The notes under the pieces: generated by a model
The model's input: only the letters and a program-made list of their open reading frames with translations
Databases searched by the model: none
Told to the model about the DNA's origin: nothing
Part shown: positions 1 through 64,000 of the stretch, one piece after another
Layout: each line of letters starts with the position of its first letter
Position numbering within the stretch: position 1 is the first letter of the stretch
Position numbers and translations under genes: made by a program
Virus record (IMG/VR): IMGVR_UViG_3300034073_004910
Coordinates: 1 to 64,000 of that record
Reading direction: 5' to 3' (one strand)
Source: a virus
Length of the DNA stretch: 64,000 nt

Positions 1-991
1 ACCCGCCATGAGCTAATACTCGATGAATTTCGCTCATAATTTTTTGTTTATCGTAAAGATGTTCAATAATGTGCGAGGCGTTAAGTACTCCGACACTGTT
101 GTCTTCTAGTGGAATTCCTTCGTTTAAATTTGCGATTATATCTGCATCCTGCTGATCAATTGTTAGACACCCCGGTTTTGCACTAATTCCTCCGCCTATA
201 TCAACTACCAACAGATTTTTATTTTGAGCATCTTTTACTGCCAAATCCCAGGCATATTTGTAAAATAACTCTACTGTTGTTTTTTGAATTTGTTGATTTC
301 GTTCTAGCCAGGTGTTGTTTCCAGTAATGCGATAAATATACAAAACTTCATCAATATAATGCATTTTTGTACGTAGATAAGTTCGAATCAACAGCTCATG
401 ATCGTCACAAATTGAAAGCTCAGAATTGTGACCTCCGATTTCTTGATAGACGCTTTTACGCCAGCTTCGAACATGATCAGGTGCGTACCAAATTAATCGC
501 ATCGAATGGCTACTTGGTGGAAAAGAGTTCATTGCATATAAACTCTGCCCTTTCCAGTCAAGCATGGTATAAGTCCAACCATGTGCCGGATTAAAAGGAA
601 CAAATTTATTTTGCATGTGAAGTACGGCATTTTTACTATAAACAAACCCTACTTCTTCATTTTGATACGCTTCGTTTAGCTTTTGCAAGCAATTCGGTGT
701 AATCAGATCATCATGATCAACTTCCACCAAAATATCGCCGGAACCTTCAGAAAAAGCAAAATTTTTAATTGCTCCTACTCGATTCTCATTACCAGCAAGA
801 ATAAAGATGCTCACTTTAGAGTTTTGTCGAATAATTTCTGGAATATCCTCTAAAGTACAGTTTCCATTTACATATAGAACCCACTCCCAGTTCGTATAAG
901 TCTGTGCTAAAATACTTTCATATAATTCTAGCAAAAAAGGAATATTTTTGGAATCATGCTCTGGAGTAATAATACTAAATTTATAATTCAT
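1..991 (-). CDS. Glycosyltransferase family 2 / SAM methyltransferase fusion (3' end beyond window)
   Basis: The reading frame is open from an ATG at 991 down to the window edge, about 330 codons. The N-terminal ~220 residues look like a GT-A (family 2) glycosyltransferase: an opening beta strand ending in ITPEHD and a DHDD metal-binding motif near residue 92. After about residue 245 a Rossmann SAM-binding start appears (VVDIGGG) followed by a methyltransferase-like ASHIIEHL segment. It is therefore read as a two-domain sugar transferase plus methyltransferase, probably modifying a glycan. Its ATG lies two bases from the stop of the oxygenase-like gene, so the two are probably co-transcribed. 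The acceptor is unknown and the C-terminus is missing. Confidence 0.85.
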   Translation of the reverse strand, partial: MNYKFSIITPEHDSKNIPFLLELYESILAQTYTNWEWVLYVNGNCTLEDIPEIIRQNSKVSIFILAGNENRVGAIKNFAFSEGSGDILVEVDHDDLITPNCLQKLNEAYQNEEVGFVYSKNAVLHMQNKFVPFNPAHGWTYTMLDWKGQSLYAMNSFPPSSHSMRLIWYAPDHVRSWRKSVYQEIGGHNSELSICDDHELLIRTYLRTKMHYIDEVLYIYRITGNNTWLERNQQIQKTTVELFYKYAWDLAVKDAQNKNLLVVDIGGGISAKPGCLTIDQQDADIIANLNEGIPLEDNSVGVLNASHIIEHLYDKQKIMSEIHRVLAHGG

Positions 992-993
992 AA

Positions 994-1566
994 TTAATCA
1001 AAAAAGAAAAGATGAGTAAGACGACCTGTTGAAAGTGAGTCCCCAAAATAGGGGCCAGCCGAGTGAATGCACTGTGCGCTCATAATAATTAAACGATTGT
1101 AAACGTTTCCTACGCTATCTACGGTTTCAAACTTTGTAGAGTCATAAAATCCTCCAGAAAAAGTTTTTTTCATGATTTCTGAATCGTCCGTGCTTTCTCG
1201 AACTCCAGTGGTTCGAGAGGAGTAAAATCTAGTTCCGCTTTCAAAAGGCGCATTTGGAGTTAAATAAATAATTGCTGCCCACTTTTGAAAGTCACAATGG
1301 TAGACTTGAAAGTCTTCAGCAGTCATAAGCTGAAAAACGCCGTTTGCTTGGTAGTTCCAGTTTGTTATTGGCTCTCCTAGTATTTTTTCAAACTCGGTTT
1401 TTATACTATCTGGGCGGAAAACTTCAGTACTTCGTAGTCCTTTATAGTACCGGATATCGCTTTTGTACTGTTGTTGAAGAGCAGTATTTCGAATTTCATT
1501 CGGGTACTCATAGAAGTTGTCTACAACGAAAAGTCTTTTTCTCATTTTTGTACTTGCATTGAACAT
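994..1566 (-). CDS. 2OG-Fe(II) oxygenase-like protein
   Basis: 190 residues. An HxD pair (YHCD), a distal His (CIHSAG) and a downstream Arg (TGRLTHLF) are spaced as the Fe(II) and 2-oxoglutarate ligands of a double-stranded beta-helix dioxygenase. This family is common in phages and its substrates are unknown. I chose the ATG at 1566, which directly follows the stop of the hydrolase gene (TGA-A-ATG). A longer start at 1614 would overlap that gene by 47 bases. The neighbouring glycosyltransferase/methyltransferase suggests a role in modifying a sugar or surface molecule, but this is only context. Confidence 0.7.
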   Translation of the reverse strand: MFNASTKMRKRLFVVDNFYEYPNEIRNTALQQQYKSDIRYYKGLRSTEVFRPDSIKTEFEKILGEPITNWNYQANGVFQLMTAEDFQVYHCDFQKWAAIIYLTPNAPFESGTRFYSSRTTGVRESTDDSEIMKKTFSGGFYDSTKFETVDSVGNVYNRLIIMSAQCIHSAGPYFGDSLSTGRLTHLFFFD

Positions 1567-1567
1567 T

Positions 1568-1978
1568 TCAATATTTCTCCGTATAAAATTGAAAGTCTCC
1601 AATTTTCTCAACATAGTTTTTACTAGGAAAAGCGTCCCATTTATGACTATGAAAATAAAGCGTATCTCCTGGAAGTGAAACCACCTGCATAGGGTGTATT
1701 CTCAATATAAGTCGAGCAATACTACGAGACTGATCCCAGCTTTTTGCTTCCTTTGGATCGTCCGGTCGGCCATCACAATACCACTTAAACTGGCATTTAT
1801 TTTTTAAAGGAAAGTTAAATATGTGCGGTCCGTCTTGGACGACCGCACATACTGTGTTTGGGAAATTTTCGTGGTCTGTTCGATTCATTACTACTTGCGC
1901 GATTGCAATCTGTGTTTCCACAGGCTGATTTCGAGCTTCCCAATAAACTGTCAGTGCCAAGCAAATTTCCGCAAACAT
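1568..1978 (-). CDS. SleB-like cell wall hydrolase
   Basis: 136 residues matching the Hydrolase_2/SleB lytic transglycosylase-like fold. The opening motif ALTVYWEARNQP carries the expected catalytic Glu (residue 14), followed by AQVVMNR and a C-terminal FHSHKW segment. No signal peptide is visible, so access to the wall would need the holin system or a virion role. Its ATG shares one base with the nrdB stop (TAATG). It is one of three muralytic enzymes in the window, with GH24 at 35.2 kb and GH108 at 39.7 kb. Confidence 0.85.
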   Translation of the reverse strand: MFAEICLALTVYWEARNQPVETQIAIAQVVMNRTDHENFPNTVCAVVQDGPHIFNFPLKNKCQFKWYCDGRPDDPKEAKSWDQSRSIARLILRIHPMQVVSLPGDTLYFHSHKWDAFPSKNYVEKIGDFQFYTEKY

Positions 1979-2937
1979 TACTTAAAGATATCTTGCCAAT
2001 TGCCTGTAGTACTTGCTCGAGCGTATTCGGTCGAGCGATTTTCAAAGAAATTGGTATGCTCTACAGCGTTTAACATAAAGTCCAGCCAAGGAAGCGGGTT
2101 TTCTCGGCTATGAAAGATTTTTTTCATGCCAAGACCAAGCAGTCTTCGATCTGCAATATATCGAATATACTCTTTCACTTCATTCGCCGTAAGTTCTGGA
2201 ACTTTACAGTTTTCAAATACTGTATCAATAAATGCATCCTCTAGCTCTACGACTCGCTCTGCCGCACAGTAGATTTCGTACTTAAGCTTATCGTTCCAAA
2301 TCTCTGGGTACTCTCGAACAAACTCTCTAAACAGTCGGCTAAGCCCTTCCACATGAAGCGTTTCGTCTCGAACAGACCATGTAATAATCTGTCCCATACC
2401 TTTCATTAGATTGTGGCGAGGATAGTTCAACAAAATTGCAAAACTACTAAAAAGCTGAACACCCTCTGTAAATCCGCTGTAAACTGCCATAGTCTTGGCA
2501 ATATTCATCGGATCGTCCATACTGAAGTTTGAAAGATACTCATGCTTGTCTGCCATCGCTTTGATGTTTGCAAACATTTGAAATTCGCTTTCATCAAACT
2601 CAAGCGTATCCACTAGCAATGCATAAGCTTCTTGGTGCACAGCTTCCATTGCAGCAAAAGATGCAAGCATCATTCTTACCTCCGGCTTTTTGAAGGTCGG
2701 AAGGTAGTGCTTAGCATAACCACAGCATACATCTACGTCAGCCTGAGTAAAAAAGCGAAAAATTTGAGACAACAGCTTTTTATTGTCTGGATCAAGCTTT
2801 GTACGAAAATCTTTAAGATCATCGGCCAGCGGAACCTCGTCCGGAAGCCAGTGCATGTGTTGTTGAGTTTTATAATACTCAAATGCCCAGGGGTATTCAA
2901 ACGGCTTATAATAATTTCTTTCTTCAAGTAGACTCAT
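1978..2937 (-). CDS. nrdB: Ribonucleoside-diphosphate reductase, beta subunit
   Basis: 319 residues, class I RNR small subunit. Metal ligands and radical site keep the Escherichia coli spacing: D67, E98 and H101, with the radical tyrosine at Y105 (MEAVHQEAY), then a TEG glutamate and a late RDETLH Glu/His pair. It generates the tyrosyl radical used by NrdA to reduce ribonucleotides. A clean GGAG ribosome site precedes the ATG. NrdA is upstream in the same direction but is separated from nrdB by a free-standing HNH gene. Confidence 0.97.
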   Translation of the reverse strand: MSLLEERNYYKPFEYPWAFEYYKTQQHMHWLPDEVPLADDLKDFRTKLDPDNKKLLSQIFRFFTQADVDVCCGYAKHYLPTFKKPEVRMMLASFAAMEAVHQEAYALLVDTLEFDESEFQMFANIKAMADKHEYLSNFSMDDPMNIAKTMAVYSGFTEGVQLFSSFAILLNYPRHNLMKGMGQIITWSVRDETLHVEGLSRLFREFVREYPEIWNDKLKYEIYCAAERVVELEDAFIDTVFENCKVPELTANEVKEYIRYIADRRLLGLGMKKIFHSRENPLPWLDFMLNAVEHTNFFENRSTEYARASTTGNWQDIFK

Positions 2938-3002
2938 ATTTTTCTCCTACTACTAAATAGTTGCCAAAGTATAAGATTTGGCACCTGTGTATTTTATTAA
3001 TT

Positions 3003-3623
3003 TTATTTATCTAGTTTTTCCAGTTTTATTATTGAGTGCATTTTACTGCCTAGATTATTTCTACTCATATATTTTAGGGTTCCATAAGGAATATTCTTTT
3101 TTATGGATATTTCTTTCATATATAAAAAATCTTCTGTAGTGCCGTTTGTGTAGTGCACTCGCACTGGGCTAGCAGTATGATTTTTCCAAGGCTCTTTAGT
3201 CATTGGATTATTTTGCCTCATTCTTATAGAAAGTTGTTCTCTTTCTTCCTGAGGGGTTTCACGTGCTGTTAACTCACCAGAAGCAAACTTTTTTTTGCGT
3301 GTTTCTGCCATTTTTATTCGAGAATCAGCATTAAACATAGGATTAATGCTTAACATTCTGGCACGGTGGTGCTCTTTGTCCCCGTGCTGTATAAGCATCA
3401 TTCTATACGCGTAAAGTATTTTTATGTTTTCTGGAAATATTTTAACCAATAAATGATGAGCTAATAAATGTTCTCTATAGGTTAATTTTACTAAATTAAA
3501 GCTCTCATTTTCCCCGCCCATACATCTGGGAATTATATGGTGAATTTCATACCCATTTTCTCGTGCAAGGTTTCTTGAACTGCGAGAGTCTACTAGCGAT
3601 ATGTAGATATTAGTATAATTCAT
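3003..3623 (-). CDS. HNH homing endonuclease between nrdA and nrdB
   Basis: 206 residues. The N-terminal HNH core is clear: EIHHIIPRCMGG, then NLVKLTYREHLLAHHLL. It is followed by a NUMOD-like region with KMAETRKKKF repeats and a C-terminal helix-turn-helix-like part (IKKNIPYGTLKYMSR) expected to give sequence specificity. Both flanking nrd genes are intact, so it is free-standing rather than intron-borne. It has its own promoter (3646-3674) and a strong TAGGAGG ribosome site. T4-type phages also carry a mobile endonuclease (MobE) at the nrdA/nrdB junction. Confidence 0.92.
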   Translation of the reverse strand: MNYTNIYISLVDSRSSRNLARENGYEIHHIIPRCMGGENESFNLVKLTYREHLLAHHLLVKIFPENIKILYAYRMMLIQHGDKEHHRARMLSINPMFNADSRIKMAETRKKKFASGELTARETPQEEREQLSIRMRQNNPMTKEPWKNHTASPVRVHYTNGTTEDFLYMKEISIKKNIPYGTLKYMSRNNLGSKMHSIIKLEKLDK

Positions 3624-3645
3624 ATTAAAATCCTCCTATAGAATT

Positions 3646-3674
3646 ATAATACCAAAATTAACCCTCGCAGTCAA
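3646..3674 (-). promoter_or_regulatory. Sigma70-like promoter (HNH gene)
   Basis: TTGACT, 17-base spacer, TATTAT on the minus strand, preceded by AATTC. It lies directly behind the nrdA stop and 23 bases before the HNH start. Confidence 0.75.
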
Positions 3675-3688
3675 GAATTATTTTTTAC

Positions 3689-5464
3689 CTACCCTTCACA
3701 TGCTATACAATTTCCTTCGTCAAGACTATCAAAAATCATTTGCCTTAATGCTTCATCCGATACAGTTTCAGCGCGCTTGTATGCTTCGCTGCGGCAGTAA
3801 TACAGTGTTTTAACTCCGCGTTTCCAAGCCATCATATGTACTGCATGTAGCTCTTGTTTCGATACGTTTGCAGGAAAAAACAAATTCAACGATTGAGACT
3901 GGCAAATAAATTCTTGTCGATCTCCTGCCAAATCCACTACCCATCGCTGATCAATTTCAACTGCTGTTTTGAACACGCTCTTGGTGTACTCGTCGAGAAA
4001 ATCCAAATGCTGAACGCTACCATTATTGGTTACGATTGATTTCCAAACTTCGTCCGTATTTTGTCCAAGCTCTTCGAGAATAAACTCGAGATATTCGTTT
4101 TTAAGTAACGAGGTGCCTGACTTAGTTTTCTGACTAAACGCATTAGCCCGATAAGGCTCAATAGAAGGACTAGTATTACCGCAAATAATGCTGCTACTAG
4201 CGTTAGGAGCAATAGCGAGCAAATGAGCATTACGCATCCCCGAAGATTCTCCGTCGGGACAAGGTCCTCGAGATACTGCAAGACGTTTAGACTCCTCCAC
4301 GGCTTTGGCCTTGATATGACGGAACATACGAAGGTTGATAGACTTTGCCATTGCGCTTTCAAATGGAATATTATGTCTTTGTAAGTAAGCATGAAAACCC
4401 ATTCCTCCTAATCCAATGCTGCGCTCTCTCATTGCGCTGTATTTTGCTCTTGCCAACTGCGGCGGGGCCTGTTCAATAAAGTAAGTCAACACGTTGTCCA
4501 ACATTCGCACTAAATCTGCAATAAAGTGCGGATGATCTTTCCACTCGTCAAATTCTTCCAAATTTACACTTGAAAGACAGCAAACTGCTGTACGCTCGGC
4601 GTTCGTCGGAAGCGTAATTTCACTACACAAATTTGAGTGATGTACACGCAATCCAAGCTTCTTTTGAAATTCTGGCAGTGCATCGTTTACCGTATCTTCA
4701 AACATGATGTACGGCTCGCCAGTCTCAACTCGATTTTGAATGAGCTTGACCCAAAGTGCTTTTGCAGATACAATCTTTTTAACTTCGTTGCTGTGAGGAT
4801 CAATCAATGCCCAGTTATCATCGTAGCCTGGAGTGAGCGTTGCATTTTCAATAATTTGCATGAAACTGTTAGGAATTACAACTGCATGATGCAAATTTGT
4901 AGATTTGCGGTTAATATCTCCACCTGTCGGTTTTCGCATATCAAGAAACTCTTCAATTTCAGGATGCGACATATGAAGGTATGCAGCATAGCTACCACGA
5001 CGAGTAACACCTTGAGAAAATGCCAGCATTTCGGCATCTACGACTTTCATAAACGGAATGACTCCAGTCGACTCGCTGCCGTTTGACGTTTTTGAGCCTA
5101 CGCTTCGCACCGACGACCAATTTCCGCCGACCCCGCCACCGACTGAAGACAGCCACGCGTTCTCGGTATAATGTTCTGTGATACCTTCTCGGCTATCAGG
5201 CACATGATTTAAAAAACAAGAGATTGGCAGTCCTCGAGAGCTGCCTCCATTTGACAATATTGGAGTACTATACATAAACCACAGTTTAGATGCATAGTCA
5301 TACAATCGTTGCGCGTGCTCTTCGTCATCTGCAAACGACATTGCAGCTCGAGCAAAAGCTTCTTGAGGGCCTTTTTCGTTCGGAAGAAGATAACGATCTT
5401 CTAACGTCTTTTTTCCAAATTCTGAAAGTAGTCGGTCCCGCCCATTATTAATCTGTAGTGGCAT
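3689..5464 (-). CDS. nrdA: Ribonucleoside-diphosphate reductase, alpha subunit
   Basis: 591 residues. All catalytic elements of a class I large subunit are present: the active-site Cys in LPISCFL, the NLCSE triad, the second Cys in AVCCLSS, the tyrosine pair in TLYYCRSEA, and a C-terminal redox pair (NCIACEG). The N-terminal ATP-cone regulatory domain is absent, so overall dATP feedback inhibition is probably missing, as in many phage enzymes. The start overlaps the 3' end of the exonuclease gene by 17 bases, suggesting coupled translation. Confidence 0.97.
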   Translation of the reverse strand: MPLQINNGRDRLLSEFGKKTLEDRYLLPNEKGPQEAFARAAMSFADDEEHAQRLYDYASKLWFMYSTPILSNGGSSRGLPISCFLNHVPDSREGITEHYTENAWLSSVGGGVGGNWSSVRSVGSKTSNGSESTGVIPFMKVVDAEMLAFSQGVTRRGSYAAYLHMSHPEIEEFLDMRKPTGGDINRKSTNLHHAVVIPNSFMQIIENATLTPGYDDNWALIDPHSNEVKKIVSAKALWVKLIQNRVETGEPYIMFEDTVNDALPEFQKKLGLRVHHSNLCSEITLPTNAERTAVCCLSSVNLEEFDEWKDHPHFIADLVRMLDNVLTYFIEQAPPQLARAKYSAMRERSIGLGGMGFHAYLQRHNIPFESAMAKSINLRMFRHIKAKAVEESKRLAVSRGPCPDGESSGMRNAHLLAIAPNASSSIICGNTSPSIEPYRANAFSQKTKSGTSLLKNEYLEFILEELGQNTDEVWKSIVTNNGSVQHLDFLDEYTKSVFKTAVEIDQRWVVDLAGDRQEFICQSQSLNLFFPANVSKQELHAVHMMAWKRGVKTLYYCRSEAYKRAETVSDEALRQMIFDSLDEGNCIACEG

Positions 5465-6296
5465 TCATGTACTCCATAACTATGTTGTCGATATTCGACA
5501 CATTTTCCGTACCTATGGCTTCATCACAAAAGGTGAGTAAATCCATTAGGTTAAGATTTAATAAAATTCTATCCGCATGTTCATTTAATGATTGAATATA
5601 CTTGTATTTGCTTGAAATAGGGCAAGCATCATATAAATCTAGTGCCGAGCCATACTGTTCAATCAATCCAGAAGCTCGCTTCGGGCCTACGCCCGGAATT
5701 CCAAGAATATTATCGCCAGGGTCGCCTACGAGAGCTTTCCAAGACACATAATTTTCAATAGAAACATCATAAGGCCACTGTGAGGTTGATACTTCCTTAC
5801 GCGTGACATATGAAAATCTTGATACCTTATCAGAGATTAAACAATCCCAGTCTTTATCTGAAGAAATCAACCAAATATGGTCGATTTCATACTTGTTTGC
5901 TGTTTTGACTAGGTAGCCGGCAATATCGTCGGCCTCTACACCTTTATATCGAAGTACTGGATACTTTGTGAAATATTGGAGAGTACGCTCATACTCTTCG
6001 AAAAATTTCTCAAAAGCTTCTTTTTCTTCTTGAGTTTGCTGCTCTACTTTATCTTTGCGATTTTGCTTATACTCTGGGTACATTTCTTTTCGAAAGGAAC
6101 TACTGCCCCAGTCTGCCGCAATAATCACTTTTGAACAATCATAAGAACGCGCAAGAGATTCTACGGTTCTTACATATTCTTCTTTAAAGTCAGTTCGTCC
6201 TTGATGCTTCCATCTAAACGCTAGGTTCATTGAGTCAACAATCATTAGATTGTTGCCGCTCGGGCCGTTCATAAGAGTAGAGAAATTAGTTGCCAT
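5448..6296 (-). CDS. 5'-3' exonuclease / flap endonuclease
   Basis: 282 residues. Acidic metal ligands occur in the order expected for the FEN/T5 D15 family: IVDSMN near residue 20, EADDIAG, SSDKDWDCL, then a helix-three-turn-helix DNA-binding motif GDNILGIPGVGPKRA. It would remove RNA primers and 5' flaps during replication, or degrade host DNA. It overlaps the resolvase upstream by 11 bases and nrdA downstream by 17, placing it in one tightly packed operon with the recombination genes. Confidence 0.94.
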   Translation of the reverse strand: MATNFSTLMNGPSGNNLMIVDSMNLAFRWKHQGRTDFKEEYVRTVESLARSYDCSKVIIAADWGSSSFRKEMYPEYKQNRKDKVEQQTQEEKEAFEKFFEEYERTLQYFTKYPVLRYKGVEADDIAGYLVKTANKYEIDHIWLISSDKDWDCLISDKVSRFSYVTRKEVSTSQWPYDVSIENYVSWKALVGDPGDNILGIPGVGPKRASGLIEQYGSALDLYDACPISSKYKYIQSLNEHADRILLNLNLMDLLTFCDEAIGTENVSNIDNIVMEYMNATTD

Positions 6297-6729
6297 TTAA
6301 AAATACCGGTTTTTCCATCGTTAGCCAATCTTCACTGAGCATAGTATAGCACAATAGGCTATTGATGTAAAGATAATTATTTACGTTACTTGGTTTTTGC
6401 CGAGTCGCTACAAAGATTTTGGAACGATTATACTTAAAAAATAACAAAGGTTCTTGCTTTTGATTTTCTGCTTGTAATACTATCTTCTCCCACCAGCGTA
6501 TTAAATTATTACTTTTATTAGTAAGAATTTTATCAGTCAAAGCTGATTCTTCATAAAATTTAACTTCTATACAGAAACAGTTATTACGATTGGGAACATA
6601 CAAATCACCTTTTAAGTATGAAAGAGCTCCTGACGAAGGAACTCTTTCAAAAGGCAGCCCAGTATGATTTCGCAATAAATCTCTAACTAAATATTCTCCT
6701 CTATTACCTTTATCTCTCGAATCTACCAT
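6286..6729 (-). CDS. Hjc-like Holliday junction resolvase (PD-(D/E)xK nuclease)
   Basis: 147 residues. The N-terminal pattern KGNRGEYLVRDLL, then FERVPSSGA, LKGDLYV and IEVKFYE is that of archaeal Hjc-type nucleases: Glu, Asp and ExK catalytic residues with the conserved SG before GD. It probably resolves branched recombination or replication intermediates before packaging. It sits directly between the SbcC-like and exonuclease genes. Confidence 0.85.
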   Translation of the reverse strand: MVDSRDKGNRGEYLVRDLLRNHTGLPFERVPSSGALSYLKGDLYVPNRNNCFCIEVKFYEESALTDKILTNKSNNLIRWWEKIVLQAENQKQEPLLFFKYNRSKIFVATRQKPSNVNNYLYINSLLCYTMLSEDWLTMEKPVFLNGN

Positions 6730-6733
6730 GCTA

Positions 6734-8542
6734 TTAGTTTTCTAAGAACGAAATATTGTTCTTCTTGATGACATCCACTTTATTTAATAGTGGGTGCGTC
6801 CATCCGTGTGATACCAAATAAGTGTTTAAATCTTCTTCTTTAATTAGAACCTCTACTAACTTTTCTCGCCCTTGTTCGTCCAGTACATTGATAACTTCGT
6901 CTAAAAACAAAATATTTATTTTTGTCTTCGAAATACTACTCATCAACTTACGAATGGCTAGCAGAGTAGCAGTATTTACTCGAGCAAGCTCACCGCTAGA
7001 CAAAGCTAAAATATCTACGACATTTCCGTTGTCTGTTATTTCTACATTTAGCTTATCATTGTTGACTACAAATTCGATTGTAAACCGTCCGTCAGCAAGC
7101 TCAGCTAGATAGCTATTTGTAATCTCTTCTAGTTCTTTTACAAGATTTTCGATCTTGTACGCTAGCAATCCATTGGTAGAAAATGCTTTTTTCAGTACTT
7201 CAAGATTACCTAACTTACTCGCAACTTTTTCCAGTTTTGTACAAGCTTTTTCTAGATCTTCTTTAAACTTATTAGTCTGTTCTGTAATAATCTGAATTCG
7301 AGTGTTATGTTTTTCTGCTTCTTGATTTTTAGCTGCAACTACTCGAATATTTTTATTTATACTTTCAATTTCTTCTGTAAGCTCATTCAGCCTCTTTGTA
7401 AGATCGTCGGCATGTACAAACTCACTAGGAAGAGTCCTATCAACAGAACGAAGAAGATCTTCAAATTCTTTTTGTTTTCGTTGTTTTTCTTCGTACTTTT
7501 TATTGTTAAGCTCAATACTAGCAATCTCTTTCTTAATAGCTTGAATTTTATTGTTCGCACTTTCTATGATTTCTTTGCTAGCATTTATAAGCTCTAGATT
7601 TTTGCTTTCATTAATATTTTGAGCACAAGTAGGGCAGACTCCATGTAAACTTTCCATTTTAGTAATTACTTTTTGAGCTGCACTAAGATTTGCTGTAGCT
7701 TGGCCTAGCTCTTTTTGTTGCTCTTGGGCATTTTTGATTTCATATGCATCAATTGAATTAATCTTATTAATATCAATTTTTGCAAGTAAATCTTTAACTT
7801 CGTTATTTCGCTTAATTCTTTTGTTCGTACTAGAAATATTATTTAATTCTAACTTTAGTTTTTCACTTTCGCTTTCTAACTCCTTTGGAACATCCGGCAA
7901 AGAAAGAGTCGGTAAAATCTCTACATCATTTTCTAGCTTATTTTTGTTAAGCCAGTTAGTAATTGTATCTATACTTCCTTCGAGTTGCGTAGCTTCTGTA
8001 CTTAGCTCTTTTACTGCATTTTTGAATACATCAAAGTATGCTACATAATCCTCCAGCCCGAGAAGATCAATTAAAAACTTTTTACGAACAGTGTCTGTAG
8101 CTGTAAGAAACTGCAAGCTATTATTAGTGTTCTGATATACCAGTTGAGTAAAGGTTTTAAAATCAATTCCTAGAATTTCTTCTTGAATCGTTTTGAAAGT
8201 ATTTGTAGCCGTATGGCTTGAAATATCTTCTCCGTTCTTAACCAGCTTTACTTTGATGCTTGCGCCTTTTCTAGCAATATCAATAGAATAAATACTATCA
8301 TCTTTAGTCAATTCTAAAAATATTTTATACTGATCTCCTGAATAACGATTTGGCAAATCTGCCTTTTTAATACCTTTAGAGTTTTTATTGTATAAAGCTT
8401 CTTCAATAATAAGCGGAATTGACGACTTGCCTACTCCATTTGTACCTACGATTTGTGTTAGTGTATGTTCATCTAACTCTAATATGTTTTTTTCTCCGTA
8501 GGAGAAGCAGTTATCCCAAATTAACTTTTTTAGTGTAATCAT
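6734..8542 (-). CDS. SbcC/gp46-like recombination nuclease ATPase subunit
   Basis: 602 residues with SMC/Rad50 organisation. Walker A (GTNGVGKSS, residues 33-41) is N-terminal. A long coiled coil is interrupted near residue 300 by a zinc hook CPTC, and the C-terminal lobe carries the signature LSSGELARVN and Walker B ILFLDEV. With the SbcD-like partner it would form the end-processing complex equivalent to T4 gp46/gp47. Its start overlaps the partner gene by 32 bases. Confidence 0.95.
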   Translation of the reverse strand: MITLKKLIWDNCFSYGEKNILELDEHTLTQIVGTNGVGKSSIPLIIEEALYNKNSKGIKKADLPNRYSGDQYKIFLELTKDDSIYSIDIARKGASIKVKLVKNGEDISSHTATNTFKTIQEEILGIDFKTFTQLVYQNTNNSLQFLTATDTVRKKFLIDLLGLEDYVAYFDVFKNAVKELSTEATQLEGSIDTITNWLNKNKLENDVEILPTLSLPDVPKELESESEKLKLELNNISSTNKRIKRNNEVKDLLAKIDINKINSIDAYEIKNAQEQQKELGQATANLSAAQKVITKMESLHGVCPTCAQNINESKNLELINASKEIIESANNKIQAIKKEIASIELNNKKYEEKQRKQKEFEDLLRSVDRTLPSEFVHADDLTKRLNELTEEIESINKNIRVVAAKNQEAEKHNTRIQIITEQTNKFKEDLEKACTKLEKVASKLGNLEVLKKAFSTNGLLAYKIENLVKELEEITNSYLAELADGRFTIEFVVNNDKLNVEITDNGNVVDILALSSGELARVNTATLLAIRKLMSSISKTKINILFLDEVINVLDEQGREKLVEVLIKEEDLNTYLVSHGWTHPLLNKVDVIKKNNISFLEN

Positions 8543-9464
8543 TAAAAACGCTCACAATGCTGGCTATGTTATCTGAAGGAATTTCTAAAATATAGGATAA
8601 ATACTCTACTAGCTCTTCCTCAACACTCATATTTTTATTTAGATATAGCGATGTTTCTCGCTGTCGTTTTACTACTTTTTTATCTAATAGTTCGGTAGCT
8701 TTAACAGAAGAGAGCTGAGACAGATCTCCTTCCAGCTCATAAATCGTATGATCATATTCTGTAGAAACCATATCTTTAGGATTAGACACGGTAACTCGCA
8801 ATAATTGTGGCAATGAAAATCTTACCCAAGACCAGTCAAAGTCTTCTTCTATAATTAGCGCCCCAGTTTCTACTTTACTTCTGTGAAAAGAAGTTGTCAT
8901 GGGAGATCCTGGATAGACTATATTTTGCTGAGAGTTTGAATGAGAATGTAAATCTCCAGCAAATACAATTGGAAAGTCTGCTAATTTTTCTAAATCAATC
9001 TCTGGTTTTACATGAGGCGGAATCTCGCCACGAACATGAGTAAATAAAGGGAGACTTTTATCTATTTTACTTTCCCAGTCTTTCCCATGCAGTTCACAGT
9101 ATGGTAATATACTAAAAGTTTTATCACTGTAAATTTTATCAATAATTTTAACATTTGAATTGATAGCGCTTGTGACATTTTTTAAAGAGCTAAAAAAGGT
9201 TTTTCCTTTCTTTGTGGCTTCGTGATTGCCGTCATAAATGTAGGTAGGTACTGACACTCCTTTGATAAACTCAAAGTATAAATTTAACTCTTCTAGGGTC
9301 GGCAGCCTATCGAATAGGTCTCCTCCAATAATATGAAGATCTACTTCTTTTTCTAGTTCTGCTACTTGTCCGAAAAACTCTAAGTATCTTTTAATTGCCC
9401 AGGCAGTTGGAACATTTTTCTGCCCTAGTTTAATATGCCAATCGGCTGTAAATAATATTCTCAT
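8511..9464 (-). CDS. SbcD/gp47-like recombination nuclease subunit
   Basis: 317 residues, calcineurin-like metallophosphoesterase. The metal motifs run ILFTADWHIK (Asp, His), IIGGDLFDR (Asp), YDGNHEA (Asn, His) and AGDLHSHS. It is the Mre11-type nuclease partner of the SbcC-like ATPase encoded immediately downstream. The pair supports recombination-dependent replication or host DNA breakdown. Confidence 0.95.
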   Translation of the reverse strand: MRILFTADWHIKLGQKNVPTAWAIKRYLEFFGQVAELEKEVDLHIIGGDLFDRLPTLEELNLYFEFIKGVSVPTYIYDGNHEATKKGKTFFSSLKNVTSAINSNVKIIDKIYSDKTFSILPYCELHGKDWESKIDKSLPLFTHVRGEIPPHVKPEIDLEKLADFPIVFAGDLHSHSNSQQNIVYPGSPMTTSFHRSKVETGALIIEEDFDWSWVRFSLPQLLRVTVSNPKDMVSTEYDHTIYELEGDLSQLSSVKATELLDKKVVKRQRETSLYLNKNMSVEEELVEYLSYILEIPSDNIASIVSVFNDYTKKVNLG

Positions 9465-9517
9465 CTAAAGTGTTGTCCATAAAAGCTGGTTTTAATTTTA
9501 TAACCTTAATATTAGGC

Positions 9518-10183
9518 TTATTTAATCCACCTGCCTGGCTCAAAATAGTTAAACCATACGCTAACATCAGGCATTAAAACGACACTTTGTGTATTTTCAC
9601 GAATAGCAGTTAAAATGAACATGCCATCTCCAGCATGTTCTAATGGAAATTTATATTTTTTAGAGTTCAATAATTTTCCTGAAATTGTTATTTGCTCTAG
9701 CCCAATGGAGCCAATTTTCAGATTATCTACTGATGCTGTGAGTCTTGTTGGCGGGTGCCTTCTTCCCGCTTCCGCATCTGTTGGAATTGCATCCCCCCTA
9801 TCCATAGACGTTATTATAATGTCAAAGTCAATGCCTTTGTCTTTTTTGATATGGTTTAAATTAGTAGTTATTTTTTTAAAATAATCTGGCTCAACTGCAT
9901 CATCGTCGTTTAAAAAACAATACATTTCACCATTATTAATTTCCATCGTATCTAATAGCCAGTTCATCGCAGCATTACATCTTTCCCAGAAATACATATG
10001 TTTGTTATTTTTCATAATATAATGATGAATCCAGTTTTTTTCGTACTTCTTGAATTCGTCATTATGTGGGAAGGTGTCATCAGTTACCACATGCCAGTTT
10101 ACATTTTTTGGTTCAAGAATACTGATCATCTTTTCAATATTCTCGACTCTATTTAATGGAGTTATCACGTTATAAATCATCAT
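9518..10183 (-). CDS. Glycosyltransferase family 2-like protein
   Basis: 221 residues. A GT-A fold is indicated by the first strand (YNVITPLNR), a central YCFLNDDDAVEPDYF carrying the DxD-type metal site, and a late acidic HAGDG segment. It is the most downstream gene of the sugar island at 9.5-16 kb. Donor and acceptor cannot be read from the sequence. Confidence 0.82.
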   Translation of the reverse strand: MMIYNVITPLNRVENIEKMISILEPKNVNWHVVTDDTFPHNDEFKKYEKNWIHHYIMKNNKHMYFWERCNAAMNWLLDTMEINNGEMYCFLNDDDAVEPDYFKKITTNLNHIKKDKGIDFDIIITSMDRGDAIPTDAEAGRRHPPTRLTASVDNLKIGSIGLEQITISGKLLNSKKYKFPLEHAGDGMFILTAIRENTQSVVLMPDVSVWFNYFEPGRWIK

Positions 10184-10191
10184 TCCACTCT

Positions 10192-10833
10192 CTATATAAA
10201 TAAATAATTATACCAAAGCTTATGTTCTGGACCATCGCTTCTCATTTTGTTTATTGTTTCGTTGTCAACCACGCCAGGGTTGACCCACCAGTCCTCAAAA
10301 TAAATTCCTGGGGCTTCTTCTATATTTGACACAAGAAGGGTGTATCCTTTACTTTGTAAGAATTCTCTACTTTTTTCTCTATACTCTGGACCACAGATGT
10401 AGCAATCATGCTCATAAGTTATAACTGCAAATTTATGTGTGTCGAAAGGTAGATTATATAATGCATTTAATGTTGCATCTCCATCTAAGTCAAGACTAAC
10501 ATAATCGATAAGAGTTTCAGCTATTCCTCCGCGAACCAACAGATCTGCATAATTTACTTTTGTTCCGTCAACAAATTCTATGTGATGACTTCTATTGTTT
10601 TTATGGTCATTAAAAAATCCTGGGTTAAGTTCAACTGCAACCCCTTTCCAATCAAATTGTTTTTCAAGAATATATGTATTACTAGTAATCTTGTAGGGGC
10701 CTGCACCAATTTCAATGTATGTGCCGTTTCTTTTGCCCTTTAACACAGAAAGAACGAAAAGATCTTGTCCTGCCTGAGAGCAGTTTTCTAAAACCAACTC
10801 TGAATTATAAAAAGGAAATTTTAGGTTATTCAT
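10192..10833 (-). CDS. FkbM-like methyltransferase
   Basis: 213 residues. QAGQDLFVL, then GTYIEIGAGP (SAM-binding loop), VAVELNP and DYVSLDLDGD match the Methyltransf_21/FkbM group, which O-methylates sugars. The gene lies between two glycosyltransferases in the same orientation, consistent with glycan decoration. Confidence 0.85.
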   Translation of the reverse strand: MNNLKFPFYNSELVLENCSQAGQDLFVLSVLKGKRNGTYIEIGAGPYKITSNTYILEKQFDWKGVAVELNPGFFNDHKNNRSHHIEFVDGTKVNYADLLVRGGIAETLIDYVSLDLDGDATLNALYNLPFDTHKFAVITYEHDCYICGPEYREKSREFLQSKGYTLLVSNIEEAPGIYFEDWWVNPGVVDNETINKMRSDGPEHKLWYNYLFI

Positions 10834-10841
10834 ATATTTTC

Positions 10842-11825
10842 TTAATTTGATAAAATTTTTTCAATAGCAAAGCTCCAGTCTTTTATAAAGCTTTGTCTAC
10901 TATATTTTTCATATAATGGCTTTAGTGGGTCAAATCCATTTTGTATTATTTCTTTCAATGTGTGAGGCTCATTAATTATTACACTAGGGCTACACTCAAA
11001 AAAATCTTTAAAGTAATTACTTCTTGTTACTGCAATTGGCCTTTTTGCCGCTAGTGCATATTCTGTTGAACTCGCCAAAGCTGAGTCTTGAATACTGTCA
11101 CAAAAATAACAATTAATAGTATTTTGACTTAACCAATTTACCATGTCTTGTGGCTCTAGTAAATCATGGCTGTATTCAACACTAATGCCGGGCTTTTTTA
11201 TGATGCTTTCGATCTCGCGTTTTCTTTGTGCAGTTTCTTGCCCGTATCTATCTAAGAACCAACTCTGTGGCATATGCAATCTAAAAACACATTCATCAAA
11301 CTCTCTATTGATTGTGTCCGCCAACTTTGCAATACCCTTATACGGTAAAGCAAATCCGTGAAATCCAATTATTGGAAGGTCACTTTTAACGTGTGGTACT
11401 GTAGGCTCTGGCGCTAATAGTCTAGTAGAAATAAAAACTCTTTCATTTCCTACTAAAGCTGGGTTACAAACAAGATAATATTGAAACCCTCCATTATGCA
11501 GCTCTGGAGAAAAGTTGTTAATTATGTTTTGATTTGCGCACGTATCTACACAGATATTAACATGCTTTATTTGTGGAAAAATGTGCTTTATGACCGGATT
11601 TTCCATCCAACCACTAGCGATTCTATTCCACATATAAAACACAATTTTTGGAGAAAGCTCACTAATTTTGTTAATAGTTTCTTCTAAAGAATCTGTGTAC
11701 AAGACATTAAAGTCACAATTTGGCAAATCTATCAATGCACTTGCCCAGTGTTTTCCATATAAGCCAACACCACATGCTTCCTTTTCGCCAAGGGTTGGTG
11801 TAACCATTAATACTCGTGGTTTCAT
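10842..11825 (-). CDS. Glycosyltransferase (GT-B, GT4-like)
   Basis: 327 residues. The start RVLMVTPTLGEKEACGVG is a typical GT-B N-terminal strand with a glycine-rich loop. The middle has IIGFHGFALPYKG, and the C-terminal half has SALASSTEYALAAKRPIAVT, resembling the nucleotide-sugar binding E-x7-E type region. It is probably retaining; substrate unknown. Confidence 0.8.
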   Translation of the reverse strand: MKPRVLMVTPTLGEKEACGVGLYGKHWASALIDLPNCDFNVLYTDSLEETINKISELSPKIVFYMWNRIASGWMENPVIKHIFPQIKHVNICVDTCANQNIINNFSPELHNGGFQYYLVCNPALVGNERVFISTRLLAPEPTVPHVKSDLPIIGFHGFALPYKGIAKLADTINREFDECVFRLHMPQSWFLDRYGQETAQRKREIESIIKKPGISVEYSHDLLEPQDMVNWLSQNTINCYFCDSIQDSALASSTEYALAAKRPIAVTRSNYFKDFFECSPSVIINEPHTLKEIIQNGFDPLKPLYEKYSRQSFIKDWSFAIEKILSN

Positions 11826-11826
11826 G

Positions 11827-13056
11827 TTACCCTCCTATAATTTCAAACCTAGGGCAAGGAACAACGAGTTTTCCACCATTACGCAAAAAGTTATTTTCTC
11901 TTTGAACAAAATCATCAATGAAATGCCAAGGTAATACTAGTAGATAATCTGGGTTGGCTGCGCGCATTTCTTCTTCGCTTACTATAGGAATGTTCGTTCC
12001 GATAGTAAGCAACCCAAATTTATAAGGGCTTCGCTCGGCAATCGCTGGAAGAAGATCTGAGGTAATTCCAAATAGCTGCAAAAGAGTGTTTCCTTTTGTG
12101 CTTGCTCCATAGCCATACACAACTTTGTTATCTTGTTTAGCTTGTTCTAAGAATGATATTACCTTTTCTTTTAAATCAAAAATATTTTCGCCAAATTTTT
12201 TCCAAAGATCAAGATTACGAATATTCCAATCTTTTAATTCATACTCTAATAGTGAAGCAACTCTGAACTCACAAACATCTCGAACTTGTTTTGTTGCAAA
12301 AGACTTTTCATTGCTTATTGCTTTCTGAAAATAAACTCTGAAGCTCCCGCCATTGGTATCATTCAGGCTACAGTCCCTGAGAACAAATCCATGCTTCTCA
12401 AATAAAGATTTGATACTTGTTAGGTCGTAATAATAAACATGCTCATGGCAGATGTTATCAAATGCAAGCTGTTTTAGCATCAATGGTGTATAGCTCATTT
12501 GAGCTACAAATACCCCATCATCTTCAAGAATATCATAAACATCTTCAATAAACTTGTGAGGATTTTCTAAGTCGTAGAACATCGCAATACAAGTTATCAC
12601 TTTTGTTTTCTTGTTTGCTATGTTATAATAGGTTTCTTTTGAAAAAAAGTCTTGTTTGACAGTTGCGTACCTGCTGCTCTCAGTAAAGTAGCTGTCGTCT
12701 GCCGGGTCAATTCCAAATTTTTGAATTTCTTTTGGGATAAACTGAAACATTGTTCCGTCATTGCAGGCAATATCTAACCACGCATCATTTGGTTTCAATT
12801 TAACTCTGTCGCAAATTTCAGCGACTATATTTTTTAATTGCATTACCATGCTGTCATTAATTCCAGAGCGATACCAATACTGACCATACATTTTATCTAG
12901 AGGCGCAACGCCGTCGAGTCGAACCGCGCCTATAGCTTCATCTAAATATAGGTCTAGGCTCCAGGGCTTAGTTTCCCTCATTTGTTGCTCTGGTTTCAAA
13001 AAATCGCTAACGTAATGATCTCCAAGTTCTAGTACTTTCTTCATATTGCCCTTCAT
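11827..13056 (-). CDS. Sugar C-methyltransferase (TylCIII/NovU type)
   Basis: 409 residues. It has an N-terminal small domain, a central SAM-binding core (AWLDIACNDGTMF), the CHEHVYYY motif characteristic of deoxysugar C-methyltransferases, and a C-terminal Methyltransf_14-like domain (VYGYGASTKGNTLLQ). Family members methylate C-3 of NDP-4-keto-deoxysugars. The adjacent GDP-mannose dehydratase would make such a 4-keto sugar. The ATG at 13056 overlaps the gmd stop (ATGA). An in-frame ATG at 13044 with a GAAGGG site is an alternative start. Confidence 0.88.
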   Translation of the reverse strand: MKGNMKKVLELGDHYVSDFLKPEQQMRETKPWSLDLYLDEAIGAVRLDGVAPLDKMYGQYWYRSGINDSMVMQLKNIVAEICDRVKLKPNDAWLDIACNDGTMFQFIPKEIQKFGIDPADDSYFTESSRYATVKQDFFSKETYYNIANKKTKVITCIAMFYDLENPHKFIEDVYDILEDDGVFVAQMSYTPLMLKQLAFDNICHEHVYYYDLTSIKSLFEKHGFVLRDCSLNDTNGGSFRVYFQKAISNEKSFATKQVRDVCEFRVASLLEYELKDWNIRNLDLWKKFGENIFDLKEKVISFLEQAKQDNKVVYGYGASTKGNTLLQLFGITSDLLPAIAERSPYKFGLLTIGTNIPIVSEEEMRAANPDYLLVLPWHFIDDFVQRENNFLRNGGKLVVPCPRFEIIGG

Positions 13057-14111
13057 TGATTACAGTTATTAAATTCAAATACTGCTAGTTTTAGGTCGTT
13101 GTTTATCATGTCTTCAACTAGCCCTTCAAATGTATAGTCTGGTTGCCACCCCAGTTCTTTTCTTGCTAATGAACTATCGCCAAATAAAAGGTCTACCTCT
13201 GATGTATTTGCTGGCGCAGGTCGATAGAACGTTTTGTTTATTGTTACGATCTTTCTGTTGCTCAAAATATCAACACCGACTTCGTCCACGCCAGATCCGT
13301 TCCATTCAATTCTCATTCCTAATAATTTTGCAGATATCTCAATAAATTCACGAACAGAATGAGTTTCGTTCATGCTGATGACATAATCTTTAGGCGCATC
13401 TTTTTGTAAAATTAACCACATCGCCTTAACGTAGTCTTTAGCATGGCCCCAATCTCTTTTTGAATCAATGTTTCCTAACTCAAGAGCGGGGTACGATGGA
13501 TCTACTTTCATTCTTGTTAAATGTCTAGATATTTTTCTTGTAACAAAAGCTTCTCCTCTTCTTGGGCTCTCATGATTAAATAATATTCCAGAACAAGCAA
13601 AAAGATCATAGCTTTCTCTATAATTTACCGTTATCCAGTGTGCAAATAGTTTGCTGCATCCATATGGCGATCTTGGGTAAAAGGGTGTAGTTTCTTTTTG
13701 AGGACTTTCTATAGCTCTACCAAAAAGTTCGCTAGTAGATGCCTGATAAAATTTAATTTCTTTGGTTGATTTTAAATTTCTAATTACGTCTAAAATTCTT
13801 AGAGTTCCGAGAGCATCAACATCTGCGGTATACTCGGGGAGATCAAAGCTAACAGCAACGTGGCTTTGTGCTGCTAAATTATAAATTTCATCTGGTTTAG
13901 TTTTTTCAATAATATTTCTAATATTAGTTGAGTCGGTTAAATCTCCATAATGAACTGTTATCTTATCTTTTATCTTGTTGAGATTCGGGTGGTCAATATA
14001 ACTACTGTTTCGCCTAATTAACCCCTCAACTTTGTAGTCTTTATCGATTAAAAATTCAGCTAAGTAGCTGCCGTCCTGGCCTGATATTCCAGTAATAAGT
14101 GCTTTTTTCAT
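13053..14111 (-). CDS. gmd: GDP-mannose 4,6-dehydratase
   Basis: 352 residues, extended short-chain dehydrogenase. NADP-binding GISGQDGSYLAE at the N-terminus, LIRRNSS, YQASTSELFG and the catalytic YGCSKLFAHW are all diagnostic of GMD. It converts GDP-mannose to GDP-4-keto-6-deoxymannose, the branch point to fucose, rhamnose, perosamine and C-methylated sugars. The C-methyltransferase immediately downstream is a plausible next enzyme. Confidence 0.96.
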   Translation of the reverse strand: MKKALITGISGQDGSYLAEFLIDKDYKVEGLIRRNSSYIDHPNLNKIKDKITVHYGDLTDSTNIRNIIEKTKPDEIYNLAAQSHVAVSFDLPEYTADVDALGTLRILDVIRNLKSTKEIKFYQASTSELFGRAIESPQKETTPFYPRSPYGCSKLFAHWITVNYRESYDLFACSGILFNHESPRRGEAFVTRKISRHLTRMKVDPSYPALELGNIDSKRDWGHAKDYVKAMWLILQKDAPKDYVISMNETHSVREFIEISAKLLGMRIEWNGSGVDEVGVDILSNRKIVTINKTFYRPAPANTSEVDLLFGDSSLARKELGWQPDYTFEGLVEDMINNDLKLAVFEFNNCNQ

Positions 14112-14148
14112 TGTCGACTATCCATATTATTTAACAAAAATTGAACTT

Positions 14149-14889
14149 TTAGTCAATAACTTTTACACCGTTAGGGGCGATGCATCCTTCTATTCCTACC
14201 TCTGAAAGTTCAATCAATTTATCCGCCGGTATAAACTTACTCATAGAGTGCTCGTTATCTATGTAGCCCCCAGAATTAATTGTTTTTAACATATTATTTA
14301 TAATTGTTTTATACAGCTCCGCGGTTTCTGGGAGTAATGTACTATCAAAACACCATAAGCGAGTTTGTAGCTGGCTGGTTACCCCGGTTATTTGGAAAGG
14401 AATCCAACTAGGTTGTCTAGTTTTAAATATATATTTTTTTTCTGTGCTGGGGTTATCAAAATTATTTATTATAAATTTACTTGTAAGTTTATACCTTCCA
14501 CTAATTTTAAATACTCTAGAACTATTTGCAACTATCGAATGTAAATTTTTATTATTAATTAAAGCATATAAAGCATTAAAAATACCTATAGCTTCCATCA
14601 TATTCTTACCTACGTCATAATTCTGAACGCTATCATGAAAATATTTTATGTTAGCATCATTGCTATTATCTATATAATAGTCAACAGAGTTTAAAAGCGT
14701 AGACAAGGCAGAGCTATTATCAGCATGTATATCAGTTTTACTATTATCTACTAAAACAATCACACTACCTGGGATAGAAGTTTTTATGCTTCTAATTGTG
14801 TCTATTGTTTGTAGTATACGCTCTTTGGGCGAGTAGATGCCATAGTTGGTATATATAGCAGAGGTAACTAAAACCACATACTTTTTCAT
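14149..14889 (-). CDS. Unknown protein of the sugar island
   Basis: 246 residues from the ATG at 14889. A start at 14946 is possible but would overlap the epimerase and add a charged tail before the first beta strand. The opening KKYVVLVTSAIYTN and later IVLVDNS resemble the first strands of a GT-A or Rossmann fold, and FKISGRYKLTSKF recalls a segment seen in some viral glycosyltransferase-like proteins. No certain family was recognised. Its position between two sugar nucleotide enzymes suggests a transferase. Confidence 0.75.
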   Translation of the reverse strand: MKKYVVLVTSAIYTNYGIYSPKERILQTIDTIRSIKTSIPGSVIVLVDNSKTDIHADNSSALSTLLNSVDYYIDNSNDANIKYFHDSVQNYDVGKNMMEAIGIFNALYALINNKNLHSIVANSSRVFKISGRYKLTSKFIINNFDNPSTEKKYIFKTRQPSWIPFQITGVTSQLQTRLWCFDSTLLPETAELYKTIINNMLKTINSGGYIDNEHSMSKFIPADKLIELSEVGIEGCIAPNGVKVID

Positions 14890-14923
14890 ACTAAAACACT
14901 GATTAATATCTTTATTTTCTTTT

Positions 14924-15952
14924 TCAACAACGTAACCAGCGCTCATTATTTAGTGTCCACTCAACAACTTCATTAATTCGTTCTTTTAAACTAATACGAG
15001 GTTCCCAGCCCAGCCTTCGCATATAATCTCCACTAAGAGAATAGCGTAGATCATGCCCAGGTCGAGAGCTGTGAAAGTCTACCATTTCATATTTAAGAGG
15101 CTTGCCTTGTGCGTCTGCAATAAGCTGGGCGAGCTGTAGATTGTTAATCTCTTCTTTACCTACTAAGTTAAACTTAGGGCACTTTGCTCCGCCGCAGTCT
15201 GCTTCAAATACTTTAGTTTTAGTACTTAGTAAAAAGTACAGCGCATCGGCAACATCAGCTGCATGAATGTAATGCCTGCTTCCAGGAATTGTTTTAGTTG
15301 AATCGCTGTGAATAGTTACTTTTTCGCCATCGTTAACTTTTCGTATACACATAGGAATATACTTTTCAGGATGTTGGCGCTGCCCAAATACATTCATTGT
15401 ATGTGTAATATAAATTGGCAATTTGTAAGTATTCTCAAAGGCTACTGCTAACTCTTCCCCACCAGCTTTTGTCGCAGAGTAAGGATTTGAGCTGTTGTAT
15501 CTATCTCGTTCTCCGTAATTAATTCCGTTAGGAGCGGGGCCAAAAACTTCATCAGTAGAAAAGTAAACAAATCGTTCTAGATTTGCTACTTTGCGCGCAT
15601 ACTGCAAAATATGCCCAGTGCCTACAACGTTATCAAAAACAAATTCCATAGGAGCTTCAATGCTTCTATCGACATGACTACCCGCGGCTAAATGTAAAAT
15701 ATAGTCAACTTTTCCTAGATCTTTCTCGAGCATAGGATTAATTTCTGCTCTGAGATCGTGAAATATTACTTTAACTCTTTTGCGAATATTAGGCTCAAAT
15801 TCAGCCACCATATCAGAGAGTCTATTTAGATTACCAGAAAAATCCAGCCGATCTAAGCTAACAATATTCCAATCAGTATTTTTTAAAAGATAATAAATTA
15901 CATGATGCGCTACAAAACCCGCGCCTCCTGTAACTAAAACAGTTTTTGACAT
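14924..15952 (-). CDS. NDP-sugar 4,6-dehydratase/epimerase (RmlB-like)
   Basis: 342 residues, extended SDR. The start VLVTGGAGFVAHHVIYYLL is a NAD-binding GxxGxxG loop. YFSTDEVFGP and YSATKAGGEEL supply the Thr/Asp/Glu and Tyr-x3-Lys catalytic residues typical of dTDP-glucose 4,6-dehydratases. The 4,6-dehydratase assignment is favoured over simple epimerase because of the TDEVFG motif. The donor nucleotide cannot be fixed from sequence alone. Confidence 0.9.
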   Translation of the reverse strand: MSKTVLVTGGAGFVAHHVIYYLLKNTDWNIVSLDRLDFSGNLNRLSDMVAEFEPNIRKRVKVIFHDLRAEINPMLEKDLGKVDYILHLAAGSHVDRSIEAPMEFVFDNVVGTGHILQYARKVANLERFVYFSTDEVFGPAPNGINYGERDRYNSSNPYSATKAGGEELAVAFENTYKLPIYITHTMNVFGQRQHPEKYIPMCIRKVNDGEKVTIHSDSTKTIPGSRHYIHAADVADALYFLLSTKTKVFEADCGGAKCPKFNLVGKEEINNLQLAQLIADAQGKPLKYEMVDFHSSRPGHDLRYSLSGDYMRRLGWEPRISLKERINEVVEWTLNNERWLRC

Positions 15953-15970
15953 GCACTCGCTCCGAGTCTA

Positions 15971-16321
15971 TTATACTTTTTTAACGTACAATTTAAGGTT
16001 ATTTTCTTTTGCAAGCTCTATTAAATGAGCTGTTCCTTTGCTTTTTCCGTCCCATACTACGATGACAGCTTCGGCTTTTTTTAAAATCTCTGAGTATCTT
16101 TCTTTTCCGGAAATCTTGTCATACTCAATTTCTTCGTTCCAAAAAGGAACGACGAGGTCACAGGGAATTCGATTCAAATTTGCATATGATACTGCAAATT
16201 CGTCGGCTCCCTGAGCCCCGCCAGAAATGATTTTTGTAACAGCCCACGGGGCTTCAGCAATCGCTGAAGCCACATGAGAGTAGCGATTAATCGTTCGTGA
16301 TCCCGCTACAACTGTTCTCAT
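15971..16321 (-). CDS. SLOG-family (YspA/DUF2493-like) nucleotide-binding protein
   Basis: 116 residues. The start TVVAGSRTINRY and the SGGAQGADEFA loop are the nucleotide-binding signature of the SLOG superfamily, and VVWDGKSKGTAHLI is the matching C-terminal strand. Relatives bind nucleotide or ADP-ribose-type ligands; a phage role is unknown. Its ATG shares a base with the stop codon position of the SSB gene (TAATG). Confidence 0.82.
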   Translation of the reverse strand: MRTVVAGSRTINRYSHVASAIAEAPWAVTKIISGGAQGADEFAVSYANLNRIPCDLVVPFWNEEIEYDKISGKERYSEILKKAEAVIVVWDGKSKGTAHLIELAKENNLKLYVKKV

Positions 16322-16965
16322 TAGAGATCAAGTTCACTTTCTACTTCTTCTGGAATTTCATCAGATGCCGACTCTCCCGAGCCTCCTCGACGAATTCGCT
16401 CGAGCAGCTCTTTCTGTGCGTCAGGAGTCGGGCGAGGAAGAACGTCGTCCATCGACTTAAGATTTTCAATCAATGCACGTTCGCTATCTGTAAGAGCACG
16501 CTTTTTGCACTTCAGAGCCTGAAGCTGGTACTCTACGTTATAAGCCTGTGCGCCAGTCTTAACGCGCTTGAAATAAATATCCCAGCCTTCATCGGGGTCG
16601 CTCGGGTCGCCCAAATCTTCCGCAGCAACAAGAATTTGCTCAAGCAACTTCTTTTTGAGATTGATCACTTTCACTTTGTTGTCGCTGGGATCAATAACCT
16701 GGCAGGCATACGCCCAGTTACACTTCAGATCCGGGTAAGCATCACGAACCCAATCTTTCTCGCGGTTCGTAAACTTTTCAAGCTGACGATCAAACGCAAG
16801 GCACTCCATCGGAATATCTTTGTTGTTTTCGCCTTTGATCCAATACACATATCGAGGAAGCAAATCGCCGACAAGGCGAACTACATTATCCCCGTTTTTA
16901 TAAATGTACTGGTCAACTTTCTCTTTTACTGCGCCGCCTTTCGTCTGATTAAACTTAATTGCCAT
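16321..16965 (-). CDS. Single-stranded DNA-binding protein (gp32-like)
   Basis: 214 residues. A basic N-terminus (IKFNQTKGGA) precedes an OB-fold-like core with aromatic clusters (YVYWIKG, CNWAYACQVID, YFKRVKTG), and the protein ends in an acidic tail (SASDEIPEEVESELDL) as in T4 gp32-type proteins, used to recruit replication partners. The ATG at 16965 has GAGGAGG just upstream; the longer reading from a TTG at 16980 would swallow that site. It heads the replication block. Confidence 0.8.
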   Translation of the reverse strand: MAIKFNQTKGGAVKEKVDQYIYKNGDNVVRLVGDLLPRYVYWIKGENNKDIPMECLAFDRQLEKFTNREKDWVRDAYPDLKCNWAYACQVIDPSDNKVKVINLKKKLLEQILVAAEDLGDPSDPDEGWDIYFKRVKTGAQAYNVEYQLQALKCKKRALTDSERALIENLKSMDDVLPRPTPDAQKELLERIRRGGSGESASDEIPEEVESELDL

Positions 16966-17347
16966 TTTTAGCCTCCTCAAAAGAAAAATAAATTTCTTCG
17001 TTTTTTATCTTTAGTAGCCTGTTGTTTTCGATAGCCTTTACGTTTACAAGATGTATCGGTAAAGTTTTAGTTCGAAAAAGAGCGTAGTCAGGATAACTTC
17101 TTTTTGCTGCAAGAAGTATATATTGAGCTACTTCTTTTCGAGTGTATTTCCACTGTTTATCCAGAAAAGCCTCCGGGTTGAGTAGAAATGAGTCTCCAAA
17201 CCAGTTTATAGTTTGGTATTTTAAACATTTGACGTCTCCCTTTGATTTCGGAATGGGTCTGTAGGTGATATATCTTAAAATATCAATCATTGCTACAGTC
17301 GAGCCACCGCTAAATCGTATAAGTTTTGACTTGTCAAACAGTATCAT
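16955..17347 (-). CDS. Hypothetical protein upstream of SSB
   Basis: 130 residues, basic and aromatic, no recognised domain. It is the first gene after a perfect consensus promoter (17350-17378). The -10 box ends only three bases before the ATG at 17347, so that ATG would lie at or before the transcription start. An internal Met (residue 20, 17290) is therefore a possible true start. It overlaps the SSB start by 11 bases. Confidence 0.7.
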   Translation of the reverse strand: MILFDKSKLIRFSGGSTVAMIDILRYITYRPIPKSKGDVKCLKYQTINWFGDSFLLNPEAFLDKQWKYTRKEVAQYILLAAKRSYPDYALFRTKTLPIHLVNVKAIENNRLLKIKNEEIYFSFEEAKNGN

Positions 17348-17349
17348 AT

Positions 17350-17378
17350 ATTATATAGAAAAAGTACTAAGTTGTCAA
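17350..17378 (-). promoter_or_regulatory. Consensus sigma70-like promoter (SSB operon)
   Basis: TTGACA, 17-base spacer, TATAAT on the minus strand, the full consensus. AATTC immediately precedes the -35 box as in other promoters of this phage. Confidence 0.85.
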
Positions 17379-17389
17379 GAATTATTTTT

Positions 17390-18673
17390 TTATAGCATAT
17401 TGATGCTATAGCCTTCTTTAACATAATGTGCCATTCGAGACTGCGCTTGTCTTACTGCTGTTCGGCCTTTAAGATGTATATCGACAATTGTGGGCTGTAG
17501 TTTATTAGGAGAAAGGCGTACAATTCGACCAATTAACTGAGTTAGAAGAGGCGTATTGTTCACTGGTGTTCCTAAAACAAGACAACTTAGCTCATTGATT
17601 GAAATACCTTCCGAAAAGATAGATTGTGTACCAAATAGAATTTCTTTTTTACCTGAAGAAATTTCTTGTGAAGCTTTTATTCTAGCTTCACGCGTTAGGT
17701 CGCCCGTAACACTTACAGCAGATTCGCCGACCAGCTCGGCGCAGCTCTTCAAAAATCGTACGCGGTCAGAAAGCACCAAAACTCGATGTCCTTTTGCGGC
17801 GTAGGCCGCCGCTATCATAGCTACTGTATGTTGATATTGCTCGTTAAAGGCGAGATCGTTCACTCGGTTTGCCCACGGAATGTTTGCTCCGTCCATAAAA
17901 CGTATTTCGCTTTCTATAATATCAACTTTTGGTACCATGTAGTTTTCTTTCGGCGGCTGATAGACTCTTTCGCTGAAATAATCTCTAAAAACTACGTGCT
18001 TTCCGTCTTTTCTTTCAATCGTCCCAGACAGGCCAATTTTATAGCGTGCAAAATTTTTATCAATAATTCGAGAAAAAGTCGGGCTGCTTACATGGTGCAT
18101 TTCATCTAGTATAAGTGTTCCGAATTCTCTTGAAATATCGTTAATTTTTTTGTACAGCGTTTGAACGTTTCCTACTACAATGGGACCGTCCATGTTAAAC
18201 TGTCCGCTGCCGATGATTCCGGGCTTAAAACCGTAAATTTTATACACTTCGTCAGCCCACTGATCACGAAGATTTGTAGTATGAGTAACTACTAGCGTTT
18301 TTTGACCGAGTTTTCCCGCTATGGCTAACGCCGTAAATGTTTTACCCCAGCTTACTGATGCATTAATAATGCAACTATCGTCTACTAGATCGTAAATTTC
18401 TTTCTGACTGGGGTATAATTCAAATTTTCGCTCTGGAAATTCTACGGGGTTCAGAACTCGTTTATCTGTCACTTCATAGCCTTCGGGAATAAGGTCCATT
18501 CGCCCAGAAGGTAGAGTTACTAGATTGTCTTTAATAAGCCCCATGTTTTTAATCACAAGAGGCGCTTCGGTTGCGTTATACGAAGGGATCAAATAAGTTA
18601 ACTCAGAGTCTAATTTTTCAAAAAGCTCTGAGTTAACCTGAATGTATATTCTGTTTGATAGTACTGCTTTCAC
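17390..18673 (-). CDS. SF2 DNA helicase (UvsW-like)
   Basis: 427 residues. Motif I SVSWGKT (106-112), Ia-like VVTHTTNLRDQW, motif II DEMHH, motif III GLSGT and motif VI-like QLIGRIVRLSP are in order. The N-terminal 100 residues could be a DNA-binding extension as in T4 UvsW. It likely remodels branched DNA or drives the switch to origin-independent replication. Its start overlaps the phoH stop by four bases. Confidence 0.9.
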   Translation of the reverse strand: MKAVLSNRIYIQVNSELFEKLDSELTYLIPSYNATEAPLVIKNMGLIKDNLVTLPSGRMDLIPEGYEVTDKRVLNPVEFPERKFELYPSQKEIYDLVDDSCIINASVSWGKTFTALAIAGKLGQKTLVVTHTTNLRDQWADEVYKIYGFKPGIIGSGQFNMDGPIVVGNVQTLYKKINDISREFGTLILDEMHHVSSPTFSRIIDKNFARYKIGLSGTIERKDGKHVVFRDYFSERVYQPPKENYMVPKVDIIESEIRFMDGANIPWANRVNDLAFNEQYQHTVAMIAAAYAAKGHRVLVLSDRVRFLKSCAELVGESAVSVTGDLTREARIKASQEISSGKKEILFGTQSIFSEGISINELSCLVLGTPVNNTPLLTQLIGRIVRLSPNKLQPTIVDIHLKGRTAVRQAQSRMAHYVKEGYSINML

Positions 18674-19338
18674 CGATATTTAAGAAACATGTGTTTTTGA
18701 ATTAAATAGTCCCTAACAAAATCACTTCGAACAATATCTTCTACGTCAAGCTCAATAAAATCAAAACGATCCATTGTTTTAATAATGCTAACAAAATCTG
18801 CCAGTCCGTTTACTTTCAAATCTGACTGATAAAAGTCGCCGCACATCAAAATTCTACAGTTTTTGCCCACTCGCGTAATGATAGAGTCTAGCTCGTGAAA
18901 ACTCATGTTTTGAGTTTCATCTACTATAATAACTGTATCATTAAGAGTTAATCCTCGCAAATAAGAGGTTGTCATAAACTCGACAATTCCTTTATTTTTT
19001 AGAATTTCGTAAGCATCTCCGCGACCAAAAAGCTCATTACAAATATTGTGATAAGGAGTTTCGTAGATTTTTGACTTTTCTTTCTCTGATCCAGGTAAAA
19101 AGCCTATATCTCGTGTTGGAACAGCACTACGAATAAGAGTCACTCCGCCGTACTGGTCTTTCAATATATCGTCGAAGGCGAGATAGAGTGATATAAAGGT
19201 TTTTCCTGTACCTGCTGATCCGCACAGAACAAGATTATTTAAACTATCAAAAGCTTTTCTTTGATTATAAGTAAGTGGTTCAACTTCTTCCAACTGTAGA
19301 TTATTATCAATTAATGATCGTCTTTTGGGTTTTGCCAT
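18670..19338 (-). CDS. phoH: PhoH-like ATPase
   Basis: 222 residues from the ATG at 19338, which forms TAATG with the upstream stop. Walker A GSAGTGKT (40-47), then TLIRSAVPTRDIGFLPG and VDETQNMSF (Walker B) are the standard PhoH landmarks, close to the RNA helicase/ATPase domain of host PhoH. It is very common in marine phages; function unresolved, with RNA or nucleotide metabolism proposed. Confidence 0.94.
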   Translation of the reverse strand: MAKPKRRSLIDNNLQLEEVEPLTYNQRKAFDSLNNLVLCGSAGTGKTFISLYLAFDDILKDQYGGVTLIRSAVPTRDIGFLPGSEKEKSKIYETPYHNICNELFGRGDAYEILKNKGIVEFMTTSYLRGLTLNDTVIIVDETQNMSFHELDSIITRVGKNCRILMCGDFYQSDLKVNGLADFVSIIKTMDRFDFIELDVEDIVRSDFVRDYLIQKHMFLKYR

Positions 19339-19838
19339 TAAATTAACCTTCTTTTCTCGGGTTGTTTTTCTTCTGAAAAACTTAATACTTCCCATGGAAA
19401 CCTATCAAAAAAGATGATATTTGCCCAGAAATACCCCGCTGGTGGCGGTCTAGGTAGGATGAATACCTTAGACAAGCCTTTAACTTTAAGAGTAGAATAG
19501 TGGTCTTTATGCTCCACTCTATCTATTCTATACGACCGTATTTTACATGATTTTGTTTTTCTATATGTAAAAGCTTTTCCATTACTGTCTATAAAGTGCT
19601 TATACCCAGCACGAATCATAGAGAGAAAATCAAAGGCGCAGTCTCTAAGAGGGTAAAGTTCTTTAGAATTTACTCTAAGCCTTCTGACCCCCAAAGAGCT
19701 GCCTTCTACACTTTTATCGTCCACTATCTTATCTTCACAGTACAATATATTTTTATAAAATCTAAGCTCGTCTGAGCGAAGTTTAAATACTGGAAATCTA
19801 ACTTTTTTGATAGTGTCTTTCGTTACTTCAGGCAACAT
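19338..19838 (-). CDS. Hypothetical protein between phoH and DNA polymerase
   Basis: 166 residues from the ATG at 19838, which overlaps the polymerase stop by 11 bases; the longer open frame upstream is read inside the polymerase. It is basic, with a beta-rich centre and a proline stretch (LPRPPPAGYFW). No domain recognised. Its place in the replication operon suggests a DNA or RNA related role. Confidence 0.75.
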   Translation of the reverse strand: MLPEVTKDTIKKVRFPVFKLRSDELRFYKNILYCEDKIVDDKSVEGSSLGVRRLRVNSKELYPLRDCAFDFLSMIRAGYKHFIDSNGKAFTYRKTKSCKIRSYRIDRVEHKDHYSTLKVKGLSKVFILPRPPPAGYFWANIIFFDRFPWEVLSFSEEKQPEKRRLI

Positions 19839-22110
19839 TATAAACAATCGGATAAGCCTTTTCCAGCTTACCGAAAGAATAATCTTCCCCAATGTCAAAG
19901 CTGACGCCGATAGGAGCACCAGGAATTGACAATCCACGATCGCGCTGAATACAAGTCTGTACGATTGACTTATATTCTTCGACTTCCTCGTTAGGCACTT
20001 CAGCCAAAATCGAGTCATGTACTAGCGCGAAGATTTTTGCTTTCATTTTTTTACTTTTTAGTTCTTCGTGAGCCTCGAAAGCCCCGATGAGATTAATATC
20101 CGATGCTGGAGACTGTACCATAAAGTTAAGGCCAGAGCGAATTTCGTGCTCTACAATTCCATCGTTGTCAGAGCGTACATTCGGCAGTCTACGCTTACGC
20201 CCGAAGTGTGAGTAAATAAAAGCATTTGCTCGAATAAAATCTCGAGTACTGTCGATCCAATTCTTCAGACCATAGAAAGCATGAAAATACTCGTCAATAA
20301 TCTGAGAAGCTTCTTTCAACGTAATATTACCACCATCTTTTTGTACTTGTGACCAGATCTTGCGAGGGCCTGCTCCATACATAATACCGAAAGTAATGGC
20401 TTTGGCATACTGACGTTCTTGCTTGTATAGATTTTCTACTTCTTCCACAGGGCACGGCAGCTTAAACACTCGCTTAGCAATCGACGAGTGAAAGTTTCCT
20501 CCAGAGACAAAAACATCTTGAAGAGCGTTATCTTTTGCCAATACCGCAGCTACGTACACTTCGGCAGTTACAAGGTCCATAGAAACGATTTGATTTCCGG
20601 GGTTTGCCAGAATACAACCTTTTACTAGAGGATTATCTCTAGGGAACTGCTGTGCGTTAAGCTTACCGCTGGACGAAAGCCGACCAGAGGTAGTAACGTG
20701 TAGATTAAATCCAGTACGAATACGAGAATCCTTATCAAGCTGCGGCAAAATTTTATCAATGTAAGTGTTTTTAATTTTGCCCATTTTTCTAATCTTAAGC
20801 ACTAGCTCTGGAATCGGATGCTGCAAGCTCAGCTCTTTCAGAACTTCCGAGTCTGTAGAGTCTGCACCTTTTTCCGTTTTTTTGCCTGTAGGTGTAAGGC
20901 CCACATAATCAAACAAAAGTTCGCGAAGCTGCATAGTACTATTAGGATTAAACTCTCCATTGTGTGTATCCATGAAAGCCTGAACTGCATCATAATTTTG
21001 AAGCTGCTCTACGGCTTCATAAATTTCTGTTTGCAAAGTTTCTTGAGCAAGCAACAATCGTTTACGAGAAAAAGGAATGCCTGCATCTTGCATTTCGATA
21101 ACAAAAGCAGTAGCGGGGATCAAAATGTTGTAATAAACATTTTTAAACTTAGTGTTTTTGTTAATCAAAGCATTAAACTTTTTGTGCAAAATATAAGTTA
21201 CTAGCGCATCCATAGAAGCATAGACTTTGATAACGTCAAACGGAATCATGCCGAAGTGAAACTGATCTTTCAACACTCCGTTCTTTTTACGATAATCTTC
21301 CATCCAATCGTACATTGGCTTTTCGTAGTCTCCATAAGGAGTGTACTTGAGAGCTAACTGCTTCAAGCCGTGAGTACCAACCGTCTCATCAAGCACATAG
21401 TGCTGAAGCATAGTATCTTCGAACTTCGGAAACTTGAATCCGAACTGATAAGTAAAGTAGCCTATATCGAACTTAGCGTTATGAAAAACAACCGTTTTAG
21501 TATTGAACAGATGTTGAAGCCGTTGTTCGATCACTTCATCAATCACATCTGTACTTATGTATACGCCTTTTTCTCCGTCATAGCACATAGAGATGCCAAG
21601 CATATGGCCGTTGCGCGGGTAAAGATTGGTAGTCTCGGAGTCCAGAGCAATGAAGGTAGACGGATGAGCAATTGCTTCTTCAATATAAGCAAGAGCTTCG
21701 TCTCGATCTTCGATGCCTCGAGTAATCGAATCATCAACAGCAACTGCTTTAGTTTGTCCGCTAATAATACTAATGATATTGTCTCGAGACTCAAGCCATA
21801 TTTTCTCAACTTCTGGCTTGAATGCCAGCATTGCCGGATTGATTACAGGCAAAAATTTAGTATCAACTACTCGACCACTATACTCGGTTACAGATTTGAG
21901 ATTTGCTAGATACTTACAAGCTTCCGAGCCTACAAGAATAACCCATTCGTATTTATCAGCGTCAAGCTCAAGATCTACATTTTTCTTGAGAACTTTGGCT
22001 ACAGCAGGATCTGAGCACAAACTAAATTGCTCAAATTCAAATGCGTTATTGAAAAGGCGAGCGTAATTATTTCGGCTTGCTTTTGCTTCTACAATCGCTA
22101 CATTAGCCAT
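19828..22110 (-). CDS. DNA polymerase I family (family A) with 3'-5' exonuclease
   Basis: 760 residues. The first ~120 residues (VILVGSEACKYL to VINPAMLAFKPE) resemble a degenerate uracil-DNA-glycosylase-like fold. The exonuclease domain begins IALDSETTNLY with later NAKFDIGY. Polymerase motif A is VSMDLVTAEVYVAA, a variant of DYSQIELR that keeps Asp and Glu; motif B is RQYAKAITFGIMYGAG with Phe at the sugar-selectivity position; motif C is LVHDSILAEVP. It is the replicative polymerase, overlapping the primase by eight bases. Confidence 0.96.
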   Translation of the reverse strand: MANVAIVEAKASRNNYARLFNNAFEFEQFSLCSDPAVAKVLKKNVDLELDADKYEWVILVGSEACKYLANLKSVTEYSGRVVDTKFLPVINPAMLAFKPEVEKIWLESRDNIISIISGQTKAVAVDDSITRGIEDRDEALAYIEEAIAHPSTFIALDSETTNLYPRNGHMLGISMCYDGEKGVYISTDVIDEVIEQRLQHLFNTKTVVFHNAKFDIGYFTYQFGFKFPKFEDTMLQHYVLDETVGTHGLKQLALKYTPYGDYEKPMYDWMEDYRKKNGVLKDQFHFGMIPFDVIKVYASMDALVTYILHKKFNALINKNTKFKNVYYNILIPATAFVIEMQDAGIPFSRKRLLLAQETLQTEIYEAVEQLQNYDAVQAFMDTHNGEFNPNSTMQLRELLFDYVGLTPTGKKTEKGADSTDSEVLKELSLQHPIPELVLKIRKMGKIKNTYIDKILPQLDKDSRIRTGFNLHVTTSGRLSSSGKLNAQQFPRDNPLVKGCILANPGNQIVSMDLVTAEVYVAAVLAKDNALQDVFVSGGNFHSSIAKRVFKLPCPVEEVENLYKQERQYAKAITFGIMYGAGPRKIWSQVQKDGGNITLKEASQIIDEYFHAFYGLKNWIDSTRDFIRANAFIYSHFGRKRRLPNVRSDNDGIVEHEIRSGLNFMVQSPASDINLIGAFEAHEELKSKKMKAKIFALVHDSILAEVPNEEVEEYKSIVQTCIQRDRGLSIPGAPIGVSFDIGEDYSFGKLEKAYPIVYNVA

Positions 22111-22936
22111 AGAGAATCTCCTTCAGTTTTGATACTTGTTCTTTTGTTAACTCGCCGGGGTCTTTGTTGCCTTTTAGAGTTCGTATCGTTGCGTCGATAC
22201 CTACTTTTTCTGCGATTTCTTTTACTTTTTTGGCTCCCTCTGCTCCGGCAGTATCGCTGTCATAGAGAATATCTATTCCAGTTACACCTTGTACTTTCAG
22301 TAGATCAAAGGAGGACTCTTTCACTGTCGTAACGCCAAACGAAGTGACGGCATTTGTTAATCCTTTGTCGTGAAGATTAATCATATCAAAAATGCCTTCT
22401 ACTAGTATCACTCTACCTTGAATTGGCGTTACCGCGGGAAAAATCGGTAGTGATGCTCCGCCTGGATGTATATAGTATTTTTTACCCAAAGTGCCTGTAT
22501 CGTCTCGTCCAATGAAAGCTACTGTTCTACCTGTAATATCTGTAACTGGAAAAACTACTCGATTAATAAATTCTTTTTCTGCGCTTTTAAACGCGCCAAA
22601 CTTTCTATATGTTTCTGGCGAGATGCTACGCCAGTTTCCAATGTAAGCCATTGCGTCTTTTGGTAAGGAATAGCCGATACTTTGCTGTCGAATTTTATTT
22701 ATCTTTCTCTTTACCTTTTCACGCATTAATTCTAACCTATTTGGGGTGTGATTGTAAAGAAAAAAAATATTTCCCCTGAAGCCACATGACATACACTGAA
22801 ATATACCAAGTACTTTATCTATTCTCATACTTGGGTTCGAGTCATCGTGCTCGGGGTTCAAACACTTTACCAAATAGTCTTTGCCGCTGACGGTAAAAGC
22901 AATCTTTTTTGAATTAAGCAGTTCTTCTACATTCAT
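22103..22936 (-). CDS. DnaG-type primase
   Basis: 277 residues. An N-terminal zinc-binding domain (CLNPEHDD, then FQCMSCGFRG) precedes a TOPRIM domain with RVILVEGIFDM and IDILYDSDTAG metal-binding motifs. It is shorter than bacterial DnaG and lacks the C-terminal helicase-binding domain. The helicase is encoded upstream with a four-base overlap, so the two are probably made together. Confidence 0.93.
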   Translation of the reverse strand: MNVEELLNSKKIAFTVSGKDYLVKCLNPEHDDSNPSMRIDKVLGIFQCMSCGFRGNIFFLYNHTPNRLELMREKVKRKINKIRQQSIGYSLPKDAMAYIGNWRSISPETYRKFGAFKSAEKEFINRVVFPVTDITGRTVAFIGRDDTGTLGKKYYIHPGGASLPIFPAVTPIQGRVILVEGIFDMINLHDKGLTNAVTSFGVTTVKESSFDLLKVQGVTGIDILYDSDTAGAEGAKKVKEIAEKVGIDATIRTLKGNKDPGELTKEQVSKLKEILYG

Positions 22937-24285
22937 TCGTCATCATACACGGACTCGCCCGTGCCTTCTGTTGCTTTTTTATCTGCCGGATTTTTTGCCG
23001 ACTCTGGGCCAATCTTTAAAGTCTTCCAATCTACTGCTGATGTGAAGCCTTTAACTTCTCCGTTTCTCATTTTAACACAATTAAATGTGATACACCCATC
23101 TTCTGGGGCATGAGTATCCAGTGTAAACGCTGCATCTGCGGCGTCGAGAATACCTTTTGCAAAACGAGCCTCTCCAGTTGCATCGATCTGATAGGGTGCA
23201 ATAATAGGAACTTCATACTGCTGAGCCATGCTTTTCAATGCTTTACTAATCTCAATCTGTTCGGTCCAGTCATACTGACCGAACTTAGAATATTGATTAC
23301 CAGTTCGATACTTTACTTGGTTTAGATAGTCTACAATAATTGCTCGAGGACTGATAGATACAACTTTTTTATCAATTTCACTTCTAATTTTAGAAACAGA
23401 CAGCTCTGGATCGTAAACTACATCTAGTTGAACTTGCTTTAGCGGTTTACGAATCAATTGAGAGTGAAACTTATCAAAAGAGTTATGCTCTAGATAGTCA
23501 TCATATGCTTTTTCGCCCTCTTCAAATCTTTTTGCCCACCAGCCTGCAACTCGTCTCCATTCTGCAATAGATAGAGATTTATTTCGAATTGCAGCCATAT
23601 TAACATTTGTAGCAATCGCACAAATTCTTTGAAGAATCGATCTAGAATCCATTTCGATAGTGAAGTAGATTACAGACTTATCTTCTTCAAAGATGTTAGC
23701 TGCAATGTTTGCACAAGTAAGCGATTTACCGGCCCCGCGCCGGCCGCCAATGAGAATCAAATCTCGAGGAGAAAAACGCATCATAGCATCGTAGTCTGCA
23801 TTTAGACTCAGAGGTACGTTCTTAGCTAGCTCTTCTTCAGAATAGAAAAGATCAATGCGTCGCATATCATTTTCTGGCGTCTTGAGATCGACTTTAGACT
23901 CAACGTCCAGAACAATTGCTTGTAGATTTGAAAGGCTTTCTTCAGCATTATCAATAGCTACTGAAGTCTCTAAATACTTCTCGAGCTGAAGCATAATCTC
24001 AGCTTGAGTGTACTCGTTTTTTAGATATTCCAAAAGCTGAGAGCATGGAATATCAATATCTTCCGCTCTTTCAACTACAAAGATTTTTTCAAGAGTTTGA
24101 CGATCACGAACAGAGAGTTTTAGATCATCAAAGCTGGGGAGGGTAGAAAACTCATCTACATGGTTTTCTATTACGGAGTGAATTCTGCTGAATTCTTCAG
24201 GCAAGTAATGCTTTTGCAGACTAGCCCAGGTGTCCACATCACGATCAACAATAATTTTTTTGATGAGAACACTGGCTAAGTTCAA
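22933..24285 (-). CDS. DnaB-like replicative helicase
   Basis: 450 residues, RecA-fold hexameric helicase. Walker A is GGRRGAGKSLT, near residue 190, followed by YFTIEMDSRSI and Walker B AIIVDYLNQVK. An N-terminal helical domain and a C-terminal VKMRNGE arginine-finger region are present. Together with the primase and family A polymerase it completes a replisome. Confidence 0.94.
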   Translation of the reverse strand: MNLASVLIKKIIVDRDVDTWASLQKHYLPEEFSRIHSVIENHVDEFSTLPSFDDLKLSVRDRQTLEKIFVVERAEDIDIPCSQLLEYLKNEYTQAEIMLQLEKYLETSVAIDNAEESLSNLQAIVLDVESKVDLKTPENDMRRIDLFYSEEELAKNVPLSLNADYDAMMRFSPRDLILIGGRRGAGKSLTCANIAANIFEEDKSVIYFTIEMDSRSILQRICAIATNVNMAAIRNKSLSIAEWRRVAGWWAKRFEEGEKAYDDYLEHNSFDKFHSQLIRKPLKQVQLDVVYDPELSVSKIRSEIDKKVVSISPRAIIVDYLNQVKYRTGNQYSKFGQYDWTEQIEISKALKSMAQQYEVPIIAPYQIDATGEARFAKGILDAADAAFTLDTHAPEDGCITFNCVKMRNGEVKGFTSAVDWKTLKIGPESAKNPADKKATEGTGESVYDDE

Positions 24286-24311
24286 TTAACTCTCCTACAT
24301 TTTACAATGCA

Positions 24312-24349
24312 ACAAAAAGGAAGCGAGTAAAATAATCTACTCGCTTCCT
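24312..24349 (-). terminator. Intrinsic terminator after the HTH-array gene
   Basis: Minus-strand stem GGAAGCGAGTA / TACTCGCTTCC (11 bp) followed by five T. It lies between the tandem-HTH gene and the helicase. Confidence 0.85.
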
Positions 24350-24369
24350 CGTTTAAGAGTCAGACTGAC

Positions 24370-25098
24370 TTAGCCGGCGGCTTTTTCTTTCCGCGAAGCT
24401 CCATCATAGTTCGAGGCTACCAGGCCGCGACGCGTCAGCATCGTCTTAACGCCACGAACCGTCTTACCAAGACGCTCTGCAATATCTTCTACCGACATAC
24501 CGGTAATATCACCGAGCGAATCCATCGGGTCTGCCTGCGGAGGAACGCGATCCCGCTGAGCCGGAATCTTCTGAATCGTACCGATACGCAGAAGCGACAG
24601 AGCCTTACCGCGAACGCTATTAACTTCGCGCTTCAGGGCCTCAGCAATATCTTCCAGATATGCACCGTCGTTTACCAGCTTGATAAAGACTTGCTCTTCG
24701 CTGTCAGAATAGGTCTTAACGGTTTCCGGCTTCGGAGTGGGGCGAACGTGTTCGGTCAGCTCCAGAGAAAGAATTTTTCCCTGAATTTGCTTAGCGGTAA
24801 ACTCGCCATCCCCAAACTGCTCGGCGATCTCTCCGTAGGTGTACGTTCCAGAGTTGGCTTCTACGAACTCTGCCAGCTCTTGTGCTTGTTCATCGCTGAA
24901 CGCTTTGCGAACATTTGCCGAAGCAAGTTCGACTTCAAAACCCAGCTTACGCAGTTTGCTCGCGATCGAGCGTGCCGACGTTTCGAAGTGTTCGGCTGCT
25001 TGGGCTACGGTTGCTTGAGATACCGGATTTTCATCGCCAACAAAAGTTTGCAGATTTTCGGTACGCTCGTCAGTCCATTTCGGAAGTGCTTTACTCAT
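24370..25098 (-). CDS. DNA-binding protein with four tandem HTH-like units
   Basis: 242 residues built from about four degenerate ~55-residue units: WTDERTENL...ARSIASKLRKLG, FSDEQAQEL...AKQIQGKILSL, YSDSEEQVF...VNSVRGKALSLL and MSVEDIAERLGKTVRGVKTMLTRRG. Each ends in a recognition-helix-like segment similar to the KSIIAKL motif of the small paralogues at 50-59 kb. It is therefore probably the multi-unit member of a phage-specific DNA-binding family. It is followed by an intrinsic terminator, so it is the last gene of the ligase transcript. Confidence 0.8.
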   Translation of the reverse strand: MSKALPKWTDERTENLQTFVGDENPVSQATVAQAAEHFETSARSIASKLRKLGFEVELASANVRKAFSDEQAQELAEFVEANSGTYTYGEIAEQFGDGEFTAKQIQGKILSLELTEHVRPTPKPETVKTYSDSEEQVFIKLVNDGAYLEDIAEALKREVNSVRGKALSLLRIGTIQKIPAQRDRVPPQADPMDSLGDITGMSVEDIAERLGKTVRGVKTMLTRRGLVASNYDGASRKEKAAG

Positions 25099-25864
25099 TA
25101 CTATCTCCTAGAAATAATTTCAAATTTGTGATTACAGTTACGCCAGATTCTTTGGCTTTTTTGGTTTTTGCAGACTCTATTCCGCTTTCATTCACTAGAA
25201 TGGTTACGTCTTTTGTAAGACTATCTTTGACTATGTAACCTCGATCTTTCAAAGCTGCCGCTGCTTCTGCTTTAGTTTTGAACGAGGATAGTTTTCCTGA
25301 TATGCAGATTGTTCCCTTAATTACTTCAATTTTTGATTGTTTTTGTACTGAAAAAGAAAAGGGATAATTATCAATATTGTTTTTTGCAATCTGCCACCAG
25401 TTCATCAAATTTTTAGTAGCTATCGGACCAAGCCCAGCTTCTTTACAAGCAGCTTCAGACAATTCATTAATATTTGAAATTACTTTGCAAAGCTTAGCTG
25501 TAGCAGTTTCTCCGATTAGTGGAATACCAAACGCGGGAAGAACACTCTCAAGAGAAGCAGAAGCTGAAGTTTGAATTTCTTCAAACAACTTTCTGCCTAC
25601 AAGATCAGAGCCAAGAGCTTCCACGATAGTCACTAAATCCAGTTCGTAAATTTGTTCAATTGATTGTAAATTTAGTTTTTCTATTGTGGCTGGCCCGAGA
25701 CCCTTAATTTTAAGGCTTTTTGCCCAATGCTCGATACGCTTTGAATTTTTAGCATAGCAATCGGCATTTAAGCAGTACAGCAGATCGTTTTTCCACTCCA
25801 AGATGAAGCCACAACTTGGGCATACCGACGGAGCTTTGATTGCTCTTAGATTTGTGCTGGTCAT
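25091..25864 (-). CDS. NAD-dependent DNA ligase, C-terminal subunit (Zn finger, HhH, BRCT)
   Basis: 257 residues from the ATG at 25864; an ATG at 25879 would leave almost no leader after the promoter at 25891-25919. A four-Cys zinc finger (CPSC, then CLNADC) is followed by helix-hairpin-helix repeats (KGLGPATIEKL, GLGPIATKNL) and a BRCT domain from about residue 165. These are the domains missing from the adenylation-domain gene at 26.1-27.0 kb, so the ligase is split in two genes, as in phage T5. Confidence 0.9.
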   Translation of the reverse strand: MTSTNLRAIKAPSVCPSCGFILEWKNDLLYCLNADCYAKNSKRIEHWAKSLKIKGLGPATIEKLNLQSIEQIYELDLVTIVEALGSDLVGRKLFEEIQTSASASLESVLPAFGIPLIGETATAKLCKVISNINELSEAACKEAGLGPIATKNLMNWWQIAKNNIDNYPFSFSVQKQSKIEVIKGTICISGKLSSFKTKAEAAAALKDRGYIVKDSLTKDVTILVNESGIESAKTKKAKESGVTVITNLKLFLGDSNE

Positions 25865-25890
25865 GGGCTGCTCTCTCATCTTGAAGTACT

Positions 25891-25919
25891 ATTATAGGCT
25901 TCTTGGGGTAAAAAGTCAA
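25891..25919 (-). promoter_or_regulatory. Sigma70-like promoter (ligase C-terminal gene)
   Basis: TTGACT, 17 bases, TATAAT on the minus strand, starting four bases after the stop of the 50-residue ORF. Confidence 0.85.
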
Positions 25920-25922
25920 GAT

Positions 25923-26075
25923 TTATTTTTTTATTGGTACCGGGAGGAAATGACTCCATATATAATTCCGCAAATAGATACAAGCTCCCAGTAGTCCCCG
26001 CACATTTCTTTCAACACAATCGGATACGTACAAAAAACTATTATAGACAATAAAAATGATGACCACAACACTCAT
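25923..26075 (-). CDS. Small hydrophobic protein between the ligase halves
   Basis: 50 residues. The ATG overlaps the ligase stop as ATGA, which implies translational coupling. The first 16 residues (MSVVVIIFIVYNSFLY) form a likely membrane segment, and the rest is basic and aromatic. No family recognised. Confidence 0.55.
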   Translation of the reverse strand: MSVVVIIFIVYNSFLYVSDCVERNVRGLLGACIYLRNYIWSHFLPVPIKK

Positions 26076-27010
26076 GTTACTCTCTGAATTATTCTTGGTA
26101 TGATGTCTCCGCTTCGAATTACTCTTACTTGACAGCCCTCCTCTAGATTCAGTGCTTCGATATATTTCATGTTGTGTAATGTAGCTCGACTAACTGTCGC
26201 TCCGTCAATGTCTACTGGAGTCAGCACAGCTACGGGCGAAACTACTCCCGAACGCCCCACATTCCAAATAACTCTTTCTAGCGTTGTTACTACGCCTTCC
26301 TTTTGAGTCTTTAGAGCGTATGCTCCTCGAGGATGGTGAGCCGTATAGCCTAGTCTCTCAAAGTCCGCATTGTTATTCATTCGAACAACAAATCCGTCAG
26401 TCGGATAAATACTTACATCATTGTGCAAGACTGTATTAAATCCGTACTTAAACAGGTCTGCTAAATCATCTTCGTACTTAACATTTACATATGGAGTAAG
26501 CCCATAAGCATAAAAAGTCAGATTACGAGTTTTAAACTCATCTACAGACTTTAGATTAAGTGCGCCCGCAGCATAATTTCTAGCGTTCTCGATTGTCGCG
26601 GGAGCGACCACTTCGCCAGTAATTTGTACAATACCTTTTAGCGGTATCTGTTTCGGAATCGAAAGAGTACTTACTAGCGAAGTAATATCTTGCCCACGAG
26701 TACCGTCACCTCGAGTAAGAGCAAGCCAGAACTCACCTTCTACATAGAGAAGCGAGACGGCTGCTCCATCGAGTTTAACAGTAGTAACGCCTAGAATCTC
26801 TGCCCAAGGCCGCTCGTCTTCAGGGTACACTTTTTTGAGTGAATACATCTGATAGGCATGAGCGATTCCTTTCGGATGCTTATGCCCTACGGAAGCGTAA
26901 TTATATTGATCGACTAGAGCATCAAACTCTTCGTCGGAGAGAACTGGAGTGCCTTCATAGTACGCTTTAGAAACGTAATCAAGGTACTGTTTAATGCTTT
27001 CTAAGTTCAT
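26072..27010 (-). CDS. NAD-dependent DNA ligase, adenylation subunit
   Basis: 312 residues. The Ia-like start (DYVSKAYYEGTPVLSDEEFD) is followed by the nucleotidyl-lysine motif VKLDGAAVSLLY, TRGDGTRGQDIT, GEVVAP and a C-terminal OB-fold beginning (VRVIRSGDIIPRI). This is LigA truncated before the zinc finger. The remaining domains are encoded by the next gene, separated by a small ORF and a promoter. Confidence 0.93.
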   Translation of the reverse strand: MNLESIKQYLDYVSKAYYEGTPVLSDEEFDALVDQYNYASVGHKHPKGIAHAYQMYSLKKVYPEDERPWAEILGVTTVKLDGAAVSLLYVEGEFWLALTRGDGTRGQDITSLVSTLSIPKQIPLKGIVQITGEVVAPATIENARNYAAGALNLKSVDEFKTRNLTFYAYGLTPYVNVKYEDDLADLFKYGFNTVLHNDVSIYPTDGFVVRMNNNADFERLGYTAHHPRGAYALKTQKEGVVTTLERVIWNVGRSGVVSPVAVLTPVDIDGATVSRATLHNMKYIEALNLEEGCQVRVIRSGDIIPRIIQRVT

Positions 27011-27033
27011 AGCCTGCTTTCCAAATTTTATAT

Positions 27034-27062
27034 ATTATACAAAACTTAGAAAGAATAGTCAA
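27034..27062 (-). promoter_or_regulatory. Sigma70-like promoter (ligase adenylation gene)
   Basis: TTGACT, 17 bases, TATAAT on the minus strand, overlapping the end region of the PC4-like gene. Confidence 0.85.
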
Positions 27063-27065
27063 CAC

Positions 27066-27347
27066 TTATTTTTCGTATATCTCTTGTAGCAATTCTTTGA
27101 AATACTCGTTAATTATTTCTTTGCTTTCCGCAATAGAAAGAATCTCTGCTAGTCCTGCGAATAATTCTTTGCTGTTTTGTAGATCAAGAGCGAAAGAAAT
27201 ACCGGTGCCAGAAGGAAGCCATTCTTCGTCAAAACTTAAGTAGTACTTTCGTAGATGTAGATATTCGATTCCATTAAATTCGTTTACTACTAAACGTATT
27301 TGATGATGCTCTCCGTCCTCAATAATGCGTTGATATATATCAGTCAT
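27066..27347 (-). CDS. PC4/p15-like ssDNA-binding transcription cofactor
   Basis: 93 residues. The N-terminal half (IRLVVNEFNGIEYLHLRKYY, then LPSGTGISF) matches the beta-sheet core of PC4-like proteins, which bind single-stranded DNA as dimers. The helical tail would be the dimerisation helix. It sits in the replication block, where a single-strand-binding or transcription role is plausible. Confidence 0.72.
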   Translation of the reverse strand: MTDIYQRIIEDGEHHQIRLVVNEFNGIEYLHLRKYYLSFDEEWLPSGTGISFALDLQNSKELFAGLAEILSIAESKEIINEYFKELLQEIYEK

Positions 27348-27603
27348 TGTTGAGAATTGAGCTCAAAGGAGCTACACTAGTTATATTGTCAGGCGTCATA
27401 AGACGATAAGAGTCTGTATCCCAGCAAAACATGAGCACTGTGCTAGAGCTCTCTTTTGCTCGATTGTTTTTGCTTTGAATATACTCATTGTTGAAATCCA
27501 GCGTACAAACATTATACTTAACTTTATTGGAATTTGGGCTTCGATAAGTAATAATGGCGTCGCCATACTCGTTTAATAACTGTTTTAATTCTTCTTTTTT
27601 CAT
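27340..27603 (-). CDS. Hypothetical phage protein
   Basis: 87 residues, beta-rich (IITYRSPNSNKVKYNVCTLD), no recognised domain. It overlaps the PC4-like gene by eight bases and is probably translated with it. Confidence 0.75.
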   Translation of the reverse strand: MKKEELKQLLNEYGDAIITYRSPNSNKVKYNVCTLDFNNEYIQSKNNRAKESSSTVLMFCWDTDSYRLMTPDNITSVAPLSSILNND

Positions 27604-27670
27604 TCTACATTCCTTAGAAAGTATTGCAAAACTTATTTAGCAGGGACTTTCTTTGTTAGTTTCTGTAGAC

Positions 27671-27704
27671 GAAAAAAGACCGGGAAGGTGTTACCCTTCC
27701 CGGC
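27671..27704 (-). terminator. Intrinsic terminator
   Basis: Minus-strand stem CCGGGAAGG / CCTTCCCGG with a six-base loop, followed by TCTTTTTT. It ends the 27.7-28.2 kb transcript. Confidence 0.9.
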
Positions 27705-27717
27705 AATTTTAGAAGTA

Positions 27718-28161
27718 TTACGCAGCTTTTGCGCTACCCAACACTTCTGCAAAGTAAAGAGCCGCCTTGCCAGTAAGTTTCTCGATAATCTCGGCATTTG
27801 GCTCGAGGCCAAGATCCCGAATTGCTGCTTCGAGCTGTTCGAAGGCTACGGTCTTGCTAACCTTTGAACTACCTTCTGACTTCGAAGCCTTAGCCCCAGA
27901 CCCCGCTGCGGCTTCCTTCTTAATATATACGCCTGCTTTGGTAAGAATCATTCGAACTCCGTTCGGAGACTCGTCGAGTTCTTCTGCAATGTCCTTCACG
28001 ATCTCCATCGAATTTTCTGGAGTCGGTTCTGCTTCTTCATACATGCGAATTGCTTCTGCCCGTTTTTCGTCATCCCACGCCACTTTTCGTCTCCTTTTGC
28101 CTGTTACACCAATCGTAGAACCCGTTGCTCTAAGTTGAGCTTCGTAAAATCTATCGCCCAT
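27718..28161 (-). CDS. HTH protein of the phage DNA-binding family
   Basis: 147 residues. A helix-turn-helix-like segment (VKDIAEELDESPNGVRMILTKAGVYIKK) is followed by an Ala/Ser/Lys linker and a C-terminal helical domain (FEQLEAAIRDLGLEP). This corresponds to the C-terminal part of the KSIIAKLxREGVY paralogues at 50-59 kb. It has its own promoter and terminator, so it is a single-gene transcript. Binding target unknown. Confidence 0.8.
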   Translation of the reverse strand: MGDRFYEAQLRATGSTIGVTGKRRRKVAWDDEKRAEAIRMYEEAEPTPENSMEIVKDIAEELDESPNGVRMILTKAGVYIKKEAAAGSGAKASKSEGSSKVSKTVAFEQLEAAIRDLGLEPNAEIIEKLTGKAALYFAEVLGSAKAA

Positions 28162-28185
28162 GTCTTTTTCTCATTTTGAGAATAT

Positions 28186-28214
28186 ATTATAGAGCCTATA
28201 GCAACGAAAGTCAA
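28186..28214 (-). promoter_or_regulatory. Sigma70-like promoter
   Basis: TTGACT, 17 bases, TATAAT on the minus strand, driving the HTH gene at 27.7 kb. Confidence 0.87.
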
Positions 28215-28226
28215 CACTTATTTATA

Positions 28227-28484
28227 TCACTGGTCAAATTTAGTTAATTCTTCGAGAGTTGCTTCACGAATTTTCCGACACCGTTCTTTGCTGAATACAC
28301 ACAGATAGAAGAAGATCGGACTGAACAATGTAGACATGCCTAGTGCAAGCAGGTAATAAATTGTTGCAGCGATAAAACTCGGTCTGCGAAAACTGGTTCG
28401 CATGTAGTCTCGTCGAATCGGATAAAAAATCTCTTTAATTGCAAGAATGTTTGTAGCTACTGCGAACGCGATAAAGTACATCAT
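28227..28484 (-). CDS. Small membrane protein
   Basis: 85 residues with an N-terminal hydrophobic segment, a second long one around residues 35-65 (IAATIYYLLALGMSTLFSP) and a charged C-terminus. Its start overlaps the upstream gene by four bases. Function unknown. Confidence 0.7.
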   Translation of the reverse strand: MMYFIAFAVATNILAIKEIFYPIRRDYMRTSFRRPSFIAATIYYLLALGMSTLFSPIFFYLCVFSKERCRKIREATLEELTKFDQ

Positions 28485-29161
28485 ATGTATTTAAAAGACA
28501 CTCCGTATTGTTCCAAATGTTTTAGTTTGCCCAGATCGTACCCAGGCACGTATGCAAAAAATCCGCCAAACTCAACAGAAGGAAAATACGTAGCAGTACT
28601 TTCCATTTTTTCTGTGATATACACTCGATAGCACTTAGAGCCGTATCGTTCCGTGTAAACTGGCTCAGTCATCTCTTTTTCAACTCGACAAGGTGCATGA
28701 TACTTTGCTGACCAAGCGATCTCTCCTATAGCAAACTCTTCTCCGACGCACTCTTCTGGCAGCATAGCAATTTTATGCTTATCGTCTCCAGTTATTTTTT
28801 CAGGAATACCGATTCTAGCTACAACATTTTTTACAAATGCTGGCGAACGGTAGATGCGTTTTGAGATTGCGGCAACATTGTCTCCTTCTAGAAGAGATTC
28901 CGCAATATTGCGTATTTCTTCTGGTTGAGCAGGCTTGCCGCGGCGCTCTTTCTTTCTTTTCGCCGTATTTTCCTGATCTTCTTTCCAGTTTGAAAGAATT
29001 GTATTTAGACGAGTTGTGTTGTACGATATGTTCAATATCTCGCAAGCCTCTTTCTTTGAAATCGGCTTTTCCGAGTTTTCTAACAGTTCGATAACTCGAC
29101 TGATATTAGCATCAGTAAGCTTTTCGCTTGCTTGCTTTTTTACTCGTTTTTGAACTTTCAT
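28481..29161 (-). CDS. HTH-containing DNA-binding protein
   Basis: 226 residues. A basic N-terminus, a first HTH (ISKKEACEILNISYNTTRLN) and a second (NVAAISKRIYRSPAFVKNVV) precede a beta-rich C-terminal domain ending VSFKYI. The two HTH units suggest specific DNA binding. It may be another relative of the phage DNA-binding family but is more divergent. Confidence 0.72.
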   Translation of the reverse strand: MKVQKRVKKQASEKLTDANISRVIELLENSEKPISKKEACEILNISYNTTRLNTILSNWKEDQENTAKRKKERRGKPAQPEEIRNIAESLLEGDNVAAISKRIYRSPAFVKNVVARIGIPEKITGDDKHKIAMLPEECVGEEFAIGEIAWSAKYHAPCRVEKEMTEPVYTERYGSKCYRVYITEKMESTATYFPSVEFGGFFAYVPGYDLGKLKHLEQYGVSFKYI

Positions 29162-29163
29162 TT

Positions 29164-30318
29164 TTACTCTTGCGTTTCACTTTCCGAAGGTGTGCAACCC
29201 TTAACAAAGCTCTCAGGACAGTTTACATTTGGAAATGACCCTCCAACAGAACGAATAAAAGGAAGTACTCCAGTTTGCCACTGTTGAGTCGGCCCCCCAT
29301 TCCAAGTATTACGTTGCCATGAGATATGTGTAGCTTTCAAATCATACGCTGCCTTATCATAAATTCCCGTAGGCTCGTACTTTTTAAGATCGCTTTCCAC
29401 ATTGAACATGATAGGTACTTTTCCTCGAAAATCTACTTCTCCTGTAGCTCCTACGATTAGAGCTTGAGAGGCGTTTGTACTTGCCGCTGGAGTTGCCAGA
29501 ATAATATCTGGCCCGCCTAGTGCATACTGATAGCGCAACGACTCATTATGCAGTCTTACAAATAAACTCTGACTAGGCCAATAGTTTGTCGATAGCCGAA
29601 CTATAGTTCGCGGCCAAGCAGCTCGTGATGCTTGCATCAATCTTAGATATTGATCTGTGGCTGCTGTAGACGAAAACCCCGGAAGATTAGTAACAGTACC
29701 CCCTAATGCAGTCTCGGCTGTAGCAATTGCTTCAAAGTTTGGGTGTGAATCGTATCGCTCTCCCAATGCTTGATACAGTGCAATTAGCCGATCCATCACA
29801 GCAGGATTCCATACACGAGTCGCAAATCGGGTGCCATCATTGTAGACGGAATAGTCGCCCCCACCATATTCTTCAGTCTGAATATAAGCCGGAGAAGGCT
29901 TCAGTCTTCCTCCAAAAGAACGAGTCCATACTTCTAATATAATTTGCTTGTTTACAGACTCAGCTCTATCTAACAGAGCGTCCAAAGCTAGAAAATCATA
30001 TTCACCCTTTCGAGGCTCTAGTTCGTTCCAATAGTAACGTACCTGAAGACCTCTAATAGAGGGCTCTTCAGCAATTTCATCCAAATATGCAAGACGTTTA
30101 AGCAGCCCCGCTCCATTATCTGAAATTACATAATGCCCAGGATTCCATTTAATGGCCGAAGAAACTTCGCCCGGCTCATCAACCCCGCTACAGCTTGTGC
30201 CTATATCACACAGTGAAGGCGCATCAGGAGTAGAAGCGTATGTTGGCGTGAGTGCGAGCACGCTCGAAATCATCATTGCTAATGCTGTTCGTTTCGCTAA
30301 TAGTTTTGATTCTATCAT
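29164..30318 (-). CDS. Secreted glycoside-hydrolase-like protein
   Basis: 384 residues from the ATG at 30318, which overlaps the zinc-ribbon stop (ATGA). An N-terminal signal peptide ends around TYAS (hydrophobic core ALAMMISSVLAL). The mature part has a TIM-barrel hydrolase flavour: VRYYWNELEPRKGEYDF with a candidate acid Glu, then IILEVWTRSF and IATAETALGG. It has four or more Cys that could pair after export. It could act on host surface or capsular polysaccharide; the family is not certain. Confidence 0.7.
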   Translation of the reverse strand: MIESKLLAKRTALAMMISSVLALTPTYASTPDAPSLCDIGTSCSGVDEPGEVSSAIKWNPGHYVISDNGAGLLKRLAYLDEIAEEPSIRGLQVRYYWNELEPRKGEYDFLALDALLDRAESVNKQIILEVWTRSFGGRLKPSPAYIQTEEYGGGDYSVYNDGTRFATRVWNPAVMDRLIALYQALGERYDSHPNFEAIATAETALGGTVTNLPGFSSTAATDQYLRLMQASRAAWPRTIVRLSTNYWPSQSLFVRLHNESLRYQYALGGPDIILATPAASTNASQALIVGATGEVDFRGKVPIMFNVESDLKKYEPTGIYDKAAYDLKATHISWQRNTWNGGPTQQWQTGVLPFIRSVGGSFPNVNCPESFVKGCTPSESETQE

Positions 30319-30503
30319 GATTCTATCCACTCGTATCCGCACTCATAACATTCGTAACCAATATGGTCTAGTTCACCTTTATTATCTTCGTATACGTCAT
30401 CAACAGTTTGAAGTTGTGCATTGCACAGAGGACAATGATACGTTACAAAGTTAATGTGAGTCACTACTCTGGGCTGAGGCAGATTTTTAAGTACAGCTTT
30501 CAT
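30315..30503 (-). CDS. Zinc-ribbon protein
   Basis: 62 residues from the ATG at 30503 (AGGA site upstream, one base after the previous stop). Two Cys pairs (CPLC and CYEC) and a C-terminal YEWIES make a treble-clef or zinc-ribbon fold likely. Role unknown. Confidence 0.75.
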   Translation of the reverse strand: MKAVLKNLPQPRVVTHINFVTYHCPLCNAQLQTVDDVYEDNKGELDHIGYECYECGYEWIES

Positions 30504-30504
30504 A

Positions 30505-31113
30505 TTATCTTCCTGAAATTCTCCTATCGTAACTAGCAAAAGATTCGTCCCACCATTCGGGTTTATTTCTAAACTTCCACTGAGCAAACGTTGCTTTGTC
30601 GAGCATATAAAAATATCTATAAGTTTGAACAGGGTCGTTTGGATTTCTTAGTTCTGGCGGGAAATGTTGGGATAAAGCTAACGCAAATTGCGTTAGCCCC
30701 AAATTGGGCATATTGTTAGGAATATTGAAATTCTTTACAATATGCTCGAGTTCACGAATTTTTCCATATCTATAGGTGTACTCATCACAAAGCTCTGCCG
30801 CATAATTAAAAGTGTAGGCATAGTTTTCATATGACGAGCGCACCCAGATAGTACACGGATGATTATACATAGTAGGCAGATACGGCGACAAAGGCCTCTC
30901 TGGTAAAGGAAGGGGAGCGATTTCTTTCTTCGCTTTATTAAGAATACCAGTTTCTTCTTTGGTAAGAGCACGAGGAACAAAACCTAATAGTTTATCTACC
31001 CATAGAGCTGTGCTCATCATTTGAGCAGCTTCAAGCGGCATTTTCACTACATGCTTATCGACATGATATTCAATACTTTTTTTAAGATCGTGGTCGAGAA
31101 TAAAGATGTTCAC
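30505..31113 (-). CDS. Conserved phage protein (MNIF.LD type)
   Basis: 202 residues. The start MNIFILDHDLKKSIEY followed by DKHVVKMPLEAAQMMSTA is a motif shared by many T4-like and other phages, sometimes linked to pyrimidine-dimer glycosylase-like folds. The C-terminal FRNKPEWW is also conserved. No activity can be assigned safely. Confidence 0.8.
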   Translation of the reverse strand: MNIFILDHDLKKSIEYHVDKHVVKMPLEAAQMMSTALWVDKLLGFVPRALTKEETGILNKAKKEIAPLPLPERPLSPYLPTMYNHPCTIWVRSSYENYAYTFNYAAELCDEYTYRYGKIRELEHIVKNFNIPNNMPNLGLTQFALALSQHFPPELRNPNDPVQTYRYFYMLDKATFAQWKFRNKPEWWDESFASYDRRISGR

Positions 31114-31139
31114 TAAAGTTCTCTGACATTGAAAGATAT

Positions 31140-31168
31140 ATTATATATAATTGACGTAATAAAGTCAA
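31140..31168 (-). promoter_or_regulatory. Sigma70-like promoter
   Basis: TTGACT, 17 bases, TATAAT on the minus strand, upstream of the 30.5-31.1 kb gene. Confidence 0.85.
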
Positions 31169-31178
31169 GAAACTTTTT

Positions 31179-31310
31179 CTAAAATTTGAGGCGTAGCTTT
31201 AAAATTAAATACCTGAGTACGAGTCTACAGCGTTCATCCGAAAGTTCACTTACAGTGAGTTCCTGATTCATAAGCTGCTGTAAAATTTTCTCGTACTCAG
31301 GCTTAATCAT
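31179..31310 (-). CDS. Small hypothetical protein
   Basis: 43 residues (MIKPEYEKILQQLMNQEL start), probably helical and basic at the end. AAGGAA lies upstream of the ATG, and its stop is followed ten bases later by the next promoter. Missed by length filters but well placed. Confidence 0.6.
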   Translation of the reverse strand: MIKPEYEKILQQLMNQELTVSELSDERCRLVLRYLILKLRLKF

Positions 31311-31313
31311 TAG

Positions 31314-31493
31314 TTATTCCTTATCATCCATTCCTTCTGTGTCTGAGTAAGCCCCAGATTTACCTCGATGTTGGTTCCAGGTAGAATAACAAACTGCAAC
31401 TGCTTGCTGCTGATCGCGGCCTTCTCTTATAACTTCTGGCACACAGCGGGCAATAAAAGACTCTTCCGTTTCGTTTTTTCTAGGTTTTGGCAT
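31314..31493 (-). CDS. Small conserved phage protein (MPKPxKNE type)
   Basis: 59 residues. ESFIARCVPEVI then QQQAVAVCYSTWNQHRG matches a short motif found as a small protein or domain near phage head genes, with two Cys and a Trp conserved. It overlaps the upstream gene by 14 bases. Confidence 0.7.
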   Translation of the reverse strand: MPKPRKNETEESFIARCVPEVIREGRDQQQAVAVCYSTWNQHRGKSGAYSDTEGMDDKE

Positions 31494-31923
31494 TATTTGA
31501 TCTCATCAACTCTACATAACTAGAGAGTTCTCCTACTAGCTCCTCGATACGATCGAGCAACGAGTCAAAACTTTCATCGTCTTCGTCATCTTCATATGCA
31601 ACTTTATCGTTATTCAATTGCTCTACTTTATTTCGAGCCCAAGACTGCCCAGGATCACCTCCCCATAAAGCCCAGGCAATTCTCCCAGCACTAGGGTACC
31701 CCTGCTCTCCTGGGGAAAATCCTTGGCCTTGCTTATCGACTTCGTGTCGAGAAAAATAAGAATGCATACGCCGAACCGTGCGCGGAGAAAGATTTTCTTT
31801 TCGAATCAATTGATTTGCACGAGTGACTCCTACAATCGTACCACCTCGATTATATTCTTTGCGCCACTCTAAACCCCGCTTGGCTTCGGCTGCCATTGCA
31901 TCTGTAGGAACTAAATCTACCAT
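31480..31923 (-). CDS. Conserved phage protein, head-associated type
   Basis: 147 residues. AKRGLEWRKEYNRGGT, LSPRTVRRMHSYFSRHE and GRIAWALWGGDPGQSWA form a module repeatedly found near phage capsid, portal or prohead-protease genes. The C-terminal part is acidic, then helical (LLDRIEELVGELSSYVELM). Exact role unknown. The start is 14 bases upstream of the tRNA-Ile CCA end. Confidence 0.75.
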   Translation of the reverse strand: MVDLVPTDAMAAEAKRGLEWRKEYNRGGTIVGVTRANQLIRKENLSPRTVRRMHSYFSRHEVDKQGQGFSPGEQGYPSAGRIAWALWGGDPGQSWARNKVEQLNNDKVAYEDDEDDESFDSLLDRIEELVGELSSYVELMRSNNAKT

Positions 31924-31936
31924 TGTTTACTCCATA

Positions 31937-32012
31937 TGGTGCTTCGAGATGGGATTGAACCATCGACCTGACGCTTATAAGACGCCCGCTCTTACCCCTG
32001 AGCTACCGAAGC
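31937..32012 (-). tRNA. tRNA-Ile(UAU)
   Basis: 76 bases with encoded ACCA end. The acceptor stem GCTTCGG/TCGAAGC, D arm GCTC/GAGC and T arm with TTCAATC loop fold as a cloverleaf. The anticodon loop CTTATAA gives UAU, reading AUA directly. Most bacteria use a lysidine-modified CAU tRNA instead, so this tRNA would help with a codon that is rare in GC-rich hosts. Confidence 0.9.
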
Positions 32013-32016
32013 GAAT

Positions 32017-32093
32017 TGGTGGGCTGTCTGGGATTCGAACCCAGGACACCCTGGTTAAAAGCCAGGTGCTCTAACCAACTGAGCTAACAGCCC
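32017..32093 (-). tRNA. tRNA-Lys(UUU)
   Basis: 77 bases, CCA encoded, acceptor GGGCTGT/ACAGCCC, anticodon stem CCTGG/CCAGG with loop CTTTTAA. It is separated by only four bases from tRNA-Ile, so they are co-transcribed and processed. Confidence 0.96.
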
Positions 32094-32099
32094 TTACGA

Positions 32100-32173
32100 T
32101 GGTGCGGCTTGAGAGAATCGAACTCTCACCTCTAGCTTGGAAGGCTAGGGCACTACCTTTATGCAAAAGCCGC
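32100..32173 (-). tRNA. tRNA-Gly(UCC)
   Basis: 74 bases, CCA encoded, acceptor GCGGCTT/AAGCCGC, anticodon loop CTTCCAA. Its first base is also the last base of the speD-like stop codon (TAG), so maturation of this tRNA must cut at the very end of that message. Confidence 0.95.
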
Positions 32174-32544
32174 TAAAGGGGAATTTCTGCTAGCCCAGAT
32201 TCGCGATCTAGGTACTTGTAAGACACGTTGACTGGCTCAAATTCTTCCAGCGCCTGAAACACATCTCTTGGGTCCATAGGACCACAGGTATATACGTCAA
32301 GTTGAATAAGTCCAGGATTCGTTTCATCCCAAACATGAATCGCAATATGACTGGTCTCGATAATCACAACTCCAGTCAATCCACGATTTCCTTCGACATT
32401 TAAATAATGAGAAATAGGACCTTTACAAATTTTCATGCCAATCTTAGAGACTAGCGTAGTCATCCAGTGCTCCAAGTGCTCTGTAGCCGTTGGAGGATTT
32501 AGTACTTCTGCGCGAATGATTAAATGTACGTGTACAAGGTGCAT
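32173..32544 (-). CDS. speD: S-adenosylmethionine decarboxylase proenzyme-like
   Basis: 123 residues, the size of bacterial class 1b SAMDC. IETSHIAIHVWDE contains the Ser-His pair at the self-cleavage site that generates the pyruvoyl group, and LDVYTCG holds the catalytic Cys. It would make decarboxylated SAM for spermidine synthesis. Polyamines help DNA condensation, so a phage benefit is plausible. Its stop codon abuts tRNA-Gly. Confidence 0.88.
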   Translation of the reverse strand: MHLVHVHLIIRAEVLNPPTATEHLEHWMTTLVSKIGMKICKGPISHYLNVEGNRGLTGVVIIETSHIAIHVWDETNPGLIQLDVYTCGPMDPRDVFQALEEFEPVNVSYKYLDRESGLAEIPL

Positions 32545-32553
32545 ATATTTCTC

Positions 32554-32763
32554 TTAAAAATGTTTTGTCAAAATCTGTAGTTTTTCTTCCCACTCTGCTA
32601 GAATTGCTACTTCCTGATCAATTGTTTTCATAATATCAGGATGCTCGCCAACTCCAACATGATTGTTCAATAGAATTTCAATATTTACTTTATGAAATTC
32701 TATCTCTGCTTCGTACTTTTGTTTGAGAGCCTTTAAAATATTACTGCGATGAGTTATGCTCAT
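32554..32763 (-). CDS. Small conserved phage protein
   Basis: 69 residues from the ATG at 32763. It is entirely helical in character (SNILKALKQKYEAEIEFH, then EVAILAEWEEKLQILTKHF), probably a short coiled-coil protein. A longer frame upstream reads through the tRNA-Leu gene and is not credible. Confidence 0.7.
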   Translation of the reverse strand: MSITHRSNILKALKQKYEAEIEFHKVNIEILLNNHVGVGEHPDIMKTIDQEVAILAEWEEKLQILTKHF

Positions 32764-32829
32764 ATAATTCTCTAAAAGTGGTGCGGGTAGCCGGACTCGA
32801 ACCGGCACGCTATAAAAGCGACAGATTTT

Positions 32830-33478
32830 CTTACCACTACGTGTTTCCACGCCATTACTGTTTGTGGTCTGGACTTTGTCTTTACCATAGTGTTTCCACT
32901 TTAGGTACCTCGTGTAAAGTCTCTACACTCGTCTTTCGACTAGCACGGCGTTGCCATGACTAAAGGTTTCACCGTTTTAGCGAGGTCCACTTACTAAGTT
33001 TCCCTAGTAAGGCTCTTATTTGTATAGTGCGTTACAATAACTTCTTGCGAGCTAAAAGTTTCTATATTTTGAGAAGCTTTCCCAGCGCAGCTTCTGCTGC
33101 AAAACGGCCCTTTTTTCCTTTGCTTCTATTATGTTTAGCATCGTGTAGCTTTCTCCCTTCTAGGATAAAACTAGAATGGCACACTTCACATATAAAAGTT
33201 TGAGAGCCTATTCGTTTTGCGTCAAGTTTTGCATGTGCTGAGCGGTCAATAACCGCTAAGTTATCAATATCGTTATTAGTAACGTCTCCGTCAATGTGGT
33301 CTACGGTTTCATTTTTGGTAAACTTTCTACCAATATGGTTTTCCATAATAAACTTAGGATATGAAACAGTTTTCTTTGTTCCATCAAGAAACACAATAAC
33401 TATTCTAGATCTATTATCCTTAGCTATGTAGGGGCCATATATTTTTTTAATATTTTCGTAAACCATACACTATACTAA
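32830..33478 (-). other. Group I intron in tRNA-Leu(UAA)
   Basis: The intron ends in the expected G at 32830. The P7 strands are visible: AGAGACTTTACACG at 32911-32924 (R) and GGTAAAGACAAAGTCC at 32871-32886 (S), with GACTT pairing to AAGTC. GTATAGTG just inside the 5' end (33468-33475) is perfectly complementary to CACTATAC at 33022-33029. With the exon CTT and a following AAG this forms a P1 helix whose loop holds the HNH gene. The layout resembles subgroup IC3 introns. Confidence 0.9.
33062..33466 (-). CDS. Intron-encoded HNH homing endonuclease
   Basis: 134 residues lying wholly inside the intron, starting 12 bases after the 5' splice site. The HNH core VDHIDGDVTNNDIDNLAVI is complete, a CEVCHSS zinc-like pair follows, and the C-terminus is basic (HNRSKGKKGRF). 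It would cleave intronless tRNA-Leu alleles to spread the intron. No ribosome site is obvious before the ATG, since that sequence is committed to the P1 helix. Confidence 0.93.
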   Translation of the reverse strand: MVYENIKKIYGPYIAKDNRSRIVIVFLDGTKKTVSYPKFIMENHIGRKFTKNETVDHIDGDVTNNDIDNLAVIDRSAHAKLDAKRIGSQTFICEVCHSSFILEGRKLHDAKHNRSKGKKGRFAAEAALGKLLKI

Positions 33479-33516
33479 AAGTCTGTTGTGTCTACCGATT
33501 CCACCATACCCGCGTA

Positions 33517-33672
33517 TCAATCATACCAATGGCGAAGCACTCCCGCCATAATTACAAAGTTTGTAAGCAGAGTGACTATTACTATCACTGTACGAATCAA
33601 AGCTATAGTGTTTGCTTCTTTGTCCGTACTGCCGCTTTTTTCGCCTAGAGCTTTTGCCCAAAGTCTCCACAT
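33517..33672 (-). CDS. Small membrane protein between tRNAs
   Basis: 51 residues: a charged N-terminus (MWRLWAKALGEKSG), one transmembrane segment (ALIRTVIVIVTLLTNFVI) and a short tail. Similar small proteins occur in other phages. Its best ribosome site (GGGAG) lies within the 3' acceptor strand of tRNA-Thr, so translation may compete with tRNA folding or processing. Confidence 0.7.
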   Translation of the reverse strand: MWRLWAKALGEKSGSTDKEANTIALIRTVIVIVTLLTNFVIMAGVLRHWYD

Positions 33673-33675
33673 ATT

Positions 33676-33751
33676 TGGTGCTCCCAGAGAGAATCGAACT
33701 CCCAACCTACTGATTACAAATCAGTTGCTCTACCTGTTGAGCTATGGAAGC
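33676..33751 (-). tRNA. tRNA-Thr(UGU)
   Basis: 76 bases with CCA encoded. The acceptor GCTTCCA/TGGGAGC (G-U pairs included), D stem GCTC/GAGC, anticodon stem ACTGA/TCAGT with loop TTTGTAA, and T loop TTCGATT are all regular. It is the first stable RNA after the promoter at 33789-33817. Confidence 0.95.
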
Positions 33752-33788
33752 CAAAAATTGCCGAATGCTCTTTTCAAATTTGAAATAT

Positions 33789-33817
33789 AGTATACTTAAA
33801 AAAACTAAAAAAGTCAA
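33789..33817 (-). promoter_or_regulatory. Promoter of the tRNA cluster
   Basis: TTGACT, 17 bases, TATACT on the minus strand, 38 bases upstream of tRNA-Thr. It probably drives tRNA-Thr, the intron-containing tRNA-Leu, speD and the three remaining tRNAs as one transcript. Confidence 0.8.
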
Positions 33818-33825
33818 CATATATT

Positions 33826-34107
33826 TTAGGATATCTTTTTATTTTTGTAAGGGTTATCTTGATAGAAGGTTTTTTGAATCATCCAATTGCATGGATAGTG
33901 AAACACATCTTTTGTTGCAGTAAAAAGCACTGTTTGATAGTCCAGCTCAAGATAACTGAGCCAGCCTGGTTGAGTTTTTTCAATTTGTTTTTTTGAAAGA
34001 ACATCCAAAATTTTATATGGCTCAGAAACTATACATACGTCTACTCCAATAAATTGAAAGTATACTGGATGCCATGTTATGGTAGCAATTGATCCTATTG
34101 GGTGCAT
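33826..34107 (-). CDS. Hypothetical protein
   Basis: 93 residues, beta-rich with a hydrophobic N-terminal half. No domain recognised. Start overlaps the upstream ParB-like gene by 13 bases. Confidence 0.65.
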   Translation of the reverse strand: MHPIGSIATITWHPVYFQFIGVDVCIVSEPYKILDVLSKKQIEKTQPGWLSYLELDYQTVLFTATKDVFHYPCNWMIQKTFYQDNPYKNKKIS

Positions 34108-34499
34108 AATTGATTATGTACTATGATTGCCTCTTCTGGCGTGGAAACAACAATCGAATCAATATTTTCATAATTGTTTCGAAATGCAACTGCTAGTCTT
34201 TGATTTCCAAATAGACAAAGATATGGTTTTTTGGAGTCGTAAAGCGATAAGCAGTTTTCATCGACCGACTGCTTACCGTGATTGTAGGCTTCTAAAGTAT
34301 TTTCTGTAACTATAATTGGATGTTTCATTCCATTTACTAGTATATCGTTTTCCAACTCATAAAAGTTTGGTTGAATTAGTCTACTTTCATGAGTAACAAA
34401 GTTTGCTATAGAACTTACTGGTAGATTTACTACATAGTATGTAGTTGTAACTATCTCAAGCAAAGGAGTGGCTCGAGTTATTGTAAAGCTATCTTTCAT
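34095..34499 (-). CDS. ParB/Srx-like domain protein
   Basis: 134 residues. LENDILVNGMKHPIIVTENT followed by YLCLFGNQRLAVAF recalls the ParB/sulfiredoxin fold, with its 'xxGxxxPIxV ... GxxRxxA' pattern. Phage versions act as nucleases, adaptors or CTPase-like switches. No HTH is present. It overlaps the o-spanin-like gene. Confidence 0.68.
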   Translation of the reverse strand: MKDSFTITRATPLLEIVTTTYYVVNLPVSSIANFVTHESRLIQPNFYELENDILVNGMKHPIIVTENTLEAYNHGKQSVDENCLSLYDSKKPYLCLFGNQRLAVAFRNNYENIDSIVVSTPEEAIIVHNQLCTQ

Positions 34500-34812
34500 G
34501 AATGCTTCGATAGAAGAGTATCACGCTCTGCGATTCTTTGATGTATCGCCGCAATTCCTGCACATTGTGAGACAGGTTTTCGTAGCCTTTTGGCGTAATC
34601 GCAAAAAACGGTTCATTTCCTGCTTTTGCTAAAAACTCGTCTAAATTTTTTTCTGATACGACATAAAATTCTACAGACCGTAATGTAACCGCACTTACGG
34701 GCGCGGCATGAATTATTGGAGTCGGTTCGCAGTAGTTCGGCGCAAGCTCAGGCTTTTGCTGCAAAAGCGAGCATCCGCTTAAAAGTGTTGCACAAATTAT
34801 AAGTTTTTTCAC
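34489..34812 (-). CDS. Outer-membrane lipoprotein, probable o-spanin
   Basis: 107 residues with a lipoprotein signal (MKKLIICATLLSGC, lipobox LLSGC). After the Cys there is a Pro-containing linker and a globular part with a helical C-terminus. Its position directly after a membrane-anchored coiled-coil gene and lysozyme suggests the outer-membrane partner of a two-component spanin. Confidence 0.75.
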   Translation of the reverse strand: MKKLIICATLLSGCSLLQQKPELAPNYCEPTPIIHAAPVSAVTLRSVEFYVVSEKNLDEFLAKAGNEPFFAITPKGYENLSHNVQELRRYIKESQSVILFYRSIHER

Positions 34813-35222
34813 TTTAAAAGCTCAGTTTGAAATTGCTGAGTTTCAGCCTCTATAGTGTCAAATACTTGCTGCGTCGCCCGATTCACTCGTATTTGTATCA
34901 GATTTGGCTTAGCCGCCGATAATTTTGTTAAATCGTGTTTTTGAAATATTTCTTGTGCTTTAGCTGCTTCTTCTCTAATTTTCACCGTGCGAGCATTTAA
35001 ATTATTGAGCTCTAGTGTTTGAGTATTAATGCTTTGAGAAATTCGTTCAAGTGAAGTCGAAAGTTGTTGAATTTGATAAGTTCGCACTTGTAGTTGTGCT
35101 TGAAGAGTTTTATTTGAATTTGAAAGATTATTTACGAAAATATATAAATATGTAAATAATCCTAGAGTACCAAGAATAAAAACGAGGTTAAGAATTCTTT
35201 TAAATTCCAATAGAAAGTTCAT
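34809..35222 (-). CDS. Probable i-spanin (Rz-like)
   Basis: 137 residues. One N-terminal transmembrane segment (LVFILGTLGLFTYLYIFV) is followed by a long coiled coil (NSNKTLQAQLQVRTYQIQQL onward) and a conserved-looking end containing HDL and KPNLIQIRVNRAT. This is the layout of inner-membrane spanins, which fuse with the outer lipoprotein to disrupt the outer membrane. Confidence 0.8.
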   Translation of the reverse strand: MNFLLEFKRILNLVFILGTLGLFTYLYIFVNNLSNSNKTLQAQLQVRTYQIQQLSTSLERISQSINTQTLELNNLNARTVKIREEAAKAQEIFQKHDLTKLSAAKPNLIQIRVNRATQQVFDTIEAETQQFQTELLK

Positions 35223-35703
35223 GAATTATTCTCATTTTGGCAGTTAGTCTTCGAGCTTGTTCGCCATACTGTGCATACCAAAAACTGGACTCCATTTCTT
35301 TAGCTACATTTGCCCAGTTTTTAGTATAAACAGTTGCGATTAATTCTTTCAAAGAAAGGAAATTATCGCGGCCCAGGAAGAACAGCATATTTATTAATAC
35401 TTCCTGGGCCTCGGCAGGGATGGTTTCCCAGTCTGGAAAGATGATTCTGAAGTCAGAAAATGCAATGGCGAGGTCTTCTTCAAACAACTCGCGACTCTGT
35501 GCTTCAGTAATTGTATCGCCTAATTTTAACGAGCGAATAGGTAAAGGATCTTTCTTAGATATTTTATGACCTATTCCTACGGTCAGAAATCCTTCTGTAT
35601 CGCTGTAAACTCTTAACTTTTTTCCTGCGTCAATCTCAAGTTGACGAATTAGACGTTTTAAATTTACTTGTCCAGCATTATGTCTAGGAAACCACCCCAT
35701 CAC
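35200..35703 (-). CDS. T4-type lysozyme (GH24), catalytic Glu position altered
   Basis: 167 residues. RVYSDTEGFLTVGIGH aligns with the T4 lysozyme active-site block: D35 matches T4 D20 and T41 matches T26. The T4 catalytic Glu11 (RIDEG) aligns with A26 in LEIDAG, so the general acid appears missing unless E23, three residues earlier, substitutes. No signal peptide; export would need the holin. It overlaps the i-spanin by 23 bases. Confidence 0.85.
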   Translation of the reverse strand: MMGWFPRHNAGQVNLKRLIRQLEIDAGKKLRVYSDTEGFLTVGIGHKISKKDPLPIRSLKLGDTITEAQSRELFEEDLAIAFSDFRIIFPDWETIPAEAQEVLINMLFFLGRDNFLSLKELIATVYTKNWANVAKEMESSFWYAQYGEQARRLTAKMRIIHELSIGI

Positions 35704-35708
35704 TTATA

Positions 35709-35813
35709 TCAGCCGAAAGGAAGCCCAGATGCTAATTCAAAAGCACCTACGCCTACCATCAACCCAAGAAGGGTAATACCGGCTTTTTCAAAAATGTTGG
35801 AAATCGTGTTCAT
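35709..35813 (-). CDS. Small hydrophobic protein of the lysis cassette
   Basis: 34 residues with a central hydrophobic stretch (GITLLGLMVGVGAFELA). The ATG overlaps the Hsp20 stop as ATGA and the gene directly precedes the lysozyme. It could be a pinholin/antiholin-type peptide, judged only from size and position. Confidence 0.6.
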   Translation of the reverse strand: MNTISNIFEKAGITLLGLMVGVGAFELASGLPFG

Positions 35814-36196
35814 GATTGTATCTCAATATAATTGGCGGGGTTAACTGCCCGAGGCTTGAAAGTAATCTTTAATAGCCCGTCTTTAAACGTAGCGTCTGTC
35901 ACTTCAAGATTTTTTGGTACAAAAAAACTGCGCCGGAATGCTTTTCCACTTATACCCTTATGAATATAAGTTTCTGAGCTTAAACTTTTCTCTCCTTCTA
36001 CAAGCAGAATACCGTTGTCAAAATGAATCTTCACTTGTTCTTTTGACCAACCTGGAAGAGCCAAATCTACTCTATAGTTCTGATCTTCAAGCTTTACGAT
36101 ATTAAACCGAGGAAATGCGTCTACGTTCAGATCGCCAAAAAAGTCTGTAAAAAGCTTATCGCCACCCACAAAGAAGTGGTCAAGTAGTTTAGTCAT
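35810..36196 (-). CDS. Small heat-shock protein (Hsp20/alpha-crystallin)
   Basis: 128 residues. The alpha-crystallin domain is clear: YRVDLALPGWSKEQVKI, ILLVEGEK, FRRSFFVPKNL and the closing DGLLKITF. Hsp20 genes occur in cyanophages and some other large phages, where they may protect phage proteins or help assembly. Strong AGGAG site before the ATG. Confidence 0.93.
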   Translation of the reverse strand: MTKLLDHFFVGGDKLFTDFFGDLNVDAFPRFNIVKLEDQNYRVDLALPGWSKEQVKIHFDNGILLVEGEKSLSSETYIHKGISGKAFRRSFFVPKNLEVTDATFKDGLLKITFKPRAVNPANYIEIQS

Positions 36197-36242
36197 AATT
36201 TATCTCCTAAAAAATAAACCCGCCCCTTGACGGAAGCGCCAT

Positions 36243-36275
36243 AAAAAAGCTCACAGTAATACTGTGAGCTTTTTC
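36243..36275. terminator. Bidirectional intrinsic terminator
   Basis: AGCTCACAG / CTGTGAGCT stem with a five-base loop and A/T runs on both sides, between the holin-like and Hsp20 genes. On the minus strand it may attenuate rather than fully stop transcription into hsp20. Confidence 0.85.
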
Positions 36276-36284
36276 AAACAAAAC

Positions 36285-36476
36285 CTATTTTTCGCTAATC
36301 GGAGTTTTTGTTACTGCTCGGAGCGCAACAATCAATCCACCAAGAATGCTGCCGACTACAGTTACTTGTTCCGGAGTCAATCCCGACTCGCTAACTGTTT
36401 GCTGAGCCCAGGAAAGAACTACAGTAACTAAACCCAGCCATACAGTTTTCGATTTGAAATAATTAACAAAATTCAT
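36285..36476 (-). CDS. Holin-like membrane protein
   Basis: 63 residues: two hydrophobic segments (VWLGLVTVVLSWAQQ and VTVVGSILGGLIVALRAV) around a short polar turn and a charged tail. Size, topology and place upstream of lysozyme and spanins support a class II holin. A TAGGAG site precedes the ATG. Confidence 0.75.
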   Translation of the reverse strand: MNFVNYFKSKTVWLGLVTVVLSWAQQTVSESGLTPEQVTVVGSILGGLIVALRAVTKTPISEK

Positions 36477-36488
36477 ACTTTTCTCCTA

Positions 36489-36555
36489 ATTGAATTCCTA
36501 GAATTCAATCTGCTCTTAAAAGAGCTAAGGAACGCAGCTAGAGAATTCTAGCCAC
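36489..36555 (-). other. Cluster of three short hairpins between small gene and holin
   Basis: Three adjacent perfect stems: ATTGAATTC/GAATTCAAT, GCTCTT/AAGAGC and CTAGA/TCTAG. They lie around the end of the 43-residue ORF and could be RNA processing or stability elements. No T tract follows, so they are not terminators. Confidence 0.5.
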
Positions 36556-36669
36556 ATTATCGAACCCATCCTCTTCCTCGTCTTTATCCCACCAGTCCGA
36601 ACTTTCTCGAGTGGAATAAATATCGTTAACACCAGCAAACAAAAGTATAATAACTAAAAATAAATTCAC
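36538..36669 (-). CDS. Small secreted or membrane protein (GTG start)
   Basis: 43 residues, GTG start with AGGA nine bases upstream. The N-terminus is a hydrophobic segment (NLFLVIILLFAGV); the rest is acidic and Trp-containing (SSDWWDKDEEEDG). It lies just behind the tmRNA coding piece. Confidence 0.5.
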   Translation of the reverse strand: MNLFLVIILLFAGVNDIYSTRESSDWWDKDEEEDGFDNVARIL

Positions 36670-36679
36670 TATTGTTTTC

Positions 36680-36903
36680 CTAATTAGTGGGAGTTTTTCT
36701 GTTGCGAGGAGGTTCCTTTGGGGAACACAAAACTCCCGAAACCCCGAGAAATCATGCTGCTACAGCATATTCCTCATTATAAAAGTCATCGTTTGCTTTT
36801 ATATTTATTTGCTTCTTCGACCGGGAAGTCCCAATCCTAACGGCTTTCGCATTGCCGGATCGTCCGCGTCTTTTTCCTGCTCTGTCGAAACCAGAACACC
36901 CCC
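36680..36903 (-). ncRNA. ssrA: tmRNA coding piece (permuted tmRNA)
   Basis: The RNA starts GGGGGTGTTCTGG then TTTCGACAGAG, the universal 5' tRNA-like domain of tmRNA. A pseudoknot-like region follows, then the resume codon GCA at 36794-36796 and a short frame ending TGA at 36752 that encodes ANDDFYNEEYAVAA, an SsrA degradation tag. Downstream, GGGAGTTTT pairs with AAAACTCCC around inner hairpins. The matching 3' acceptor half is located upstream in the transcript, so the gene is circularly permuted and should give a two-piece RNA. The left boundary is approximate. Confidence 0.93.
36752..36796 (-). CDS. tmRNA-encoded proteolysis tag
   Basis: 14 codons plus stop inside the tmRNA coding piece, peptide ANDDFYNEEYAVAA. 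The AVAA end is the ClpXP/SspB-type degron end, and the whole resembles the Caulobacter tag. It has no start codon because ribosomes resume here after alanine addition. Confidence 0.93.
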   Translation of the reverse strand, partial: ANDDFYNEEYAVAA

Positions 36904-36969
36904 ATCAAAGTATACTCTGTCGCCGTTTTTGCTACGCTGGTAACGACCAAGACCTCAAAGAATATACTT
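36904..36969 (-). other. tmRNA intervening segment
   Basis: 66 bases between the CCA of the acceptor piece and the 5' G of the coding piece, to be removed during maturation. Its ends pair (AAAGTATA with TATACTTT), extending the acceptor stem and closing the precursor, as in permuted tmRNA genes of alphaproteobacteria. Confidence 0.85.
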
Positions 36970-37025
36970 TGGTGGAGGTGGGCGGAGTCGAACCGCCTTC
37001 CAAAACAGTTCCAATCAACATCATA
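36970..37025 (-). ncRNA. ssrA: tmRNA acceptor piece (permuted tmRNA)
   Basis: The T arm GGCGG/CCGCC with TTCGACT loop is followed by CACCTCC and ACCA. CACCTCC pairs with GGGGGTG at the 5' end of the coding piece (seven pairs, one G-U), giving the alanine-accepting stem. The 5' boundary is uncertain; the element at 37029-37104 may belong to the precursor. Confidence 0.9.
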
Positions 37026-37028
37026 CGA

Positions 37029-37104
37029 TCATAATTGCTCAGTTTGGATTCGAACCTTGTCCGTGTATTGTCTACCCGCACGTCCCACCGTACTGACCGA
37101 GCAA
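37029..37104 (-). ncRNA. tRNA-like element preceding the tmRNA acceptor piece
   Basis: TTGCTCGGT pairs with ACTGAGCAA (nine bp) and encloses a TTCGAAT loop and a GTAC/GTGC D-arm-like stem. The T stem pairs only partly, no regular anticodon arm is present and no CCA follows. It may be a decayed tRNA or a folded 5' part of the tmRNA precursor. Confidence 0.4.
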
Positions 37105-37130
37105 ATTTATTTATTTACTTTACAGTGAGT

Positions 37131-37159
37131 ATTATAGTAAATCTTGAGCTAAAGGTCAA
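37131..37159 (-). promoter_or_regulatory. Promoter of the tmRNA precursor
   Basis: TTGACC, 17 bases, TATAAT on the minus strand, preceded by AATTC, giving a transcript start near 37123. Confidence 0.85.
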
Positions 37160-37416
37160 GAATTATTTTTGGGGAGGCTAGCGTTTTTATGACTATAAAA
37201 CTCCTCTAAGTGCTCTTTGAAAGTGTTATAAGTTTTGTCAAACTTATAGCTATAGAGAGTTACAAGCGAGAGCATAAAATTGTCGATTTTATCCGTAAAC
37301 TCAGCCGACAGCCCAGCAAATTCTTCGCTATCCAAAACTTCTCGAAAAAGTTTCAGATCGTCAATAATTTGCCAGACTTCCATAAGCTGTTGTTCAAGAT
37401 CAAATTGTTTGCTCAT
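37156..37416 (-). CDS. FDLEQQ-family hypothetical protein (copy 1)
   Basis: 86 residues. The start QFDLEQQLMEVWQIIDDLK is shared with the gene at 38.1-38.5 kb, so the two are paralogues. Helical with a late YKFDKTYNTFKEHL segment also shared. Function unknown. Confidence 0.78.
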   Translation of the reverse strand: MSKQFDLEQQLMEVWQIIDDLKLFREVLDSEEFAGLSAEFTDKIDNFMLSLVTLYSYKFDKTYNTFKEHLEEFYSHKNASLPKNNS

Positions 37417-37431
37417 TTTACTTTCGCCTAT

Positions 37432-37605
37432 TTAAGATTGCTGAAGATGCTCTAGCGTATGTTGAATTACAAGTTGAGTGTAGCGCTGTAGTTCTTCGTC
37501 ATAGCTACAAGACCAGTCAATTCTTTCATTGTTTTGGTTCCACTCTTCAGCTTCCCAAAAAGCAAAACCTGCTTGACGAGCTAAAAACCAAAAAATTTCG
37601 TTCAC
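37432..37605 (-). CDS. Small conserved protein (GTG start)
   Basis: 57 residues (NEIFWFLARQAGFAFWEAEE onward), ending in a helical TQLVIQHTLEHLQQS. The GTG overlaps the upstream stop (GTGA), so it is probably translated by coupling. Resembles small phage proteins of similar pattern; function unknown. Confidence 0.65.
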   Translation of the reverse strand: MNEIFWFLARQAGFAFWEAEEWNQNNERIDWSCSYDEELQRYTQLVIQHTLEHLQQS

Positions 37606-37808
37606 AGTCCAGCACCCTCTTTCAGCATTGCATCAGCAAAAGCATAAGCATCTTTTGCATACGTGCTAAATCCGCCCGCTCGCTCAGAGTCGGCAAGCAT
37701 TCCAGCGAGGGCCTGCCCCGCGAAGTAGTCACGCAGGGACATGCCCGGACAAAAGTTTTTCAAGTCTCTATGGGTCGGGAATGCCGTCCCACCATCATTC
37801 TTCATCAT
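37602..37808 (-). CDS. Conserved phage/prophage protein (GMSLRDYFAGQAL type)
   Basis: 68 residues. GGTAFP, GMSLRDYFAGQALAGML and AYAFADAML form a pattern widespread in phage and prophage early regions. No biochemical role known. Confidence 0.8.
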   Translation of the reverse strand: MMKNDGGTAFPTHRDLKNFCPGMSLRDYFAGQALAGMLADSERAGGFSTYAKDAYAFADAMLKEGAGL

Positions 37809-37838
37809 TTTCTATTTCTCTTTTCGATTTCAGAAACT

Positions 37839-37867
37839 ATTATGACACGCCTCGACCAAAGAGTCAA
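37839..37867 (-). promoter_or_regulatory. Sigma70-like promoter
   Basis: TTGACT, 17 bases, CATAAT on the minus strand, upstream of the 37.6-37.8 kb gene. Confidence 0.75.
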
Positions 37868-37875
37868 CAACTGTT

Positions 37876-38088
37876 TTATGTCTGGCCATAATAGTCCAAG
37901 ATGCGGAGAATTGCACGAATAGTTTTTCTAATCTTTTTTAGATCGGTCTCAAGATCAGAAGAAAATACTCCTGCCGGAATATTGCCGTTTTTTCGAGATT
38001 CATACTCTATTTGTAAGTTAGTTAAATTTTGGTGTAAATCTTGGGTAACAATCTCACAAACCATAGGATACGGAAGTTCTATTTGCAT
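37876..38088 (-). CDS. Hypothetical protein
   Basis: 70 residues from the ATG at 38088 (GGGAG site upstream). Helical, basic C-terminal half (DLKKIRKTIRAILRILDY). Similar short proteins occur in other phages. Confidence 0.7.
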   Translation of the reverse strand: MQIELPYPMVCEIVTQDLHQNLTNLQIEYESRKNGNIPAGVFSSDLETDLKKIRKTIRAILRILDYYGQT

Positions 38089-38090
38089 TT

Positions 38091-38540
38091 TTAAATCTCC
38101 CAATCAGGCGGACTAGAGCGATTCTTCAAAAATTCTCGTATCTCTTTGGCATAATGTTTAGCAACGGTTTCTGAAACCCCAGCATACTCAAAACGCTCTG
38201 CATAAGACTCCAACATTTCTTCCGGCGTAAGCGGATAAGTTTCAGGCTTATTGATCCCCCTCATTGACTCTATACGGTCTGCTAAAGGTGTTAACGTTTC
38301 TCTGGGAGAAATGTCGGCAAGCTCGTATGGTTCAATCTTGCCAATCTCTTTCAGCATTTTCTCAAAAGTTTGAAATAGCTGATCAAACTTTAGATGATAC
38401 AGCTTACTGATCCCCATCAATATGGTCGGGACTTCATCAGAGTCCTCGAACAAAGTATCAGAACTGTAGATCGACTTAAGATCGTCTACTATTCCCCAGC
38501 AGTCCATAATTTGTTGTTCTAGATCAAATTGAGTTGACAT
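38091..38540 (-). CDS. FDLEQQ-family hypothetical protein (copy 2)
   Basis: 149 residues from the ATG at 38540 (AAAGGA site). N-terminal STQFDLEQQIMDCWGIVDDL is paralogous to the 37.2 kb gene. The extra C-terminal region (SVSETVAKHY-like helices, ending PPDWEI) is unique to this copy. Function unknown. Confidence 0.75.
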   Translation of the reverse strand: MSTQFDLEQQIMDCWGIVDDLKSIYSSDTLFEDSDEVPTILMGISKLYHLKFDQLFQTFEKMLKEIGKIEPYELADISPRETLTPLADRIESMRGINKPETYPLTPEEMLESYAERFEYAGVSETVAKHYAKEIREFLKNRSSPPDWEI

Positions 38541-38557
38541 AGGTTTTCCTTTCAAAA

Positions 38558-38752
38558 CTATTCTCTTGTAATCTTCTGGCTAAGTATTTTAATAGATCCT
38601 TGTATACGATCAAATCTATTAATCCTCATGCTCTTAAAAGAAGCTCCAACTACTCTAAGACCATAACGCTCGGCTCTCACTAGCTTTTCTGCGGCCATCC
38701 TCGTTGGAGCTTCTACTTCTATCTCTGCTTTTAAGATATACTTATATTTCAT
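38558..38752 (-). CDS. Hypothetical protein
   Basis: 64 residues from the ATG at 38752 (GGAG upstream). The longer frame back to 38830 overlaps the upstream gene. Pattern YKYILKAEIEVEAPTRMAAE suggests a small alpha/beta fold. Confidence 0.65.
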   Translation of the reverse strand: MKYKYILKAEIEVEAPTRMAAEKLVRAERYGLRVVGASFKSMRINRFDRIQGSIKILSQKITRE

Positions 38753-38768
38753 CTCAGAGACTCCAGTT

Positions 38769-39242
38769 TTAATCCCAAAGATGTGAGTAATACTTTCCAA
38801 AAAGTCTAAAGCCATTTTGTATGCGATCACAATAGTCGTAATATTCTTTTGGGAGAGTAAACTCTCGTGTTTTAACTCGAAAAGATTCTTCGTCCTCTGC
38901 TTCTACCTCGGGAAAGAACTGATCTTCCCAGCTTTCGTCAATTTTATTATCAAACGCAAAGATCATCTCATCCAGTATCCAGTCCCACCGATCAAAATGA
39001 AATTCATCGATTTCCCATACATCTTCTTTGGGGGAAGCCGAAGTAGATCGTAGGTGCTCTGGTACATCTTCGTCATCGGTATTCGGAGCACCGTGCTTAG
39101 TTGTCTTTAGCTGTTTCAGCATAGGAGAAATTATCAGCGCAAGAGTATGCTCCATATTGTAGGTATCCCACTTATCTATGCGAATCTCTATACTTCTTTC
39201 CTCGTCGTAACTGTCGGGGTAAGGACCAATATTTACATACAT
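38769..39242 (-). CDS. Conserved phage protein (YVNIGPYP type)
   Basis: 157 residues. IGPYPDSY, then RIDKWDTYNMEHTLALIISP and DWILDEMIFAF are conserved across many phages of different morphotypes. It is aromatic-rich and acidic. Function unknown. Confidence 0.82.
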   Translation of the reverse strand: MYVNIGPYPDSYDEERSIEIRIDKWDTYNMEHTLALIISPMLKQLKTTKHGAPNTDDEDVPEHLRSTSASPKEDVWEIDEFHFDRWDWILDEMIFAFDNKIDESWEDQFFPEVEAEDEESFRVKTREFTLPKEYYDYCDRIQNGFRLFGKYYSHLWD

Positions 39243-39329
39243 AAGTAGCTCCTAGAGTTAGGCTTCGCTACCCGGCGGCGAATAGCGAAGCCTTTTGAAT
39301 TGTTCAATGACTCTCTAACTTTCGGATAT

Positions 39330-39358
39330 ATAATACCGAAAACGAGCTATCAAGTCAA
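39330..39358 (-). promoter_or_regulatory. Sigma70-like promoter
   Basis: TTGACT, 17 bases, TATTAT on the minus strand, directly behind the exported-protein gene and serving the 38.8-39.2 kb gene. Confidence 0.8.
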
Positions 39359-39368
39359 GAACTAAATT

Positions 39369-39716
39369 TTAGAAGTACCGACGAATTTCTGTCTCGACCC
39401 GAGAGCCAATTTCACCTTCGAAGCTGTCAAGCTGAAAGGTTTCTACTTCTCCTCGAATCTCCCAGTTATCCGCGAACGGAATCGAATAGCCAGCCTCCAG
39501 AGCAAGCCCATACTCACCGTCATAAAATGCCGGACCTACTTCGGCATACAGGTACTTTCCCTGAGCGCCAAGGCTTACAGTATTAATCGAGCTATTGTCT
39601 ACATAGTGTTCGTCAACAAAACCGACCTCGTTTCGATACTCGCCATAGAAACGAACCTCTGCCAAAGCAGAGCTTGCAACTGCCAGCAGTCCAGCTGCGA
39701 TAAGATATTTAGTCAT
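39369..39716 (-). CDS. Exported, probably outer-membrane beta-strand protein
   Basis: 115 residues. A clean signal peptide (LIAAGLLAVASSALA) is followed by alternating beta-type sequence (VRFYGEYRNEVGF, YLYAEVGPAFYDG, YGLALEAGYSIPF) ending IRRYF, with a C-terminal Phe as in outer-membrane barrels. At this length it could only form a small barrel or half of one. A superinfection-exclusion role is possible but unproven. Confidence 0.7.
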   Translation of the reverse strand: MTKYLIAAGLLAVASSALAEVRFYGEYRNEVGFVDEHYVDNSSINTVSLGAQGKYLYAEVGPAFYDGEYGLALEAGYSIPFADNWEIRGEVETFQLDSFEGEIGSRVETEIRRYF

Positions 39717-39725
39717 ACATTCTCC

Positions 39726-40244
39726 TTAAAATTTTGTTAGCATTGAAAGAGCTTCTTCAGTGACTTCTTCTGTTCGGCGGCTCCAGCCCTTTCCAAAAAC
39801 TGGAAAAGTAGAAAGTCGACGATAGTAGTCAAGTCGAAGCGTTTTAAATTCCATAATCGCCACTACAGGATTATGAATGTTTAATGCTGCACTAATGGTA
39901 CGGGGCCCAAGCACGCCATCCTCTTTAGCTTTTACAATTTTTTGTAAAAATCGAACAGCGCGCGAAGGCCCCGCGTTGACACCAAAATCAAATACTATTA
40001 AATCAATACCTACAGGTAATTGATCGCAGGACATGCGGTCCCAGTATTGCTTTCGGTAGATAGGCTCAACATCTTTTATCGTCAAAGCTTTAATGTCTTC
40101 GACCGATACGGTTCGTTTCACCCATCGTTCATAGGTGGCTTTTGTAATGCCAAGATTTGTAGCACCTCCTGGATCTTGGGGATGGTTTACAAAGCCACCT
40201 TCGTGTTTTAGAACAATTTTTAGACAGTGATCAAACGTTTTCAT
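39726..40244 (-). CDS. GH108 N-acetylmuramidase-like endolysin
   Basis: 172 residues from the ATG at 40244. LKIVLKHEGGFVNHPQDPGG (catalytic Glu15) and TNLGITKATYERW are the GH108 signature. FGVNAGPSRAVRFLQKIV belongs to the C-terminal peptidoglycan-binding part. The catalytic residue is intact here, unlike in the GH24 gene. Confidence 0.9.
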   Translation of the reverse strand: MKTFDHCLKIVLKHEGGFVNHPQDPGGATNLGITKATYERWVKRTVSVEDIKALTIKDVEPIYRKQYWDRMSCDQLPVGIDLIVFDFGVNAGPSRAVRFLQKIVKAKEDGVLGPRTISAALNIHNPVVAIMEFKTLRLDYYRRLSTFPVFGKGWSRRTEEVTEEALSMLTKF

Positions 40245-40404
40245 TCGTGAAAGCTGCATCAGCCTTTTCAGGCTTCTTGGCAGCATTTGCCAGTGCATGA
40301 TTTAATACTTTTAAGGCCTCGCTAGGCTTATCATTCCACAAAGCTTGAATTGCTTCTAGCATTGCCTCCATATTTTCATCGCACTTACAATTTTTGCACG
40401 CCAT
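40231..40404 (-). CDS. Small Cys-rich protein
   Basis: 57 residues from the ATG at 40404 (GGAG upstream). N-terminal CKNCKC cluster, then a helical segment. Overlaps neighbours on both sides. Confidence 0.65.
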   Translation of the reverse strand: MACKNCKCDENMEAMLEAIQALWNDKPSEALKVLNHALANAAKKPEKADAAFTNENV

Positions 40405-40630
40405 CGCTGTGTTTCTCCACCTCCACAAGAATGTTCTCACACAATCTTCGGAGCTCGTCCAATAGAACGTAGTATTTTTGTACATCAATTAATTTTTCAA
40501 TTAATTCATTCGGTAGTCGACTTTTCAGCCGTTCAGCCTCTAGTTCATTTCGTAGCTGCTCGACTTCGCTGGGTAAACCTCGCTTTGGATGAGCTATTTC
40601 TAAAGCAAATCCACACTTGGTACAATGCAT
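40385..40630 (-). CDS. Small zinc/coiled-coil protein
   Basis: 81 residues. N-terminal CTKCGF pair, then a predicted coiled coil (EVEQLRNELEAERLKSRL). Function unknown. Confidence 0.65.
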   Translation of the reverse strand: MHCTKCGFALEIAHPKRGLPSEVEQLRNELEAERLKSRLPNELIEKLIDVQKYYVLLDELRRLCENILVEVEKHSDGVQKL

Positions 40631-40633
40631 AAT

Positions 40634-40870
40634 TTAAACAAACTCTTTTAAACGTCTTACAAGAGCGTCTCTGCCCGCCTTTACTCCCGATGCTCTTTCA
40701 GAAAGATCAAGAGCATTTCGTTGAGAGTCGATAGTAGCTATCGCTTCTCTCCACAATAAAACAGCAAATTCCTCAATATCTGAAGTAGTTATACCGCTTG
40801 CAACGCTAGGAATATCTGAGCTTGTTACAAGCCCCGCTTCGGCTGCCAGTTCAAATATACGATTTGTCAT
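40634..40870 (-). CDS. Hypothetical helical protein
   Basis: 78 residues, helical, Ala/Ser rich, ending RRLKEFV. No domain recognised. Confidence 0.65.
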   Translation of the reverse strand: MTNRIFELAAEAGLVTSSDIPSVASGITTSDIEEFAVLLWREAIATIDSQRNALDLSERASGVKAGRDALVRRLKEFV

Positions 40871-40872
40871 GA

Positions 40873-41706
40873 TTAATTAGGCGGAGCGTTTACTGCTGAC
40901 AGTGCGCTGAGATTTCCTTGGAATCCGTATGTTCCCACATGAGTGAGAGAAATCCAAGGGCAAGCCCAAACTTTTAATCCAATATCAATAATCTTTCGCG
41001 AAAAGTAATAATCTTCGGAAAGATAACGTCGGCTAACCGGATCAATTGCACAGTCAAAGTATGCTACAATATCTCTCTCGCCGTTAAAGTCTGTCGAGTA
41101 TTTGTGATCTGGCGAGTACGAATTTTCTGGGTAGGCAGCTTTAAACTGATCAAACACATGCCGTTGAATAAGCATAAATCCAGTAGCGCCTTCTAAAATT
41201 TGTACCGGCTCAGTAAGTTTAAAGCTTTCTGTGCCAGGAATCAAATTAAAAGCAAATCCTCCTCCAAACTGAGCAAGTTCATCAGGATTTTTAAGTTCAA
41301 TGTTGTCTTGAACCGCCTTTTGAATACGATCCCAGTGAATTTGTTTTTTCGGATACAGCCCACAAAGCACATCATATTCAGACTTTTTATCGGCCAAAGC
41401 CAGCATTCCTAGAATATCCATAGGATTAAAAGAAATGTCAGAGTCGATAAACATCATGTGCGAACAGTCGCTACGCAAAAATCCATCTACTAGATAGTTT
41501 CGTGCTCGCTGAATCAGCGATTCATTATAGTGAAAACTAGCATCCCATTGAAGATCGTATTGGCGACAAACGGTAGAAAACTGAAGCATAGAGTGAACGT
41601 ATGGTCCAGTGCACATACCGCCGTACATAGGTGTAGCAATGAAGAGTTTTCGTTTTCGAAGCTCTTCAATATCAATCGTTATTTTTCTATCCTCTACCTT
41701 GGCCAC
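40873..41706 (-). CDS. Phage GT-A glycosyltransferase-like protein
   Basis: 277 residues. KLFIATPMYGGMCTGPYV opens a GT-A fold, MMFIDSDISFNPMDIL contains the DxD metal site, and LEGATGFMLIQR and LSEDYYFSRK follow. This group is widespread in T4-like and cyanophages. Its target is unknown. Confidence 0.82.
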   Translation of the reverse strand: MAKVEDRKITIDIEELRKRKLFIATPMYGGMCTGPYVHSMLQFSTVCRQYDLQWDASFHYNESLIQRARNYLVDGFLRSDCSHMMFIDSDISFNPMDILGMLALADKKSEYDVLCGLYPKKQIHWDRIQKAVQDNIELKNPDELAQFGGGFAFNLIPGTESFKLTEPVQILEGATGFMLIQRHVFDQFKAAYPENSYSPDHKYSTDFNGERDIVAYFDCAIDPVSRRYLSEDYYFSRKIIDIGLKVWACPWISLTHVGTYGFQGNLSALSAVNAPPN

Positions 41707-41845
41707 GATATTTTTTGTAACTCCTTTTTTGATGTTTAGACATTGTGCTTCGCTTCATCATACTAGGATTACCGCTCGATGAAGTACGCTTCGGCTTGTG
41801 CTTAATCTTTTGTTGTTGTTTCGAAGCCGTTGATCCTTTAGCCAT
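41687..41845 (-). CDS. Small basic phage protein
   Basis: 52 residues, strongly basic (KIKHKPKRT, NPSMMKRSTMSKHQKRSYKK), ending YRGQGRG. Similar short basic proteins occur in other phages. Probably binds nucleic acid. It overlaps the glycosyltransferase start by 20 bases. Confidence 0.65.
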   Translation of the reverse strand: MAKGSTASKQQQKIKHKPKRTSSSGNPSMMKRSTMSKHQKRSYKKYRGQGRG

Positions 41846-42032
41846 TTTTTGCCTTTTCTATTGCTTCTAAAAAGTAAATGAACGTGCCATCCGGCTGTTC
41901 TTCTACACGATAGCGAGTTGCCCAGTCGCGCGCTTCCGCTTCTGACGAAAAAAGATCAGAAAGAATGCCGCCACTAGGCAACTGCCAAGACCACGTATTT
42001 TCTAATAATCCTTTATTCTTCACCAACTTCAC
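41838..42032 (-). CDS. Hypothetical protein
   Basis: 64 residues; WSWQLPSGGILSDLFSSEAE and WATRYRVEE suggest a small alpha/beta protein. Overlaps the DUF3310-like gene by 20 bases. Confidence 0.65.
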   Translation of the reverse strand: MKLVKNKGLLENTWSWQLPSGGILSDLFSSEAEARDWATRYRVEEQPDGTFIYFLEAIEKAKNG

Positions 42033-42306
42033 GAGGGTCGTCTCCTGCTAGAAGCGAGAGATAAAAAATTGCTTTTCGAATATCTGCTTCCATATTGTCC
42101 TTAAAAGGAGCGCGCATAAGGTACGCAAGAGCTGAGCAATAGTAATGCGGCTCTATAGACGAAGACATTACATACGACTCTGCATCAATTTTATCGCACA
42201 ACGCTTCCAAAATACTAAGAACATCGGTATCAAAAGTTTCTTCAGAGTTTACGCTCTTTACATTACAAAGCTGATAATGCTGAGGGTGATTAATAAAATC
42301 TTCCAT
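42013..42306 (-). CDS. DUF3310-like protein
   Basis: 97 residues. HPQHYQ near the N-terminus, then SALAYLMRAPFKDNMEADIR and a final KAIFYLSLL match the DUF3310 nucleotide-kinase-associated family common in phages. Function unknown. Confidence 0.78.
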   Translation of the reverse strand: MEDFINHPQHYQLCNVKSVNSEETFDTDVLSILEALCDKIDAESYVMSSSIEPHYYCSALAYLMRAPFKDNMEADIRKAIFYLSLLAGDDPREVGEE

Positions 42307-42701
42307 TAGATATCTCCTTTTGCGCGATTTTCAGAATTTTCTACTTGAAATCCGTTTGGATAACGAGCGCTCAACTTATGAATATTTTCATTAATAACCG
42401 ATTGCGGATCGAACTCGAGTGCTCGACAGGCCGAAATCCAATAAAAGAAAATATCTCCAAGTTCGCGCTTCATGTGATAGATATTATCACCTGTCATGGG
42501 CTTGCCTTGAAAGAAGATTTTCTTCACAACTTCTTGAAACTCTCCAGTCTCGCTTCCCAGCCCAATGGCAGAAGTGAGAAGCAGCGGAGCATTGACAGTA
42601 TCATTATGCAACTCTCGAAGGCGATCTGCAAAGGACGTTAGATAAGTACTTTGATCGCTAGTAATACTCGCAATAAACTTTGAATACTGATTAAGATTCA
42701 T
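42306..42701 (-). CDS. MazG-like nucleotide pyrophosphohydrolase
   Basis: 131 residues. LGSETGEFQEVVKKIF and KRELGDIFFYW contain the ExxE...ExxD metal-binding helices of MazG. It would hydrolyse NTPs/dNTPs or lower (p)ppGpp signalling in the infected cell. It overlaps thyX by 11 bases. Confidence 0.88.
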   Translation of the reverse strand: MNLNQYSKFIASITSDQSTYLTSFADRLRELHNDTVNAPLLLTSAIGLGSETGEFQEVVKKIFFQGKPMTGDNIYHMKRELGDIFFYWISACRALEFDPQSVINENIHKLSARYPNGFQVENSENRAKGDI

Positions 42702-43347
42702 CTTTTTTTCCGTTCAATAGTTCGAAAAGAATTTGTCCACAAGCCTGAGCAATTTTTTGATGCTCTTTTTGAGTTCCATTTGCGGAGCGCAGTTCTACAT
42801 AATGTAGCCAAGATCGCACTGTACCCGCCATATAAAGACGCGAAGGCGTCATACCTTCTGGAAGAACAGCTCTCGCTTGCTCTTTTGCTATTCCATTTTC
42901 CAGAGCACTATTATACACATCTTGAGCGTGCAATGCAAGTTCTTTTTGTAGCGTTGCCCAAAGTTCGTTCAAATTTTCATTTGTAGATTCAATGGAGTTT
43001 TGTCGATTTTTTGTATCTTGAAGCCTGGTTTCTCGAATTTCCCACTCCGTTGGGACGATTGAGTATCTTTGGCTAAACTCCTGAAAGGAAAAGCTACGAT
43101 GCCGAAGTATTTGACGAGCAATGTCTCGAGTTGTATTAATTTCCATACAAACCCAAGCCATTTCAAATGGACTCCAGTGTCCATGTTTTTGCAAATAATT
43201 TAACAGCTTAGGAGCTGTTTCTGTATTTATTTGATTTTCTGGGTTTGATACTCGAGCAACATACGCAATCAAATCAGATAAAGTTTGCAGACCAAGAGAT
43301 TGTAAGTCTTCGCTAGGAGTGGAGTAAGAAATTAATTTTACATTCAT
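42691..43347 (-). CDS. thyX: Flavin-dependent thymidylate synthase
   Basis: 218 residues. The ThyX signature RHR-x7-S is present as RHRSFSFQEFS (R82 to S92), followed by ARAVLPEGMTPSRLYMAG and the dUMP-binding RSANGTQKEH. It methylates dUMP using flavin and folate, complementing phage RNR for dTTP supply. Its ATG overlaps the upstream stop (ATGA). Confidence 0.96.
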   Translation of the reverse strand: MNVKLISYSTPSEDLQSLGLQTLSDLIAYVARVSNPENQINTETAPKLLNYLQKHGHWSPFEMAWVCMEINTTRDIARQILRHRSFSFQEFSQRYSIVPTEWEIRETRLQDTKNRQNSIESTNENLNELWATLQKELALHAQDVYNSALENGIAKEQARAVLPEGMTPSRLYMAGTVRSWLHYVELRSANGTQKEHQKIAQACGQILFELLNGKKDES

Positions 43348-43520
43348 TCTAAAAGCTCTAGCTGTGTTCTCAGCGCCCAGCCATTTTTAGGCCAAGTATT
43401 ATTGTCAATATACCTAAAACAAAAGGAGTCTAACTTAGGTATATATTTTGTAAGCTCAACTACCGCATAGGGTCCACCAAAAAAGCGAACTCGAACTATG
43501 TGTCCTACTTTTAATTTCAT
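43344..43520 (-). CDS. Small KOW-like protein, tandem duplicate B
   Basis: 58 residues. KLKVGHIVRVRFFGGPYAVV then LTKYIPKLDSF and KNGWALRTQLELLE correspond segment by segment to the gene immediately upstream, so the two are a tandem duplication. A small SH3/KOW-like barrel is likely. ATGA overlaps link it to both neighbours. Confidence 0.72.
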   Translation of the reverse strand: MKLKVGHIVRVRFFGGPYAVVELTKYIPKLDSFCFRYIDNNTWPKNGWALRTQLELLE

Positions 43521-43711
43521 AAAGGTTCGAAGTGAGTTGTAGGAGCCCAGCCTTTTTTAATTATACTTCCTGGGCTCATAATTTTAAAGTAAAAGCCATC
43601 TACTTCTACTTCTTCACTTTGAGGAAGATATTTAGTAAGCTGAACTTCTACATAAACGTTCTCTAAAAGACGAATTTTTGCTCGATCTCCGACTTTAAAA
43701 GGGATTGTCAT
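43517..43711 (-). CDS. Small KOW-like protein, tandem duplicate A
   Basis: 64 residues: FKVGDRAKIRLLENVYVEVQ, LTKYLPQSEEV and KKGWAPTTHFEPL. Paralogue of the next gene downstream. Possibly an RNA or protein binding beta barrel. Confidence 0.72.
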   Translation of the reverse strand: MTIPFKVGDRAKIRLLENVYVEVQLTKYLPQSEEVEVDGFYFKIMSPGSIIKKGWAPTTHFEPL

Positions 43712-43904
43712 ATACTATTTTAGCAGTCAGCATACTAGTATCAGTCTTGAGAATAAGCCAATCCTCTTTGTCTATTGTAAAAGTTACCCAGAGAAGATCG
43801 GGGTCTTTCTTAAAGAGCGATGCCTGTTCGTACACTTCGATCGGAGTCACGCTTTTCAGTTCGCTCCTCTTCCCGTAGCAGATGTTCGTGATACTTTTTG
43901 ACAT
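43695..43904 (-). CDS. Hypothetical protein
   Basis: 69 residues from the ATG at 43904, which has GAGGAA just upstream. Overlaps the previous gene by 95 bases in another frame, unusual even for this genome. No domain recognised. Confidence 0.6.
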   Translation of the reverse strand: MSKSITNICYGKRSELKSVTPIEVYEQASLFKKDPDLLWVTFTIDKEDWLILKTDTSMLTAKIVYDNPF

Positions 43905-44019
43905 AAGTTCCTCGTTCTTCTGAGTTCCAGATAAGAGTTCCATATTTCCAGGCTTTTTCTGCTTGTCGACTACACGTTCCGACTTTTCGTCTTTCTAAAA
44001 TTTCATACTGAATACTCAT
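43810..44019 (-). CDS. Hypothetical protein
   Basis: 69 residues from the ATG at 44019 (ATGA overlap with the 29-residue gene). The first 50 residues (EILERRKVGTCSRQ, TYVKKYHEHLLREEE) look structured; the Arg/Asp-rich end lies in the long overlap with the next gene. Confidence 0.6.
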   Translation of the reverse strand: MSIQYEILERRKVGTCSRQAEKAWKYGTLIWNSEERGTYVKKYHEHLLREEERTEKRDSDRSVRTGIAL

Positions 44020-44105
44020 AGTCTCTCCGTAACAAACCAAACAAGTAGGCTAAGCCAAGCGACCCCGCCGACAATGAAAATAAGAGCTGCAAATCGGTCT
44101 TTCAT
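44016..44105 (-). CDS. Tiny single-span membrane protein
   Basis: 29 residues, one transmembrane segment (FAALIFIVGGVAWLSLLVWF) with charged ends. Its start overlaps the end of the exported FN3-like gene, and its stop forms ATGA with the next gene. Confidence 0.6.
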   Translation of the reverse strand: MKDRFAALIFIVGGVAWLSLLVWFVTERL

Positions 44106-44461
44106 AGCACTCTCATTCTGATAATTACACGACTGGGGCGATTGTCATTAATAGTGAGAGAAACTTCATTACTGCGACGAGACTCTTTCAGTTCTGCACT
44201 TGTCGCCGTCAATGTAAAGTAATGAGTGCCAGGAGCAAGATTATTTAATGCAATCGAGCGAGTAGTAGGAGAAATTGTAGTCTTTCGTGTGTACTGACCG
44301 GAAGTAGTTCCTCGATACAATGTATATTTTACAATGTCTCGAGATGGAGTTAAAGTTCGTCCGTCTTCATACTTTGTAGGAGCAACAAATCTTAATACTG
44401 TAGTTGTGTCTGCATAAGCAGCTCCGCCAATAAAAGTCAATAACAAAAGTAGTTTTTTCAT
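44102..44461 (-). CDS. Secreted fibronectin-III/Ig-like protein
   Basis: 119 residues from the ATG at 44461 (ATGA overlap). A signal peptide (KKLLLLLTFIGGAAYA) is followed by one beta-sandwich domain with FN3-like landmarks (KYTLYRGTTSGQY, LNNLAPGTHYFTLTATS). It may act at the envelope of the infected cell. Confidence 0.72.
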   Translation of the reverse strand: MKKLLLLLTFIGGAAYADTTTVLRFVAPTKYEDGRTLTPSRDIVKYTLYRGTTSGQYTRKTTISPTTRSIALNNLAPGTHYFTLTATSAELKESRRSNEVSLTINDNRPSRVIIRMRVL

Positions 44462-44646
44462 AGCCATTCCGCGAATACGATCTCTCGAGCGGCGGCCGCA
44501 GCCGCTTCTCTACTGTGGGATTTATGTTTATAAAGCCGGTTCAAAAGAGAACCGGCTGTTTCAACTAGTGCAACTTCATCTACTTGAGCTTTTTTCAGAT
44601 CTTGCAATACACTGCAAATGAGTTCTTGTTTTTCAAGGCTGTTCAT
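44458..44646 (-). CDS. Hypothetical helical protein
   Basis: 62 residues, helical, with a six-Ala run (REAAAAAAREIV). No domain recognised. Confidence 0.65.
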   Translation of the reverse strand: MNSLEKQELICSVLQDLKKAQVDEVALVETAGSLLNRLYKHKSHSREAAAAAAREIVFAEWL

Positions 44647-44670
44647 TCTTTAGCCCTTCGATTTCGTGGC

Positions 44671-44802
44671 CTACCACTCGTCACTCCCGAAGTATCCGTA
44701 ATCTTCGTCAGTTCCCCAACCTGCGGAGGTCATAGCAGAGTCATGATCTCCATCCATGCTGTCGTCGTAGTACTCTTCTTCTTCAAGCTCTTCTGGTTCC
44801 AT
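44671..44802 (-). CDS. Small acidic protein
   Basis: 43 residues, very acidic (EPEELEEEEYYDDSMDGD), aromatic toward the end. Starts one base from the upstream stop. DNA-mimic-like charge, function unknown. Confidence 0.6.
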   Translation of the reverse strand: MEPEELEEEEYYDDSMDGDHDSAMTSAGWGTDEDYGYFGSDEW

Positions 44803-45060
44803 TTAACGCCTCATTTTAGCTAGGTCTTTTGCTTGTTCGTTCGAAGTTACTGGAATTGCATTTGACTTGTGCATAGTGCCGATTCCGATAACATATGTAC
44901 CAGTGTACTCCATTCGTGGCTTAAGACTCGTACTTGCAGTCTTAGGAGCTACGCTTGGATAGACCTTGCGATCTTCGTAAAAGGGATTGACTCGTCTCGT
45001 AGTTTTAGCGCGAAGGCGCTCGGCTCGAGAATAAATTGCATACTCATCAATACTTTTCAT
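44803..45060 (-). CDS. Conserved small phage protein
   Basis: 85 residues. Basic, with Tyr/Pro-rich centre and SNEQAKDLAKMRR end. Promoter-like sequence lies 33 bases upstream. Confidence 0.65.
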   Translation of the reverse strand: MKSIDEYAIYSRAERLRAKTTRRVNPFYEDRKVYPSVAPKTASTSLKPRMEYTGTYVIGIGTMHKSNAIPVTSNEQAKDLAKMRR

Positions 45061-45092
45061 TTTTTACTCTTTTCACTTACAAACTATAGTAT

Positions 45093-45121
45093 AGAATATC
45101 CGAGCGAAAAAGTAAAGTCAA
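45093..45121 (-). promoter_or_regulatory. Promoter-like element inside duplicated segment
   Basis: TTGACT with TATTCT at 17 bases, or TATACT at 22, on the minus strand. The same TTGACTTTACTTTTTCG sequence recurs at 46.39-46.42 kb as part of a duplication. Confidence 0.5.
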
Positions 45122-45180
45122 AAAAATTGATTGCCAAGAGCGCCCTTCAAATCAAACCAACGAATGGTTATTTTAGTTTC
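45118..45180 (-). pseudogene. Duplicated 3' fragment of the 46.4 kb gene
   Basis: About 63 bases encode the same last ~20 codons (TIRWFDLKG, GNQFF, stop) as the gene at 46415-46714, with three substitutions. The frame is closed upstream by a stop, so it is a remnant. The copy plus its promoter-like flank marks a duplication that spans the Gly/Tyr repeat genes. Confidence 0.85.
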
Positions 45181-45305
45181 CTGATGATTGGTTCTGCTTT
45201 AATAAAGGGAACGAACGGCCACACAAACAGTAAAGCTGCAACTACTGTTACTATTATCAGAGGCCATGCAATGGTTAGAATAACTCTGTTTAGAACTTCT
45301 TTCAT
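45168..45305 (-). CDS. Small membrane protein coupled to the GY-repeat genes
   Basis: 45 residues with one long hydrophobic segment (LTIAWPLIIVTVVAALLFVW). AGAAGGAA precedes the ATG, which overlaps the stop of the upstream GY-repeat gene (ATGA). It is thus the fourth cistron of that mini-operon. Confidence 0.65.
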   Translation of the reverse strand: MKEVLNRVILTIAWPLIIVTVVAALLFVWPFVPFIKAEPIIRKLK

Positions 45306-45562
45306 TTCCTTCTGCCTCTTCCAGACTCGACGTTCCCGTAGCCGTAGCCGCTGCTATAGCCGTCGCCATAGCCGCAGCCACCGCCGTAGCTGTAGCCGTA
45401 GCCGTAGCCATCCCCGTTGCCGTTGCCGTAGCCATTACCGTCGCCATAGCTATAGCTATAGCCATTGCCGTCGCCGTAGCCGTAGCCGTAGCCATCGCCA
45501 TCTCCGTAGCCATCGCCGTTGCCGTAGCCGTCACTGTAGCCAATCGGATAAAAGCTATTCAT
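45302..45562 (-). CDS. Gly/Tyr low-complexity repeat protein, copy 3
   Basis: 86 residues made almost wholly of GYGNGDGYGYG-type repeats between a short start (MNSFYPIGYSDG) and a basic end (VESGRGRRK). ATGA overlaps on both sides. The three copies are tandem paralogues encoded by a GCCGTA-type hexamer repeat. Low-complexity proteins of this kind can self-assemble; function unknown. Confidence 0.75.
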   Translation of the reverse strand: MNSFYPIGYSDGYGNGDGYGDGDGYGYGYGDGNGYSYSYGDGNGYGNGNGDGYGYGYSYGGGCGYGDGYSSGYGYGNVESGRGRRK

Positions 45563-45819
45563 TCCCGCCTACTTCTCCTAGACTCGACGGTCCCGTAGCC
45601 GTAGCCGTCGCTGTCGCCGTAGCTGTCGCCGTTGCCGTAGCCGTCGCCGCAGCCCTCGCCGTAGCCCTCGCCGTAGCCGTAGCCCTGGCCGTAGCCGCAT
45701 CCCCAGCCGCATCCCCAGCCGCCGCCGTCGCCGTTGGCGTAGCCGTCGCCGTTGCCGTAGCCGTAGCCCTCGCCGTAGCCGTAGCCCTCGTCGTAGCCAA
45801 CCGGGTAAAAGATATTCAT
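45559..45819 (-). CDS. Gly/Tyr low-complexity repeat protein, copy 2
   Basis: 86 residues (MNIFYPVGYDEGYGYGEG start, VESRRSRRE end) with extra Trp and Cys in the centre (GGGWGCGWGCGYG). Same layout as its two neighbours, translationally coupled. Confidence 0.75.
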   Translation of the reverse strand: MNIFYPVGYDEGYGYGEGYGYGNGDGYANGDGGGWGCGWGCGYGQGYGYGEGYGEGCGDGYGNGDSYGDSDGYGYGTVESRRSRRE

Positions 45820-46070
45820 TTTCTTCTCTGCCTCCCAGACTCAACGGACCCGTAGCCGGAGCCGGAGCCGCGTCCGTAGCCGTAGCCGTTGCCGTAGCCG
45901 TAGCCGCGTCCGTAGCCAGCATCGTCGGCGTAGCCGTCGTCGCCGCCGTAGCCGTTGGCGTAGCCGTCGCCGTTGCCGTAGCCGTAGGCGTTGCCGTAGC
46001 CGTTGCTGTAGCCCTTGCCAACCGGACGAAAAACGACGGCTTGATCCCCCGCCGTCACTTGAGCCCCCAT
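45816..46070 (-). CDS. Gly/Tyr low-complexity repeat protein, copy 1
   Basis: 84 residues. The N-terminus (GAQVTAGDQAVVFRPVGKG) differs, then GYGNGDGYANGYG repeats and VESGRQRRK end as in the other copies. First of the three, overlapping the 97-residue gene upstream. Confidence 0.75.
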   Translation of the reverse strand: MGAQVTAGDQAVVFRPVGKGYSNGYGNAYGYGNGDGYANGYGGDDGYADDAGYGRGYGYGNGYGYGRGSGSGYGSVESGRQRRK

Positions 46071-46348
46071 CCGTCACGAACGGGCACGCAGAATATCTCC
46101 GCACCCTCCGGCATATCTACGTCGGCAATTGGACGCAGATCGGCGTTCTCGGTCTCGACCATTTTTGCAAATCCAATGGAGTCCCAAGAAAAAACATGAA
46201 TTGCTCTACTTAGGCGAATTCGACCGTTCTCGCGAGTCACATCGCCTGCGAAGATCCAGCCACGGTCAACGACCACGACCGCACGAGTACCAGTCGGACG
46301 ATTGCCAACCGGAGCATACTCAACACCATTGATGATTAAATTTTCCAT
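46055..46348 (-). CDS. Hypothetical beta-rich protein
   Basis: 97 residues from the ATG at 46348 (AGAAGGA site seven bases upstream; the longer frame uses a TTG). TRAVVVVDRGWIFAGDVTRE suggests a small beta barrel. First gene of the GY-repeat operon. Confidence 0.7.
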   Translation of the reverse strand: MENLIINGVEYAPVGNRPTGTRAVVVVDRGWIFAGDVTRENGRIRLSRAIHVFSWDSIGFAKMVETENADLRPIADVDMPEGAEIFCVPVRDGWGLK

Positions 46349-46414
46349 ATCAATTCCTTCTATGCTTTCCCAATCAACCAATATAGTATAGGCTATTCAG
46401 TCGAAAAAGTAAAG

Positions 46415-46714
46415 TCAAAAAAATTGATTGCCAGGAGCGCCCTTCAAATCAAACCAACGAATGGTTATTGCAGTTTCTTTTTCAAACAACGACACAAGTT
46501 CCAACAGCGTAAGCGGCTCTACACTTGTGAAGCTTTCTGCCCAAATACTAAACTGCGTGTAGTCGTGCTTGTGCATAGTGGGAAGAGGAATTTCGTAGTC
46601 ATTCACTTGGGCTTTACCATAGACATTGATACGCCCGCCAGCCCATTGATCGGTGTTTTTCTGAATCCACTCGTAGTTCACTGGACCCATCCAGCAAGTT
46701 GAGTATCTATACAC
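46415..46714 (-). CDS. Conserved phage protein (MYRYSTCWMGP type)
   Basis: 99 residues. YSTCWMGPVNYEW, GGRINVYGKAQ and the end TIRWFDLKG are widely shared among phages. Its last 20 codons are duplicated at 45.1 kb. Function unknown. Confidence 0.78.
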   Translation of the reverse strand: MYRYSTCWMGPVNYEWIQKNTDQWAGGRINVYGKAQVNDYEIPLPTMHKHDYTQFSIWAESFTSVEPLTLLELVSLFEKETAITIRWFDLKGAPGNQFF

Positions 46715-46865
46715 GACTAAGCTCCTTTCTCAGCTCCAAAATTTCATCACAAAGCCGATCAATGATACTTTCTTGAGCGTCGATCGTATCTGCAAACTCT
46801 TTAAGTTGCAAACTCATTCGAGTTATGGTAGCCAAATGCTCGTCACAAAACTGACAGTCGTACAT
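46707..46865 (-). CDS. Small coiled-coil protein
   Basis: 52 residues from the ATG at 46865, with TTGAGG upstream. The frame's first ATG at 46925 lies before the predicted transcript start and is rejected. N-terminal CQFC pair and a helical heptad-like body (DAQESIIDRLCDEILELRKE). Confidence 0.65.
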   Translation of the reverse strand: MYDCQFCDEHLATITRMSLQLKEFADTIDAQESIIDRLCDEILELRKELSRV

Positions 46866-46925
46866 TTTTTGCCTCAATACTTTGTAGTAGCTCAAGATAT
46901 GCGAATTTTCCCATTTGAAGTACAT

Positions 46926-46954
46926 ATTATAAAGTAAAAGAAGGAGTTTGTCAA
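46926..46954 (-). promoter_or_regulatory. Consensus promoter, leftward half of divergent pair
   Basis: TTGACA, 17 bases, TATAAT on the minus strand. Its -35 region is the mirror image of the rightward promoter, sharing a 13-bp inverted repeat (TTGTCAAGAGTTA / TAACTCTTGACAA). Confidence 0.9.
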
Positions 46955-46985
46955 GAGTTAAAATTATACATGCTAAAAATAACTC

Positions 46986-47014
46986 TTGACAATATGCTCA
47001 GTATTTTTTATAAT
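46986..47014 (+). promoter_or_regulatory. Consensus promoter, rightward half of divergent pair
   Basis: TTGACA, 17 bases, TATAAT on the plus strand. Drives the bS21/PlcP/Agt operon. Confidence 0.9.
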
Positions 47015-47037
47015 ATACACTTTGGAGTAATACGCGC

Positions 47038-47187
47038 ATGAGATGGAGCTACAAAGAAAATGTAATACTACAAAAAAATTATGGCAAGTGTTCATCAGAA
47101 GAGCTTTTAAAGCTACTGCCGGGCAAGAGCCTGAACAGTATTTATGCTCAGGTTCACCGACTAAGGAAAAAAGGATGGCGACTATAA
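47038..47187 (+). CDS. Myb/SANT-like DNA-binding protein
   Basis: 49 residues: RWSYKENVILQKNYGKCSSE, then ELLKLLPGKSLNSIYAQVHRL, i.e. a Trp-led three-helix Myb-like unit with a recognition helix. First gene of the plus-strand operon, so it may autoregulate the divergent promoter. Confidence 0.75.
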   Translation: MRWSYKENVILQKNYGKCSSEELLKLLPGKSLNSIYAQVHRLRKKGWRL

Positions 47188-47429
47188 TACCCTTTCCTGT
47201 GCAGCCTTATACACGCACATCGCGACGAGAAGACTATCTTCAGTATTTTTATTATACAGTAGCGTCACTGGCAAATGAGCTGGACATGGATACGGAGAAT
47301 CTAGAGGAAGACTTTGCCGTATTGTTTGAAAACATAGAAACTTTAGTAAATAAGCATCTGGAAATTTATGATTATACAAGTGAAGAATTTGGATCGAGCG
47401 ATGAAGAAGTTCAAGAGATTATCGAATGA
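47175..47429 (+). CDS. Hypothetical protein
   Basis: 84 residues from the ATG at 47175 (AAAAGG upstream). N-terminal Pro/Arg part, then an acidic helical body (NELDMDTENLEEDFAVLFEN). The longer frame back to 47043 overlaps the Myb-like gene. Confidence 0.65.
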   Translation: MATIIPFPVQPYTRTSRREDYLQYFYYTVASLANELDMDTENLEEDFAVLFENIETLVNKHLEIYDYTSEEFGSSDEEVQEIIE

Positions 47430-47562
47430 GAAACTTCTAGATTTGAGAAAGTATGAGTACTGGGAAAAGCAAAGTGTTCGAAAGCGACGGCGACTTAACT
47501 CCGCCAAACGACGGGAATATTTACGCCAGCGAAACAGTGAGAGTAACGATACGAAGTATTGA
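47368..47562 (+). CDS. rpsU: Ribosomal protein bS21 homologue
   Basis: 64 residues. IIQVKNLDRAMKKFKRLSNE, then RKYEYWEKQSVRKRRRLNSA and KRREYLRQR reproduce the bS21 pattern (xIxVxxxEpxDxALrRFKR, REYYEKPSxxRkrK). It could replace host bS21 on ribosomes and bias initiation toward phage messages. It overlaps both neighbouring frames (62 and 110 bases). Confidence 0.88.
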   Translation: MIIQVKNLDRAMKKFKRLSNEKLLDLRKYEYWEKQSVRKRRRLNSAKRREYLRQRNSESNDTKY

Positions 47563-47734
47563 AAGCTCTAACTGGGAGCGCCGACCTACCGAAACCAAGA
47601 TCGTTCATGTACTTAGCGGTACACTTACTTTAAATGGAAAACCGGTACATTCAACTGCAACAATTTTGCCAGGTACTTGGCACAGGTTTGCAGGCCCCGC
47701 TGAAATATTAGAAGTAGTTCACTACTCTAAGTGA
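47453..47734 (+). CDS. Small cupin-domain protein
   Basis: 93 residues. The single cupin barrel is visible as TKIVHVLSGTLTLNGKP, ILPGTWHRFAGPAEILEVVHY. The start is uncertain: the ATG at 47453 overlaps bS21 by 110 bases and a downstream start is possible. Function unknown; could be sugar- or metal-related. Confidence 0.68.
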   Translation: MSTGKSKVFESDGDLTPPNDGNIYASETVRVTIRSIESSNWERRPTETKIVHVLSGTLTLNGKPVHSTATILPGTWHRFAGPAEILEVVHYSK

Positions 47735-47736
47735 GA

Positions 47737-47768
47737 AAAATAGCGAGCTTAGTCTCGCTATTTTTTTA
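47737..47768 (+). terminator. Intrinsic terminator
   Basis: AAATAGCGAG / CTCGCTATTT stem, six-base loop, continued T run on the plus strand. It lies before the PlcP-like gene, so read-through or a weak terminator is needed for the downstream pair. Confidence 0.85.
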
Positions 47769-47779
47769 TTTAAAAAATT

Positions 47780-48517
47780 ATGCATAAATATGAAACTGTC
47801 TTTATTTCCGACCTGCATCTTGGCAGCAAAGGCTGCCAGGCGGAGAAACTGAACGAATTTCTAAAAATTGTAGAGTGTAAAAATCTTTTTCTAGTGGGCG
47901 ATATACTTGACGGCTGGAAAGTTGCTCAAAATAAAATGCACTGGAAAAACTCTCATACGAGCGTAATTCGTCATATTCTTCGACTGGCAAAGAATGGTAC
48001 GAAAGTTCATTATGTTGTGGGCAATCACGATGAGTTTCTTCGACCCCTGTTAAAGTATTCCATGACTTTTGGACGAATTGAAATTGCAAACTCTTTTACT
48101 CACGTTGGGCTGAACGGTAAACGATATCTAGTAGTGCATGGAGATTTTTTCGACGGCATTACTCGATTGGCTCCGTGGCTAAGCTTTTTAGGTGATCGAG
48201 CTTATGGAATATTGCTTAGTATAAACTACCGATTTAACTGGATACGCCGTAAGTTTGGTTTTGGATACTGGAGTTTGAGTGCTTGGCTGAAGCATCGAGT
48301 GAAAAGAGCAATTGACTTTTTATTTGAGTTTGAAAACAATATTACTAGCTATGCGAACCGAAAAGGTTATCAAGGAGTAATTTGTGGCCACATTCATACT
48401 GCTAGTATTAAAATGATTAACGATATTGAATACATGAACGACGGAGACTGGGTAGAATCTTGTACTGCACTGGTCGAGACCGAAGAAGGAGAATGGAGAA
48501 TATTATGCTTGTCCTGA
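47780..48517 (+). CDS. PlcP-like metallophosphoesterase (phospholipase C)
   Basis: 245 residues. Metal sites: FISDLHLGSK (D11, H13), LVGDILDGWK, VVGNHDEFLRP, VVHGDFFDG and ICGHIHTA, ending YMNDGDWVESCTALVE. This final motif and the overall pattern match PlcP of Sinorhizobium and marine alphaproteobacteria, which splits phospholipids to diacylglycerol under phosphate starvation. LpxH-type UDP-diacylglucosamine hydrolases are the alternative family. It overlaps the Agt-like gene by 13 bases. Confidence 0.85.
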   Translation: MHKYETVFISDLHLGSKGCQAEKLNEFLKIVECKNLFLVGDILDGWKVAQNKMHWKNSHTSVIRHILRLAKNGTKVHYVVGNHDEFLRPLLKYSMTFGRIEIANSFTHVGLNGKRYLVVHGDFFDGITRLAPWLSFLGDRAYGILLSINYRFNWIRRKFGFGYWSLSAWLKHRVKRAIDFLFEFENNITSYANRKGYQGVICGHIHTASIKMINDIEYMNDGDWVESCTALVETEEGEWRILCLS

Positions 48518-49455
48518 TTACTGACGCCTGGCATCCGCAGGTAAATGGAGTTGTTACCACTTACACAAACATACTGAATCATTTGACAATTCCGTATGAA
48601 GTGATTTCACCTCAAAACTTTAAATCAATTTACAATCCTTTTTATCCAGAAATTCGACTGGCTTTACCTTTTGGATTGAAACAAAAATTACTTAGTTACG
48701 AACCCAACACTTCATTTCACATTGCAACTGAAGGACCGCTCGGCTGGAGAGCTCGCAGCATATTGAACAAAGCGGGACGAAGATACAGTACAGCTTTTCA
48801 TACACGCTTTCCTGAGTACTGTAACGTACGCTTTGGAATTCCAGTAAGCTGGGGATATAAATTTATAAATAAATTTCATTCCACTTCCAGTCGAGTATTT
48901 GTACCGTCAAATGAAATTGCAAAAGAGTTTTCGAACCGATCAACTGCTGTAATTTCTCGAGGCTACGATACGGAATATTTTTATGACGATAAGAAAATGG
49001 AAAGAAATAGCATACTGTATGTCGGACGACTGAGCAAAGAGAAAAACATAGAAGCCTTTTGTTCATTGCCGTATGACAATCTCGTAGTAGTTGGCGATGG
49101 CCCCGAGCGCAAAAGACTGGAGCGTAGATATAAAAATGTTCAGTTTGTGGGCTATAAGTTTGGACAAATTCTAGGCAATTATTATCGGCAAGCAAAAGTA
49201 ACAGTATTTCCCAGCAAAACGGATACATTTGGAATCACTTTACTGGAGGCAATGGCGTGCGGAAGCCCCGTGGCGAGTTATAACTGTAACAATACTAAAA
49301 ATATAATTATAAATGAATTGAACGGCTATCGCAATGACAATCTACATTTTGCTGTCAAAAAGTGTTTGACGATGAACAACAAAAGTGTAGCGAAAAGCGT
49401 GACGAAATATAACTGGCCTGAAGTGGCTCAAGAATTTCAGAAATGGCTGGTATAG
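48505..49455 (+). CDS. Agt-like glycosyltransferase (GT4), probable glycolipid synthase
   Basis: 316 residues from the ATG at 48505 (GGAG site). LVLITDAWHPQVNGVVTTYT, HIATEGPLGWRARSIL, TAFHTRFPEYC, ILYVGRLSKEKNIEAF and FPSKTDTFGITLLEAMACGS are the motifs of diacylglycerol glycosyltransferases adjacent to plcP in alphaproteobacteria. Together the pair would turn phospholipid into glycolipid and release phosphate. Specific sugar unknown. Confidence 0.87.
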   Translation: MLVLITDAWHPQVNGVVTTYTNILNHLTIPYEVISPQNFKSIYNPFYPEIRLALPFGLKQKLLSYEPNTSFHIATEGPLGWRARSILNKAGRRYSTAFHTRFPEYCNVRFGIPVSWGYKFINKFHSTSSRVFVPSNEIAKEFSNRSTAVISRGYDTEYFYDDKKMERNSILYVGRLSKEKNIEAFCSLPYDNLVVVGDGPERKRLERRYKNVQFVGYKFGQILGNYYRQAKVTVFPSKTDTFGITLLEAMACGSPVASYNCNNTKNIIINELNGYRNDNLHFAVKKCLTMNNKSVAKSVTKYNWPEVAQEFQKWLV

Positions 49456-49522
49456 TTCGCACACAGTAAGATTTAATTAACCCCTACTCAAAAATAAAAT
49501 AGTACTTTTTTAACTGAAAGAC

Positions 49523-49551
49523 TTGACTTCTTACAAAAGTCATGATATAAT
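49523..49551 (+). promoter_or_regulatory. Promoter of the 49.6 kb structured RNA
   Basis: TTGACT, 17 bases, TATAAT on the plus strand. Expected start near 49558. Confidence 0.87.
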
Positions 49552-49557
49552 AATAGC

Positions 49558-49730
49558 ATATAATTTATTACAAGCGACATTAACAGTTTCGTGCTAGGGT
49601 CTGGGAACTAGTTTAATTGATTAGTAAGCTGCATGATCACCTCTCGGGAGCCTGAAGCGGGAGAGAGGACAGTGATGCTGTTTACAATCTAATGTTAGTT
49701 GTTTCCATACCCTAGCACGCGGTTTTTACA
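49558..49730 (+). ncRNA. Candidate structured non-coding RNA
   Basis: No credible ORF. The segment folds as one rod: CGTGCTAGGGT (49590-49600) pairs perfectly with ACCCTAGCACG (49709-49719). Inside, GGGAAC pairs with GTTTCC, then GATTAGTAA with TTTACAATC, then ATCAC/GTGAT and CTCTC/GAGAG around a terminal loop. The closing helix is followed by CGGTTTTTA. The long rod with internal loops recalls 6S-type RNAs in outline only. The end is approximate. Confidence 0.7.
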
Positions 49731-49823
49731 TACCCTAAACGTGATTTCATTCTAAATATACGGTTTACATAATTGAATTTTACGGTTTGTATGGTTGAAT
49801 GAATTGAAATTGCGGTTTGTAAA
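49720..49823 (+). repeat. Four CGGTTT direct repeats
   Basis: CGGTTTTTACA, CGGTTTACAT, CGGTTTGTAT and CGGTTTGTAA at 49720, 49761, 49783 and 49813, separated by AT-rich DNA. Spacing 41, 22 and 30 bases. Could be iterons or protein sites. The rest of 49824-50012 is AT-rich with no feature I can support. Confidence 0.5.
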
Positions 49824-50012
49824 AACTACAAAGTTCTAATCAATAATAAGTCGTAAAGTTTATTTGATTTATGTAATTACGTACAATATGAAGTCTAATT
49901 GCGTCAATTCGCGATTCTCGGGCGATACCGTTTATTGATTTTTGAATGAGCTGAGGAATTTAATAGCTAATAAGCTTATCTTAAATTTATAGGTAATTTT
50001 TATTAATTGTCT

Positions 50013-50354
50013 CTAGCTTTGGGCCTTTATGCTTGCATGTTTCTCCAGTATTGCTTTTTCCAGCAGTTGAAGTTCCAGCTTAGGAGCTTTTTCTAGTCCT
50101 TGAATACGCTCTGGGTTGAGGTTCAACAACCCCGCCAGGCGTGCAATAATCTCCTTTTTGGTTTCTGGTAGCTCGCCTCGCTTATTGAGATACCGCGTCT
50201 TTTCATACACTCCTTCTCTTGCTAGCTTGCCGATGATGCTTTTTTCGCTCTTGGAATAGCGGTCCGCCAGCTCCTCAATAGCACGCCTCTTGTTCTCACT
50301 CGCCACATAAAACGATACGATCTCATTAGTAATTTCTAGGTTGTAATTGCTCAT
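50013..50354 (-). CDS. KSIIAKL-family DNA-binding-like protein (paralogue 1)
   Basis: 113 residues. N-terminal helices, then RYSKSEKSIIGKLAREGVY (turn-recognition helix), YLNKRGELPETKKEIIARLA and a C-terminal helical domain (LLNLNPERIQGLEKAPKLEL). The same layout recurs at 51.7, 54.6 and 59.1 kb. Probably binds phage regulatory repeats; no direct evidence. Confidence 0.82.
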   Translation of the reverse strand: MSNYNLEITNEIVSFYVASENKRRAIEELADRYSKSEKSIIGKLAREGVYEKTRYLNKRGELPETKKEIIARLAGLLNLNPERIQGLEKAPKLELQLLEKAILEKHASIKAQS

Positions 50355-50569
50355 AAACTCAACTCCAATTGATAGGGTTCAGACAGCCGCACGTCGCAGT
50401 TTTTAATCATGGTTGAAAAAATACTGTCGTAGTTGTGAACTTCAACGGCCAGCTCGATGTTGTAGTGATCTATAATTTCTACAAGAGCTGCGATTTTAGT
50501 TTCACTTTCCGCTAATCGAGCCAGATAAGATTCTCTCGAAGTATTAGTGATAGGAAATTGTACGATCAT
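50351..50569 (-). CDS. Hypothetical helical protein
   Basis: 72 residues (ESETKIAALVEIIDHYNIEL), ATGA overlap with the next gene. It directly follows the hairpin-rich RNA locus and its terminator. Confidence 0.65.
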   Translation of the reverse strand: MIVQFPITNTSRESYLARLAESETKIAALVEIIDHYNIELAVEVHNYDSIFSTMIKNCDVRLSEPYQLELSL

Positions 50570-50582
50570 ATTTACTCCAATA

Positions 50583-50868
50583 AAAAACCCCGCAGAAGTT
50601 TCCCTCTGCGGGGTTGTATTCTGAGTAGCTCCCCGCTGCTCTCAGATTGAAAGTTTTACACTTTCTCCCGTACCTACGCTATTCATTCCAGAGTAGCGTC
50701 GCTATTTTATAGTAGCTTAGTAATTCGCTACTTGCAGCAATTCGGTCCTGAAAGGACCAAACCCCGCTGGGGTTTTAAATAGAGCTTAAATCTAACAATT
50801 TAAGATATTTTGCGCTGAAAGCGCACAACCCCGCTGAAGTTTGTGTTAACATGTAACTCAACTTCAGA
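50583..50868 (-). ncRNA. Candidate multi-hairpin non-coding RNA
   Basis: A 286-base transcript is framed by a consensus promoter (50875-50903) and a strong terminator. Nearly all of it is short stems in series: TGCGC-TTTCA-GCGCA, CTTAAAT/ATTTAAG, AACCCC/GGGGTT, GGTCC-TTTCA-GGACC, GTAGC/GCTAC, GAAAGT/ACTTTC, CTGAG/CTCAG, then the terminator. No ORF of note. Two hairpins share the loop TTTCA. Alternatively it is a leader for the 72-residue gene. Confidence 0.7.
50586..50618 (-). terminator. Strong intrinsic terminator
   Basis: AACCCCGCAGA / TCTGCGGGGTT stem (11 bp) followed by TTTTT on the minus strand. Confidence 0.9.
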
Positions 50869-50874
50869 AAATAC

Positions 50875-50903
50875 ATTATAGAGCACTTGAGCTAGAATGT
50901 CAA
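50875..50903 (-). promoter_or_regulatory. Consensus promoter of the multi-hairpin RNA
   Basis: TTGACA, 17 bases, TATAAT on the minus strand, four bases after the stop of the 56-residue gene. Confidence 0.88.
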
Positions 50904-50906
50904 CAA

Positions 50907-51077
50907 CTATTTTTCAATTGCTGCTAACTTCTGGGCTACTTGAACCGCCTCAATGTAAAGTGGATGCCCACGATGTTTAATCGCTTCGTTTCTTAGAAAC
51001 CAGCGAGCATTGAGAGGAGTACCCTCTTGGCGGTTCTCAGGAACACCTAGCTTTTTCATTATGCTTGCAAAAGTCAT
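50907..51077 (-). CDS. Small conserved protein
   Basis: 56 residues (MTFASIMKKLGVPENRQEGT start). The ATG overlaps the upstream stop (ATGA). Basic; HRGHPLYIEAVQVAQKLA is helical. Function unknown. Confidence 0.65.
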   Translation of the reverse strand: MTFASIMKKLGVPENRQEGTPLNARWFLRNEAIKHRGHPLYIEAVQVAQKLAAIEK

Positions 51078-51328
51078 GTTTCTGATCTCCGCTGTCGAAG
51101 ATCCTCAAGAGCTACGCGAAACATTTCTTTTTCCAGCGTCATGAGCGTGCTTTCGTAAATTACGGCTACGTCAGCTAACGCAGAAAAAAGTTCTGCATCA
51201 GTAAACTCGCCTTGAATTCCACAGTGCTCTTTCATCTCAGAAACTTCCAAAAGAGAGGCAACAACGCAGCCGTTACGATCTTCCCAAGATTGAAGTTCCC
51301 GCCATTTTTGTTTTGCTTTAATATTCAT
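51074..51328 (-). CDS. Hypothetical helical protein
   Basis: 84 residues; ELQSWEDRNGCVVASLLEVS then a long helix. Four-base overlap with the upstream gene. Function unknown. Confidence 0.65.
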   Translation of the reverse strand: MNIKAKQKWRELQSWEDRNGCVVASLLEVSEMKEHCGIQGEFTDAELFSALADVAVIYESTLMTLEKEMFRVALEDLRQRRSET

Positions 51329-51543
51329 GCCTTAGGACTCCGCACCAAATAATAGGTATTGTTTTCGATGTAACAGCCGTAGTCGTGTTTTACACGAAGA
51401 TAGAAAATTGCATTTTCTGTTCGTCCATGTACGAAAGCTACTGGACCTTTCCAGCATTCTTCAAAGAAGTCATTGCTTTCGCGTACAAAATGACAAATTC
51501 GTAGTTGAAGTAGAGCTGCTGCTCTGCTTTTCCACTCGTACAT
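51325..51543 (-). CDS. Hypothetical protein
   Basis: 72 residues, beta-rich C-terminal half (FYLRVKHDYGCYIENNTYYL). Function unknown. Confidence 0.65.
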   Translation of the reverse strand: MYEWKSRAAALLQLRICHFVRESNDFFEECWKGPVAFVHGRTENAIFYLRVKHDYGCYIENNTYYLVRSPKA

Positions 51544-51680
51544 TGTTGCACTCCTTGAAATACAAAAGTCGCCCCTCTCCCGCGCTTTTGTTGACTTTCC
51601 ACACTTGTTGAAAGTCTTACCGCACTTCTATGCGAGATCAGCGTTGCGCTGCTCGTAAGAAGAGGAAGCTTTGCACTTCC

Positions 51681-52019
51681 TCAGACCTGACCAACTGCCG
51701 CAACTTTAAGCTCTTCGAGCTTACGATACAAGCGAATCAGGTCAATTTTGCTTGCCTTGCCGAAGGATTCTACAGGAAAACCCAGAGTACCTTCGATCAT
51801 GGAGACAAGCATTTCTTTGCGTACCGGGAGCTCCCCAGTCTTGGTGAGACGAGGCTGCTTCCGGTAAACACCTTCACGAGAAAGCTTAGCAATGATCGAC
51901 TTTACAGGTCGATTCATTTCTTCTGCAAGCTCCTGAACCGTCTGAAGATTGGGTTCAGCCGAATAGCGCTCTACCATGTGAGCCACCATTTCGCTCGTGT
52001 AGTTCGTTGCTTCTTTCAT
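51681..52019 (-). CDS. KSIIAKL-family DNA-binding-like protein (paralogue 2)
   Basis: 112 residues from the ATG at 52019 (GAGGG eight bases upstream). EEMNRPVKSIIAKLSREGVY, then LTKTGELPVRKEMLVSMIEG and SFGKASKIDLIRLYRKLEEL. Same architecture as the copies at 50.0, 54.6 and 59.1 kb. Confidence 0.85.
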   Translation of the reverse strand: MKEATNYTSEMVAHMVERYSAEPNLQTVQELAEEMNRPVKSIIAKLSREGVYRKQPRLTKTGELPVRKEMLVSMIEGTLGFPVESFGKASKIDLIRLYRKLEELKVAAVGQV

Positions 52020-52042
52020 TTGCTTTTCCCTCATTTCGAAAA

Positions 52043-52072
52043 ACTATTATACAGGCAATCGAGGTGAAAAAT
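52043..52072 (-). promoter_or_regulatory. Promoter with extended -10
   Basis: TTGATT, 18 bases, TGTATAAT on the minus strand, upstream of the 51.7 kb paralogue. The 18-base spacer and extended -10 differ from the N17 class. Confidence 0.7.
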
Positions 52073-52150
52073 CAAGTACTATTTTTTTAATCCTTGGAGC
52101 TGCTTGCTGAATAAAAATTGGTACTTGCTTTCCCGCCGAATTGAGAAACT

Positions 52151-52179
52151 ATTATGCGCTCACCAAGCAGTAAAGTCAA
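52151..52179 (-). promoter_or_regulatory. Sigma70-like promoter
   Basis: TTGACT, 17 bases, CATAAT on the minus strand, two to three bases after the end of the 25-residue ORF. Confidence 0.78.
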
Positions 52180-52182
52180 GAG

Positions 52183-52260
52183 TCATTTTTCGATTGTAAA
52201 CAAAATGTACAGACCAATGACAAGTGCTGCTAGCATTGCAAAATCCATAAGAAACTGCAT
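52183..52260 (-). CDS. Tiny membrane protein
   Basis: 25 residues, essentially one transmembrane helix (LMDFAMLAALVIGLYILFT) with a TAATG start overlap. Confidence 0.5.
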   Translation of the reverse strand: MQFLMDFAMLAALVIGLYILFTIEK

Positions 52261-52544
52261 TAGGTACTCCCAGTTACAATTGCATTGTGAATGTCTAGAA
52301 AACCTGCTTCTTGTGCAAGACCGTATGCAGAGCGATCAAAACCAAAAACATTATACAGCACATGCCGATAACTGCCTTGATCGACAATTTCACCCTGATG
52401 AATACGTCGAATAACAGCACAAAACAATGCCAGTTGATCTTCTTTCGAAAAAGAATTCCAAAATTCTTCTTGCTTTTGAATTACAGCAGGCCGTCGAGCT
52501 TCGTAGCTTTGTTGAAGTGCATAAAAAAATTCAATGTTTTCCAT
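52260..52544 (-). CDS. Hypothetical protein
   Basis: 94 residues, helical, aromatic (EEFWNSFSKEDQLALFCAVI). Shares one base with the next gene. Function unknown. Confidence 0.68.
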   Translation of the reverse strand: MENIEFFYALQQSYEARRPAVIQKQEEFWNSFSKEDQLALFCAVIRRIHQGEIVDQGSYRHVLYNVFGFDRSAYGLAQEAGFLDIHNAIVTGST

Positions 52545-52900
52545 TAAATAAACTCCCGTCCTCGAAAACTATAGCCTTCTGCGTCGATCCAATCCTGCAC
52601 ACTCATACCAACTTCATTGAGAGAAATATTTTTTATGCCGTCTTCAGAAACATAGTTTGGAGATTTATACGTTTCAACGTAGTTTACAAACCAGGAGTAA
52701 GTAACTCGATCTCCAAACTCATCATAAATTTGTTCGTTCTTAAGAAACTCTTTCCACTCCTGCCACGACTCTAGCTTTTCGTGAGTGTACCCACGAAAAA
52801 TAAACGCATGACCAAATGCCGCAACACCGATATGATAAAGTTCATCAAATCGCTTGCAGCATTTACAGAAGTTGTTCCCTGTGTAATAATTAACTTTCAT
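52544..52900 (-). CDS. Conserved Cys-containing phage protein
   Basis: 118 residues. FCKCCKRFDELYHIG suggests a metal site (three Cys and a His), followed by an acidic aromatic body and SFRGREF. Found in other phages; function unknown. Confidence 0.72.
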   Translation of the reverse strand: MKVNYYTGNNFCKCCKRFDELYHIGVAAFGHAFIFRGYTHEKLESWQEWKEFLKNEQIYDEFGDRVTYSWFVNYVETYKSPNYVSEDGIKNISLNEVGMSVQDWIDAEGYSFRGREFI

Positions 52901-53174
52901 TATTCATTCCCTCTGCAAACGCTTCATAACCTTTTTGCGTCAATACAATCGTCTCATCGAAAGACTGTATCAATTCCTTTCGAACAAGAGAGCTGCAAAC
53001 TCCTGAAAGAGCTCTTCCTTCCAGACCAGAAGGATATTTTGCATCATTGATACAATTCGTCCAGACTTCTGCATTTGCTTCTTCGTAGCAAGTAGGAATT
53101 CCGTAGTTCATGTGATTGAAACAATTCGTTGCAATCGCACGAAGAACTGCAAACTCTTTATTCGTTAGATTCAT
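52890..53174 (-). CDS. Winged-helix-like protein
   Basis: 94 residues from the ATG at 53174. NLTNKEFAVLRAIA, SGVCSSLVRKELIQSFDE and IVLTQKGYEAFAEG follow the helix-helix-wing order of MarR/wHTH proteins. Possible transcription regulator. Confidence 0.72.
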   Translation of the reverse strand: MNLTNKEFAVLRAIATNCFNHMNYGIPTCYEEANAEVWTNCINDAKYPSGLEGRALSGVCSSLVRKELIQSFDETIVLTQKGYEAFAEGMNNES

Positions 53175-53352
53175 TTTCTTCGACATTCCACATACGAATA
53201 TAGTTTAGTGCAAATGCGACTTGATTAGCAGGATAACCACTATCCAACAGAAAAATTCTCAGATCTGGATCTTTTTGAGAATTCCAGATCTTAGGAAAAC
53301 CAAATCTCCAGCCTTCTGGTGGGTCTATCCAAACTTTACCGTAATTATACAT
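53158..53352 (-). CDS. Conserved small phage protein
   Basis: 64 residues from the ATG at 53352. KVWIDPPEGWRFGFPKIW is a pattern seen in other phages. Function unknown. Confidence 0.72.
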   Translation of the reverse strand: MYNYGKVWIDPPEGWRFGFPKIWNSQKDPDLRIFLLDSGYPANQVAFALNYIRMWNVEENESNE

Positions 53353-53353
53353 T

Positions 53354-53644
53354 TCAGTAATCCTCGTTATCTCGACCGGTCGTACCCCAGGAAACTGGAC
53401 CATATGCAGTCGACTTAATGCTGTTGTAGAGAATCACTCGCCATGCGTCGTAGTATGCTTGAGTCGAATTGTCAAACTCCTCCAAATCGTCTTCGGTAGG
53501 AGGGGGCAGTTCTTCAAAGGCTTCTTCTGCCATGATCACAGCTTGCTCATAACCATAATCTTCTGCATCTTCACGCGAACACGCCGAGATGACAAGCTCG
53601 TAGTCTTTGTTGTAGATTCCATAATTAACGAGGTACCTAGGCAT
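53354..53644 (-). CDS. Acidic hypothetical protein
   Basis: 96 residues from the ATG at 53644. LVNYGIYNKDYELVISACSR start, then an acidic Pro-rich linker (ELPPPTEDDLEEFDN). Function unknown. Confidence 0.7.
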   Translation of the reverse strand: MPRYLVNYGIYNKDYELVISACSREDAEDYGYEQAVIMAEEAFEELPPPTEDDLEEFDNSTQAYYDAWRVILYNSIKSTAYGPVSWGTTGRDNEDY

Positions 53645-53691
53645 GTATGCTCTCCATTTGTGATTGCAAGCTTTTTCCAAATTCGAAAAGT

Positions 53692-53720
53692 ATTATAGGT
53701 TCATTGGGTCGCAAAGTCAA
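53692..53720 (-). promoter_or_regulatory. Sigma70-like promoter
   Basis: TTGACT, 17 bases, TATAAT on the minus strand. First promoter left of the repeat region; drives the 53.6-52.2 kb genes. Confidence 0.87.
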
Positions 53721-53739
53721 GAGAGAAATTCGGTTTCCT

Positions 53740-54600
53740 AAGGATTCGATTGAGCAAAATTTTCGGGGCCCAGCAAATTTTGTCAACTACTTTTTTATAA
53801 TTTGGACAAAATTTTCCCCAAAATTGTATAAAACCGGATTAAATTCCTGCAATTCCACGGACCCCGCTCCGGGGGCCGGAAAAAATTGGGGTAATTTGTG
53901 CGGGGTCGGTGCAAGCCGAGTCGGGGTTTGTGCAAATTACTGCAAATTAGTGCACCCGCCCGGGCGGTTGTAAAAAGACTAGCAAAAGCAACTCGGTGGA
54001 GCAAATAAAAAATTTGACTTGACAAATAGGGGGTGCGAAAAGTATAATGGGCGCGCGCAAGTGCAGCGCAATTTGCATTGCTTTTGCACTTGGGCGCGGA
54101 AAATATTGCATTGATTTTGCACTTGCTGGTCGGCGCGCGGGTTCAAGCGGGGTTGGAAAGCAAAACGGGGTTGCTGCAAATTTATTGATAATTAGTGCAA
54201 ATTGGTGCACCCGCCCGGGCACTCGTAAATTTAGTACTTGACATCGCTTTCGCACTTGGGCGCAGGCTCGCTGCAAATTTTTTTCTTCAAAAAAATTTTT
54301 TTAAGTGCAAAAAACTTGACTAAAGTACAAAAATGCAGCAAATTCAGCAGCATACGTAGATTTAGTACTTGCATCGCTTTTGCACTTGGGCGCAGGAGGC
54401 GCCGGGGGTTGAATGGGCAGGTAGCTTGCCGCCGGGGGGTTGAATGGGCAGGTGGGTTGACGAAATCGGGGGCAATGGCAGGTAGCTTGCGCAAACCCCG
54501 CCCGATGAGCAAGAAACTTGACGAACGCCCCCAGGCGGCAAATGCGAATGAGAATCATTCGCATTTCCGGCGCAATGTTATAACATACCATTGAGCGAGT
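53740..54600. repeat. Non-coding repeat region I
   Basis: No credible gene. It holds two copies of a GTGCACCCGCCCGGGC palindrome (about 53950 and 54204), three of GCACTTGGGCGC, several GTGCAAATT words, four degenerate GGGCAGGTAGCTTGC units at 54415-54522 and a long hairpin (GGCAAATGCGAATGA with TCATTCGCATTTCC) at 54537-54568. It ends where a 390-bp duplication shared with 59.0-59.4 kb begins. Open frames here are repeat artefacts. Confidence 0.75.
54019..54048 (+). promoter_or_regulatory. N18-class plus promoter 1
   Basis: TTGACA, 18 bases, TATAAT, followed by GGGCGCGCGC. Antisense in direction to all flanking genes. Confidence 0.7.
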
Positions 54601-54627
54601 AAATGAAGGGGCGCTCGTCGCGCCCCA
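54600..54627 (-). terminator. Intrinsic terminator (first duplicate)
   Basis: GGGGCGC / GCGCCCC stem with five-base loop followed by TTCATTT on the minus strand. Repeated at 59034-59061. Confidence 0.75.
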
Positions 54628-54632
54628 GTCAT

Positions 54633-54953
54633 CTATCGAGCGATCGCTTCGAGCAACCGTTCGAGTGACACCTTACTTGCCTTTTCCAGCCCATCCAGAC
54701 TGTTAGCGGCCAGACTCAATGCCTGCTCAATTCGGTCTACCGTGACTTCCTTGGAAGCAACCGGCTTTCCATCCTTACGAACCCGTTCGAGTTTTTGGTA
54801 GGGAATTCCTTCCCGAATCGCTTTTGCGATGATGCTTTTGACTTTCGCATCAAACTGCTCTGCCAGCCCTTCTACCTTTTCAAGGTTGAGCGGGGCCGCA
54901 TCGCGCATCGCGGTCAGAAGGGTCGGGTTAAACGTGCTAGCTTTCTCTGCCAT
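54633..54953 (-). CDS. KSIIAKL-family DNA-binding-like protein (paralogue 3)
   Basis: 106 residues. EQFDAKVKSIIAKAIREGIP, then ERVRKDGKPVASKEVTVDRI and LEKASKVSLERLLEAI. Differs from the 59.1 kb copy at three residues, so it belongs to a recent segmental duplication. Likely DNA-binding; possible ligand of the repeats around it. Confidence 0.87.
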   Translation of the reverse strand: MAEKASTFNPTLLTAMRDAAPLNLEKVEGLAEQFDAKVKSIIAKAIREGIPYQKLERVRKDGKPVASKEVTVDRIEQALSLAANSLDGLEKASKVSLERLLEAIAR

Positions 54954-55073
54954 TTTGGCTTCCTCTTTTGGCTCGCTGGCCTATCCAGCGAATGAGAGAA
55001 TTATACGCCCATCGAGCCGAAAAGGAAAGAACTCTTTTTCATATCGCTGGCCGTTTTCATGCGAAAAAATTCC

Positions 55074-55103
55074 TTGACAAGCGCAGCGCGCTTGTGATAA
55101 AAT
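55074..55103 (+). promoter_or_regulatory. N18-class plus promoter 2
   Basis: TTGACA, 18 bases, TAAAAT, then TCGGCGCG. Upstream TATCGCTGGCCGTTTTCATG is shared with promoters at 58.9 and 59.5 kb. Confidence 0.78.
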
Positions 55104-55114
55104 CGGCGCGGCTA

Positions 55115-55178
55115 TTGTCAAGTAAGTTGACAATTCGCCCCCAGGCGCCAAATGCGAATGAGAATCAATCGCATTTGG
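55115..55178 (+). repeat. Dyad/hairpin module (copy 55.1)
   Basis: TTGTCAAGTAAGTTGACAA dyad followed by a CCAAATGCGA/TCGCATTTGG hairpin, within 75 bases of the plus promoter start. Could be two hairpins of a small RNA or operators. Confidence 0.75.
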
Positions 55179-55187
55179 CAAGCAAAA

Positions 55188-55213
55188 AATAAGGCGTTAT
55201 AACGCCTTATTTT
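55188..55213. terminator. Bidirectional terminator-like palindrome
   Basis: AATAAGGCGTT / AACGCCTTATT (11 bp) with A and T tracts. Would end the short plus transcript from 55.1 kb. A second 10-bp stem (GGGTTTAGGC/GCCTAAACCC) lies at 55277-55302 behind the exonuclease gene. Confidence 0.75.
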
Positions 55214-55324
55214 AAATATGCATCCTCGTATGTATCAAATATAAACGCGCATTCTAGCAGAAGATTTATTATTAGCGGGTTTAGGCAAATTAGCCTAAAC
55301 CCTTCTACCAGTTCCATCATATTA

Positions 55325-55996
55325 TTATGCCGCCTTTTGAACAATACGCCACGGATTAGGCGTTATTACATTGTAGGGAACCTTGCGCTTATGCTTGAAA
55401 CATTCTGCAAGAATTTCCGTTTCGATAATAGCGTCCGACAATGCAGTATGATCCTCGATAAAGTCATGATTACCGGAAATAAAACGATAGGCAAACTCTG
55501 CACCAGTCTTAATATTACCCTTAGCAGAAACCCAACCGCTATTCTGAGCGAGTTTAATGTAAGACTTTTTGTTGAGTCTTACTTCGCAAGCAAAACGCCA
55601 GATATCGAGTTCACGAATATCGGACGAAAACAGCGGAGCGGTATTATATTGTTCGCCCATGTTACGCAATACACGTTCATCGAATCCCAGATTATAAGCG
55701 GCTACAGTATCAATCTTATAATCAATCGCAAGATTGCGAATAGTATTAGATACCGTTTCCCATGATTCCATCTTAACAGTACCGTCGTTCAGCATGGGGG
55801 CGTAGTGCGTGAACATCTTGCGAGCGTAGAATGCGCCCATCATTCGTTCCGCATTCGTGAATACTTCGCGCACCAGTGCATTGTACTGGTGAACAATGTT
55901 ACCCTGACGATCAGTAATCGTAAGGCCAACGTCGTAAACGTGACCGTTCAGGTCGCACGTTTCGGTATCGAGAACCATAATCATTTGCTTTGCCAT
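55325..55996 (-). CDS. DnaQ-like 3'-5' exonuclease (DEDDh)
   Basis: 223 residues from the ATG at 55996; the longer frame starts upstream of the promoter. MIMVLDTETCDLN (D10, E12), AAYNLGFDERVL and HTALSDAIIET give the D-E-D-h-D catalytic set. Could proofread, trim or degrade nucleic acid; placed in the probable early region, unlike the replication genes. Confidence 0.9.
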   Translation of the reverse strand: MAKQMIMVLDTETCDLNGHVYDVGLTITDRQGNIVHQYNALVREVFTNAERMMGAFYARKMFTHYAPMLNDGTVKMESWETVSNTIRNLAIDYKIDTVAAYNLGFDERVLRNMGEQYNTAPLFSSDIRELDIWRFACEVRLNKKSYIKLAQNSGWVSAKGNIKTGAEFAYRFISGNHDFIEDHTALSDAIIETEILAECFKHKRKVPYNVITPNPWRIVQKAA

Positions 55997-56027
55997 CTTC
56001 GCGAACCCTTGCTGTGAGTGAGAACCT

Positions 56028-56057
56028 ACTATACTCAACGCCGAACCGGCTGTCAAC
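56028..56057 (-). promoter_or_regulatory. Promoter of the exonuclease gene
   Basis: TTGACA, 18 bases, TATAGT on the minus strand, start near 56021. Confidence 0.75.
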
Positions 56058-56478
56058 GGTTTTCGTATCGAAAGACAAAAAATTCCTGCATCGCTCGGGC
56101 TTCCATTTCCCAAGGGGCGAGCCAATAGTCTAAATCCGTTTCGTTGGAATAAACCTTGCCTTTATATAAAACCTTATCGTTTGCAATATCTTGCAATTCT
56201 CCTTTTACCCATTGTTTAATATGCGTCATTTCATGCGCTACTAATTCCATTAGTCGCTGTTCTGACAACATAAGTTCTTCATTAATAATAATAAAGAACA
56301 AATCGTCATCGCCCCTAAAACATGCAGCATCCGCAGCACCAGAAACAAAATTTTCTATGCAGTCTGCCGATATATCAACGCCAATGTTTTTTGGCAGCTT
56401 ATAAAAGCTTACGCAATCTTTTGCGATAGCTTTCGCAATAGTATTAAAGCGCTTAAAGCCCAAATCAACCTCGATCAT
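56053..56478 (-). CDS. HExxH metallopeptidase-like protein
   Basis: 141 residues. ELVAHEMTHIKQW (H82, E83, H86) is a zinc peptidase motif, with a candidate third ligand in LAPWEMEARAMQ. It resembles SprT/ImmA-type small metalloproteins. Substrate unknown; ImmA-like proteins cut repressors. Confidence 0.8.
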   Translation of the reverse strand: MIEVDLGFKRFNTIAKAIAKDCVSFYKLPKNIGVDISADCIENFVSGAADAACFRGDDDLFFIIINEELMLSEQRLMELVAHEMTHIKQWVKGELQDIANDKVLYKGKVYSNETDLDYWLAPWEMEARAMQEFFVFRYENR

Positions 56479-56606
56479 TTTCGCGTTCCTTCACAACCAA
56501 CACAGATATTATAGTCTAACGGGGGCCAAAAGTAAACATGAGAATTTCGTTTAGAATCAATGACTTAGATCAACCCGACCTTCGAGTTTTTCAATTTCAG
56601 TCATAC

Positions 56607-56792
56607 TTACCACACCAAGCGACGTACTTCCGAATCTAGCATCCATTCTTCAATGTAAACTGTTTCTACCATTTTACATTCATTATCGAGTTCAAGAGCC
56701 CGACATTTCGCTTTTTCGAGGTCAGAATATACTGCTACCGTAACGCGACCGTTCTGCGTACTTTCAAGAACAATACCATACACTACATTCAT
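56607..56792 (-). CDS. VYIEEWM-family small protein (copy 1)
   Basis: 61 residues. VAVYSDLEKAKCRALEL then ETVYIEEWMLDSE and a final VW. Paralogues at 57.7 and 60.9 kb. A single alpha/beta unit; function unknown. The 128 bases upstream to 56478 hold a TATAAT-type promoter for the peptidase gene direction only. Confidence 0.78.
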   Translation of the reverse strand: MNVVYGIVLESTQNGRVTVAVYSDLEKAKCRALELDNECKMVETVYIEEWMLDSEVRRLVW

Positions 56793-56885
56793 TTTCGCGT
56801 TCCTTCATTCGATGACAAGCATTCTAGCGGGTTTCATGCAGCCAGACTAGTGAAAGATTTTCATGGTGCCATGAGAAAAATTCGC

Positions 56886-56915
56886 TTGACAAGTATGGGA
56901 TGGGGATGGTATAAT
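56886..56915 (+). promoter_or_regulatory. N18-class plus promoter 3
   Basis: TTGACA, 18 bases, TATAAT, then TTCGGCGCC. Preceded by ATGAGAAAAATTCGC, shared with 58.0 kb. Confidence 0.8.
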
Positions 56916-56927
56916 TTCGGCGCCATA

Positions 56928-56986
56928 TTGACAAGTAGCTTGTCAATCGCCGAGGCGCCAAATGCGAATGATTCGCATTCGCATTT
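56928..56986 (+). repeat. Dyad/hairpin module (copy 56.9)
   Basis: TTGACAAGTAGCTTGTCAA (perfect dyad) inside GGCGCC...GGCGCC, then AAATGCGAAT/ATTCGCATTT hairpin. The last hairpin abuts the end of the membrane-protein gene. Confidence 0.8.
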
Positions 56987-56991
56987 GCCCG

Positions 56992-57246
56992 TTATTGGTA
57001 AACAATCAACGCCAAAAGCGATGATTGTAAAAAGAACCCTATTCCGTTTGACGTTATATGCAAAAAGTCACGGTTGCCTATTGCGCGAATAAAATAAAGC
57101 GCCAGCCCAGCCCACACCATTAAGACTAATGAAATTTCAGGCAATTTAACATCCTGCCCGTTCAGTATTCCTATCGTAGTGGGAACCGTCGCGCCTTGAA
57201 TAAATAGCATACCGAGCCATCCGCAAAATTCGCAAAGGTTTTTCAT
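56992..57246 (-). CDS. Small three-span membrane protein
   Basis: 84 residues. KNLCEFCGWLGMLFIQGATV, then LVLMVWAGLALYFI and IGFFLQSSLLALIVY hydrophobic segments. Similar proteins occur in other phages. Function unknown. Confidence 0.75.
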   Translation of the reverse strand: MKNLCEFCGWLGMLFIQGATVPTTIGILNGQDVKLPEISLVLMVWAGLALYFIRAIGNRDFLHITSNGIGFFLQSSLLALIVYQ

Positions 57247-57461
57247 TCCTTCACCTTGACTTCAGTAATGCTGCAAGTCAGAAAATGATCTGGAGTCGCT
57301 CCCCAGATATACCCGTTTTCAGAATGCCAAGTTATTGGGTCACCATCTAACATTTTGTGTATCGCTTTTTGCGCGGCCTTCACGCTAACGTAAAGCCCTG
57401 CAATTGCACCGATTTCTTGGATATATACAACCGGATCTATGGTTAGCTTGTAAACGATCAT
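57243..57461 (-). CDS. Hypothetical protein
   Basis: 72 residues; SVKAAQKAIHKMLDGDPITW and HFLTCSITEVKV. Four-base overlap with the membrane protein. Function unknown. Confidence 0.68.
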   Translation of the reverse strand: MIVYKLTIDPVVYIQEIGAIAGLYVSVKAAQKAIHKMLDGDPITWHSENGYIWGATPDHFLTCSITEVKVKE

Positions 57462-57512
57462 TTTGCGTTCCTTCAGTTGAGAGAAGTATTCTAGCCCAGC
57501 GCGCGCTCGGTG

Positions 57513-57722
57513 TCAATCATTTTCTTCGGGCTTTTTCCAGTAGACTGCCAAGCGCTTGCAATTGAAGCGAATCGTGATTGATTCGTGCCCGTCGCGAATC
57601 GAAGTGTATCGCTTATAATTGGGACCAATGCTATCAACTTGAAAATCCCTGCCATTTTCCCAGTCTGCCAGCGCCTTAGCGGCTGAAGTGTAATCGCGAC
57701 CATACCCCGGAATTACTGTCAT
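57513..57722 (-). CDS. Conserved small phage protein (MTVIPGYGRDY type)
   Basis: 69 residues from the ATG at 57722. VIPGYGRDYTSAAKALADWE and SITIRFNCKRLAVY match a family of small phage proteins read as nucleic-acid-interacting by some, but unproven. Confidence 0.78.
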   Translation of the reverse strand: MTVIPGYGRDYTSAAKALADWENGRDFQVDSIGPNYKRYTSIRDGHESITIRFNCKRLAVYWKKPEEND

Positions 57723-57727
57723 TTTAT

Positions 57728-57922
57728 TTATTCCCTCGACCAAACTGTAACAGAAAATTCGCTATCCATCATCCATTCTTCAATATAAACGCTTTCTCCC
57801 ATTTCGCATTGGCTCAATAATTCTTCAGCGAGTTTCACCGCCTTATTATAATCGGAATAAACTCCGACCGTAGCATAGCTGTTGTCCGAAGGCTCGCCAA
57901 ATACAACAGTGTATACATTCAT
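57728..57922 (-). CDS. VYIEEWM-family small protein (copy 2)
   Basis: 64 residues. VGVYSDYNKAVKLAEELLSQ then ESVYIEEWMMDSE and VWSRE. Paralogue of 56.6 and 60.9 kb genes. Confidence 0.78.
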   Translation of the reverse strand: MNVYTVVFGEPSDNSYATVGVYSDYNKAVKLAEELLSQCEMGESVYIEEWMMDSEFSVTVWSRE

Positions 57923-58015
57923 TTTTACATCCCTCTATTCGATGACAAGCATTCTAGCGGGGTTCGTGCGAATAGACTAGTGAAATATTTTCATGATGCC
58001 ATGAGAAAAATTCGC

Positions 58016-58045
58016 TTGACAAGTAATGGATAGGGGTGATATAAT
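58016..58045 (+). promoter_or_regulatory. N18-class plus promoter 4
   Basis: TTGACA, 18 bases, TATAAT, then TTTGGCGCC. Confidence 0.8.
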
Positions 58046-58057
58046 TTTGGCGCCATA

Positions 58058-58115
58058 TTGACAAGTAGCTTGACAATTCGCCCCGAGGCGGCAAATGCGA
58101 ATGATTCTCATTTGC
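58058..58115 (+). repeat. Dyad/hairpin module (copy 58.1)
   Basis: TTGACAAGTAGCTTGACAA followed by GCAAATG/CATTTGC hairpin. The hairpin contains the stop codon of the 47-residue gene on the other strand. Confidence 0.78.
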
Positions 58116-58251
58116 ATCGCTGCTCTTGTACCTCGCGCCTAACCAAATGCTTGACAATTGCGCGCTTAACATGCTTACCATGTTTAGCGGAATGCGTTCC
58201 TGCTCGCCCTGCTAAATGCGCGTTTTTAGCTACAAAATTTTGCGCTTTCAT
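58108..58251 (-). CDS. Small basic phage protein
   Basis: 47 residues, Lys/Arg/His rich (KAQNFVAKNAHLAGRAG, HGKHVKRAIVKHLVRRE). TAATG overlap with the HAD gene. Probably nucleic-acid binding. Confidence 0.65.
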   Translation of the reverse strand: MKAQNFVAKNAHLAGRAGTHSAKHGKHVKRAIVKHLVRREVQEQRCK

Positions 58252-58697
58252 TATACGTCCCTCGGGTGTATTGCGTTAATTCCCAGTATTTTAACAGTGT
58301 TTCTTACAGAATCATTATCTTCATAAAATACATTAGAAACGCGGTGAAAGTCTACATTTAATCCTGACAGTAAGTCATATTTTAGAAGTGCATCGGGCCG
58401 ATTATCGTTCTCACCTTCGCGGGACAATACGCGATCAAAGTGTAACCCATGAGTACGCAAAAAGGTAAAGTCTGCCATCTGCAATACTCGCGCAGTACAA
58501 ATTACGACAATATTACCAGCATTCCAAACGTCACGCCAAACGTTAGCGAGCGGTAAAAGTTTATCTTGCATAATCTTTTCGGGCGTAGAATTTGCTCGCC
58601 ATCCGGCAAGGCAAAAGCTACCGTCCGCATTCGCAACAGAACGATGGCTTGAATCTATGACCGTTCCATCTAAATCGAAAATGTTATATCTTGGCAT
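58251..58697 (-). CDS. HAD-superfamily phosphatase (polynucleotide-phosphatase-like)
   Basis: 148 residues from the ATG at 58697. YNIFDLDGTVIDS (D8, D10), VVICTAR and FYEDNDSV are HAD motifs I, II and IV. The size and CTAR motif are like the phosphatase half of T4 polynucleotide kinase, so end healing of RNA or DNA is possible. Confidence 0.85.
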   Translation of the reverse strand: MPRYNIFDLDGTVIDSSHRSVANADGSFCLAGWRANSTPEKIMQDKLLPLANVWRDVWNAGNIVVICTARVLQMADFTFLRTHGLHFDRVLSREGENDNRPDALLKYDLLSGLNVDFHRVSNVFYEDNDSVRNTVKILGINAIHPRDV

Positions 58698-58701
58698 TTT
58701 C

Positions 58702-58797
58702 TTAAACCCCGTAAACGTGTGCGCTGGCAACAATGATTGCAAAAAGAACGACTCTGCTAAGAGCGGAAGTGAGTACTAATTCTGCGAGCTTTTTCAT
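58702..58797 (-). CDS. Tiny membrane protein
   Basis: 31 residues, one hydrophobic segment (VVLFAIIVASAHVYG). Follows its own promoter. Function unknown. Confidence 0.5.
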   Translation of the reverse strand: MKKLAELVLTSALSRVVLFAIIVASAHVYGV

Positions 58798-58825
58798 TCG
58801 TTCCGTTTCCTGATTCAATGGGAGT

Positions 58826-58854
58826 ATTCTACCGGGTCCGAGCAAAAAGTACAA
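58826..58854 (-). promoter_or_regulatory. TTGTAC-class minus promoter A
   Basis: TTGTAC, 17 bases, TAGAAT. The same boxes recur at 59434-59462 and 61148-61176, defining a second promoter class. Confidence 0.7.
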
Positions 58855-58899
58855 GAACTCTTTTTCATATCGCTGGCCGTTTTCATGCGAAAAAATTCC

Positions 58900-58929
58900 T
58901 TGACAAAACCCATGCGGTTATCGTAAAAT
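58900..58929 (+). promoter_or_regulatory. N18-class plus promoter 5
   Basis: TTGACA, 18 bases, TAAAAT, then CGGCGCG. Confidence 0.78.
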
Positions 58930-58940
58930 CGGCGCGGCTA

Positions 58941-59004
58941 TTGACAAGTAGCTTGTCAATTCGCCGAGGCGGCAAATGCGAATGATTCTCATTTGCATTT
59001 GCCG
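58941..59004 (+). repeat. Dyad/hairpin module (copy 58.9)
   Basis: TTGACAAGTAGCTTGTCAA followed by CGGCAAATGC/GCATTTGCCG hairpin, then the start of the duplicated segment. Confidence 0.8.
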
Positions 59005-59033
59005 AGCAACGTTATAACATACCATTGAGCGGG

Positions 59034-59061
59034 TAAATGAAGGGGCGCTCATCGCGCCCCG
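59034..59061 (-). terminator. Intrinsic terminator (second duplicate)
   Basis: GGGGCGC / GCGCCCC stem with TTCATTT, duplicate of 54600-54627. Confidence 0.75.
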
Positions 59062-59066
59062 ATCAT

Positions 59067-59387
59067 CTATCGAGCAATCGCTTCCAGCAACCGCTCGAGT
59101 GACACCTTACTTGCCTTTTCCAGCCCATCCAGACTGTTAGTGGCCAGATTCAATGCTTGCTCAATTCGGTCTACCGTGACTTCCTTGGAAGCAACTGGCT
59201 TTCCATCCTTGCGAACCCGTTCGAGTTTCTGGTAGGGAATTCCTTCCCGAATCGCTTTTGCGATGATGCTCTTGACTTTCGCATCAAACTGCTCTGCAAG
59301 GCTCTCTACCTTTTCAAGGTTCAGAGGCGCTGCATCGCGCATCGCGGTCAGAAGGGTCGGGTTAAACGTGCTAGCTTTCTCTGCCAT
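59067..59387 (-). CDS. KSIIAKL-family DNA-binding-like protein (paralogue 4)
   Basis: 106 residues, differing from the 54.6 kb copy at three positions (S for G at LAEQ context, N/T in the ALNLATNS stretch). Same terminator and flanks, hence a ~390-bp duplication. Its promoter (59434-59462) differs from that of the first copy. Confidence 0.87.
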   Translation of the reverse strand: MAEKASTFNPTLLTAMRDAAPLNLEKVESLAEQFDAKVKSIIAKAIREGIPYQKLERVRKDGKPVASKEVTVDRIEQALNLATNSLDGLEKASKVSLERLLEAIAR

Positions 59388-59433
59388 TTTGGCTTTCTCC
59401 TTTGGCTCGCTGGCCTATCCAGCGAATGAGAGT

Positions 59434-59462
59434 ATTCTACAGGGCCTGAGCAAAAAGTACAA
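59434..59462 (-). promoter_or_regulatory. TTGTAC-class minus promoter B
   Basis: TTGTAC, 17 bases, TAGAAT, upstream of the 59.1 kb paralogue. Confidence 0.7.
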
Positions 59463-59507
59463 GACCTTTTTTTCATATCGCTGGCCGTTTTCATGCAAAA
59501 AAATTCC

Positions 59508-59537
59508 TTGACAAGCGCAGCGCGCTTATGATAAAAT
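59508..59537 (+). promoter_or_regulatory. N18-class plus promoter 6
   Basis: TTGACA, 18 bases, TAAAAT, then CGGCGCGCC. It reads directly into the dyad and the long direct-repeat array. Confidence 0.78.
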
Positions 59538-59548
59538 CGGCGCGCCCA

Positions 59549-59567
59549 TTGTCAAGTAGCTTGACAA
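59549..59567 (+). repeat. Dyad (copy 59.55)
   Basis: TTGTCAAGTAGCTTGACAA, a perfect dyad around TAG. Confidence 0.8.
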
Positions 59568-59600
59568 TTCGCGCCGAGGCTACAAATGCGAAGATTTTTC

Positions 59601-59785
59601 ACTTGCAAACCAGGCCCAGGCCTGGCATTGAAATTTCACTTGCAAATTCGCCCCAGGCCTGGCATTGAAATTTCACTTGCAAACCAAACCCAGGCCTGGC
59701 ATTGAAATTTCACTTGCAAATTCGCCCCAGGCCTGGCATTGAAATTTCACTTGCAAATTCGCCCCGGGCCTGGCATTGAAATTTC
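59601..59785 (+). repeat. 37-bp tandem repeat, five copies
   Basis: Units start ACTTGCAAA and contain the palindrome CAGGCCTG and CATTGAAATTTC. Copies 2 and 4 are identical apart from flanks; copy 5 has CGGGCCTG. Confidence 0.95.
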
Positions 59786-59836
59786 ACTTGCATAGGTTTC
59801 TAACTTGCATAGATTTCTAACTTGCATAGATTTCTA
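59786..59836 (+). repeat. 17-bp tandem repeat, three copies
   Basis: ACTTGCATAGATTTCTA units (first copy has GG for GA), continuing the ACTTGCA word of the 37-bp array. Confidence 0.92.
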
Positions 59837-59869
59837 ACTTGCATGTGCAGGTTTCTTGCCTTTCCCCTC

Positions 59870-60160
59870 GATGGGCAGGTAGCTTGCAGGTGAGCCCGCC
59901 GATGGGCAGGTAGCTTGCAGGTGAGCCCGCCGATGGGCAGGTAGCTTGCAGGTGAGCCCGCCGATGCGCAAGAGACTTGCCTTTGCCCGCCCGATGGGCA
60001 GGCAAGTTGACGAATTCCATGAGATGCGCAGAAAACTTGCATTTTCGGCGCGGTTGGCACGTTTCTTGCACATGAGTCAAAGCTGGCATGAATTTTGCAT
60101 GTACTCCACAATTGGCATGATTCTTGCAGATTCGGCGCGGTCCGCAAGATGCTTGCACAA
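59870..60160 (+). repeat. 30/31-bp degenerate direct repeats, about nine to ten units
   Basis: Three exact 31-bp units (GATGGGCAGGTAGCTTGC plus a constant GC-rich filler) followed by six or more 30-bp units that keep only a core like GGCANGNNNCTTGCA with different ~15-bp fillers. The period equals about three helical turns. Ends with a TTCCGACAAATGCGA/TCGCATTTGTCGGAA hairpin at about 60152-60195. Confidence 0.88.
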
Positions 60161-60208
60161 TTCCGACAAATGCGAGTAATTCGCATTTGTCGGAATTATA
60201 AGCGATTA

Positions 60209-60553
60209 TTAAGTAGTCGCTTTATGTTCTTCTAGCATACGCGCGAACAATGCGCGCTTATTATTAATAATCGCTTCGGCTTTTATTAGAATATCGAGTT
60301 CTTCTGCCGTTAACTCAATCGGATCAAGTTTCGGCAATCCTTCTGTAGCGTTCTTTTTATTATTGCAGTCATGGCAAAGGCATTGTAACCATTCAGGATC
60401 ATTTAAATCGATACCCATTGCAAGCAACGTTTTGCGTGGATAAACATGATCAATTTCAAGATTAGAACCACTACCGCAAGCTGCGCAGCGATAGTTATAT
60501 GCTGCAAATACTTGCGCGCGCAGTCTCATTTCAACCTTGCTAAACTTTGCCAT
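60209..60553 (-). CDS. HNH endonuclease
   Basis: 114 residues from the ATG at 60553; the long frame upstream runs through promoter repeats. YNYRCAACGSGSNLEIDHVY, CLCHDCNNKK give the zinc Cys pairs and His of an HNH/McrA nuclease. Could be mobile or act in host DNA breakdown. Confidence 0.85.
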   Translation of the reverse strand: MAKFSKVEMRLRAQVFAAYNYRCAACGSGSNLEIDHVYPRKTLLAMGIDLNDPEWLQCLCHDCNNKKNATEGLPKLDPIELTAEELDILIKAEAIINNKRALFARMLEEHKATT

Positions 60554-60671
60554 CTCGTCTCTCCAGTACCGTTGCTCTATGGTTCCCATTATACAGGCAT
60601 CCTCGAGCATGGCAATAGGCGAGTTAGACCTTTTTTTCATATCGCTGAGCTTTCTTATGCGAAAAAAATCC

Positions 60672-60701
60672 TTGACACGCTCTGGCGTGGTAAGGTAAAA
60701 T
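60672..60701 (+). promoter_or_regulatory. N18-class plus promoter 7
   Basis: TTGACA, 18 bases, TAAAAT, then CGGCGCGCC. Confidence 0.75.
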
Positions 60702-60712
60702 CGGCGCGCCCA

Positions 60713-60731
60713 TTGTGAAGTAGACTGACAA
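60713..60731 (+). repeat. Dyad variant (copy 60.7)
   Basis: TTGTGAAGTAGACTGACAA, an imperfect form of the dyad. Confidence 0.65.
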
Positions 60732-60762
60732 TCATTCAGCGGCCTACATGAAAAAAATTCGC

Positions 60763-60792
60763 TTGACAAGTATAGGATAGGTGAGGTATAAT
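60763..60792 (+). promoter_or_regulatory. N18-class plus promoter 8
   Basis: TTGACA, 18 bases, TATAAT, then TTTGGCGCC. Confidence 0.8.
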
Positions 60793-60804
60793 TTTGGCGC
60801 CATA

Positions 60805-60823
60805 TTGGCAAGTAGACTGACAA
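60805..60823 (+). repeat. Dyad variant (copy 60.8)
   Basis: TTGGCAAGTAGACTGACAA, followed by ATCATTCACCGGCCTACAT, which repeats the sequence after the 60.7 copy. Confidence 0.65.
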
Positions 60824-60853
60824 TCATTCACCGGCCTACATAAAAAAATTCGC

Positions 60854-60883
60854 TTGACACGCTCTGGCGTGGTAGGGTATAAT
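60854..60883 (+). promoter_or_regulatory. N18-class plus promoter 9
   Basis: TTGACA, 18 bases, TATAAT, then CGGCGCGCC and a CCAAATGAGA/TCTCATTTGG hairpin. Third tandem promoter within 212 bases. Confidence 0.8.
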
Positions 60884-60923
60884 CGGCGCGCCCAAATGAG
60901 AGGTATTCTCATTTGGGTTACCG

Positions 60924-61112
60924 TTACTCCTCGCTTCGCCACACGACCGAGGAGGCATTTGAATTCAACAACCATTCCTCCACAAACACAAGTTCGCCAG
61001 TCTCATGTGCGAGTCGCTCGGCCTCTTGCACGGCAGCCTCGAGCGTGCTATAGATTGCTTCCAGCGAGTCAGCTTCATGATCGACTGCGGTCCCGACTAC
61101 GTATACTTGCAT
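60924..61112 (-). CDS. VYIEEWM-family small protein (copy 3)
   Basis: 62 residues. AIYSTLEAAVQEAERLAHE then ELVFVEEWLLNSN and VVWRSEE. Most divergent of the three paralogues. Own TTGTAC-class promoter. Confidence 0.78.
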   Translation of the reverse strand: MQVYVVGTAVDHEADSLEAIYSTLEAAVQEAERLAHETGELVFVEEWLLNSNASSVVWRSEE

Positions 61113-61147
61113 TTTCGCGTTCCTCTGTTTCCTGATTCAATGAGAGT

Positions 61148-61176
61148 ATTCTACACGGTCTGCCGAGAGAGTACAA
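61148..61176 (-). promoter_or_regulatory. TTGTAC-class minus promoter C
   Basis: TTGTAC, 17 bases, TAGAAT, upstream of the 60.9 kb gene. Confidence 0.7.
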
Positions 61177-61200
61177 GACTTTTTTGTAACAGAATGTAAC

Positions 61201-61254
61201 GTGCGTCGACTTGTTACCGTGCGTCGACTTGTTACCGTGCGTCGACTTGTTACC
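61201..61254 (+). repeat. 18-bp tandem repeat, three exact copies
   Basis: GTGCGTCGACTTGTTACC three times, each with a GTCGAC palindrome, 210 bases before the terminase small-subunit gene. Confidence 0.97.
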
Positions 61255-61272
61255 AGCCCGGGGCGGTTCCGA

Positions 61273-61290
61273 GACTGTCAAGTAGCTTGA
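61273..61290 (+). repeat. Dyad (copy 61.28)
   Basis: ACTGTCAAGTAGCTTGAC, last copy of the dyad family, here without an N18 promoter. Confidence 0.7.
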
Positions 61291-61345
61291 CGCTCAGGCT
61301 ACCCCGCACGTACAACTTTTGGAATTTTTCAAAAATTGAAAATTA

Positions 61346-61397
61346 AAGCAATCTGCCCAAGCAATTTGCCCAAGTAATTTGCCCAAGCAATTTACTC
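61346..61397 (+). repeat. 13-bp tandem repeat, four copies
   Basis: AAGCAATTTGCCC with one or two changes per copy, between the 18-bp repeats and the terminase promoter. Confidence 0.9.
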
Positions 61398-61429
61398 TTC
61401 AAAAATTTTTACCATCAAAAAAATAATGT

Positions 61430-61458
61430 TTGACATTTCGTTTCGTAGCAACTATAAT
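61430..61458 (+). promoter_or_regulatory. Promoter of the packaging/structural module
   Basis: TTGACA, 17 bases, TATAAT. The -10 box ends seven bases before the terminase ATG, so the message is probably leaderless. Confidence 0.85.
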
Positions 61459-61465
61459 AGTCGTC

Positions 61466-61912
61466 ATGAATTTGGTAAAAATTTCTCCTGAAAGTCTTGA
61501 AATTGCAAATGCATATTTGCAAAATGGCAGCATTGCTAGTGTTGCAAAGGCGCTCGCACTTCCAGAAAATGAGGTGACAGAAATTCTCTCTCGCCGAGAA
61601 GTAAAAGCGTATCTAGATTCCATTTATCTAGATCACGGCTATCGAAATAGATTCAAGTTAGCAGAGACTCTCGATCTTCTCATAGACGAAAAACTTCGTG
61701 AAGCAGAAAGTACCGAGATGTACACTAACAAGGACTTAGCCGATCTGTTACACCTAGCTCATAAGATGCGTATGGATGAAATTAAAGCAATGACCGAACT
61801 TGAGAAAGCTCGAGCAACGCCGATTAAAAATCAAACCAACGTTCAGATTAATGAGACTCCATTTGGTGCTGGCAACTACGGCAAGTTAATGGAAAAACTT
61901 TTGCAATCATGA
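61466..61912 (+). CDS. terS: Terminase small subunit
   Basis: 148 residues from the ATG at 61466. An N-terminal HTH-like region (GSIASVAKALALPENEVTEI) is followed by YLDSIYLDHGYRNRFKLAET and helical oligomerisation sequence, the pattern of phage TerS proteins. It would recognise the packaging site. No ribosome site is possible if transcription starts at the predicted point. Confidence 0.82.
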   Translation: MNLVKISPESLEIANAYLQNGSIASVAKALALPENEVTEILSRREVKAYLDSIYLDHGYRNRFKLAETLDLLIDEKLREAESTEMYTNKDLADLLHLAHKMRMDEIKAMTELEKARATPIKNQTNVQINETPFGAGNYGKLMEKLLQS

Positions 61913-62196
61913 AAGAATTTCTAGCAGAACTCGGCATGAACGCCGGTCTCATTGTCGCGGGTCTGTTTGGCTCGCTTTTAACTTTGCGGGGGGATGCCGC
62001 GAAGAGGCTTGGAAGTGTTATGGTAAGTTTAGGAACAGGAGTAGGGTCCGCAAACTATTTAACTCCAGTAGTTATTGATCTACTGGGCGTTCAAAGTCGA
62101 AATCTCGAGTTTGGAATAGCTTTTATACTAGGCTATTTGGGGCTAAATGGCATTGATTTTCTAGCTCGACGACTTTTTGAGAGCAAAAAACCATGA
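61909..62196 (+). CDS. Two-to-three-span membrane protein (holin-like)
   Basis: 95 residues: NAGLIVAGLFGSLLTLRGDA, then LGTGVGSANYLTPVVIDLLG and FGIAFILGYLGLNGID. Similar proteins near terminase genes are annotated as putative holins. A real holin candidate also exists at 36.3 kb. Confidence 0.75.
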   Translation: MKEFLAELGMNAGLIVAGLFGSLLTLRGDAAKRLGSVMVSLGTGVGSANYLTPVVIDLLGVQSRNLEFGIAFILGYLGLNGIDFLARRLFESKKP

Positions 62197-62432
62197 TCGA
62201 AAGCGCACTTTGTCTATCCATGATATTTTTTTACGTTTCATTGCTGAATGATAAAAAAATTTGCTCTTGGTCGAAGCCGAAAGTGTGGATATTGCGTTCA
62301 CTTTTTGCAGGCAGCATTGCTTCCGTAGCTTGGAGTGTATTTTACGAAACAGAATTACCCTATCTATTTCTTACTGCAATTTTTGGTTGGGGCTTTTATT
62401 ACCATCGGTATACGTTAAATGGAAATCAGTAG
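62193..62432 (+). CDS. Membrane protein
   Basis: 79 residues with three hydrophobic segments (ALCLSMIFFYVSLL, SLFAGSIASVAWSVFY, YLFLTAIFGWGFYY). Overlaps both neighbours by 4 and 14 bases. Function unknown. Confidence 0.7.
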   Translation: MIESALCLSMIFFYVSLLNDKKICSWSKPKVWILRSLFAGSIASVAWSVFYETELPYLFLTAIFGWGFYYHRYTLNGNQ

Positions 62433-63702
62433 ATCAGATATACAGTGCGAGTACGTTGAAGAATGTAAAACTTTCATTAAACTTCCAATTGTACCGTATC
62501 TTGAACTTCTAAACATAAATCCCATTCCATCTCAAATTGCAATTATCAATGCGATACAGAAATATCGCTTTGTGGTCGCCGCAGTTTCTCGAAGACAGGG
62601 TAAAACTTTCATCGCAAATGTCATCGGACAACTGGTTACACTAGTACCCGGGTGTAATGTGCTCATCATGGCACCCAACTACAATCTTTCTCAAATTTCT
62701 TTTGATCTACAAAGATCGCTGATAGATCATTTCAGCATTGAAGTTGAGCGAGACAACGCGAAAGATCGTGTAATTGAGCTTGTAAATCGTTCTACCATTC
62801 GCATGGGCTCGGTAAATCAAGTCGATTCGGCAGTAGGACGCTCTTACGATCTCATTATTTTTGACGAAGCCGCTCTTGCAGACGGTGAAAATGCTTTTAA
62901 CGTTGCTTTGAGACCTACGCTGGACAAACCGAACGCACGCGCGATCTTTATTTCAACTCCTCGAGGTAAAAATAACTGGTTTAGCCGCTTCTGGGCTCGG
63001 GGTTTCTCGGATGAGTACCCTCAGTGGGCTTCGATTCGCGCAACTTGGAAAGACAATCCTCGAGAAAACAAGGAAAACATTGAAGAAGCGCGTAAAACCA
63101 TGTCAGCCGCAGAGTTTTCGCAGGAATATTTAGCAGACTTCAATGTTTTCGAAGGACAAGTGTGGAGATTTGATGGCGAACATTGTGTTGCCAATCTGGA
63201 TGAGCTTAACATTTCCGGTATGGACATTATTGCAGGGCTGGACTGGGGCTTTCGTGACCCTACAGCCATGTGCATAGTTGCGTATGACTGGGACAAAGAA
63301 ATTTATTATCTACTCGACGAGTACTTACATGCCGAGCGAACTACTGAACAGCACGCTTTTGAAATTCAAAAGCTTTTGGACCGTTGGAATCCAGACTTTA
63401 TTTTTATCGACTCTTCGGCTCAGCAAGTTCGATTTGATCTAGCACAAAATTACAACATTGCAACTACCAATGCGGAAAAAGATGTTTTAAGTGGTATTGG
63501 GCATGTGGCGGGTATTGTAGACAACAATCGTTTAATCGTATCTCGAGATTGTAAAAATACACTTGCTGCTCTAGACGCCTATCAATGGGACGACAATCCA
63601 AATTTGTTGAAGGAAAAGCCGAAGCATAACTATGCTAGTCACATGGCTGACGCGTTGCGATACGCTCTTTATAGTTTTAAAACTTCGTCCACGATATTTT
63701 AG
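62419..63702 (+). CDS. terL: Terminase large subunit
   Basis: 427 residues. Walker A AAVSRRQGKTF (57-63), Walker B LIIFDEAAL, coupling motif IFISTPRG, and nuclease Asp in GLDWGFRDPT plus FIDSS and a late HMADALRYAL. It packages and cuts the DNA concatemer. The end of the phage genome in this orientation should continue with portal and head genes beyond the window. Confidence 0.97.
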   Translation: MEISRSDIQCEYVEECKTFIKLPIVPYLELLNINPIPSQIAIINAIQKYRFVVAAVSRRQGKTFIANVIGQLVTLVPGCNVLIMAPNYNLSQISFDLQRSLIDHFSIEVERDNAKDRVIELVNRSTIRMGSVNQVDSAVGRSYDLIIFDEAALADGENAFNVALRPTLDKPNARAIFISTPRGKNNWFSRFWARGFSDEYPQWASIRATWKDNPRENKENIEEARKTMSAAEFSQEYLADFNVFEGQVWRFDGEHCVANLDELNISGMDIIAGLDWGFRDPTAMCIVAYDWDKEIYYLLDEYLHAERTTEQHAFEIQKLLDRWNPDFIFIDSSAQQVRFDLAQNYNIATTNAEKDVLSGIGHVAGIVDNNRLIVSRDCKNTLAALDAYQWDDNPNLLKEKPKHNYASHMADALRYALYSFKTSSTIF

Positions 63703-63722
63703 TACATAAAAAAATTTAGTAG

Positions 63723-63751
63723 TTGACACTTACGCCATCATTCTCTATAAT
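63723..63751 (+). promoter_or_regulatory. Sigma70-like promoter
   Basis: TTGACA, 17 bases, TATAAT, upstream of the partial HNH gene. Confidence 0.85.
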
Positions 63752-63765
63752 GTGAAAATCGAAAT

Positions 63766-64000
63766 ATGACAAAACCAGTTCGAGATTTAGTAAAATATGT
63801 TCGAGACAAAGCAAAAGCAAGGTACAATCGAGGAAACAAGTGTTTCGTCTGTGAATCATCAGATAATTTAGACTTTCATCACTTCTACAGTCTAACTGAG
63901 TTGTTGAATGTGTGGTTGCGAAAAAATCGCATCACCGTAAAAACAGAAGAAGAAATTTTAAATGTTCGAGATTTATTCATAGAAACGCATACACGAGAAC
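63766..64000 (+). CDS. HNH-like protein (3' end beyond window)
   Basis: 78 codons visible. KCFVCESSDNLDFHHFYSLT is the CxxC...HH core of a small HNH nuclease often found near phage terminase genes, where it may assist packaging. No clear Shine-Dalgarno (only AATCGAAAT before the ATG). Confidence 0.8.
   Translation, partial: MTKPVRDLVKYVRDKAKARYNRGNKCFVCESSDNLDFHHFYSLTELLNVWLRKNRITVKTEEEILNVRDLFIETHTRE

Follow-up and report, generated by a model that had tools for sequence, protein, structure and literature searches.

A phage-encoded permuted tmRNA preceded by a putative tRNA-like leader, candidate member of a new RNA family

The window analysed here is a stretch of 64,000 nucleotides taken from a virus record of 94,402 bases. 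On its minus strand we observed a tmRNA gene in two pieces, preceded by a promoter-like site and by a second structured RNA. The features of the locus, in window positions and in the approximate order of transcription, are as follows.

37131..37159, minus strand: sigma-70-like promoter TTGACC-17-TATAAT, from a consensus match alone (11/12)
37034..37106, minus strand: tRNA-like leader RNA, from its fold, covariation and a score of 94.9 bits against a model in which the window copy is included
36661-37062, minus strand: permuted tmRNA, whole, from RF04321 and ARAGORN
36970..37030, minus strand: tmRNA acceptor piece, with the P2 5' strand, T arm, CACCTCC, A73 and encoded CCA, from the RF04321 alignment
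36904..36969, minus strand: 66-nt intervening sequence with an 11-pair closing helix and a TGAT end before the coding piece
36661..36903, minus strand: tmRNA coding piece, starting with GGGGGTG, its 3' end placed by ARAGORN only
36752..36796, minus strand: tag reading frame ANDDFYNEEYAVAA with a TGA stop, from ARAGORN and the sequence

The first-pass annotation of this DNA had claimed that the acceptor half of the gene is transcribed before the coding half and pairs with it over seven bases, and both points were borne out. The 3' strand of the acceptor stem, CACCTCC, lies at 36980-36974 and is followed by the discriminator A and by a CCA that ends at 36970; the coding piece starts with GGGGGTG at 36903 and pairs with CACCTCC at 7/7 positions, the G3.U70 wobble included. 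The whole-window search gave a match of 116.4 bits to RF04321 (cut-off 47, E 4.9e-22), and ARAGORN called the gene as tmRNA* with the tag ANDDFYNEEYAVAA. The acceptor half lying 5' of the coding half, the RF04321 score and the seven-pair G3.U70 acceptor with its CCA confirm that the phage encodes a permuted tmRNA in the two-piece form. The tag frame that had been proposed was recovered at 36796-36752, with its TGA stop codon and a protease-type end, and the 66-base linker is indeed closed by its own ends, through 11 contiguous pairs. The promoter attributed to the gene corresponds to a promoter-like site at 37159-37131, a consensus match only: a scan of both strands of the region gave three sites of at least 9/12, as compared to 2.4 in shuffled sequences, and TTGACC-17-TATAAT has 11/12. 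The absence of an SmpB gene, noted for the window, extends to the entire record, in which the search with PF01668 gave no match. By contrast, the stretch before the acceptor piece, which had been treated as plain upstream sequence, holds at 37034-37106 the second structured RNA, inside the interval that the annotation had itself delimited; 4 nt separate the stem of this leader from the P2 strand of the tmRNA.

Downstream of the tmRNA, at 33062-36196, lie genes for an Hsp20, a lysozyme-like protein, a spanin, tRNA-Thr and an HNH protein; the families matched among the neighbours were Hsp20, tail-lysozyme-like, Rz-like spanin, endolysin and HNH. The order tmRNA, Hsp20, tRNA-Thr is conserved in one other locus (L422).

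The terminase shares 47.7% identity, over 98% of its length, with that of a Klebsiella Sugarlandvirus; for the DNA polymerase, the identity to those of T5-like phages is about 44%. The terminase and the replication proteins are thus nearest to those of T5-like (Demerecviridae-like) phages and, on this protein similarity, which is not formal taxonomy, the window phage is an uncultured T5-like phage. Among 36 records linked by their terminase, most of which are short, a permuted tmRNA over the cut-off was found in three: a near-identical record with the same gene (G001), G033 (118.4 bits) and G016 (92.6 bits); a fourth (G018) gave a partial match alone (22.7 bits). When the terminase-linked records of at least 60 kb are taken, 3/4 carry the gene. 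None of five named T5-like phages, T5 included, contained a permuted tmRNA (0/5). A syntenic tmRNA with a different tag, ANDDVYSEDFALAA, is present in L422 and L423.

The tag had hinted at an alphaproteobacterial affinity, and the annotation had suggested a search with the permuted alpha-type covariance model. The permuted architecture held in this comparison (RF04321, see above) and the alpha affinity did not: the alpha model RF01849 was not the best clade match, and the single clan match kept was the beta model RF01850, with 85.5 bits barely above its cut-off of 84. In a rough tree (131 tips, 83 nt, with a sampling caveat), the window gene groups with other phages and lies closer to a single Burkholderiales gene than to any of the 27 alphaproteobacterial genes. 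Three further bacterial genes were considered for this tree, which lacks one of them (L260) because its parsing failed. Phage and alphaproteobacterial genes were separated by a single label change, as compared to 24.8 when labels were shuffled, a clean split that is partly built in because the phage set was gathered mainly via beta-type patterns and a T-loop test by which many alpha genes are excluded. The relatives of the window phage differ among themselves, in that the beta model fits the G033 tmRNA (105.4 bits) and, as counter-evidence, the alpha model gives the best fit for that of G016 (69.9 bits). An alpha origin deduced from the tag was therefore rejected on the best clade model and the rough tree, by which the window tmRNA appears to be of the beta/phage type rather than of the alpha type.

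The first-pass annotation knew of no well-described permuted tmRNA in a phage, a view that the literature does not sustain. The available text of PMC9004378 reports tmRNAs from 402 of 18,146 phage genomes; the distinct ones number 133, of which ARAGORN assigns 53 to the two-piece form, 50 of these being marine or aquatic; that of PMC11915505 gives 79 phage tmRNA sequences of all forms. In our own searches, 8/15 named phage records exceeded the RF04321 cut-off, which is not a rate, since the 15 were the five T5-like phages and others chosen by similarity. The eight are phages of Pseudomonas, Acinetobacter (two), Stenotrophomonas, Xanthomonas (two), Alcaligenes and Tunturiibacter, and in seven of these records no tmRNA is annotated at the site; L051, L052, L176, L177 and L178, from Acinetobacter, Pseudomonas and Xanthomonas phages, are permuted tmRNAs of this kind. 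Most hosts of these phages carry a one-piece tmRNA. A ninth record, of a Streptomyces phage, contains a one-piece tmRNA that matches RF04321 weakly. In Tunturiibacter phage Tunturi_4 (L175, 320-1172), a gene annotated as an RF-1 domain peptide chain release factor directly precedes the permuted tmRNA (79.2 bits), possibly two adjacent ribosome-rescue functions.

Scans of IMG/VR by a linker pattern and by a coding-piece pattern give lower bounds on such genes, the latter also taking genes whose permutation is not shown. A strict test, demanding a perfect seven-pair acceptor with G3.U70, was passed by 106 distinct phage genes, and among the loci examined 176 of 188 distinct phage tmRNA* calls carry a tag ending in [LVIMA]AA, a count that ARAGORN may favour. 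SmpB was matched in 0/33 phage records with a permuted tmRNA, some of which are fragments. In bacterial genomes the TTTGATGGGG pattern gave 37 stretches, of which about 15 are expected by chance (an estimate); ARAGORN supported 4/37 of them and RF04321 exceeded its cut-off somewhere in 8/36 of the genomes, and for this reason no claim is built on these matches. Two of 60 Burkholderiales genomes were over the RF04321 cut-off. A permuted tmRNA in a phage is thus not very unusual, and the window tmRNA by itself is a further case of something known.

The intervening sequence of the window gene (36969-36904) folds with a z-score of -3.4, and 0/200 shuffled sequences were equally stable. The TGAT at its end could not be called a phage trait from our first pattern, which itself contained TTTGATGGGG, and an independent sample was therefore taken for the count. 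This sample was drawn by the coding-piece pattern, without linker information, and comprises at least 118 loci; those listed are 52 distinct permuted genes, 10 duplicates and 56 loci at an edge or without a recognisable upstream acceptor. A terminal helix of at least eight pairs was present in 46 of the 52 genes (2.7% in shuffled linkers), the TGAT end in 44 and both in 41. The corresponding numbers in 27 alphaproteobacterial genes, which come from 30 loci of one 58-genome search plus one earlier locus, three being not parsed, were 6, 4 and 3. Compensating changes occur at the helix positions (43 phage sequences). Counts and compensation together indicate that the hairpin is common to many phage genes and to a few bacterial ones.

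The content of the phage linkers varies: it may be a tRNA-Asn, a tRNA-like fold, a small open frame or an RNA of the leader type. In L345 the 78-nt intervening sequence is a canonical tRNA-Asn (GTT), a tRNA gene nested in a tmRNA gene, which makes it clear that the slot can hold tRNA-type RNAs; this is the one such case among the 106 strict-test genes. In L531 (about 1700-2120) a small open reading frame is visible, by eye, in an intervening sequence of about 210 nt. That of G016, the T5-like relative (L048, 1128-1216), folds in a tRNA-like manner with a T-loop-type GGGTTCGAGTCCC and fits the tRNA models poorly (best tRNA-Sec, 11.8 bits).

The leader RNA consists of a closing stem P1 of 9-10 bp, a P2 of 5 bp with the loop GUGGGA, a P3 of 3 bp with the loop GACAA, and a T-loop-type GGUUCGAAUCC. 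The window copy (37034-37104) folds with a z-score of -2.4, and 2/200 shuffled sequences were as stable. The core is near-invariant, while the closing stem varies freely with compensation; in L422 and L423 the leader is conserved, with compensating changes. In an alignment of 22 sequences the covariation measure was 0.625, as compared to 0.198 in shuffled and at most 0.063 in slid alignments, with double changes in 14/17 pairs. When 69 sequences were aligned (the 70 distinct copies described below minus a truncated one), it was 0.657 as compared to 0.198 and at most 0.147, and 17/18 pairs were altered on both sides in some sequence. The weakest helix is P3, with 77% of cells paired and an A.C outer pair in 47/69. 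Unguided mutual information ranked the P1, P2 and P3 pairs first; it also links columns 15 and 27 with 49 through a switch between U.G and C.A, which we read as a tertiary wobble pair; it might also be the mark of two lineages.

No Rfam family (Rfam 15), the glutamine riboswitch and the tRNA family RF00005 included, matched the window copy at E up to 10, and the copy of L548 gave under the same limit one match of 5.5 bits on the other strand. ARAGORN made no tRNA call over the leader. An ordinary or decayed tRNA was rejected on these grounds, since neither ARAGORN nor Rfam sees one. An alternative reading of the first part as a D arm (GUC/GAC) was also discarded, because by eye it is broken in L422, where the long closing stem is compensated. 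Nor do the copies often end in CCA: an encoded CCA adjoins the stem in 6 of the 70 distinct copies listed (by a crude test), which is about the chance level by estimate, and the window copy has none. We read the leader, from its fold and covariation, as an anticodon-less tRNA-like RNA.

In IMG/VR the leader pattern gave 36 stretches, about two chance matches being expected (an estimate), and a relaxed pattern at least 119 stretches, with less than one expected by chance. In the loci examined there are at least 123 copies, at least 70 of them distinct. Of the 70 distinct copies listed, 18 lie directly against a permuted tmRNA on its 5' side, nine are the intervening sequence of one (three of the nine by a stricter test), four lie within 700 nt of a tmRNA, 19 stand beside tRNA genes and 20 are elsewhere, without a callable tmRNA or tRNA nearby. 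No tmRNA on the opposite strand was found near a leader copy among the tmRNAs called, and the distance from the start of the core to the CCA end is usually 119-135 nt. In L517 (7700-7824) the element is retained and the tmRNA acceptor piece behind it looks, by eye, truncated; perhaps the tmRNA was lost here and the element kept. A second conserved stretch is visible by eye just upstream of the element in L549, L558, L584, L608, L611, L614, L615, L626 and L628; it starts near GCGATGG, contains a varying hairpin and ends in AAACCAGAAA.

Among the carrier records, many of them fragments, 2/29 have a terminase like that of the window phage, one weakly, so that the leader seems to be no T5-like speciality. 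The leader model gave no match in the T5-like relatives G033 and G016. Among phage sources, many of which, not all, hold a permuted tmRNA, it matched strongly in 2/100 and 1/100 (3/200). The leader is therefore missing from most phage tmRNA loci examined, G033 and G016 among them, and the tmRNA does not need it. A search of 50,697 records of cultured phages with the window copy gave no credible match (best E 0.6, inside coding genes), and the model found nothing in 12 named phage records except a weak match to a tRNA. Among 143 bacterial genomes, with at most 35 candidates scored per genome, none exceeded 29 bits, and two weak matches were tRNAs. Ten matches of the model were weak (17-29 bits), and all eight that were checked were ordinary tRNAs. 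In the literature searched, where subscription journals are thinly covered, there was no paper on such an RNA. The family is thus apparently undescribed, and the leader represents a candidate new RNA family. It is reasonably probable that 37034-37106 belongs to an undescribed, widespread phage RNA family of about 70 nt, tRNA-like, lacking an anticodon and with an invariant core, which occurs as a tmRNA leader, as an intervening sequence or as a member of tRNA arrays and would have a role in making or tuning the translation RNAs of the phage.

We consider it likely, judging from the sequence of the locus and its relatives, that the locus is one transcription unit giving a working permuted tmRNA, with a leader from an apparently undescribed phage RNA family. 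Transcription would run from the promoter-like site through the folded tRNA-like leader, the acceptor piece and the hairpin intervening sequence to the coding piece. Host RNase P would cut before GGGGG and host 3' processing would trim to the CCA, giving two RNAs joined through the acceptor stem and P2. The acceptor is of the alanine type (G3.U70), the CCA is encoded and the tag is of the degradation type; the host alanyl-tRNA synthetase would charge the tmRNA and host SmpB would deliver it to ribosomes that have stalled on broken mRNA of phage or host, where the added tag would mark the product for host proteases. Ordinary trans-translation with these two host proteins is the most likely function of the window tmRNA. 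The leader might serve as a tRNA look-alike for the tRNA-processing machinery and thereby allow the release of the tmRNA or tRNA next to it. That it is recognised in this way is a tentative proposal; a processing role is the simplest reading because of the tRNA outline and the location among tRNAs, even in the tmRNA slot. An encoded CCA would favour it, and its frequency, as seen above, is not above chance.

The main rival to processing, possible and yet doubtful, is that the leader is a riboswitch-like ligand sensor, or an element that binds tRNA or CCA, and regulates the tmRNA or neighbouring genes. Aptamers typically combine, as here, a near-invariant core with a closing stem that varies freely, and copies in L507 and L508 precede, by eye, an open frame with a ribosome-binding-like site; moreover, PMC9004378, in its available text, ties a glutamine riboswitch to the tmRNA of phage Melnitz and proposes that it regulates that tmRNA. 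The riboswitch families of Rfam, however, gave no match at E up to 10, the 4 nt from stem to P2 strand leave little room for a switch, and for the copies in intervening sequences or tRNA arrays there is no gene on which a switch could act in the ordinary manner.

It is rather improbable that the window gene is a real tmRNA with a purpose other than rescue, such as tagging host proteins for recycling, as suggested in the available text of PMC9004378, or titrating SmpB as a decoy. According to that of PMC11915505, phage DS6A has a tmRNA form without a tag that inhibits the host tmRNA in E. coli, but in the window gene the tag frame, the resume region and the stop codon are all intact, and it is hence not of the tag-less type. 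That a host tmRNA gene was captured and now drifts functionless, the leader being a decayed tRNA, is very improbable: the record lacks an SmpB match and L517 keeps the leader with an apparent remnant of the acceptor piece (by eye), but 106 distinct phage genes have the strict, perfect seven-pair G3.U70 acceptor, changes in the linker helix compensate, relatives keep the tag frame intact, and the leader covaries strongly and in L422 looks, by eye, better conserved than the adjacent tmRNA.

Phages often have tRNAs, and some have tmRNAs. A conserved RNA that accompanies both, on the same strand as the tmRNA and at a near-fixed spacing, suggests one processing or control scheme, and offers a concrete experimental handle on the maturation of tmRNAs and tRNAs. 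The leader would also be a tRNA-shaped RNA lacking an anticodon. It resembles a tRNA (RF00005) in its acceptor-like stem of at least seven pairs, followed by two bases and a D-arm-like hairpin with GG in the loop, in its T-loop-type GGUUCGAAUCC, and in its occurrence in tRNA arrays; those of the weak matches to its model that were checked proved to be tRNAs. It departs from a tRNA in having no anticodon arm (3 bp and a GACAA loop instead) and a two-pair T stem, and in an invariant core beside a variable acceptor and discriminator, and it is missed by ARAGORN and Rfam. The window gene is like the merged family RF04321 and RF01850 in the order of its pieces, the G3.U70 acceptor stem, the CCA, the tRNA-like domain, the tag frame and the scores; it differs from these families in a long-helix intervening sequence with TGAT (phage 41/52, alphaproteobacterial 3/27), and its locus adds the leader RNA. 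The closest precedents come from the available text of PMC9004378: the ssrA gene of phage Melnitz, which is in two pieces, and the 53 phage tmRNAs of two-piece form counted there, which are likewise phage-borne, permuted and behind a promoter. Melnitz, as described there, is an OM43 myophage whose tmRNA is of the alpha type, with a glutamine riboswitch predicted in the 3' domain, whereas the window presents an apparently T5-like phage, a tmRNA probably of the beta/phage type, and a different RNA in the leader.
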